The notes under the pieces are model-generated. The model saw nothing but the letters and a program-made list of their open reading frames with translations. It had not been told where the DNA came from and did no database searches. A program made the translations under genes and the position numbers. 37,587 nucleotides of DNA from positions 1 through 37,587 of the forward strand of contig JAITGD010000078.1 in assembly GCA_031280885.1 (NCBI GenBank). The letters are read 5' to 3'. Positions within the stretch are counted from its first letter, which is position 1, and each line of letters opens with the position of its first letter. This document shows, in pieces, positions 1 through 37,587 of the stretch. The DNA is from Prevotellaceae bacterium (GTDB taxonomy: Bacteria > Bacteroidota > Bacteroidia > Bacteroidales > UBA932).

Positions 1-3000
1 GGGCTGTATCTCTTTAAAGCGATACCGGAACGGCTGAAAAATTTTACGCAGATTGTAGCTAATTTCATCGAACTGAAGAAAAAACGCAATGCCGACAAGA
101 AATTAGCCATCTATTACTTTAAAGGAGCGGGGCAGGCCACACTTGCGGCGCAGGGATTGGAAACTGTGCCTTCGCTTTACAATTTTTTGCAACGGCTGAA
201 GGCGGAAGGATACCGCGTGGATGGACTTCCTGCGGATGTAGAAGCCTTTGAAGCGCTGCTGATGCGGCAGGGAGCGGTATTAAGTACCTATTCCGAAGGA
301 GCTTTTGATGATTTTCTGCGCGAGGGACAACCTGCTCTCGTGGAAGCAGGAGTTTATGAATCGTGGGCTGAAAAATCATTACCAAAAGGGCTGTATTCTG
401 ATGTGGTAAGGCAATACGGAGCTGCTCCCGGGCAATATATGTCGGTGATGAATGAAGAAAAAGCGCATTTAGCCGTAGCCCGCATCCTGCTTGGGAATGT
501 TTCACTGCTGCCACAACCAATGGCAGGGCTGGGAGACGATGCTTTTGCGATTGTACACGGAGCAAAATCGCCGCCACCGCATACTTATATCGCATCGTAC
601 CTCTGGGCGCAGCATGATTTTGAAGCTGATGCGATGCTTCACTTCGGAACGCACGGGAGTTTTGAGTTTACGCCGCAAAAACAGGTAGCCCTCAGCAGTT
701 ACGACTGGCCTGACCGCTTGGTGGGTAATATTCCGCACTTTTACTACTACACTATCGGCAATATCGGGGAGAGTATGATGGCGAAGCGCAGGTCTTACGC
801 CACGACGGTGTCGTATCTCACCCCCGCCTTTATGGAAACCGAGATGCGCGCACAGTTTAAGGCTTTGCAGGATAAGATTCGACAGTATTACGCGGCTAAG
901 GAGAGCGAACAGACGAAGCTTTCGCTGAGCGTGAAGCAGCTTGCCGTTGAAATGGGCTTGCATCGCGACTTGCGCTTGGACAGCGTCGGCAATAAGCCCT
1001 ACTCTTACGAAGAAATCGAGCGTATTGAGAATTTCGCAGAAGAAATTGCCAATGAAAAGATGACCGGGCATCTCTACACGTCGGGTATTCCGTACAGCAC
1101 GGAGAAAATTCGCTCGACCGTGATGGCTATGAGCGCCGATCCGATAGCTTATAGCCTTGCCAATCTTGATAAATTGAATGGAAAAGGAAGTGAAAAGCAG
1201 ATCGCAAACAGATCTTTCTTTACAAGGACCTATTTAGAGCCAGCACAGCTCTTAGTTTCGCAAATCATCGGAGGAAAAGAGGTGAACGATGCGCTTATCT
1301 GCTCAGTAGCAGGGATAAATTCCAAAGATTTGGAGGAAATAAAGACTATCCTTGCGCCTCCGCGTCGTGCCATGCCGGGTTCTATGCCTTCGGGAACAAA
1401 ATCTTCGGATGCAAAACAGTCTTCTGGTGGAGGACATCCGGCCTGGATTCCTAAATTTGGCAAGCCACCGCATGGAGATGAGAGTTCTGATGCAGAAAGC
1501 AAAAAGCAGAAAGCAGAAAGCAGAAGGCAGAAGGCAGAAAGCGGAAATATATCATCCGCAGAAAAGCCGAAAGTATATACAAAAGAAGAAAAAAACCGTG
1601 CAAGGGCTATTTCGGAGATTGAACGGACGATTCGGAACATCGTGAAATATAAAAAATCGCTGGAAGAAAGTCCGGAACAGGAATTTCAATCTATTTTAAA
1701 CGCTTTATCCGGCGGATATGTTGCGCCTTCGTCTGGAGGCGACGCGGTAGCGAATCCTTCTGCCGTTCCAACGGGTAGAAATTTGTATGCCATCAATGCA
1801 GAAGCCACGCCATCGGAGGTAGCCTGGGATAAAGGAGTCGCTTTGGCCAATGCCACGCTGGAACAATACAGAAAGCAGCACGGAGATTATCCACGAAAGG
1901 TAAGTTATACCTTTTGGAGCAGCGAGTTTATCGAAACCGAAGGAGCTACTATCGCGCAGGCTATATATATGCTGGGCGTAGAACCGGTTCGCGACGCATA
2001 CGGACGGGTTTCCGACCTGCGACTGATAAGTTCAGAAGCGCTCGGACGGCCTCGCGTGGACGTCGTAATACAAACTTCGGGTCAGTTTAGGGATTTGGCC
2101 GCATCAAGATTGAGTTTGATAAGCCGAGCGGTGGAAATGGCCGCAGCCGCCAAAGGAGATACGCACGAAAACAGGGTTTCTGCAAGCGTCATCGAAACAG
2201 AAAGGCTTTTAGTGGAAAGCGGAATCACGCCAAAGGAGGCTCGCGAGCTTTCGACGCAAAGAATTTTCGGAGGCATAAATGGTATGTATGGCAGTGGAAT
2301 ACAGGAAATGGTTACGAAGGGCGACCGTTGGGAGAACGAGCAGGAGATTGCCGATACATACATTCATAATATGGGCGCGATGTACGGCAGCGAAAAAGAT
2401 TGGGGCAAGTATCACGACGGCGCCTTGCGCGCTGCGCTCCACAACACGGACATTGTGGTGCAACCGAGGCAAAGTAATACATGGGGAGCGCTGAGTCTCG
2501 ACCACGTGTATGAGTTTATGGGCGGCCTGAACCTCTCTGTCCGCAACATCACCGGTAAAGACCCCGAAGCGTACTTCGCCGACTACCGTAACCGTAATAA
2601 TGTGCGGATGCAGGAGCTTAAAGAGGCCATCGGCGTGGAGTCTCGCGCCACCGTTTTCAATCCTGCGTACATTAAGGAGGTGATTCGGGGCAATGCGTCG
2701 AGCGCCGCGCAGATTACGGAGGTGATTACAAACACTTACGGATGGAATGTGATGAAACCGGCAGCTATCGACAACGAGATGTGGGATAAATTCTACGACG
2801 TGTATGTGAAAGACGAATACCGTCTGGGAACTGAGGACTTTTTCCGCCGCGAAAATCCGCAAGCCTTGCAGGAAATCACTGCCGTGATGCTCGAAACGGC
2901 TCGTAAAGGGATGTGGAAGGCTTCGGAGCAGCAGTTATCCGACGTCGCGAACTTGCATGTCGAATTGGTGAAGGACTTTGGCTCGTCGGCTTCCGGTTTT

Positions 3001-3267
3001 GCCGGAAGTAACGCGAAGCTGCACGACTTTATCGCAAAGAAAATCGACAACACTGCGGCTTCCGAATACAAAAAGCAGCTGCAAAAGATGCAGAAGGCTT
3101 CTTCGGACGTCGCGACGGTGGATAATGAGGGTATCCGTTTGAAGAAAGACGAAATAAGTTCGTCCGAAACAGGCGAAACAAACCGGCTTAACGGAATGAT
3201 TACGGTTAGCGTAGTCATCGCGCTGTTTATTTTATTGATGATTATGCTTAGACGGAGAAGAAAATAA
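1..3267 (+). CDS. CobN/BchH-family chelatase large subunit (CobN-like, possibly HmuS-like), 5'-truncated by window edge, with C-terminal TM anchor
   Basis: Frame 1 is open from base 1 upstream of the listed ATG at 157. CobN-type motifs HFGTHGSFEFTPQKQVALSSYDWPDRLVGNIPHFYYY...AKRRSYATTVSYLTP and GGINGMYGSGIQEMVTKGDRWENEQEIADTY. Ends in hydrophobic VSVVIALFILLMIMLRRRRK. Confidence 0.9.
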   Translation, partial: GLYLFKAIPERLKNFTQIVANFIELKKKRNADKKLAIYYFKGAGQATLAAQGLETVPSLYNFLQRLKAEGYRVDGLPADVEAFEALLMRQGAVLSTYSEGAFDDFLREGQPALVEAGVYESWAEKSLPKGLYSDVVRQYGAAPGQYMSVMNEEKAHLAVARILLGNVSLLPQPMAGLGDDAFAIVHGAKSPPPHTYIASYLWAQHDFEADAMLHFGTHGSFEFTPQKQVALSSYDWPDRLVGNIPHFYYYTIGNIGESMMAKRRSYATTVSYLTPAFMETEMRAQFKALQDKIRQYYAAKESEQTKLSLSVKQLAVEMGLHRDLRLDSVGNKPYSYEEIERIENFAEEIANEKMTGHLYTSGIPYSTEKIRSTVMAMSADPIAYSLANLDKLNGKGSEKQIANRSFFTRTYLEPAQLLVSQIIGGKEVNDALICSVAGINSKDLEEIKTILAPPRRAMPGSMPSGTKSSDAKQSSGGGHPAWIPKFGKPPHGDESSDAESKKQKAESRRQKAESGNISSAEKPKVYTKEEKNRARAISEIERTIRNIVKYKKSLEESPEQEFQSILNALSGGYVAPSSGGDAVANPSAVPTGRNLYAINAEATPSEVAWDKGVALANATLEQYRKQHGDYPRKVSYTFWSSEFIETEGATIAQAIYMLGVEPVRDAYGRVSDLRLISSEALGRPRVDVVIQTSGQFRDLAASRLSLISRAVEMAAAAKGDTHENRVSASVIETERLLVESGITPKEARELSTQRIFGGINGMYGSGIQEMVTKGDRWENEQEIADTYIHNMGAMYGSEKDWGKYHDGALRAALHNTDIVVQPRQSNTWGALSLDHVYEFMGGLNLSVRNITGKDPEAYFADYRNRNNVRMQELKEAIGVESRATVFNPAYIKEVIRGNASSAAQITEVITNTYGWNVMKPAAIDNEMWDKFYDVYVKDEYRLGTEDFFRRENPQALQEITAVMLETARKGMWKASEQQLSDVANLHVELVKDFGSSASGFAGSNAKLHDFIAKKIDNTAASEYKKQLQKMQKASSDVATVDNEGIRLKKDEISSSETGETNRLNGMITVSVVIALFILLMIMLRRRRK
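1492..1547 (+). repeat. In-frame array of eight 7-bp units (GCAGAAA/GCAGAAG variants) inside the chelatase CDS
   Basis: gcagaaa gcaaaaa gcagaaa gcagaaa gcagaag gcagaag gcagaaa gcggaaa, encoding AESKKQKAESRRQKAES in a variable linker. Confidence 0.9.
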
Positions 3268-3400
3268 CGAATCGGACTGCATTGGTATTTTGTTTGCACA
3301 CAGATGATACAGTTTTTATAGATAATCACGGATTTGTTGGCCGCGAGAATCGAAAAAACCTGCGTTGTCTGTGTGTTTTTTTTCAGGATAAAGGTTTTTT

Positions 3401-3560
3401 TGCAGAAAGCAGAAGGATTTTTGCAGAAAGCAGAAGGCAGAAAGCAGAAAGCAGATTGTTTTTTGCAGAAAGCAGAAGGCAGAAAGCAGAAAGCAGAAGG
3501 CAGAAAGCAGAAAGCAGATTGTTTTTTGCAGAAAGCAGAAGGCAGAAAGCAGAAAGCAGA
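3401..3560. repeat. Intergenic 7-bp-period array (GCAGAAA/GCAGAAG) with a higher-order unit ttttttgcagaaagcagaaggcagaaagcagaaagcaga
   Basis: Direct reading; same units as the array inside the chelatase CDS. Confidence 0.9.
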
Positions 3561-3728
3561 GGGTTTTTACGAGAGAAAGATGGGTTTTTAGCAAAGCACG
3601 AAGGGTTTTTACGAGAGAAAGATGGGTTTTTAGCAAAGCACGAAGGGTTTTTAGAGATGAAAGATGGGTTTTTAGCACAGCATGAAGGGTTTTTAGAGAT
3701 GAAAGATGGGTTTTTAGAGGTGAAGGAT
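3561..3728. repeat. 21-bp minisatellite, eight units of gggttttta-N12
   Basis: gggtttttacgagagaaagat / gggtttttagcaaagcacgaa / gggtttttagagatgaaagat variants, 8 x 21 bp, directly abutting the 7-bp array. Confidence 0.9.
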
Positions 3729-3785
3729 ATAGTCTGACAAATAAGAAATCTAATTTAGGGACGTAACTTATAAACTTGCGATTTT

Positions 3786-3870
3786 TTTTACCGCAAAGGG
3801 CGCAAAGTTTACGCAAGGTACGCAAGGGCATTGCGATCTTTGCGTAAACTTTGCGCCCTTTGCGGTAAAA
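3786..3870. repeat. Perfect 31-bp inverted repeat with 23-nt loop
   Basis: Left arm TTTTACCGCAAAGGGCGCAAAGTTTACGCAA (3786-3816); right arm TTGCGTAAACTTTGCGCCCTTTGCGGTAAAA (3840-3870) is its exact reverse complement. Confidence 0.95.
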
Positions 3871-4003
3871 GGTCTCCGGTATTTTTGCCATGAAACATAA
3901 ATAACTTATATATTGCACATCCTTAATAAAAGCGAGAGGCAATCTTTTTTCAAAAAAAATGGAAGAAATTAGAGTTGCAGTGTACGTGAAAGAAAAAAAT
4001 GAT

Positions 4004-4011
4004 TATCTTTG
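4004..4011 (+). promoter_or_regulatory. Bacteroidetes -7 box TATCTTTG upstream of 4066 CDS
   Basis: Matches TAnnTTTG, about 55 nt upstream of the ATG. Confidence 0.55.
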
Positions 4012-4065
4012 TGGTCTTAAATATATAATTTTATTTGTAATAGTAACTTTTAAAACATTAAAACC

Positions 4066-4755
4066 ATGACAGATAAACAGGAGGCGAAACTTAGCATGTA
4101 TCAATCAGTTAATGCGGTTTGCCAAAACAATTCTCAGGTGTATTCGAGCGTGCCTGCAATGACAAAGGCTGTTGTTGAATTAGGCGGCGGAATCTCTTCG
4201 ATCTTACAGGCTGCCGGACAGCAGTCAAGCACGACGTCCCAGGGCGCAACGATGGAGAAAAATCGCGCGTTGGACGCTATGGCAAGCGTTGCGCTGAAGC
4301 TCGGTAACGCCCTTTATGTGTATGCTTTCGACGTGAAGAACGGCGATTTGCTTACGCTGACGTCTATCAGCAAGAGCGGGTTCTATAACGGCCATGTAAA
4401 CGAGGCTTTGGTTCTGGCGCGTAATATTTCGTCCGCCGCGCAGGAGCATTTGCCGGAACTCGGCGAATATGGCGTAGATCAGGCCATTATTACCAAGTTG
4501 AACGAGACGATCGCAGCTTTGGAGAACGTGTATAACAATCCGCGCGTGGCAATCGAAGAGCATAAGGTTTATACCGGCAATATCAAGCAGTTGTTTGCCC
4601 GGGTTGATTCGGTGCTTCACGACAGAATGGATAAGCTTGTAACGCTGTTCAAGGAATCTGATCCGAATTTTTATGCGCTGTACAAGAACGCACGGAATAT
4701 TATCGACACAGCAAAGCGTACCCGTAAACCGGTGGAGGGAAAAGATCAATTATGA
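4066..4755 (+). CDS. Hypothetical helical protein
   Basis: Complete ORF with promoter box upstream; no family recognised. Confidence 0.75.
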   Translation: MTDKQEAKLSMYQSVNAVCQNNSQVYSSVPAMTKAVVELGGGISSILQAAGQQSSTTSQGATMEKNRALDAMASVALKLGNALYVYAFDVKNGDLLTLTSISKSGFYNGHVNEALVLARNISSAAQEHLPELGEYGVDQAIITKLNETIAALENVYNNPRVAIEEHKVYTGNIKQLFARVDSVLHDRMDKLVTLFKESDPNFYALYKNARNIIDTAKRTRKPVEGKDQL

Positions 4756-4819
4756 ATTATGAATTATGAATTATGAATTGGCTACGCAGTCAATTAAGAA
4801 TTAAGAATAATGAATAATG
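4749..4819. repeat. Heptad array (AATTATG)n - GCTACGCAG - (AATTAAG)2(AATAATG)2 filling the gap between 4066 CDS and moxR
   Basis: Stop codon TGA (4753-4755) and moxR ATG (4817-4819) both lie within array units. Confidence 0.9.
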
Positions 4820-5812
4820 AATGAGACTATAAACATCAAGGAATTAAACGAAAGAATACAGATAGAAAGTTCTTTTGTTGATATGATTAATCTCGAGATG
4901 AACAAGGTTATAGTTGGACAGAAGCATCTGCTGGAAGGTCTTTTGATAGGCTTGTTGTCCAACGGACATATCCTTCTTGAAGGCGTTCCGGGGCTGGCGA
5001 AAACTTTAGCCATAACTACGCTTGCAAAGGTGATTGACGCCAAATTCAGCCGAGTGCAGTTTACCCCCGACCTTCTACCTGCCGACTTGATAGGTACTTT
5101 GATTTACAGTCAGAAAAACGAATCGTTTACAGTTCGTAAAGGTCCGGTTTTTGCCAATTTTGTGCTGGCCGACGAAATCAACCGCTCGCCGGCAAAAGTG
5201 CAAAGCGCCTTGCTTGAAGCTATGCAGGAACGACAGGTTACAATTGGCGATAATACCTACAATTTGCCCGAACCTTTTCTGGTGATGGCTACTCAAAATC
5301 CTATTGAACAGGAAGGAACTTATCCTCTTCCCGAAGCGCAGGTCGATCGTTTCATGCTTAAAGTGGTGGTGGGATATCCTCAAAAAGATGAAGAGATGAA
5401 AATTATCCGTCAAAATATTTCGGATACTTTTGCCAAACCTGCTCCTGTGGTTAAGCCCGAAAACATAATCCGCGCCCGCGAAGTAGTGAGAGAAGTTTAT
5501 ATGGACGAAAAAATCGAGCGTTATATAGTTGATATTGTTTTTGCAACTCGTACTCCCGGCGACTATAAACTGAGTGGCATGGAATCGCTTATATCCTACG
5601 GAGCTTCGCCTCGCGCAAGTATCAATCTGGCTTTAGCATCGAAGGCTTATGCTTTTATCAAACGTCGCGGATATGTTATTCCCGAAGACGTCCGCGCTGT
5701 GTGTTACGACGTGCTGCGACACCGCATCGGCCTAACATACGAAGCCGAAGCCGAAAATGTAACCAGCATCGAAATAATTACACGAATATTGAATGCAGTA
5801 GAAGTTCCTTAG
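4817..5812 (+). CDS. MoxR-family AAA+ ATPase
   Basis: Walker A region LEGVPGLAKT, LADEINRSPAKVQSALLEAMQERQVTIG, FLVMATQNPIEQEGTYPLPEAQVDRF. Confidence 0.95.
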   Translation: MNETINIKELNERIQIESSFVDMINLEMNKVIVGQKHLLEGLLIGLLSNGHILLEGVPGLAKTLAITTLAKVIDAKFSRVQFTPDLLPADLIGTLIYSQKNESFTVRKGPVFANFVLADEINRSPAKVQSALLEAMQERQVTIGDNTYNLPEPFLVMATQNPIEQEGTYPLPEAQVDRFMLKVVVGYPQKDEEMKIIRQNISDTFAKPAPVVKPENIIRAREVVREVYMDEKIERYIVDIVFATRTPGDYKLSGMESLISYGASPRASINLALASKAYAFIKRRGYVIPEDVRAVCYDVLRHRIGLTYEAEAENVTSIEIITRILNAVEVP

Positions 5813-6030
5813 ACATTTTCTTTTGGACTTTTAGACTTTTGGACGGTTGGACTTTTAGACGGTTGGACTTTTAGACGGTTGGACGGTTGGACGGTTGGAC
5901 TATCTAAATACGAAGGCGCGGAGATTCACAGAGTTTTTATTCTCTGTTTTTCTCCGCGCCTCTGCGTTTCAAGTGTCCAAAAGTCTAAAAGTCTAAAAAT
6001 CCAAAAGTCTAAAAGTCTAAAAGTCCAAAA
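5808..6030. repeat. Inverted heptad arrays (TTGGACT/TTAGACT-type arms) around a GC-rich hairpin core, between convergent genes
   Basis: Left arm tttggacttttagacttttggacggttggac...; right arm gtccaaaagtctaaaagtctaaaa...; core GGCGCGGAGA...TCTCCGCGCC with inner CACAGAG/CTCTGT. Confidence 0.9.
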
Positions 6031-7966
6031 AATTAAGACATTCAGTATGATATTTTATTTTGTTTTCTGAGCCTTTGATTCCGTGTCCCATGCCGGGAAA
6101 TTCGACAAAGCGATAAGTTTTCCCGAGTTCTTTCAATTTATCGGCCATCATGCGCGAACCGGCAATATCGACGCGATTATCGTGGTCGCCGTGGATAAGC
6201 AGCAAAGCTCCGGTGATTTTGTCGGCATGAGTAATCGGCGAACGGTCAAGTAATTTCAGTGAATCTACTGCCGGGTCGCCGGCTTCGAGCGCTGTCCAAT
6301 CGGGAATATTGCTGTGTCGGTGTTGCCAAATGATGTCGCAAAAGCCGGCAACTTCGATACCAAAACCAAAAGGGAACAAGGCATTGTGTCCATTTACTTC
6401 TCCGGGGAAAGTCATCAGTCGCATTGTAGCATATCCGCCGTGGCTCATTCCGAACACTCCTGTACGCTTGGCAGGGATGTTCAGCTTAGTGTCAATATAT
6501 TGAGCTGCGTATATGATGTCGAGGATTTCGTTTCCGCCAAGATCTTTGTCGTTCATAGCTTCGAAATCGCGACCAAAGCCGCTGCTGCCTCGCGGAGCCG
6601 GACTCAGCACATATATACCTGCTTGGCAAAGAATTTGATATTCCTCGCTATAGTGATTAGCGCCTCCGTAGAACGATTCTATCATCACCATCCGTTTCTC
6701 TTCGGATGGCGGGTCGAGCGGCGAGTAGAGCCAGGCGTGTAAGATGCGCTGTTTGCCGGTGAGAGGGTCGAGATCAAAAGTTGGTATTTCAAGACGTTCA
6801 ACGGTGGAATACACAAGTTTTTGTTTCAATTCTTCGGGCAGGTCGAAGGCGATTTGCAGGGCGAGAGTATCAAGACTAACTTTACCTTCTATCAGTTGAA
6901 ATATCTGATTAGTAGCTCCTGCTGTCAGAATCAGTTTGTCGCCTACAACGGCGCCTGTTTGTAAGGAAAGTTCCGATGATTGCCGGTATTTTACCTCCTT
7001 TGTAGCCGGATCCAGCAGAGCCAGCGTTGTTTCGACAGGATTGTTCTGGATGAACAGGATATACTTTCGTCCTTCGATTTCGACATAAGAAAGCTCGTCG
7101 ATATCCATTCGATAATCCGTTATTTGTTCGCTTTTTCTGTCTGTCAGCGAATAACGATAGATATTGGTATATCCATTCTGGTCGGAAAGGAAGAAAAATT
7201 CCTCATCCGAAGCCCACTTTTCCGGCACTGAGGAACCTCTCAGACTTGCTTTTTTGTTGCTGTCGGTCAAGGGGATTATTTCTTTTGATGCGAGATCTAC
7301 ATACACAATATTTGTGAATGTTCGGTCGGCTTCTTTCAGAGCGACGAGTGCGAGACCTTTTTCCTTCGGATGCCAGGAAATATTTCCCCATGTGAAGCGG
7401 AATAGCGGGGAGTCGTAGCACAGCGAAACGTCGTTGAGAGTGGCCAGGTCGAGGATACGCAGTTCATCTAAGCGATTTTCGTTTTGAGCCAGGCGTGCAA
7501 CGTATGCTATTTTAGTACGTTCGGGGTTGAAACTCCAAGCGTAAATGTAAGGCACGTCGGTCAGTTTTTCGACAGTATCGCTGCCGAGTTTGGCGCGATA
7601 GATGTTGATTATTTCGTCGTTAGCCTGGTCGCCAATCCAATACAGAAAACCATCTTTTTCGTTATATGTCGGCGACCAGCAGTTGCGCGTAGCGAAATTG
7701 AGATTTACAGCGTCCTGCGCCTTATTCAGATCCATGTTTTTCCCGATATCCACCCATTGGAGTTTATTTTCGTCCCCTGTTTTGAAGAAGAACAGTTTTG
7801 TACCATCTTTACTCACAGAAAATTGCGAATATGGAAATTCGAGAAAGGGTTTCAAATCGACAGTTCGTCCCTGAAAAGGGATGCTTGTTGCGACGGAATC
7901 GCTTGCTCCTGTGGAGCAAGCGATAATCGCGATAGATATAAGCAAGAGGCTTATGTATTTTTTCAT
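6017..7966 (-). CDS. S9-family (prolyl oligopeptidase/DPP-like) peptidase, lipoprotein
   Basis: GMSHGGYATM nucleophile motif, LLIHGDHDNRV, PGMGHG; lipobox IIACS. Start placed at MKKYISLL. Confidence 0.9.
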   Translation of the reverse strand: MKKYISLLLISIAIIACSTGASDSVATSIPFQGRTVDLKPFLEFPYSQFSVSKDGTKLFFFKTGDENKLQWVDIGKNMDLNKAQDAVNLNFATRNCWSPTYNEKDGFLYWIGDQANDEIINIYRAKLGSDTVEKLTDVPYIYAWSFNPERTKIAYVARLAQNENRLDELRILDLATLNDVSLCYDSPLFRFTWGNISWHPKEKGLALVALKEADRTFTNIVYVDLASKEIIPLTDSNKKASLRGSSVPEKWASDEEFFFLSDQNGYTNIYRYSLTDRKSEQITDYRMDIDELSYVEIEGRKYILFIQNNPVETTLALLDPATKEVKYRQSSELSLQTGAVVGDKLILTAGATNQIFQLIEGKVSLDTLALQIAFDLPEELKQKLVYSTVERLEIPTFDLDPLTGKQRILHAWLYSPLDPPSEEKRMVMIESFYGGANHYSEEYQILCQAGIYVLSPAPRGSSGFGRDFEAMNDKDLGGNEILDIIYAAQYIDTKLNIPAKRTGVFGMSHGGYATMRLMTFPGEVNGHNALFPFGFGIEVAGFCDIIWQHRHSNIPDWTALEAGDPAVDSLKLLDRSPITHADKITGALLLIHGDHDNRVDIAGSRMMADKLKELGKTYRFVEFPGMGHGIKGSENKIKYHTECLNFLDF

Positions 7967-7968
7967 AA

Positions 7969-9495
7969 TTATCTCCAATATTCGTTTTGGTCGGCGGCTG
8001 TTGCGTTCTTGTTGTAATTCAGTTCATCATCAGGAATTGGGAACATCATTCTTGGACTGTTTGCCGGCAGATTTTTCACCTCGCTCCAATGCTCTGCGCC
8101 TACGCGGGTAAGCGGTTTTTGCAGGCGTTTGATGTCGGGCAGCGCGAAGCCTTCGCCATAGAGTTCGCGTCGTCTTTCGTTCCACACTTCATCGACCGAG
8201 ATACTTGTAGAAACAGTTCCTTCTCTTTTGATTTGCAGAGCGTTTAGCACAGTCAAAGCGTCCGGATCGCCGCTACGCGCCAGACATTCGGCTTCGATAA
8301 GATAGGCTTCGGCCATGCGGCACATCGGATAGTCGGCTATCCCTAAGGAACCTTTCGATGAATATTTCGAGGTAAAAAGCCCGTCATTGTCAGCAATATA
8401 AAAGGGAAAAAGAGCGCGACAATCGTTAGCTCCGAACATATTGGCAAACGACCATGTTACGCGAACAGTGCTGTAGCCTTTCATCCAATCCACTGAGTTA
8501 GCTTCAACATAGTCGTAGGTAGTTTGCGATCCGTAGCCGGAAGTTCCGAATACAGAACTTTCGTCTTTGAAAGTGGCTGCATGATAGAACGATGGAATGG
8601 ATGCGTATATGTTTGATGTTTCCGACACAAAGTTGAATCCCCACAGCCATTCGCTGTTGGCGGTATTGAAGCCCGATTGATATTCGTCCTTGCTCATCAA
8701 ATTACTGCCATCGAATACCGTACAGGCGATTTCGGCATAATGTTGCGCGTTGTCATAATCGCCCATATCGAGATATGTGCGAGCCAGAAGCAGAGCGGCA
8801 TTTTGGCTGTTGATGAAGTAATTGCTGGTTTGAGTGCAATGTTCGTAAGCATAAGTAAAATCGTCGATGATTCGCTGCATGGAAACACCCAGCGGCGAGC
8901 GTACTACATCATTTCCCTCGGCGCTGCCGGGCGTAAGGCGCAGAAAGAGGCCTTGTCCGTTAGGGCCGGCATGGGTATAGGAAGCACAGAATAAATGATA
9001 CAGATTCAGATAGTTGTAGCCACGTATTCCGTATGCTTGAGCCACGATGTCTTCGCATCCAGCGGGCAGCTTATCGGCGTTTGTTATGATTAGATTGCAC
9101 TGGTCGATAGCTTTGTAGGCGTACGTCCACAAGTAGGTAGCGTAAGCGCTCCACCACCCGTCCACAATGCGAGGATACTGCACATAATTATAGGCAAACA
9201 TCAGCCAGTTGTAAGTCGAGAAACCATGCGCTCCATCAGTCATTTTGATGTCGTTACCCATTACGTCGAGTGAAATTTCGCCTATGGTCAAATAGCGGTA
9301 ATCGCCAGTCCAGGCGTATGCACCCATTAAAACGGTATTGGCTGTTTCCTTAGTTTCCAAAATCGTTTCGTCCGTCAAAGAAGTTGCAGGATCTTGGAAT
9401 AAAGAATCATACGAACATTCCGAAAAAAGGAAAGCCGTCAAAAAGGCAATTATATATACATTCGTTTTCATATATCTATATTTTATATCGTTCAA
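7969..9495 (-). CDS. RagB/SusD-family nutrient-binding outer membrane lipoprotein
   Basis: SusD-type architecture (IRGYNYLNLYHLF, PMCRMAEAYLIEAECLARSG, ERRRELYGEGFALPDIKRL); lipobox-like LFSEC; next to SusC. Confidence 0.93.
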   Translation of the reverse strand: MNDIKYRYMKTNVYIIAFLTAFLFSECSYDSLFQDPATSLTDETILETKETANTVLMGAYAWTGDYRYLTIGEISLDVMGNDIKMTDGAHGFSTYNWLMFAYNYVQYPRIVDGWWSAYATYLWTYAYKAIDQCNLIITNADKLPAGCEDIVAQAYGIRGYNYLNLYHLFCASYTHAGPNGQGLFLRLTPGSAEGNDVVRSPLGVSMQRIIDDFTYAYEHCTQTSNYFINSQNAALLLARTYLDMGDYDNAQHYAEIACTVFDGSNLMSKDEYQSGFNTANSEWLWGFNFVSETSNIYASIPSFYHAATFKDESSVFGTSGYGSQTTYDYVEANSVDWMKGYSTVRVTWSFANMFGANDCRALFPFYIADNDGLFTSKYSSKGSLGIADYPMCRMAEAYLIEAECLARSGDPDALTVLNALQIKREGTVSTSISVDEVWNERRRELYGEGFALPDIKRLQKPLTRVGAEHWSEVKNLPANSPRMMFPIPDDELNYNKNATAADQNEYWR

Positions 9496-9499
9496 AAAA

Positions 9500-12400
9500 T
9501 CAAAAAGTTAAATTAAGACCAAGGCTAAAAGTTCTCGATGAAGGAATAGACGAGTACAGCAAATATCCTTGAACTCCAAAGATGTCGGTATCGTCGTAGC
9601 CTTTGTAGTCGCTGGTAAAGAGCGTGTAAAGATTGTCGGCGGATGCCCATACTTTTGCTTCGGAGAATATTTTTGAAAATGCTCCGAGAGTGTTCGGTAG
9701 CGTATATGACAGGGTTATATTCTTCAATTTAAAGTATGTAGCATTGTACAGAAATCTTGTTGAAAGACTGTTCGAGCCAGAAGAGTTGTTTACAGCAAAA
9801 CGCGGGACGTCGGTCGCCTGTCCTGGTGTAGTCCAGGCTTTTGCAGCGTCGGCGTGCATGTTGTATCCGGGGTTCGAGCCGTCGTGCATAATCGAGGAAT
9901 ACAATCCGTCGTATAATTTTCCGCCGATGCTGTAGTTCAGTTGTATCGACAGGTCGAAGTTTTTATACGAAAAGCTGTTAGTCAATCCTCCAAATACATC
10001 GGGAGTTGAACGGCCTTGTTTTTCGAGGGTGGCCTGCGTGTAAACGTTTGTGGTAGTTCTGGCGCCGTCTGATTCAACTTTGTACCAGAGAGGATCTCCG
10101 GTTTGCGCATCCACGCCAGCCCAAGTTGGCATGTAAAATTCGTACTGACTTCCGCCCACGCTCCATATCTTTTGATACTCTGTCATAGGCACATCGTCGT
10201 CGCCATTCAGGTCTTTGATTTTATCGCTGATGATGGATGCATTGAAATTTGCTTTCCATTTTAAATCGCCTGTCAGAATCACTGCTCCCAGATCAAATTC
10301 CAAACCGTAATTGGAAGTTCTGGCAGCATTCATGGTGATCTTATTGAATCCGTTGGACTTTGCCAGCGGATAATCGTAAAGCAGACCGTCGGAAATTTTG
10401 TTGAAATAGTCTATCGAGCCATATATTCTTTTCGAGAAACTGAAATCGATTCCGAGATTGAACATGGCTTGTTTTTCCCAGCTCAGGAATAAGTTAGCCA
10501 ATTGAGTATGTCCTGCGCCGGCATTATTACCGTACAGATAATCAGAAGACACAGTCCAAAGTCCTTGCGAAGCATAGCGTACCAAATCTTTGCTCAGGCT
10601 GGTCAAACCGCTTTTATTGCCCGAAGTTCCGTAGCTTAGGCGCAGTTTCAGATTATCAACTATTTCGAGGTCTTTCATAAAACTTTCTTCGGAAATTCTC
10701 CATGAAGCTCCCGCGCTCCAGAAAGTTCCCCATTTGGTGTTGTTTCCGAAAATCGAAGAACCGTCGGAACGCAAACTTGCCGAGAAGTTATATTTCTCGG
10801 CGAAAGCGTATTCTATGCGTCCGAAGTAAGAAATCAGCACTTCTTTGGTTGTGTTCGACGAGGGAGCGAAAGAACCTGAGGCTGCGGCCAATTCCTGCAT
10901 GTTGCCCAACAAATCTCGTCCTCCGGCGTAAAGCGATTCGTAGGTGCTTTCCCAGTATTCCATTCCGAGCAAAGCGCTAATGTTGTGATCTTTGGCGAAG
11001 GTTCGAGAGTAAGTCAGCGTATTGGTGCTGGTGTACATCAAATCGGTATTGTGATATTTGTCCAAACGACCCTTGTAAGGGGGTCCGTTTCCGTGCAATT
11101 TATTCCAATAACGATGTTCGTCCGTAGTAACAAAGTCCGGAGAAAGTACTGTTTTGAAATTCAGGCCTTCCAATAGAGTAAAGTTAGCATAAGCCGAGGC
11201 CAGCACTCTGTAGAATTTGCTTCTGTGCGCGTCCATGTAAGGGATTGCCAGCGGATTAAAGTCCAAGTTCACCGGATTCACGAAGTTGTATTGTTTTTGA
11301 CCGCTTGCATCAAGAACAGGATTTCCCTGTTGATCAACTACATAAATCGGAATTGCATTTGAAAACATCAAAGCGTTGTTGATAGGCGAAGCGCCTGCCG
11401 AGCCTGCTACTGTTGTGTTTTGGATGGAGTGAGTAAAAGAAACATTCAGTCCTGTTTTAAACCACGGAGTAGCCTGAGTGTTAATGTTTAACTTCCCTGA
11501 ATAGCGTTTGAAATCGCCTGCCGGAGCGATACCATTCTGATTGGTGTATCCTGCGGAAAAAAAGTAGTCTGATTTATCCGAAGCGCCGCTCACATTCAGG
11601 TTATAATCTAAGGATGGCGCTGTTTTGAAAACCTCGTCTTGCCAGGTATTGTCCACCACAATAGCAGCTCCGCTTACCGGATTTCCACTGGCGTCCAAGG
11701 GATTGTCCAAGTTATAGGGATTGTGAGTCAGCGAACCTTGAGTCTTTTTATTTGCGGAAATCACGCTTTCACCTGCGTTTAAATATCCGTTGAACAATTG
11801 CTTGTAGAGCGAGGCGGAACTCATTGTTTCGTATGCTTTTGCAAGCGAAGTCCAGGAATGACGCAGACTGAAGTTTACCTTTGCTTTACCGGCTTTTCCG
11901 CTTTTGGTGGTAATCACTACCACGCCGTTTGCGGCTCTCGAACCGTACAGAGCTGCGGCGGCAGCATCTTTCAAAATCGTTACCGACTCAATATCACTTG
12001 GATTGATGGCCGCCATGATGTTACTGCTCGATTCGTGATTATAGGCGATTTCGCTGTATTCAGTAGTTGTAACAGGAACTCCATCAACCACATACAAAGG
12101 TTCGTTGGATGCGCTCAGCGAACCGGAACCTCTGATACGAAAATTTGTGGCCGAGCCGGGTTGTCCCGACGAGGAAATCACTTGAACTCCTGCTACTTGT
12201 CCGGCCAAAGATTTGTCGAATGAAGCTGCCGGAGCGCGAAGCATATCTCCATTCACATTTACAGCCGAACCGGTAAAAGCCGATTTTTTGACCGTACCGT
12301 AAGCTACCACCAAAACCTCGCTCAGCGAAGTGGCTTCCTCGCTCAGCGACACGTTTATCTCGGTACGTCCGCCAAGCAATTCTTCGCGAGTTTCGTATCC

Positions 12401-12621
12401 GACAAAAGTGAAAACAAGCGTAGCTTCCGCCGGCGCGCTGATGCTGTATTCGCCTGTGTTACCGGTTGTTGCAGATACGCTGCTTCCTTTTACAACGACG
12501 GTTACTCCGGGCATCGATTGTCCGGAATTTGAATCGCTCACCTTTCCGGTGATCCTCGTTTGGGCTGAAGCCCATTCTGATCCTGCTAAAAATACAGTCA
12601 GGAACAGTAAAATAAATCGTT

Positions 12622-12628
<7 letters not shown>
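9500..12628 (-). CDS. SusC/RagA-family TonB-linked outer membrane protein
   Basis: Carboxypeptidase-like N-terminal domain TGKVSDSNSGQSMPGVTVVVKGSS; plug NPSDIESVTILKDAAAAALYGSRAANGVVVITTKSGK; terminal beta-barrel strand ending NLTF. Confidence 0.95.
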
Positions 12629-13111
<483 letters not shown>

Positions 13112-13143
13112 ACGACAATTTTTGTCGATATTTAAGCTTTTTA

Positions 13144-13151
13144 CAAAGATA
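13144..13151 (-). promoter_or_regulatory. Bacteroidetes -7 box TATCTTTG (minus strand) upstream of SusC operon leader
   Basis: CAAAGATA on plus strand; the only CAAAnnTA match seen between 12629 and 13151. No well-spaced TTG found. Confidence 0.45.
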
Positions 13152-13242
13152 CACATAAAAAACACAGTTTAATCAGGCAATAAGGCAATAAAATGTAATT
13201 TCACCTAAATGCTTATTCTGATGCAAATGTAATGATTTTTTT

Positions 13243-13290
13243 GGAGTCAGGAACCAGGAAACAAGAGTCAGGATTGCTACGCAGGCTGAT
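13243..13290. repeat. Heptad array followed by GCTACGCAG core
   Basis: ggagtca ggaacca ggaaaca agagtca ggatt-GCTACGCAG-gctg. Confidence 0.8.
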
Positions 13291-13344
13291 TCGATACATA
13301 GCTGCTGTTTGACAAATTTATGTACTTTTACGCCGCTAATTGTA

Positions 13345-13737
13345 ATGATGATGAACTTGAAACAAGGTTATACAAAAGAACAGTATCCTTTCCCTGTGAA
13401 GCGATACTGCCAGATACTCGAACTGAAAGCAAGCGATTCGGGTATAGAGGAATACAGATATTGGCATCGGAGCGAAAACATCTGGAAAGAAATTCCCGAA
13501 GGAATCCGCCGAGCCGGAATATTGGATATGGAAATATATCTGCATGGAGCTGTGGCTTTTATGATAGTAGAAACTCCGATAGACTTCGATTGGGACGAGG
13601 CTTTCGGACGTTTGGCTTCGTTTGAGCGACAGTCGGAATGGGAAGAATTTGTGGCTCGATTTCAGCAAGTTGAACCAGGAAAACGTTCCGACCAGAAATG
13701 GACGCTGATGGAACGTGTTTTCAGTCTAAATAGTTGA
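13345..13737 (+). CDS. L-rhamnose mutarotase family protein (RhaM/DUF718-like)
   Basis: EYRYWHRSENIWKEIPEGIRRAGILDMEIYLHGAVAFMIVETPIDFDWDEAF pattern; start chosen at the internal ATG cluster. Confidence 0.75.
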   Translation: MMMNLKQGYTKEQYPFPVKRYCQILELKASDSGIEEYRYWHRSENIWKEIPEGIRRAGILDMEIYLHGAVAFMIVETPIDFDWDEAFGRLASFERQSEWEEFVARFQQVEPGKRSDQKWTLMERVFSLNS

Positions 13738-13753
13738 TTATATTTCATCAAGC

Positions 13754-14113
13754 ATGAAATATTTTTTGATTGCCTGCGGCTCTTTGGCCGTGGGGCTTGG
13801 AATATTGGGAATATTTTTGCCGGTTTTGCCCACCACGCCTTTTTTGCTCTTAGCTGCAGCATGTTACGCGAAAAGTTCGCCGCAATTGTCGGCAAAACTC
13901 AACAATAACAAATATTTAGGTCGATATATCCGCGATTATAGGGAAAATCGAGGCATAAAACGTTCAATTAAAACCCGTGTTATCGTGATGTTATGGCTCG
14001 GTCTTGGTTCGAGTATCTTGATATTTCTTTTTAAAAATCCTTGGATTTCAGTAATTCTCGCCTGCATCGGCATAGCGGTTACGATTCATATTCTGTCGCA
14101 AAAATCTATCTAA
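13754..14113 (+). CDS. YbaN/DUF454 family inner membrane protein
   Basis: GILGIFLPVLPTTPFLLLAAACYAKSSP signature. Confidence 0.85.
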   Translation: MKYFLIACGSLAVGLGILGIFLPVLPTTPFLLLAAACYAKSSPQLSAKLNNNKYLGRYIRDYRENRGIKRSIKTRVIVMLWLGLGSSILIFLFKNPWISVILACIGIAVTIHILSQKSI

Positions 14114-14128
14114 TCAGCAGATATTCAC

Positions 14129-14854
14129 TTACCTTCTAAGTTCAAAATTTTGTCCGAGATATTTGCGACGCACCTCCGGATTGGACGCAAGTTCTTCGGG
14201 AGTGCCGGCCATCAGGATGTTACCCTCGTACAATAAATATGCGCGGTCGGTGATAGCCAAGGTTTCGTGAACGTTGTGGTCGGAAATAATCACACCTATA
14301 TTCTTTTCTTTCAGCCGTTTCACTATCGATTGTATGTCCTCGACCGCAATGGGATCCACTCCGGCAAAAGGCTCGTCGAGCAGTACAAATTTAGGGTCGA
14401 TAGCCAAAGCTCGCGCAATTTCACAACGACGGCGCTCGCCTCCAGATAGTTGTATTCCATAGCTTTTACGCACACGACCAAGACCAAATTCCGAAATCAG
14501 CATTTCAAGTCTGTCCTGTTGTTGTTTTTTACTGAACTTGGTCATTTCCAGCACAGCCCGAATATTGTCCTCCACACTAAGTTTACGAAATACCGAGGCT
14601 TCCTGCGCCAGATAGCCCAAACCTCTTTGCGCTCTGCGATATACAGGCTCCTTGGTTATTTCTGTTTCATCAAGAAAAGTCTTTCCACCGTTTGGTTTTA
14701 TCAGTCCGGCAATCATATAGAAGGACGTAGTTTTACCGGCGCCGTTAGGACCAAGCAGTCCTACTATCTCTCCCTGAAACACTTCCATAGATACGCCTTT
14801 CACCACCGTGCGCGCTCCGTATTTCTTTACTAAATTTTCAGCATATAAACGCAT
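14129..14854 (-). CDS. lptB: LPS export ABC transporter ATP-binding protein
   Basis: GLLGPNGAGKTTSFYMIAGL, LSGGERRRCEIARALA, LLDEPFAGVDPIAV, start MRLYAENLVKKYG. Confidence 0.93.
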   Translation of the reverse strand: MRLYAENLVKKYGARTVVKGVSMEVFQGEIVGLLGPNGAGKTTSFYMIAGLIKPNGGKTFLDETEITKEPVYRRAQRGLGYLAQEASVFRKLSVEDNIRAVLEMTKFSKKQQQDRLEMLISEFGLGRVRKSYGIQLSGGERRRCEIARALAIDPKFVLLDEPFAGVDPIAVEDIQSIVKRLKEKNIGVIISDHNVHETLAITDRAYLLYEGNILMAGTPEELASNPEVRRKYLGQNFELRR

Positions 14855-15021
14855 GACGAACAATCGTTATTAACAGGTTGCCGGCTGTCGGGCAATGTAG
14901 CCAGAGGCATAAACCGGCTCGCAAAAGTACGAAAAATATAAAAGATTATCTTTGCGAAGCGAAGGCTTAGGCTCAATTACGCGAAACACACTGATATAAT
15001 GATTGTAAAATATATGCAGAC

Positions 15022-15783
15022 ATGAATCTGAATCTTAAAAATCCACTGATAATATTCGACATCGAATCCACAGGACTTGACGTGTCTAAAGACCGTATAG
15101 TCGAAATATCTGCCCTGAAAATCTTTCCTGATGGCCGAGAAGATCTTCGTACTCGCAGGCTCAATCCGGGAATACCTATATCGCCCGAAGCAACAACAAT
15201 ACACGGAATTAGGGATGAGGACGTGAAGGATTGTCCTATATTCAAAGCTATAGCCAAAAATCTGGCTACTTTCCTCGAAGGTTGCGATTTGGCCGGATAC
15301 AACTCGCTGAAATTCGACCTCCCGCTTCTGGCTGAAGAGTTTCTGAGAGTGGGAATTAGCATCGATTTCCACAAACGCAAAATGATTGACGTGCAAAATA
15401 TCTTCCACAGAATGGAACAGCGAACACTCGTGGCGGCATATAAATTCTACTGTAACAGCGACTTGGAAAAGGCGCACAGCGCCGAAGCAGACGCTATTGC
15501 AACTTACGAGGTGCTGAAAGCGCAACTCGATAAATATTCCGACTTGCAAAATGAAGTGGATTTTCTGGCCGAATTTTCGACCCGCACAAGAAATCTCGAT
15601 TATGCCGGACGAATCGTCGAAGGCGAAAACAAAGAAGCAAGCTTTAATTTCGGCAAGTATAAAGGACGGAAAGTGAGAGAAGTACTTGTAACCGACCCCG
15701 CTTACTACTCATGGATGATGAACGGCGATTTTACGCTCGACACCAAACGAGTGCTAACCGAAATACGCCTCAGTATTAAATAA
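15022..15783 (+). CDS. DnaQ-like 3'-5' exonuclease
   Basis: IIFDIESTGLDVSKDRIVEISALKI, TIHGIRDEDV, AGYNSLKFDLPLL, HSAEADAIATYEVL. Confidence 0.9.
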   Translation: MNLNLKNPLIIFDIESTGLDVSKDRIVEISALKIFPDGREDLRTRRLNPGIPISPEATTIHGIRDEDVKDCPIFKAIAKNLATFLEGCDLAGYNSLKFDLPLLAEEFLRVGISIDFHKRKMIDVQNIFHRMEQRTLVAAYKFYCNSDLEKAHSAEADAIATYEVLKAQLDKYSDLQNEVDFLAEFSTRTRNLDYAGRIVEGENKEASFNFGKYKGRKVREVLVTDPAYYSWMMNGDFTLDTKRVLTEIRLSIK

Positions 15784-15814
15784 TTAATCCAACATTAAAT
15801 AATATTTAAAAAAT

Positions 15815-16561
15815 ATGTACTTCGGCTCAATCTTCGGCAATATCATGAGAAATACGCCTCCTATCGTAAAAAATCTCATCATCATAAATGCCCTGATGCT
15901 TCTGGCAACTTTTGCATTTAAACACATCATGGTAAGTAACTTTGCCCTGTTTTATCCCGAAAGCCCGCTTTTCCGTCCATATCAACTTTTTACTTACATG
16001 TTTATGCACGGAGGATTTACCCATTTTTTCTTTAACATGTACGCACTGTGGATGTTCGGGCAAGTAATCGAAAATGCCTGGGGAGGACGGCGCTTTTTGT
16101 TTTACTATCTCGTAACCGGACTTGGCGCAATGCTTTTGCACCTTGTGGTGTTGTGGATACAGATGTCGAGCATCGAACGCGCAATGGATCCTACTCTGCT
16201 GGAACAGTTGAGATTAGAATTGACTCGCGGACAAGCGCTGGAAATGCTCAACGACGGAACGATATATTCTATCGCACCCGAATGGTCGAAAATGATGCTC
16301 ATTCCTACACTTGGCGCCTCCGGAGCGGTGTTTGGAGTGCTGCTTGCTTTCGGAATGATGTTTCCCGAAACGCGATTGATGTTGATTTTTCCCCCTATAC
16401 CTCTCAAAGCCAAATGGCTTGTAATAGCTTATGGAGTATTGGAATTATGTCTGGCCTTCGCACAACCCGGCAGTAGCGTAGCGCATTTCGCCCACCTCGG
16501 AGGTATGCTCTTCGGACTTGTAATAATAAAATATTGGCAATCAAAAAGAACACTTTATTGA
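15815..16561 (+). CDS. Rhomboid family intramembrane serine protease
   Basis: HGGFTHFFFNMYALWMFG, GASGAVFGVLLAFG (catalytic Ser), HFAHLGGMLFG (catalytic His). Start may be 15845. Confidence 0.92.
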   Translation: MYFGSIFGNIMRNTPPIVKNLIIINALMLLATFAFKHIMVSNFALFYPESPLFRPYQLFTYMFMHGGFTHFFFNMYALWMFGQVIENAWGGRRFLFYYLVTGLGAMLLHLVVLWIQMSSIERAMDPTLLEQLRLELTRGQALEMLNDGTIYSIAPEWSKMMLIPTLGASGAVFGVLLAFGMMFPETRLMLIFPPIPLKAKWLVIAYGVLELCLAFAQPGSSVAHFAHLGGMLFGLVIIKYWQSKRTLY

Positions 16562-16851
16562 CTTTTGGACTATTGGACTATTGGACTATTAGACTATTGG
16601 AGTATTAGACTATTGGACTATTGGACTGTTAGACTATTGGACTATTGGACTATTGGACTATTGGACTATTGGACTATTAGACGGTTAGAATGAGCTCGTC
16701 AAACCAGCCTGCGCAGCTAATATCCAAAAGTCTAACAGTCTAACAGTCTAACAGTCCAAAAAAAGTCTAACAGTCCAAAAGTCTAACAGTCCAAAAGTCT
16801 AACAGTCTAACAGTCCAAAAGTCCAAAAAAAGTCTAACAGTCCAAAACAAT
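16559..16851. repeat. Long inverted heptad arrays (TTGGACTA / AGTCTAAC, AGTCCAAA) flanking a GCTGCGCAGGCTGG core (minus strand), between convergent genes
   Basis: About 18 left-arm units, core at about 16691-16722, right arm to 16851. Confidence 0.92.
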
Positions 16852-17565
16852 CTGTTTAAAAAGAAATTCTCTTTTTTCGCCGTTTTCGGTTTCGAGTACC
16901 AATTCACCCGAATCGTAAATATCGGCAATACGTGCGCAGAATCGCTCTCCTTGTGGAGTTATGTAAGCGTGATAGCCTGTTTTACAGTACAGTTTATCGA
17001 AATATCCCTTTTGCACTTCGGAATATTCGCCTTTTCGCAACTGTTCGTAATATTCGGAGAAAATGTGTAAAATCGACGATAGAATTGCTTCTGTGTCATG
17101 CACTTTACCTGTTTCCACGAACAGAGAAGTGGCATTTGGCGCTTCGGGCGAAAATTGCGATTGATTGATATTGACGCCCGCGCCTATCACCGAAAACAAG
17201 AGTGAATCGCCTGAAAAAGAATGTTCAAGAAGAATGCCGGCAAGTTTACGTCCTTCTGTGTATATATCGTTAGGCCATTTGACAGAACATGGAATTATGT
17301 CATCCATAGCTTTAACTACCGATAGACCAAAGGCTTTGGATAGAATAAATAGCTTGTGAACAGGGATGAAATGCGGACGAAGTATCAGTGTAAAAGTAAG
17401 ATTTTTACCCGGTTCGCTTTCCCAGACATTATTACGCTGGCCGCGTCCGGCGGTTTGATTTTCGGTAATCGTTACCGTGCCTTCTGAGGCTCCGGCGGAG
17501 GCGAGCCTGACCGCTTCGCTATTGGTCGATTCGAGACTTTGATAATGTTTTATATTGAATAGCAT
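16834..17565 (-). CDS. birA: Biotin--[acetyl-CoA-carboxylase] ligase
   Basis: QTAGRGQRNNVWESEPGKNLTFTLILRP, VKWPNDIYTEGRKLAGILLE, GAGVNINQ. Confidence 0.93.
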   Translation of the reverse strand: MLFNIKHYQSLESTNSEAVRLASAGASEGTVTITENQTAGRGQRNNVWESEPGKNLTFTLILRPHFIPVHKLFILSKAFGLSVVKAMDDIIPCSVKWPNDIYTEGRKLAGILLEHSFSGDSLLFSVIGAGVNINQSQFSPEAPNATSLFVETGKVHDTEAILSSILHIFSEYYEQLRKGEYSEVQKGYFDKLYCKTGYHAYITPQGERFCARIADIYDSGELVLETENGEKREFLFKQIVLDC

Positions 17566-17586
17566 TTATTTAGATGTAAATGAACA

Positions 17587-17619
17587 CAAAAAGGGCGTCG
17601 GAAATTTCCCGACACCCTT
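17587..17619 (-). terminator. Rho-independent terminator after rpmA
   Basis: Minus strand AAGGGTGTCGGgaaatttCCGACGCCCTTTTTG: 11-bp stem followed by a T run. Confidence 0.8.
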
Positions 17620-17641
17620 GAGATTTTTTGCCTCGTGCCGA

Positions 17642-17899
17642 TTACGCTTGCGGAAGAACCGAAACGTATGATTTGTTGCCGATTTTCTTTTTGAAAACCA
17701 CAACGCCGTCGCTCAGCGCGTACAAGGTATGATCTCTGCCGATTCCTACGTTGTCGCCGGGGTGATGAACTGTACCGCGTTGACGAACTAAAATATTGCC
17801 GGCTATAACCACCTGACCGCCAAATTTCTTTATTCCAAGGCGTTTACTGTGTGAGTCGCGTCCGTTCTTTGAACTGCCGACGCCTTTCTTGTGTGCCAT
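17642..17899 (-). CDS. rpmA: 50S ribosomal protein L27
   Basis: [61 protein letters not shown]. Confidence 0.98.
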
Positions 17900-17921
17900 A
17901 TCTCAATAAATCTCCGATAAA

Positions 17922-18233
17922 TTAAACGTTAATACTTTCAATTTGAATTTGCGTATATTGCTGACGATGACCTCTTTTCACCTTATAGCCTTTTCTACGC
18001 TTTTTCTTGAACACGATTACCTTGTCGCCTTTAACGTGTTTCAATACTTTGGCTTTTATTGTGGCAGCTTCTAACATAGGTGTGCCAACACTTACCTGAC
18101 CGTCATTATCAATTAGCAGAACTTTATCGAAGCTTAAAGAGTCGCCTTCGGCTTGCTCCAGACGGTGTACGAAGAGCTTCTGTTCTTGTGCAACCTTGAA
18201 TTGCTGCCCTGCTATTTCTACAATTGCGTACAT
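17922..18233 (-). CDS. rplU: 50S ribosomal protein L21
   Basis: MYAIVEIAGQQFKV..., KVIVFKKKRRKGYKVKRGHRQQYTQIQIE. Confidence 0.97.
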   Translation of the reverse strand: MYAIVEIAGQQFKVAQEQKLFVHRLEQAEGDSLSFDKVLLIDNDGQVSVGTPMLEAATIKAKVLKHVKGDKVIVFKKKRRKGYKVKRGHRQQYTQIQIESINV

Positions 18234-18286
18234 CAATTTATTAATTATTAATCATTAATACTAATATCTCGAAAAAAATCGAGCTG

Positions 18287-18316
18287 CAAAGGTAAACATA
18301 TTTTTCGATTCAGCAA
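18287..18316 (-). promoter_or_regulatory. Bacteroidetes promoter for rplU-rpmA: TTG-N19-TACCTTTG
   Basis: Plus strand CAAAGGTA (18287-18294), N19, CAA (18314-18316). Confidence 0.75.
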
Positions 18317-18333
18317 ATTCTTTTTTGAAAAAA

Positions 18334-18500
18334 GATTCAGGATTGCAAGAACCAAGAGCCAGGACGCTACGCAGGCTGGCTTGATGAATTTTTAATTGTA
18401 AAAGCCATACTGCGTAGCGTCCTAATTCTTGGTTCTTGCAATCTTGAATCATCCAGACTGCGTAGCGTCTTGGCTCTTGGCTCTTGAAATCTTGGCTCTC
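18334..18500. repeat. Three heptad-array + GCTACGCAG units (one plus, two minus in tandem) forming a long inverted repeat
   Basis: Plus gattcaggattgcaagaaccaagagccaggacGCTACGCAGgctgg; minus gagccaagatttcaagagccaagagccaagacGCTACGCAGtctggatgattcaagattgcaagaaccaagaattaggacGCTACGCAGtatgg. Confidence 0.92.
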
Positions 18501-19719
18501 AATCCAAAACCATTTTTCTGACTTTATCCAGTCCTTCTATCAGGGCGTCTATTTCGCTGTATGTATTGTAAAACACCCACGAAGCCCGCACAAGCCCGTT
18601 GATTCCGTAGTGTCGCATGACGGGTTCGGCGCAGAGTTGGCCTACACGTACGGCTATGCCCATTTTATCTAAAATTTCACCGGCGTCGGCCGGATGAACC
18701 CCGTCGAGCAGAAAGGAAGCTATACCTGTTTTATCTTTTGCCGTGCCGAAGATACGAATCCCCGGCACTTTCGATAATGCTGTGAAAGCGTAATCGTTAA
18801 GTTCCATTTCGCGGGCATGGATTTTGTCTCGACCCAATTTGTCCAAATAATCCAAAGCCTCGCCCAGAGCTGTTGCGCCGACGTAATTTGCAGTGCCGGC
18901 CTCGAATTTCAAGGGCAGTTCGGCGAAACGTGTTTCGGCAAAACTTACGGAGCTAACCATATCGCCGCCGTATTGCCAAGGTGGAAGTTCCTCGAGCAGA
19001 CGTTCTTTTCCATATAAAACTCCGATTCCTGTGGGACCATAGATTTTATGTCCCGAAAAAGCATAAAAATCGAAATCGGAGGCAACAAGGTCTATATCGG
19101 CATGTTGCACGCCTTGAGCGCCGTCCACAAAAACGGGAACGCCGTGTCTGTGAGCTATTTTCACAATCGTATCGAGAGGATTCACCGTACCTAAGACATT
19201 GGAAACCTGAGCTACGGCAAGAAGTTTGGTTCGCTCGTTCAGCAGTTCGTCGAGCAGGTCGATTCTCAAACATCCCTCCTCGTCGAAAGGCAGCATCCTG
19301 ATTTTGGCGCCCTTGCGGAAGCAGATTTGCTGCCATGGAACTAAGTTGGAATGATGTTCCGATTCGCTCACCAAAATTTCGTCGCCCGGCTTCAAGTACT
19401 TTTCGCTGAACGAGTAAGCCACCAAATTTACCGAAGCCGTCGTTCCTGAAGTAAAAATTATTTCCGAAGCGCTTTTCGCTTTTACGAAACTGCGAACTCT
19501 TTCACGTGCCGATTCGTACATCTCTGTACACAAGTTGCTCAATTTGTGCACGCCTCGATGTATGTTCGAGTTACATTTTTCGTAGATTTCTCTTTCCTTG
19601 TCGATTACAGCCAAAGGTTTTTGAGTTGTGGCGGCGTTATCGAGATACGCCAGCTTGCGTCCGTAAACCCGTTCGCCGAGTACAGGAAAGTCCTGTCTTA
19701 TTTTTTCGAGATCAAACAT
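18499..19719 (-). CDS. sufS: Cysteine desulfurase, SufS family
   Basis: LAYLDNAATTQKP, NIHRGVHKLS, FDFYAFSGHKIYGPTGIGVLYGK, RVGQLCAEPVMRHYGI. Confidence 0.95.
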   Translation of the reverse strand: MFDLEKIRQDFPVLGERVYGRKLAYLDNAATTQKPLAVIDKEREIYEKCNSNIHRGVHKLSNLCTEMYESARERVRSFVKAKSASEIIFTSGTTASVNLVAYSFSEKYLKPGDEILVSESEHHSNLVPWQQICFRKGAKIRMLPFDEEGCLRIDLLDELLNERTKLLAVAQVSNVLGTVNPLDTIVKIAHRHGVPVFVDGAQGVQHADIDLVASDFDFYAFSGHKIYGPTGIGVLYGKERLLEELPPWQYGGDMVSSVSFAETRFAELPLKFEAGTANYVGATALGEALDYLDKLGRDKIHAREMELNDYAFTALSKVPGIRIFGTAKDKTGIASFLLDGVHPADAGEILDKMGIAVRVGQLCAEPVMRHYGINGLVRASWVFYNTYSEIDALIEGLDKVRKMVLD

Positions 19720-19726
19720 CTTATTG

Positions 19727-21217
19727 TCATGTTTTTATTCCCAATCGGGCATAAGTTTCCTTTAAACTTCTTTCGTTATCGGATATTATCAGAAGTACAT
19801 CGTTGGCTTCCAGCTCGGTCGAACCCGTCGGAACGAAATAATGCTCGCCCCGCTTGACCATAACCACCAGCGTCCTTTCTGGCATGGGCATATCCATGAT
19901 TCTGTTTCCGCGCGCCAGATGTTGAGGAAATATCGTTATCTCGGACATAGAGGATTTTATGTCCTCCGGAAGTTCGAGTTCAAACGACGATAGTTTGTGT
20001 TTTCGTTTATTTTCGCCGGCCAAACCCAAAAATCTCGCCATAGCCGATACGCTTGTGCCTTGTACTAACAAGGAGACTAAGGTAACGAAAAACACTATAT
20101 TGAAAATAGTCTGTGCATGAGGTAGTCCCGATGTCAGCGGATATGTGGCGAAAATTATCGGAACTGCGCCGCGAAGCCCGACCCACGAGACGTAGTGCTT
20201 GGCTTTGATGCTCATACGTCGAAATGGAATCAAACAGAGCCAGACGGCAACCGGTCGCGATACGAAAATCATGAAAACACTCACTGCCAGGCCGATTCCG
20301 GCTACCGGCAATAATTCCTTCGGATTTACCAACAAGCCGAGCGCCAGGAACATAACTATCTGAAACAGCCAGGCCATCCCGTCCATGAAACTTTTCGACG
20401 GACGTTTGTGAACGAACTTGGAATTGCCCACCACCAAGCCACTGACGTAAACGGCTAAGTATCCGTTACCTTTCAGGTCGTTGGTTATAGAAAATATTAT
20501 AAACATCGTAGTCAGAAGCAGTACCGGATACAGAGCTGCGTTGTCCAGATTGATTTTATTGATGATACGCACGACTAAACGTCCGAAGAAATATCCGAGT
20601 ACCGCACCCAGAGTCAATTGCATCAAGAAGTTTCCGATGATTACGAAGATATTGCCTCCACCGGTTTTTATTATCTGGATAAGCATGATTGTCAGTAGAT
20701 AAGCCATCGGGTCGTTACTACCGCTTTCGAGTTCGAGCAATGGACGCAGCCGTTCCTTGAGCGCCAATCCTTTAGACCCCAATATGGCGAATACCGAGGC
20801 CGAATCGGTGGACGACATCACCGAAGCCAGCAACATAGCCTCGAAAAGCGAAAAGGTAATGGTGATAAAGAAATGATTTGTAAGCCAATATATAAACAAT
20901 CCCGTTACGAGAGCCATGAGAAAAACTCCCGCCGTGGCCAGAGAAATTCCTTGCCAAATCACCGGCCTGATTTCGGTGTATTTAGTATCCATCCCGCCGG
21001 AAAACAGTATGATATTCAATGCCAACACGCCGATAAACTGAGCTGCTTCGGGACTTGAAAATTCGAGACCGAAACCGTCGTGGCCGAATAACATGCCCAC
21101 TCCCAGAAATAAAACCAGAACGGGAACGCCAAATTTATACCCCGTTTTGCCTGCGAAAATGCTTACGAAAAGCAAGAGGGAGCCTACAAGAATTATATTA
21201 TCGACGGATAAAGACAT
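19727..21217 (-). CDS. Potassium/proton antiporter, CPA1/NhaP2-like with RCK_C-type tail
   Basis: Multi-TM; SSTDSASVFAILGSKGL, LESGSNDPMAYLLT, WVGLRGAVPIIFATYPL; C-terminal TrkA_C-like domain. Confidence 0.9.
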   Translation of the reverse strand: MSLSVDNIILVGSLLLFVSIFAGKTGYKFGVPVLVLFLGVGMLFGHDGFGLEFSSPEAAQFIGVLALNIILFSGGMDTKYTEIRPVIWQGISLATAGVFLMALVTGLFIYWLTNHFFITITFSLFEAMLLASVMSSTDSASVFAILGSKGLALKERLRPLLELESGSNDPMAYLLTIMLIQIIKTGGGNIFVIIGNFLMQLTLGAVLGYFFGRLVVRIINKINLDNAALYPVLLLTTMFIIFSITNDLKGNGYLAVYVSGLVVGNSKFVHKRPSKSFMDGMAWLFQIVMFLALGLLVNPKELLPVAGIGLAVSVFMIFVSRPVAVWLCLIPFRRMSIKAKHYVSWVGLRGAVPIIFATYPLTSGLPHAQTIFNIVFFVTLVSLLVQGTSVSAMARFLGLAGENKRKHKLSSFELELPEDIKSSMSEITIFPQHLARGNRIMDMPMPERTLVVMVKRGEHYFVPTGSTELEANDVLLIISDNERSLKETYARLGIKT

Positions 21218-21471
21218 TTATTCTATTTACGTTTTACATATTATAATGAACCTGCGAAATATTCACCGCAAAGTTAATAATTTTTGATTTCAAAGCCAGG
21301 TTTGCAAAACCTTGGCAAAAATAAAACGTAAGGGACATGAATAATGTTAATAGCATACGAAAAATGCCGATTGGCATACAGGTTTTTGAAAAAATGCTGA
21401 AATTTTAAATGACTTTGAAGCATTGCCGGCAAAGATTTGTTTTTTATGCCTGAAAATAAACATATTAGCCT

Positions 21472-22041
21472 TCAATCGCTTTTCATTGCTTTGTTATAGC
21501 AGCGGCGACACAAAGCTTCGTAACTGTCTTTTTCTCCAAGCAGTACTAAACTATCGCTATTCACCAAACGATGAGTAAATTGCGCCCAGTTACCACAACG
21601 CATACAGATGGCGTGCACTTTGGTAATATGTTCAGCTATCGAAAGTAAGCCCGGCATTGGGCCGAAAGGCTGTCCGAGATAATCCATATCCAAACCGGCA
21701 ACGATGACACGTATCCCCGAATCGGCCATGCGACGACAAACATCAATCAATCCCTGATCAAAAAACTGAGCCTCATCTATGCCAACTACTTCTACATTAG
21801 CCGAAAGCAGTAATATATTTCCTGACGAATTTACAGGAGTAGAAAGAATACTGTTGGAATCGTGCGAAACTACCTCATTTTCAGAATATCGCACATCAAA
21901 TTGAGGTTTGAAAATTTCGGTCTTTTTGTTAGCGTATTTGGCTCGACGCAAACGCCGGATCAATTCTTCGGTTTTGCCCGAAAACATTGAACCGGTAATT
22001 ACCTCTATCAGACCTCTTTTATCGGTGTTTTCCAAAAACAT
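21472..22041 (-). CDS. tdk: Thymidine kinase
   Basis: [46 protein letters not shown], Cys pairs. Confidence 0.96.
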
Positions 22042-23574
22042 TTACTTATCTCCAATCATGATTTTTTCGACAGCCGCGTCGATGCGTTTCAGCGTTTCCT
22101 CCTGGCCTATGGTCGCCGTTATTTCAAACATGCTCGGCCCCATGCTCGCGCCAACTATGCACAGACGAAAAGCGTTCATCACCCGTCCAATTTTAAATTG
22201 ACTTACATTAATCCATTCATGTACAGCCTGCTCACTCAGCTCGGCAGTGAAGGGTGAAACCTCTTGCAGAATCTCGGCCAAAGCCTTCATTTGTTCGCCG
22301 GTATTTTCGTCAACAAACTTTTTCACAGCCTTTTCGTCGTAGCTTTCCGGAGCGACGAAAAAATACGACGACAGCGACCAAAAATCCGAAACAAATGTCG
22401 CACGCTCCTTTATCAGTCCGCAAACCTTCGCAACATACTCTGCCGATGCGCTTATTCCCCGCTCGACAAGTTCAGGCATAAAAAGCTGAGCAAGCTCCTC
22501 ATTGTTACGTATTTTCATATACTGTTGATTGAACCATTTTGCTTTATCGGGATTAAATCGCGCTCCCGACTTCACCACTCTGTCCAAATCGAACAATTGC
22601 GTCAGCTCGTCCTTTGTAAAGATTTCCTGGTCGATACCCGGATTCCATCCCAACAGCGCAAGAATATTTACAAAAGCCTCCGGAAAATATCCATCCTCGC
22701 GATAAGCTCTCGTAAGCTCGCCTTCAGCCGAAGTCCATTTCAGCGGAAAGACGGGAAATCCAAGTCTATCGCCGTCGCGTTTGCTCAGTTTACCTTTGCC
22801 GTCGGGTCTGAGAAGCAGCGATAAATGAGCGAATTGTGGACGTTCAGCTTCCCATCCGAAAGCCCGATACAGCAAAACGTGCAAGGGCAGCGAAGGCAAC
22901 CATTCCTCGCCGCGTATAACATGAGTGATTTCCATCAAACGGTCGTCCACAATATTTGCCAGATGATAGGTTGGCAATTCGTCGATTTTTTTCCACAACA
23001 CTTTGTCGTCCAGCACAGAAGTATTCACCGACACTTCACCGCGCACCATATCGTTGATTGTAACCGTTTCGTTTGCGGGAATCATAAATCGCACCACCCA
23101 GTCATTTGTTTCTTTTTTAAGACGTTCGCTTTCTTCCGGCGCAAGCGCAAGCGAAGTCCGCAGTTTATATCTTAGTTCATGATTATAGATAAACGTCTTA
23201 CCTTCAGCCTCATATTGTTTACGTAGTGCGTCGAGTTCTTCGGGTTTATCAAAAGCGTAATACGCAAAACCATCGTTCACCAATTGTTCGGCGAACTTGA
23301 AATATATCTCTTTACGTTCCGACTGACGATACGGTGCGTGCGGGCCGCCAAGTCCCGGTCCTTCGTCGAAATCGATTCCGCACCATTTCAAGGATTCAAT
23401 GATATAATCCTCAGCGCCAGGCACAAAACGCGCCGAATCGGTATCTTCGATACGCAGAATGAAATCGCCTCCGTATTTTCGTGCAAACAGCCAGTTAAAC
23501 AGGGCGGTGCGAACGCCGCCGATATGCAAAGGTCCGGTAGGACTTGGAGCAAAACGTACTCTAATTTTATTCAT
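22042..23574 (-). CDS. gltX: Glutamyl-tRNA synthetase
   Basis: RVRFAPSPTGPLHIGGVRTALFNWLFAR, KLSKRDGDRLGFPV. Confidence 0.97.
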   Translation of the reverse strand: MNKIRVRFAPSPTGPLHIGGVRTALFNWLFARKYGGDFILRIEDTDSARFVPGAEDYIIESLKWCGIDFDEGPGLGGPHAPYRQSERKEIYFKFAEQLVNDGFAYYAFDKPEELDALRKQYEAEGKTFIYNHELRYKLRTSLALAPEESERLKKETNDWVVRFMIPANETVTINDMVRGEVSVNTSVLDDKVLWKKIDELPTYHLANIVDDRLMEITHVIRGEEWLPSLPLHVLLYRAFGWEAERPQFAHLSLLLRPDGKGKLSKRDGDRLGFPVFPLKWTSAEGELTRAYREDGYFPEAFVNILALLGWNPGIDQEIFTKDELTQLFDLDRVVKSGARFNPDKAKWFNQQYMKIRNNEELAQLFMPELVERGISASAEYVAKVCGLIKERATFVSDFWSLSSYFFVAPESYDEKAVKKFVDENTGEQMKALAEILQEVSPFTAELSEQAVHEWINVSQFKIGRVMNAFRLCIVGASMGPSMFEITATIGQEETLKRIDAAVEKIMIGDK

Positions 23575-23842
23575 CTTTATATTTATGGTTTCTGAACATA
23601 TTTTCCATGATATTAATCAATCTTTCAAAATGTTAACATTAAATTTGACGGCGTAAAGTTATAAATTTTTGACAAAAGTGAGATCTTTGTTGGTTCCGAC
23701 ACTCGAAACTAAGATTCGGAAGCCGTCAATATATAAATTTAAAAAAGTTATCAACAGGTTTTTTATCTGTTTTTCAGCTATATTAACCTTTTCTGTTGAT
23801 AACTTTTCGCCATCAGACTTTCGATTTGTAAGCAAGGTTTGT

Positions 23843-23871
23843 TTGGGTATCAAAAAAACACTTTACCTTTG
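23843..23871 (+). promoter_or_regulatory. Bacteroidetes promoter TTG-N18-TACCTTTG upstream of the short ORF with the (AG)n tract
   Basis: TTG 23843-23845, TACCTTTG 23864-23871. Confidence 0.6.
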
Positions 23872-23903
23872 CCACGATTTTTAAACTTACAACGAAAGTA
23901 TAT

Positions 23904-24176
<273 letters not shown>

Positions 24177-24259
24177 AACCGATTCTTGCCGTGCCAATTT
24201 TGCTTTGCCTTAATTATAAATTAACAACTTTTTTTTATTTCTAATTAAATTATTTAGCC

Positions 24260-25579
24260 ATGAGAGTAAAAATCTTAAAAATTTCAAATTTATTTCTTGC
24301 TGTGGCGGCGATAACGGTAGTTTTAGCCTATTCGTGCAAGAACGAGGACGACAAATCCTCGAACAAGCCATACGACCCTTCCAGACCGGTGGTGCTGGAC
24401 TCGTTTTATCCCGATTCCGGTGGTATGGCGACTAAGATAATTATGACCGGAAGTAACTTTGGTAATGATGCTTCGGCAATCAAAGTTTATTTCAATCAGA
24501 AACGAGCTGCAATAGTTTCGAGCAATGGAACTCAGCTCTTTGTGATAACTCCGAAACAGCCCGGCGACACTTGCACGATTTCGGTAGTCGTAGGCAACGA
24601 TTCGGTGATCAGCGATCACAAGTTCAGATACCGCACTTCGGTAACGGTTACAACGGTAGTCGGTCAAAAGGGAACAGGCGAGTTCAAAGCCGGAACTTTG
24701 GCCGAAGCAACTTTCGATAAACCAAGGTTTTTGTGCGTGGATGCAGAAGATAATCTTTTCCTCGCGCACTGGGATAATCCCAAGAACATTGTCATTATCA
24801 ATCAAAGGAAAAATTATGTAGCTGAACTTGTTAATGCGGGCGACAGAGCAAATGTGCCGGCTCCCGATGCTTCCGGAAAAGTAATACTTGTGCCTCTGGA
24901 TGGAGGTTACAATTACTATGGTTTCGACCCTGATGCTCAATGGGCTGCAAAAAGATTAACTATGCTGCGTCCAACGACGGAAGAAGTAACGGCCGGAAAA
25001 CTTGATTATACTATCAATTGGAAACATGGTTTTGCAACTAACGAAATCGACGGACTGATTTATACCCGTGCTTATGATGGTCAGCTCATCCGTTTCAATC
25101 CGATAACCAGAGCGGGAGAACGTGTTACTTCGGATATTTTGATGCCCGATACCGACTCGTATCTGCTCTTTCATCCCGACGATAAAAATATTTTGTACTT
25201 AACGTATCCTGCAAAGCATGTGGTATATACATACAATCTGGATACGGGCGAACATTTGAGATATGCCGGTTCGCTGAATGTGTCCGGATGGAGAGACGGA
25301 GACAGGCTCGATGCCGAATTAAATTCGCCTCGACAGATAGTTTTCGACGAAGAGCGGGCAATAGTCATTGCCGACGAAGGTAATCACTGCATACGGAAAA
25401 TCACTCCCGACGGAATTGTTACAACCGTCATAGGCATGGGCGGAAAATCGGGCTATCAGGATGGAAATCCCGACGATGCTTTGTTCAATCGCCCCACAGG
25501 AATAGCTATAGATTCTGATTACAATATCTATATAGCTGATTCTGAAAATAATTGTATCCGAAAACTTGCGATAGAATAA
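24260..25579 (+). CDS. IPT/TIG domain + NHL-repeat lipoprotein
   Basis: Lipobox-like LAYSCKN; TIG-like VVLDSFYPDSGGMATKIIMTGSNFGND; NHL-like FNRPTGIAIDSDYNIYIADSENNCIRKL. Confidence 0.88.
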   Translation: MRVKILKISNLFLAVAAITVVLAYSCKNEDDKSSNKPYDPSRPVVLDSFYPDSGGMATKIIMTGSNFGNDASAIKVYFNQKRAAIVSSNGTQLFVITPKQPGDTCTISVVVGNDSVISDHKFRYRTSVTVTTVVGQKGTGEFKAGTLAEATFDKPRFLCVDAEDNLFLAHWDNPKNIVIINQRKNYVAELVNAGDRANVPAPDASGKVILVPLDGGYNYYGFDPDAQWAAKRLTMLRPTTEEVTAGKLDYTINWKHGFATNEIDGLIYTRAYDGQLIRFNPITRAGERVTSDILMPDTDSYLLFHPDDKNILYLTYPAKHVVYTYNLDTGEHLRYAGSLNVSGWRDGDRLDAELNSPRQIVFDEERAIVIADEGNHCIRKITPDGIVTTVIGMGGKSGYQDGNPDDALFNRPTGIAIDSDYNIYIADSENNCIRKLAIE

Positions 25580-25596
25580 TCTAAATATTGAAAATA

Positions 25597-28500
25597 ATGA
25601 AAAACATTTTAGTAAGTTTATCCTTGTGTTTGCTTTCATTTGCAGCACAGGCGCAAAGCTATAACATGAGCGGTACGGTGTACGACAACACCGGCGAAAC
25701 TCTGCCCGGAGTTACGGTTATGATAAAAGGCTCGAGTGTGGCTACTATGACCAACACCGAAGGTAAATTCCAAATCAAAGCCTCGAAAGGCGACATTATC
25801 CTTTTTTCGATGATAGCTTTCAAAGACGTTGAATATAAGGTTGAACAGGAAGAACGTGGACTCGAAATCAGATTTTCGAGCGTAACTGAACTCGACGAAG
25901 TTGTGGTAACAGGCTTGTCCACGCAACGAAAAATCAGCGTTGTGGGCGCCATCACTTCCGTCAAAGTATCAGAAATACAAACTCCTGCTACTTCGCTGAC
26001 AAATATGATGGGCGGACGTATGCCGGGGGTAATTTCTATGATGTCGAGCGGCGAACCGGGGAAAAATATTTCCGAATTTTGGATTCGCGGTATCGGTACT
26101 TTCGGCGCTAACGCTTCGGCTTTGGTGCTGATTGACGGTCTGGAAGGCGACATCAATTCGGTGGATCCGGCCGACATCGAAAGTTTTTCTATTCTGAAAG
26201 ACGCATCGGCTACGGCGGTCTATGGTGTTCGCGGAGCTAATGGAGTGGTTATCATCACAACAAAACGCGGAAAAAGCGAAAAATTGAAAATTACTGCCCG
26301 CGCTAACTGGACTCTGTCGAATCTAAATAGAATGCCCGAATATCTTGAGGCTTACGACTATGCAATGCTTGCTAACGAAGCCAGAGTGGTGCGCGGCGAT
26401 GAACCTCTGTACAACGCTCTCGAAATGGATCTTATTAAATATGGGCTTGACCCCGATTTGTATCCAAATGTAAATTGGCAAGATGAAATCATGAAACGTA
26501 ATGGATTTCAGCAGACTTACTATCTCAGCGGACAGGGAGGTGGCGAATTTGCCCGTTACTTCATCAGTCTTGGACTTTCAAACGAAGCGGCTGCATACAA
26601 AACCGATCCGAAAAGTCCTTACGGTAAAGGTATTGGATACAACACCTATAACTTCCGTACGAATTTGGACATCAATCTGGCGAAAAACACCAGCGTTTAT
26701 TTTGGCGTCGATGGTTATCTGACCTTAAAAAAACAGCCGGGCTTTGCCAATACCGACGTCCTGTGGTACGCACAGTCGCGTTTGACTCCGCTCACCATTC
26801 CGACGAAATATTCGACGGGACAGCTTCCGGCATACGGCCCGAACGATAGCTATTCGCCTTATGTAATGCTGAATCATACAGGCACTTCGACAAATCAAAC
26901 TTTTACCGGAAATATGACCTTAGCTTTGATTCAGGATTTTTCGGCAGTAGTCAAAGGATTGAAAGCAAAAATACAGGGAGCATATAATACAAAATCGTAT
27001 TTCGATGAAATGCGCAGCGTTATGCCCGAAATGTATGCTGCAACCGGACGAAACGTGAATGGAGCTTTGCAGCTGGCAAAAAGAGTGGAAGCAGTATCGG
27101 CGCAATACTCGGCAAGTCAGCGTCAATACAGAAAATATCACCTCGAAGCAAATATCAATTACGAAAGAAAATTCGGCGACGCTCACAATGTTTCTGCTCT
27201 GGTTTACTACTACATGAGCGACAGCAAAGATACTTACGATACGTATAATTCCGGCATCAATGCAAGTATGGCCGCCATCCCGAAAAGGTATCAGGGTTTG
27301 TCGAGTCGTATAGGCTACGGATTTCGTGATACTTATATGATTGACGTCAATTTCGGTTACACCGGCTCCGAAAATTTTCAGCCCGGACGGCAATTCGGTT
27401 TCTTCCCTTCGGTGGCCGGAGGATGGGTGATTACAAACTACGAATTTGTGAAAAAGACTGTCCCATGGCTGACTTTCCTGAAAATAAGAGCTTCGCACGG
27501 TTCGGTGGGTAACGACCGTATGTTCGGTTGGCGTTTCCCCTATCTTACCCTGGTAAACGAATCAGCTTCAACCGGATGGTCGGGAAGTTACTATGGCAAT
27601 ACCGGCATAAGCGAATCCTCCATCGGAGCCGATAATCTGATGTGGGAAAGCTCGTTGAAATCAGACCTCGGTATCGAGGGACGATTATTTAAGGATAAAT
27701 TCTCGTTCGTAGTGGACTTTTTTAACGATCAACGTGATGGAATTTTCCAGCGTCGCGCACAGATTCCCGGATACGCCGGACTGCTTGCAATGCCCTACGG
27801 AAACGTCGGAAAAATGAGAAGCTACGGTTCTGAGGGAAATTTCTCGTTTACGCACTCTATCACCGAGCATCTTAGCTTTTCTATACGTGGGAATTACACC
27901 TTCTCCACAAACGAAATCCAAAATTGGGAGCAGACCATCCCGAAATATGAATATCAAAAGTATAACGGATATATTAACAGTGTAACCAGAGGTTACATTG
28001 CCGTTGGATTGTTCCGCGACGAACAGGACGTGGTAAGCAGTCCGGTACAAAGTTTCGGAATCCCCTGTTTGCCGGGCGACATCAAATACAAAGACGTGAA
28101 CGGCGACGGAGTAATAAATACCGACGATATGGTACCTCTGTCGCATCCCACCTATCCTTCTCTGATGTACGGTTTTGGAGGCGAAATCAAATACAAAAAC
28201 TTCACCTTCGGAATACTATTCAAAGGAACAGGCAAAACCGATTTCTATCATGTAGGACAAGGCGGTAACGGCATGGGCTATGTACCTTTTCATGGAATGC
28301 AGGTCGGCAATGTGCTTACCATAGTTAATGACCCTGCTAATCGCTGGATACCGGCCTCGTACTCAGGAAATCCAGCAACGGAAAACCCTAACGCTCGTTT
28401 CCCGCGTTTGACTTATGGACATAACGCAAACAACTCGCAGCTTTCTACTTGGTGGAAAGGCGATAGCCGTTATCTCCGCCTGCAGGAAATTACCCTGAAC

Positions 28501-28683
28501 TACAATCTTAAAAACGATTTCGTAAAAAGAATCGGCTTAACTTCTGTCGATTTTCAATTTGTTGGCTCAAACCTTTATGTTTGGGACAAAGTGAAACTCT
28601 GGGATCCGGAACAAGCGAATCGCAACGGCGAAGCATATCCAATTCCAGCTCGTTATACCTTCCAAGTGTATCTTAACTTTTAA
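25597..28683 (+). CDS. SusC/RagA-family TonB-linked outer membrane protein
   Basis: MSGTVYDNTGETLPGVTVMIKGSS; DPADIESFSILKDASATAVYGVRGANGVVIITTKRGK; barrel end VYLNF. Confidence 0.95.
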   Translation: MKNILVSLSLCLLSFAAQAQSYNMSGTVYDNTGETLPGVTVMIKGSSVATMTNTEGKFQIKASKGDIILFSMIAFKDVEYKVEQEERGLEIRFSSVTELDEVVVTGLSTQRKISVVGAITSVKVSEIQTPATSLTNMMGGRMPGVISMMSSGEPGKNISEFWIRGIGTFGANASALVLIDGLEGDINSVDPADIESFSILKDASATAVYGVRGANGVVIITTKRGKSEKLKITARANWTLSNLNRMPEYLEAYDYAMLANEARVVRGDEPLYNALEMDLIKYGLDPDLYPNVNWQDEIMKRNGFQQTYYLSGQGGGEFARYFISLGLSNEAAAYKTDPKSPYGKGIGYNTYNFRTNLDINLAKNTSVYFGVDGYLTLKKQPGFANTDVLWYAQSRLTPLTIPTKYSTGQLPAYGPNDSYSPYVMLNHTGTSTNQTFTGNMTLALIQDFSAVVKGLKAKIQGAYNTKSYFDEMRSVMPEMYAATGRNVNGALQLAKRVEAVSAQYSASQRQYRKYHLEANINYERKFGDAHNVSALVYYYMSDSKDTYDTYNSGINASMAAIPKRYQGLSSRIGYGFRDTYMIDVNFGYTGSENFQPGRQFGFFPSVAGGWVITNYEFVKKTVPWLTFLKIRASHGSVGNDRMFGWRFPYLTLVNESASTGWSGSYYGNTGISESSIGADNLMWESSLKSDLGIEGRLFKDKFSFVVDFFNDQRDGIFQRRAQIPGYAGLLAMPYGNVGKMRSYGSEGNFSFTHSITEHLSFSIRGNYTFSTNEIQNWEQTIPKYEYQKYNGYINSVTRGYIAVGLFRDEQDVVSSPVQSFGIPCLPGDIKYKDVNGDGVINTDDMVPLSHPTYPSLMYGFGGEIKYKNFTFGILFKGTGKTDFYHVGQGGNGMGYVPFHGMQVGNVLTIVNDPANRWIPASYSGNPATENPNARFPRLTYGHNANNSQLSTWWKGDSRYLRLQEITLNYNLKNDFVKRIGLTSVDFQFVGSNLYVWDKVKLWDPEQANRNGEAYPIPARYTFQVYLNF

Positions 28684-28695
28684 AAAATAAATAAA

Positions 28696-30690
28696 ATGAA
28701 ATATTCAAAAACCCTAATTTTCCTTGCCGTCCTCATATCGACGACAATCGGTTTTCATTCCTGTAAATTTCTGAATGTAAACGATTATTTTGAGGAAACA
28801 CTGAAATACGATTCCGTATTTCACAACAAAAGAAATATCGAACGTTACATGTGGGGAGTTGCCGCAAAATTCCCCGACGAGGGAGCAATATTCGGCAACA
28901 ATTATACTCCCGGAATCTTTGCCAGCGACGAGGGCTTCAACCTTTACTACACAAGTGAATTTCACGGAATAGCATACGTCCTTGGCGAAGTAACCCCTAC
29001 AAATCTGTACGACATGAATATCTGGGACAGAATGTACCAGATTATCCGCTCGGCAAACACCATAATGATCAGAATGGACGAAGCACCCGACCTCGACGCC
29101 ATCGATAAACGCGAGATACTGGGCTATGTTTTATTCATCCGAGCCTACGCTTACTATCATCTGCTGATGGCCTACGGACCTGTGGTTCTGCTTGGCGACG
29201 ACCTGATGGAAACTAATGCCGAATCGGAATACTACAATCGCGCAAGAGCTACCTACGACGAATCGGTAGAATACATTTGCGCCGAATTGGAAAGAGCTTC
29301 CGAATATCTTCCGCCTTCGCAACCTGTGTCATACTTCGGACGTCCAACTCAGGGCGCCGCCTTCGGATTGATAGCCCGTCTGCGTCTGCAACACGCAAGC
29401 CCTCTGTATAATGGAGGAGACGCCGCGCGCAAATACTTTGACGCTTGGAAACGAAAAACCGACGGTGTGCATTACATCCAGCAAACTCCCAACGAAAACC
29501 GCTGGGCTACGGCTGCATACGCCGCCAAACGAATCATCGACCTGAATAGATATTCGCTATTTTACGTTGAACGCGGAGGCGACGCTTTTCCATTGCCGGC
29601 CAACGTCCCAACGGAGGATTTCCCCGATGGAGCTGGAAACGTCGATGCTTTCAGATCGTATTCCGACATGTTTACAGGCGAAGCTCTTGCAGCCCGCAAT
29701 CCCGAATTTATATGGGCGCGCATGTCCGAAATCGTCAAAACCTATTCCCGACACGCCTTCCCCGTAGTGCAAATGGGTGGTTGGAATGGACTTAGCGTTA
29801 CTCAAAAAGTAGTCGATGCTTACAGAATGGTGGACGGATGTCAGATAAACAATTCAAGCTCCGAATATCCATATCTTACCGACGGATTTCTGGGCGGAGC
29901 TAACAAAATCTTCTCAGGATACACCCTGCGAGGCGACGGCAACGTTCACAATATGTACGTAAACCGCGAAATGAGATTCTACGCCTGCATTGGATTCAGC
30001 GGATGCCATTGGACGGCCAATTCTACATCCAGCAACGACCGAAAAAATAGAAATGCTACATACTGGACTGACGGCAACTCCGGTAAAACTCAAACCGATA
30101 ACAATCCGCGAAACTATCCTATTACAGGATATGTGTGCAGAAAATACGTACACGCCGACGACGCATGGGCCGGAGATAACCAGCAACGTCTCGACAAATC
30201 GTACCCAATAATTCGATATGCCGAAATACTGCTCGCTTACGTAGAAGCGCTCAACAATATAACCGGAACAATTACATACACCGACCCTTCGGGCGAAACT
30301 CACACCTTCTCACGCAATACGGATGAAATGCGCAAGTACTTTAACCAAGTGCGTTTCAGAGTAGGATTGCCCGGACCAAGCGATGCAGAACTGAACTCGC
30401 GCGAAACCATGCAAAAACTTATCGAACAAGAACGAATGATAGAATTTATGTTCGAAGGTCACAGATACTACGACGTCCGCCGATGGGGAATTTACGAGGA
30501 AACTGAACGTGAACCTTTCATGGGAATGAATACCGACGCCCCTAAAAGCGACTATTTCAGCATCGTCCCCCTCAACCATTCCAGAGCAAGGAGCAGAATT
30601 GTCGATAAAAAACTGATTTTCCTCCCAATTCATCTCGACGAAATCAGAAAAGCATCTCTGCTTGACCAAAATCCAGGATGGCAAAATTAA
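28696..30690 (+). CDS. RagB/SusD-family lipoprotein
   Basis: FHSCKFLNVNDYFEE; YVLFIRAYAYYHLLMAYGPVVLLGDD; RYAEILLAYVEALNN; EFMFEGHRYYDVRRWGIYE. Confidence 0.94.
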   Translation: MKYSKTLIFLAVLISTTIGFHSCKFLNVNDYFEETLKYDSVFHNKRNIERYMWGVAAKFPDEGAIFGNNYTPGIFASDEGFNLYYTSEFHGIAYVLGEVTPTNLYDMNIWDRMYQIIRSANTIMIRMDEAPDLDAIDKREILGYVLFIRAYAYYHLLMAYGPVVLLGDDLMETNAESEYYNRARATYDESVEYICAELERASEYLPPSQPVSYFGRPTQGAAFGLIARLRLQHASPLYNGGDAARKYFDAWKRKTDGVHYIQQTPNENRWATAAYAAKRIIDLNRYSLFYVERGGDAFPLPANVPTEDFPDGAGNVDAFRSYSDMFTGEALAARNPEFIWARMSEIVKTYSRHAFPVVQMGGWNGLSVTQKVVDAYRMVDGCQINNSSSEYPYLTDGFLGGANKIFSGYTLRGDGNVHNMYVNREMRFYACIGFSGCHWTANSTSSNDRKNRNATYWTDGNSGKTQTDNNPRNYPITGYVCRKYVHADDAWAGDNQQRLDKSYPIIRYAEILLAYVEALNNITGTITYTDPSGETHTFSRNTDEMRKYFNQVRFRVGLPGPSDAELNSRETMQKLIEQERMIEFMFEGHRYYDVRRWGIYEETEREPFMGMNTDAPKSDYFSIVPLNHSRARSRIVDKKLIFLPIHLDEIRKASLLDQNPGWQN

Positions 30691-30713
30691 TAAACCGTAT
30701 AAACATAACAAAC

Positions 30714-31667
30714 ATGAATACAATAATAAACACTACCAAATCTCTCGCGCTTGCCGCCTGTATCCTGATTGGATTCGCCGCCTGCAATAGAGACGAAATA
30801 TACAAAAAGGAAATGTATAAAAAAGTAGTTTATCTGCTTAGCGATAACAACCAAATCTATACAGAAGTATATACCCTAAACGAAGACGAACCGGTGAAAT
30901 ATCTTTCCGTCGGATGCGGTGGAAGCCTACCTAACGAAGAAGAAATTGTAATAACCCTCGAAGCTGACACCGTCCTGCTTAAAAAATACAACAAAACCAA
31001 TTTCGATATCGATTCCGCTGCCTTTGCAAAACTGCTGCCAGAGAACCATTACCAAATCCCATCGATGACAGTGAGCATGCCGGCGCAATCGCCCGACCAG
31101 TATGTCAAGTTGCCAATCAAAGTTCGTCCCGAAGGCCTTTCGCCAGATACTACATACTTCGTCCCGCTGGCTATCAAAAGCGTATCAAAATACGAAATCA
31201 ACCCCGAAAAATACAACGTCCTGTATCAAGTGGTGATAGAAAACGACTACGCCGAACAAAAAACCCGCACATACTATCACATGAAAGGTACCTCGGTGAA
31301 CGAAGGCTCAACACGCGAAACTGTTATCGCAGGAACTAAACCAATTCAGCCGCTAACAAAAAGCAGATCGCGTGTCTTCGCCGGAGGTAATCTGCAGACT
31401 ACCACCAGCTCGCTCAACGACATCCTGAAAAATTCCATAGTGCTGAACGTAAATAGCGACCGATCTATTTCGATTCTACCCTACTCCACCATCGATGTGG
31501 TTCAGCTGTATCATCCTAATTACAACAAATACAGCATCGAAGGCAAAGAACGCTACTTCTATCTTTATTATAGATACAGAACCCTAAACCGAGCCGCAAC
31601 AGAATCTGCGCCAGCCGAATGGAGCGCATGGACTACCGTAAAGGAAACTCTGAGAAGACTACAGTAA
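30714..31667 (+). CDS. DUF1735 (BT_3987-like) + DUF4361-type surface lipoprotein
   Basis: Lipobox GFAACN; VYLLSDNNQIYTEVYTL...LPEGLSPDTTYFVPLAIKSVS-type pattern; position after SusD. Confidence 0.7.
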   Translation: MNTIINTTKSLALAACILIGFAACNRDEIYKKEMYKKVVYLLSDNNQIYTEVYTLNEDEPVKYLSVGCGGSLPNEEEIVITLEADTVLLKKYNKTNFDIDSAAFAKLLPENHYQIPSMTVSMPAQSPDQYVKLPIKVRPEGLSPDTTYFVPLAIKSVSKYEINPEKYNVLYQVVIENDYAEQKTRTYYHMKGTSVNEGSTRETVIAGTKPIQPLTKSRSRVFAGGNLQTTTSSLNDILKNSIVLNVNSDRSISILPYSTIDVVQLYHPNYNKYSIEGKERYFYLYYRYRTLNRAATESAPAEWSAWTTVKETLRRLQ

Positions 31668-31710
31668 AGGATAATAAAAAAATATGTCGAACTTCAAAAA
31701 TACAATAAAT

Positions 31711-32790
31711 ATGAAACACATAATCTACTCTCTTGCACTTGCTTCAATCGCATTATTTTCGTGCAAGGACGACTCCGGCATAACAGCTGAAAAAGATAGC
31801 CTGCCGCCGGGAAAAATCAGCAACATCAGCTCTACTTCCGACTTCGGAGAAATAGCGCTGAAATGGACTGTCCCAAGCGATGAAGACTTCAGCCATACCC
31901 TCGTCGTTTACACAAACAACGGAAAGTCTGATACTTTGAAAACAAAAAGCTCGTCGATTACCATCGATGGCTTTGGAGCCGAATCTCCCGTTGAGTTCAG
32001 CCTCATCGCTGTGGATCGCGCCGGAAACAAATCCGCCGCCGAACTAATCACTGCCACTCCGGGCGCGCCGCCTTGCAACTCTGTCTTCGGAAGTATCGAA
32101 GCTAAACCCGATTACGGCGCTGCGACAATCGTCTGGACAAACACCACAGGAAAAGTCGTCAGAATCTCCGTCAAACACATCGACGATAACGCCGTCGAAC
32201 AAATCTCAAGCAAAAACTCCGATAAAGCAGTCGATTCATTCAGCGTCGCACTATTAAATGCACAAAATATCAGAATAGCAGTAATCTACGGCACAACAGA
32301 ACTCTCGAAGGATGAGTATATCGTACCGCTTCGGCGACCTATCAACAAAAACATGTGGACGGTCGATAGCTTTTCGTCCGAAGAAGCTACCGGCGAAAAC
32401 AACGGAAACAACGGTCGCGCTATACATGCAATCGACGGAAACTTCGATACTTTCTGGCATACGCAATGGAAAAATAGCTATAGCCCCACGCTCCCAAACT
32501 ATCTTGTGTATAACCTGGGCAAACGCTCTGATATATCATGGATTAAAGTAACTCAACGAAACGGAAACAAAAGCCTCCAAACAGTAGAAATATTGATGAG
32601 TAACGACAATGTAACCTTCACGCTTGCCGGAACTCTCAACTTCCCCGACGCCGGAGGAGGCGCGCAAGAAATCGCTTTCGACCCTCCTGAAGGTGGATTG
32701 TATCTCAAAATCAACATGCCCAACTCAAGACATGGAGACCGCCACAGCTTCATCGCCGAAATAGAAGTGCAGGGGCTGAGAGACTATTAA
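31711..32790 (+). CDS. DUF4959/DUF5000-type surface lipoprotein with discoidin (F5/8 type C)-like C-terminus
   Basis: Lipobox ALFSCKD; PPGKISNISSTSDFGEIALKWTVPSDEDFSHTLVVY; AIDGNFDTFWHTQW...YLKINMPNSRHGDRHSFIAEIEVQG. Confidence 0.78.
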   Translation: MKHIIYSLALASIALFSCKDDSGITAEKDSLPPGKISNISSTSDFGEIALKWTVPSDEDFSHTLVVYTNNGKSDTLKTKSSSITIDGFGAESPVEFSLIAVDRAGNKSAAELITATPGAPPCNSVFGSIEAKPDYGAATIVWTNTTGKVVRISVKHIDDNAVEQISSKNSDKAVDSFSVALLNAQNIRIAVIYGTTELSKDEYIVPLRRPINKNMWTVDSFSSEEATGENNGNNGRAIHAIDGNFDTFWHTQWKNSYSPTLPNYLVYNLGKRSDISWIKVTQRNGNKSLQTVEILMSNDNVTFTLAGTLNFPDAGGGAQEIAFDPPEGGLYLKINMPNSRHGDRHSFIAEIEVQGLRDY

Positions 32791-32831
32791 GTTCTGACAT
32801 TCCACCCATTAGCAACATCTGTTGAATATCA

Positions 32832-32872
32832 AAAACACTCCGCAGGGCGACAAGCCCTGTGGAGTGTTTTTT
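32832..32872 (+). terminator. Rho-independent terminator ending the TIG/NHL-SusCD operon
   Basis: AAAACACTCCGCAGGGC gacaa GCCCTGTGGAGTGTTTT TT, 17-bp stem with one G-T pair. Confidence 0.9.
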
Positions 32873-32992
32873 ATCCCCAATTTCTCCCGCCGAAAGGCCG
32901 CATCTTCTGCAAAAATGACCTGTCAGCTTCTGCGGAAATATCACTCTAACAGAAAAGTATCTCAAACAATAACTAAAACTGTTTTTTTTGAC

Positions 32993-33000
32993 TATCTTTG
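32993..33000 (+). promoter_or_regulatory. Bacteroidetes -7 box TATCTTTG upstream of manC
   Basis: Matches TAnnTTTG 24 nt before the ATG. Confidence 0.55.
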
Positions 33001-33023
33001 TGCCGTATTAAACAATCGTACCG

Positions 33024-34118
33024 ATGAATAACAATGATTATTGTATAATAATGGCCGGAGGGATAGGAAGCCGTTTTTGGCCGCTGAGCCGAAACAATCG
33101 TCCCAAACAATTCCTTGATATACTTGGAGTAGGAAAAACTTTCATCAGGCAAACCTTCGAAAGGTTTTCCCGAATCATCCCCCGCGAGAACTTCTTAGTC
33201 GTTACCGGAAAAGACTACAAAGACCTCGTCCTGGAGCAAATACCCGAACTATCCGACGCACAAGTGCTTTGCGAACCAATGCGACGCAATACAGCGCCTT
33301 GCGTTGCTTACGCCACCTACAAATTGCACTGCAAGAACCCTAAAGCGCGAGTGGTCGTTACCCCTGCCGACCACGCAATATCCAACGAAATCGCTTTTCT
33401 TGAAGTCATTAGAAACGGTATAGAATATGCCGGCGACAATCGGGCGCTGGTAACTATCGGACTTATCCCCTCGCGGCCGGAAACCGGATACGGATACATC
33501 CAAATCAATAAACACGAAAAAATGCTTTGCCGCGACTCGATCTGCAAGGTGAAAACATTCACCGAAAAACCAAACCTCGAAACTGCTAAACTTTTTATCG
33601 AAAGCGGTGAGTTCTACTGGAATTCCGGTATATTTATCTGGAGTATCGAATCGATAAAAAAGGCCTTTGAAGTCAATTTACCAGAAGTCGCCGAGCTTTT
33701 CGCACGCGGAATCGAAGTATATGACACCCCCAATGAAAACTCTTTTATAGCAGACACATACTCGAAATGCCCGAACATTTCGGTCGATTACGGAATCATG
33801 GAAAAAGCCGACAATGTTTATGTCTTCGGAGCCGACTTCGGATGGTCTGACGTCGGGACATGGAACTCTCTCTATCATCAAACGGATAAAGATAACAGCC
33901 TCAACGCTGTAAAAGGCAAACCGATATTCCTTAGAAACGTTACTAACTGCACTATAAACTCGTCATCACCATCGAAATTGATTGTAGCAAACGAGCTCGA
34001 CGGATACATGATTGTCGATACTGACGATGTGCTGATGATCTGTCCACGCGATAACGAAGACAGTATCAAGCAGCTGATAGCAGACGCTCTGGCCGAAAAC
34101 GGTCAGAAATATGCCTAA
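33024..34118 (+). CDS. manC: Mannose-1-phosphate guanylyltransferase
   Basis: IMAGGIGSRFWPLSRNNRPKQFLDILG; EKPNLETAKLFIESGEFYWNSGIFIW; FGWSDVGTWNSLY. Confidence 0.94.
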   Translation: MNNNDYCIIMAGGIGSRFWPLSRNNRPKQFLDILGVGKTFIRQTFERFSRIIPRENFLVVTGKDYKDLVLEQIPELSDAQVLCEPMRRNTAPCVAYATYKLHCKNPKARVVVTPADHAISNEIAFLEVIRNGIEYAGDNRALVTIGLIPSRPETGYGYIQINKHEKMLCRDSICKVKTFTEKPNLETAKLFIESGEFYWNSGIFIWSIESIKKAFEVNLPEVAELFARGIEVYDTPNENSFIADTYSKCPNISVDYGIMEKADNVYVFGADFGWSDVGTWNSLYHQTDKDNSLNAVKGKPIFLRNVTNCTINSSSPSKLIVANELDGYMIVDTDDVLMICPRDNEDSIKQLIADALAENGQKYA

Positions 34119-34136
34119 AACATCAAAAAAATACCC

Positions 34137-34733
34137 ATGTCGGCACGGCTATTATCCCTGATTTTATGCTTCTGCTGCCTGACTCATCCGGCAGAACCAC
34201 AGCAGCTAATGGAATTTCGGATAGTAGCCGGCGACACAATCTTCTGCGACAGACTTCCCGAAGCCTTGGTACGCGGAAGATTCAATGGCCGAAAGTACCG
34301 CCTATACCGAAAAACCGTTTACAATCTCAAAAAAGTATATCCCTACGCCCAAGTCGCAAAGCGTAAACTTGCCGAAATGGACGCTAAATACGCCTCGCTC
34401 AAAAGCGAAAAAGACCGGAAAAAGTACGCCAAACAGATAGAAAAAGAACTTATCTCGGAGTTCGACGCCCCGCTTCGCAAGCTCACAATCTCGCAAGGAC
34501 GGATGTTGATACGTTTGATAGACAGGGAAACAGGGAGAACTTCCTACAACTTGGTCAAAGAATTTCGAGGTGGCTTTGGAGCCTTCTTCTGGCAAGGAGT
34601 GGCGCGGATATTCGGAAACAATTTGAAAACCGAATACGAGCCTGAAGGCGAAGATAAAATCCTGGAAGAATTAGTGCGAAAGTGCGAAGATGGAACCTTC
34701 GACAGCCTTTATAAAAGTATGTTTGGCTACTGA
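34137..34733 (+). CDS. DUF4294 domain-containing protein
   Basis: YNLKKVYPYAQVAKRKLAEMDAKYA, LRKLTISQGRMLIRLIDRETGRTSYNLVKEFRGGFGAFFWQGVARIFG. Confidence 0.85.
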   Translation: MSARLLSLILCFCCLTHPAEPQQLMEFRIVAGDTIFCDRLPEALVRGRFNGRKYRLYRKTVYNLKKVYPYAQVAKRKLAEMDAKYASLKSEKDRKKYAKQIEKELISEFDAPLRKLTISQGRMLIRLIDRETGRTSYNLVKEFRGGFGAFFWQGVARIFGNNLKTEYEPEGEDKILEELVRKCEDGTFDSLYKSMFGY

Positions 34734-34809
34734 ATCAAAAATTTATTCAGGGTGATTATCACAAAGATAAACAAATCTTACAAGAAATTTACGTTGATTA
34801 ACGAAAAAA

Positions 34810-34843
34810 TAGTCGTCCGACTAAAAAATTAGTTGTATCTTTG
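34810..34843 (+). promoter_or_regulatory. Putative BlaI-type operator (TAGTCG-tc-CGACTA) next to -7 box TATCTTTG
   Basis: Inverted repeat 34810-34823, second imperfect ACTAAAaaATTAGT, TATCTTTG 34836-34843. Confidence 0.55.
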
Positions 34844-34870
34844 CAGCGAAATTTTAAAAGTCGTATTTCT

Positions 34871-35233
34871 ATGTTAAAAGTACTAACGAAAGCCGAAGAG
34901 CAAGTGATGCAAGCACTTTGGCATCTACACAAAAAAGCCGGTCTGAAGGACGTGGTCGAGGCCATGGCAGACCCAAAACCGCACTCCAATACAGTAGCTA
35001 CTGTGTTGAAAATCTTACACGAAAAAGGTTTTATCACCATCGAACCCATTGGGCGAATCAACGTCTATGCGCCCGCCGTCAGTAAGGAGAAATATTCGCA
35101 GCACAGCATGCAAAATCTGGTGCAGACATACTTCGACGGCTCGTTTAGCAACACCGTTTCGGCGATGATCCAAAGCAAGAAACTTAGCATCGACGACCTC
35201 GAAGCTCTGCTGAATCAACTAAAACATTCGTAA
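34871..35233 (+). CDS. BlaI/MecI/CopY-family transcriptional repressor
   Basis: LTKAEEQVMQALWHLHKKAGLKDVVEAM...SNTVATVLKILHEKGFITIE; start set at ATG 34871 because the listed 34841 start overlaps the promoter box. Confidence 0.92.
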   Translation: MLKVLTKAEEQVMQALWHLHKKAGLKDVVEAMADPKPHSNTVATVLKILHEKGFITIEPIGRINVYAPAVSKEKYSQHSMQNLVQTYFDGSFSNTVSAMIQSKKLSIDDLEALLNQLKHS

Positions 35234-35281
35234 CTCAAACAATGTCAGACATAATTCGTATAACATATTAAATATACCAAC

Positions 35282-37081
35282 ATGAATCCTTTTACTTATT
35301 ATCTGATCAAGATGGTCGTTTGTTCGGCTATCTTAACAAGCTACTACTATGTGGCTTTACGCAACAAACGCTTCCACCGGTGGAACCGCTTTTACCTCCT
35401 TTCGTCGGTAGTATTTTCGATGGCTGTGCCATTCCTGAAAATTCCCCTCGAAACTGCCTCCGAAGGCTTTGTGTATGTGCTGTCTCGCTCCGAAAATGCC
35501 ATCCTTTCGTCAGAGCTTGCAGTTGAAAGCCAGCCAGCCCTCTCGCAGGGATTTAATTTCTCGTGGATAAGGGCGCTGTATCTGCTCGGTAGCAGCGTGA
35601 TACTCATTGCAATGCTCCGCTCGATAATCACCGTAGCAAGGCTAAAACGACATGCCGTCCGCAAAAAACTCCCCGAAGCAATGCTCTACATCACCGACTC
35701 GGAAGCGGCGCCTTTCTCATTCTTTCGCAACATCTTCTGGCGCAGAGACATTTCGCCCGATACCGAAGAAGGACGCTGTGTGCTGCGCCACGAATTGCAT
35801 CATGTCAATGCAAAACATTCGTGGGATAAGATTTTCATGCAGATTGTCCTCTGCGCCTTCTGGTTTAACCCCCTGTATTGGCTCATCAGAAAGGAGTTAT
35901 ACATGATACATGAGTTCGAAGCCGACGGCGCCAGCGTCAAAGACAACGACGCATCGGCGCTGGCCGCCATGATTCTCTGTACTGCATATCCATACAGAGA
36001 GTTAGCCGGAATTAATCCCTTCTTTAAATCACCCGTCAAGCGAAGGCTGATGATGCTTGCTTGCGACAATCGCGCTTCCTTAGCCTATCTGCGACGGCTC
36101 TTGGCGCTACCCGTAGCCGCTGCGGTATTTGCTGTCTGGGTTTTTCGGGCGGATGCAACTCCTCCTTCGGATGCTAACTTGCTCTACAATAGTGCGTCGG
36201 ATTCAATGTTAATTGCTGAATCAGAAGTAAAACCGAAGGTAATACACAATGTTATTGTAATCGACGGTAAAGTAGCTGATGCAGAAACGCTTGCAAAGAT
36301 CGAAGTCAGCAACATAAGTCAGCTGAAAGTAGCTAAAAGCCCCGAGCACAACGACACTATTATAGTTTATACCAAAGGAAATAAGGCGTTGGAAGGCCGT
36401 CAAATCATCAAAACCAAGCCGGGAAAGTTGATGAAAGAGGCCAAAAGGAAATCAGCAAGAAATGGTTCTGCAAAAGACGTCGATACCACTGAACGCACGC
36501 GAGTGGTGATTTATAAATCGCAGCTTCGGAGCGGTAATATTGATTCCTTAACTAAGGGTAAAGTAAAGCATTTCAGGACTGTGGACACAGTGTATCATCC
36601 GAAAAAAGGCCGCACAATCAAAGTATCAACAATTTTGAAACCCAGCAACTGGGATTCCGTCGCCGTTATAGCCGATCCTCCTCATAAAGAATTAAGTAAG
36701 AGCGGAAAAACCTCGAAGTTTATATACCACGAAATCGAAAAACACAAGGTGTACGACAAGAAGAAAGGCCGCGCAGCAAAGTCCGGCTCGGTTTCCGACT
36801 CTCTTATCCTTGGAGATCAAAGCATTTCGACCTCAAAATTAATGACTGTAGATGTCAATGATAAGTCTATCGACGAGACGCTCAAGATAAAATCGCATGA
36901 GGGACAGCTCTTGATAGTGGATGGTAAAGAGATTGATCATGCGACCTTTACAGCCATTCCGACCAACACAGTGGAGTCGATTAACGTCTATAAAGGTCAG
37001 GCAGCCATTGACAAATACGGAGAACGCGGGCGAAATGGCGTGATTGCAGTAATAACTAAGGGTAAAAAACAAAAGCCATAG
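35282..37081 (+). CDS. BlaR1/MecR1-like M56 family metallopeptidase with C-terminal TonB-plug-like segment
   Basis: N-terminal TM helices, RHELHHVNAKHSWDKIFMQ, HEFEADGASVK; C-terminal VESINVYKGQAAIDKYGERGRNGVIAVITK. Confidence 0.9.
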   Translation: MNPFTYYLIKMVVCSAILTSYYYVALRNKRFHRWNRFYLLSSVVFSMAVPFLKIPLETASEGFVYVLSRSENAILSSELAVESQPALSQGFNFSWIRALYLLGSSVILIAMLRSIITVARLKRHAVRKKLPEAMLYITDSEAAPFSFFRNIFWRRDISPDTEEGRCVLRHELHHVNAKHSWDKIFMQIVLCAFWFNPLYWLIRKELYMIHEFEADGASVKDNDASALAAMILCTAYPYRELAGINPFFKSPVKRRLMMLACDNRASLAYLRRLLALPVAAAVFAVWVFRADATPPSDANLLYNSASDSMLIAESEVKPKVIHNVIVIDGKVADAETLAKIEVSNISQLKVAKSPEHNDTIIVYTKGNKALEGRQIIKTKPGKLMKEAKRKSARNGSAKDVDTTERTRVVIYKSQLRSGNIDSLTKGKVKHFRTVDTVYHPKKGRTIKVSTILKPSNWDSVAVIADPPHKELSKSGKTSKFIYHEIEKHKVYDKKKGRAAKSGSVSDSLILGDQSISTSKLMTVDVNDKSIDETLKIKSHEGQLLIVDGKEIDHATFTAIPTNTVESINVYKGQAAIDKYGERGRNGVIAVITKGKKQKP

Positions 37082-37130
37082 ATTGTTTTGTTTTCTATTG
37101 ATATTAATGCCCTACGGGCAACCTTCGGAA

Positions 37131-37308
37131 TTATGAATTATGAATTATGAATTATGAATTAGCTACGCAGTCTGGATTAGTGAAGCATGGTTCGGCCTTA
37201 GACAATCAAGTGCAAGACAATCAAAGCAGCCGCCGCAGGTAATTCATAATTCATAATTCATAATTCATAATTCATAATTCATAATTCATAATTCATAATT
37301 CATAATTC
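37131..37308. repeat. Inverted heptad arrays (GAATTAT)n - GCTACGCAGTCTGG - ... - (AATTCAT)n
   Basis: Left array about 37131-37160, core 37162-37174, right array about 37240-37308. Confidence 0.92.
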
Positions 37309-37396
37309 AACACTTGCTACAGACCGAAAATTGACGTCGAAATGTTAAATTGAGGTGCTAAACTACAGATGAATAGCACATGAGGGTGTAAGCAAG

Positions 37397-37560
37397 AAAG
37401 TCCCGCAGGGACGACGCTTTATTAACCGTAGGCTTTAACCTACGGAGAGCAGATATACACACTCTCCCAAAGTCCCGCAGGGACGACACTTTATTAACCG
37501 TAGGCTTTAGCCTACGGAGAGCAGATATACACACTCTCCCAAAGTCCCGCAGGGACGACA
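37397..37560. repeat. 72-bp direct repeat, about 2.2 copies, two palindromes per unit
   Basis: AGTCCCGCAGGGACGAC starts at 37399, 37471, 37543; units contain GTCCC-GCA-GGGAC and CCGTAGG-CTTTAR-CCTACGG. Confidence 0.92.
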
Positions 37561-37587
37561 CTTGAAAATCAATAGTATTAAGTGCCG

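Follow-up and report, generated by a model that had tools for sequence, protein, structure and literature searches.

An in-frame heptanucleotide repeat array in the methionine-rich insertion of HmuS from a Prevotellaceae bacterium

The hmuS gene and its heptanucleotide array

The analyzed stretch of DNA, in the following called the window, comprises the 37,587 nucleotides of contig JAITGD010000078.1 from the assembly GCA_031280885.1 of a Prevotellaceae bacterium. The assembly (G000) has a size of 2.66 Mb in 212 contigs and is about 89% complete. The window starts within a gene that has an open frame of 1088 amino acids (aa) and a stop codon at 3265-3267. Contig C182 starts with an exact repeat of the first 119 nucleotides of the window, showing that the gene is cut by the contig edge. 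The gene product matched the CobN-Mg_chel family (PF02514, E 3e-266), and a preliminary description of this DNA had called the gene CobN-like. However, the gene is not CobN proper. The best match among solved structures was HmuS (PDB 9d26, 1360.7 bits), whereas the scores of other class 1 chelatases were lower (ChlH 329.5 bits, CobN 311.2 bits), and none of the CobN or BchH equivalog models matched the gene product at cut-off. Therefore, judged from its sequence, the gene is better called hmuS, for heme de-chelatase, than cobN. HmuS serves iron acquisition (PMC12583661). The closest named relatives of the gene are found in Bacteroidales MAGs, which probably stem from termite guts. The features of the region are listed in Table 1.

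Table 1. Coordinates of hmuS, its repeat array and the adjacent repeats in the window
Feature	Position	Strand	Basis
hmuS of the heme de-chelatase type (CobN/Mg-chelatase superfamily), 5' truncated by the contig start	1..3267	+	PF02514, 9d26
Methionine-rich insertion (MRI) region of HmuS, codons 455-522, hypervariable, predicted disordered	1363..1566	+	homologue lengths, AF2, 9d26 alignment
In-frame GCAGAAA-type array, 8 units, codes AESKKQKAESRRQKAES(G)	1492..1547	+	TRF, units, frames
Second, interrupted GCAGAAA-type array, intergenic after hmuS	3401..3560	+	TRF, sequence
42-bp tandem repeat GGGTTTTTAGCAAAGCACGAAGGGTTTTTACGAGAGAAAGAT, unrelated motif, adjoins the second array	3561..3719	+	TRF, sequence

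Within hmuS, TRF detected a period-7 array of 56 bp with 8.0 copies and 89% matches, and its bounds and copy number agreed exactly with the eight in-frame units of the preliminary description. The order of the units is GCAGAAA GCAAAAA GCAGAAA GCAGAAA GCAGAAG GCAGAAG GCAGAAA GCGGAAA. The array is thus imperfect: its 8 units include four variants, and its longest exact tract spans 23 bp. It encodes residues 498-516, AESKKQKAESRRQKAES followed by G, and these 19 residues are rich in Lys, Arg, Glu, Ala, Ser and Gln and do not include methionine. Over the 56-bp stretch, 44 of 49 positions matched at period 7, whereas 1000 codon shuffles of hmuS yielded 28 matches at most, which excludes a chance origin of the period-7 signal. 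The heptad had also been described as free of stop codons in any frame, and indeed (GCAGAAA)n is open in all six. An RNA hairpin in the intragenic array was considered and rejected, because the signal was weak (z about -2), unlike that of a convergent AATTATG pair (z -7.4).

It had further been stated that the identical repeat recurs as non-coding DNA after the gene. The recurrence is real, but "identical" is too loose a word, because the blocks of the second array are split by TTTTT-rich spacers and form higher-order periods of 21, 42 and 63 bp. Two additional repeats were observed in the window, an inverted repeat of CGCAAAGG-type units (ACCGCAAAGGGCGCAAAGTTTACGCAA...) at 3788-3872, which is also present at another locus (L109), and a 72-bp tandem repeat (AAAGTCCCGCAGGGACGACACTTTATTAACCGTAGG...) at 37397-37563, of which similar copies lie near other arrays (L097). 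No Rfam family matched the window at the gathering score.

The insertion site in the protein

Residues of about 455-522 aligned to about 777-895 of 9d26, a stretch that falls into the MRI of B. theta HmuS (780-898). The MRI has been characterized as a low-complexity, length-variable region without cryo-EM density, with a mean length of 82 and a minimum of 22 residues over 680 HmuS proteins (PMC12583661). In the AF2 model, which has a modest overall confidence (mean 65.5), residues 455-522 form the longest coil of very low confidence (pLDDT about 26-43) and lack secondary structure. The alignment and the model thus place in the gene product the variable, disordered insertion in domain IV that characterizes HmuS. 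It resembles the published MRI in protein position, disorder and variable length, and differs from it in that 19 methionine-free residues come from a heptad array.

The aligned linker, flanks included, ranged from 37 to 176 aa over 35 intact homologues, and it comprised 100 aa here versus 81 aa in the closest homologue, which is encoded by a genome of the same genus (G012). The segment encoded by the array was missing from this closest homologue as well as from all other aligned homologues, and the peptide AESRRQK was not present in the linker alignment of the 35 intact homologues. These results support the earlier view that the segment is an insertion, as they reveal a lineage-specific in-frame gain. 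Conservation of the charged linker in homologues without the nucleotide repeat, which had been named as the observation that would contradict this view, was not found.

Three hmuS homologues (L067, L072, L086) contain other tandem peptide repeats in the linker, such as HPHAKMAKGG and SPHGTNAK. Because other species carry tandem repeats of their own at this site, the MRI linker may be particularly prone to the growth of repeats. The linker of Bacteroidales Barb4 (L058, VVARKP) was considered as an independent case of a dispersed repeat, but was rejected because the unit is confined to that site in its genome.

Dispersion and arrangement of the arrays

The 21-mer GCAGAARx3 had 356 matches in this genome (183+173), 15 matches in G012 and none in 29 other relatives, and the reversed control also yielded 0 matches. 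Among 297 genomes sampled over the whole phylum, 3 contained four consecutive GCAGAAR units, one of them being the unrelated genome G082 (37 matches). A peptide scan gave 138 matches, which we grouped into about 43 loci. None of these except the hmuS array lies in a long open frame: the frame there has 1088 aa, and the second-longest has 256 aa. The positions of all period-7/8 arrays were analyzed with a simple gene caller of our own in contigs C1-C51 (534 kb, at most 20 kb per contig), a sample that is 78% coding and slightly biased, as C23 and C26 were represented by array-bearing stretches only. In this sample, 123 of 132 arrays were intergenic, and of the remaining nine, seven were at most 25 nt away from a stop codon. 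The purine strand of intergenic GCAGAAR arrays leaves the nearest gene in 18 of 24 cases. It seems that arrays persist only where they are harmless.

At several gene ends (L100, L109, L132, L160, L130, L126), heptad arrays are translated as C-terminal tails, for example QASRKQKAES and NQDFKNQDFKNQ. The proteins with such tails include a thioredoxin (L100), a methyltransferase (L160) and, outside the C1-C51 sample, a GNAT-like protein (L109). Mobilization of the repeat by a REP/RAYT system was also considered and rejected, because the Y1 transposase family PF01797, which is present in 15 of 26 genomes searched, had no match in G012 or in the about 89% complete G000.

Neighbouring oriented heptad and octad arrays converge, with forward-then-reverse orders prevailing 31:1 in G000 and 12:0 in G012; the families and orientations were set by us after the first examples, and therefore the binomial values are indicative. 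The convergent pairs of G000 include 13 that are composed of different motif families, and these 13 cannot simply be hairpin arms. In the window, convergent pairs fill the intergenic regions at 5820-5901/5975-6030, 16556-16682/16723-16847 and 37128-37161/37240-37309, and further examples were found at L095-L113. A 9-bp separator, GCTACGCAG, occurred 104 times in 681 kb of sampled G000 loci compared with about 5 expected occurrences, i.e. about 20 times above chance, and it was nearly absent from relatives. With GCTACGCAG between the arrays, the nesting order is AAGAACC, then AATTAAG/AATTATG, then GCAGAAA. Separator sites of the window lie at 4780-4790, 18366-18466 and 37162-37175. In G012, nested AATTACG arrays with another separator directly follow the hmuS stop codon (L012 from 7284). 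Of 60 genomes sampled from the whole order, 9 contained AATTAYG arrays, in a patchy distribution.

We tentatively consider, as a possible but rather doubtful reading, that these arrangements represent a previously undescribed type of modular element between genes that has a fixed nested order around a GCTACGCAG-type separator, varies in motif and separator at corresponding sites of related species, and feeds new protein segments, its convergent heptad and octad families spilling into gene ends and disordered linkers. The nested, convergent grammar with GCTACGCAG is more interesting than the hmuS copy, and it is a separate and testable subject.

Origin of the hmuS array and comparison with known repeat systems

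The array is probably a copy of the dispersed family that became established in the MRI of hmuS, with the reading frame kept and the extra residues being harmless. The dispersion of the family, its near absence in relatives, the in-frame placement of the array and its hypervariable, predicted-disordered site were observed, and the hmuS array looks like tolerated clutter. The heptanucleotide family would have proliferated in this species, for the most part between genes, and one copy or seed would then have expanded within the disordered MRI, having arrived either by copying of the dispersed family or by replication slippage from a short seed. We propose that the array was kept because its net length preserved the frame, a length of 19 aa above that of G012 that purifying selection would have maintained. 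The peptide presumably has no special function, but the added Lys/Arg/Glu-rich residues may have one. The match of the array to the dispersed family favours copying over a local seed.

A purely local origin would involve slippage from the Ala-Glu-Lys codons of the linker itself, and the likeness to the family would then be a coincidence or a convergence. Such codons (GCA GAA AAG, GCAGAAAAG) are indeed located just downstream of the array at 1558-1566, the linkers of L067, L072 and L086 contain codon-sized repeats of their own, and the two-copy 18-bp repeat of L058 is local and found nowhere else in its genome. However, codon-sized growth would yield periods divisible by three, as it did in those homologues, whereas the hmuS array has the motif of the dispersed family, down to the G/A variation at position 7, and a further GCAGAAA-type array is situated 1.9 kb downstream. 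We therefore regard a local origin as unlikely.

The preliminary description had also suggested that hmuS could be a contingency locus, in which slippage of the array toggles HmuS by frameshifting, as known for intragenic simple repeats of host-adapted bacteria. Its premise, that changes in unit number not divisible by three shift the frame, was borne out by simulation: gain or loss of one or two units truncated the protein at 535-552 aa, whereas a change of three units kept the frame, and thus a switch is formally possible. In addition, the array has no stop codon in any of its three frames, intragenic heptanucleotide tracts have been reported for H. influenzae (PMC2651432), and iron acquisition via HmuS is a possible selectable trait (PMC12583661). 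However, the array lacks a long uninterrupted tract, as its 8 variable units compare with mostly about 13-38 units in the phase-variation tracts of H. influenzae (PMC2651432), the product of the host gene is an enzyme rather than a surface antigen, and the repeat is a genome-wide family with nearly all loci intergenic. Given this short, imperfect tract in a gene for an enzyme, the idea of a contingency locus, though possible, lacks support, and we consider it very improbable. More promising candidates for phase-variable promoters than the array in hmuS are two perfect tracts of the window, (TG)37.5 at 12892-12966, about 265 bp upstream of the gene for a SusC-like receptor (9500-12628, minus strand), and (AG)30 at 23992-24051, about 209 bp upstream of a gene for a surface-protein-like product (24260-25579).

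An assembly artefact, i.e. a false connection of two unrelated parts of the MAG at the array, is the least credible explanation: the assembly is fragmented and contigs C13 and C79 end inside such arrays, but both flanks of the hmuS array encode collinear HmuS in one open frame with an overall identity of 76% to the G012 protein, frame and domain order would hardly be intact after a chimeric join, and 56 bp should be shorter than a usual short read.

An established copy of a dispersed family illustrates which sites of a compact genome are open to a spreading 7-bp repeat, namely intergenic regions, C-terminal tails and a disordered enzyme insertion. It also cautions that an intragenic simple repeat need not be a switch, and it explains charged, AESRRQK-like stretches of predicted proteins as translated repeat DNA.

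We assign the hmuS array to a known type, the dispersed intergenic heptamer repeats that are occasionally tolerated in genes. Such heptamers are already known from Xanthomonas, Nostoc, Beggiatoaceae and a few Bacteroidetes (PMC4692102, PMC4679880), and GCAGAAR shares the features of this type, i.e. period-7 arrays at many loci, a mostly intergenic location and a strand preference. The single in-frame copy within an enzyme gene is unusual. In the literature searched, we found no earlier description of these arrays in Bacteroidales.

The heptamers of Xanthomonas and Nostoc (GGGAATC / GGGGA(T/C)T) are often located less than 50 bp from a stop codon or overlap it, those of Xanthomonas are 89-93% intergenic, and phase variation was judged unlikely there (PMC4692102). 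The arrays described here are likewise dispersed, mostly intergenic, often near stop codons and of preferred strand relative to the gene. In contrast, the GCAGAAR motif does not resemble a G-quadruplex, the genome has several coexisting heptad and octad families that are nested with a separator, and one copy sits mid-gene and in frame in the coding sequence of an enzyme. TAACTGA heptamers occur in marine Beggiatoaceae, Cyanobacteria and some Bacteroidetes, in some of which the arrays are long (PMC4679880). They also form short heptad arrays in many intergenic regions with a patchy distribution over lineages, but they have another motif and are mostly found just upstream of start codons (PMC4679880), whereas most arrays here lie close to the 3' ends of genes and form convergent pairs. 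The tracts of H. influenzae, including those of hmw1A and hmw2A, share the 7-bp unit, the presence of a few within ORFs and the frame-shifting effect of slippage; however, they are longer and are located in genes for surface proteins (PMC2651432), in contrast to the 8 variant units in an enzyme gene. Finally, in the amino-acid tandem repeats of Borgs, repeat DNA also produces disordered protein segments and related intergenic repeats exist, but the units of the Borg ORF repeats are all divisible by three (PMC9879509), unlike the 7-bp unit in hmuS.
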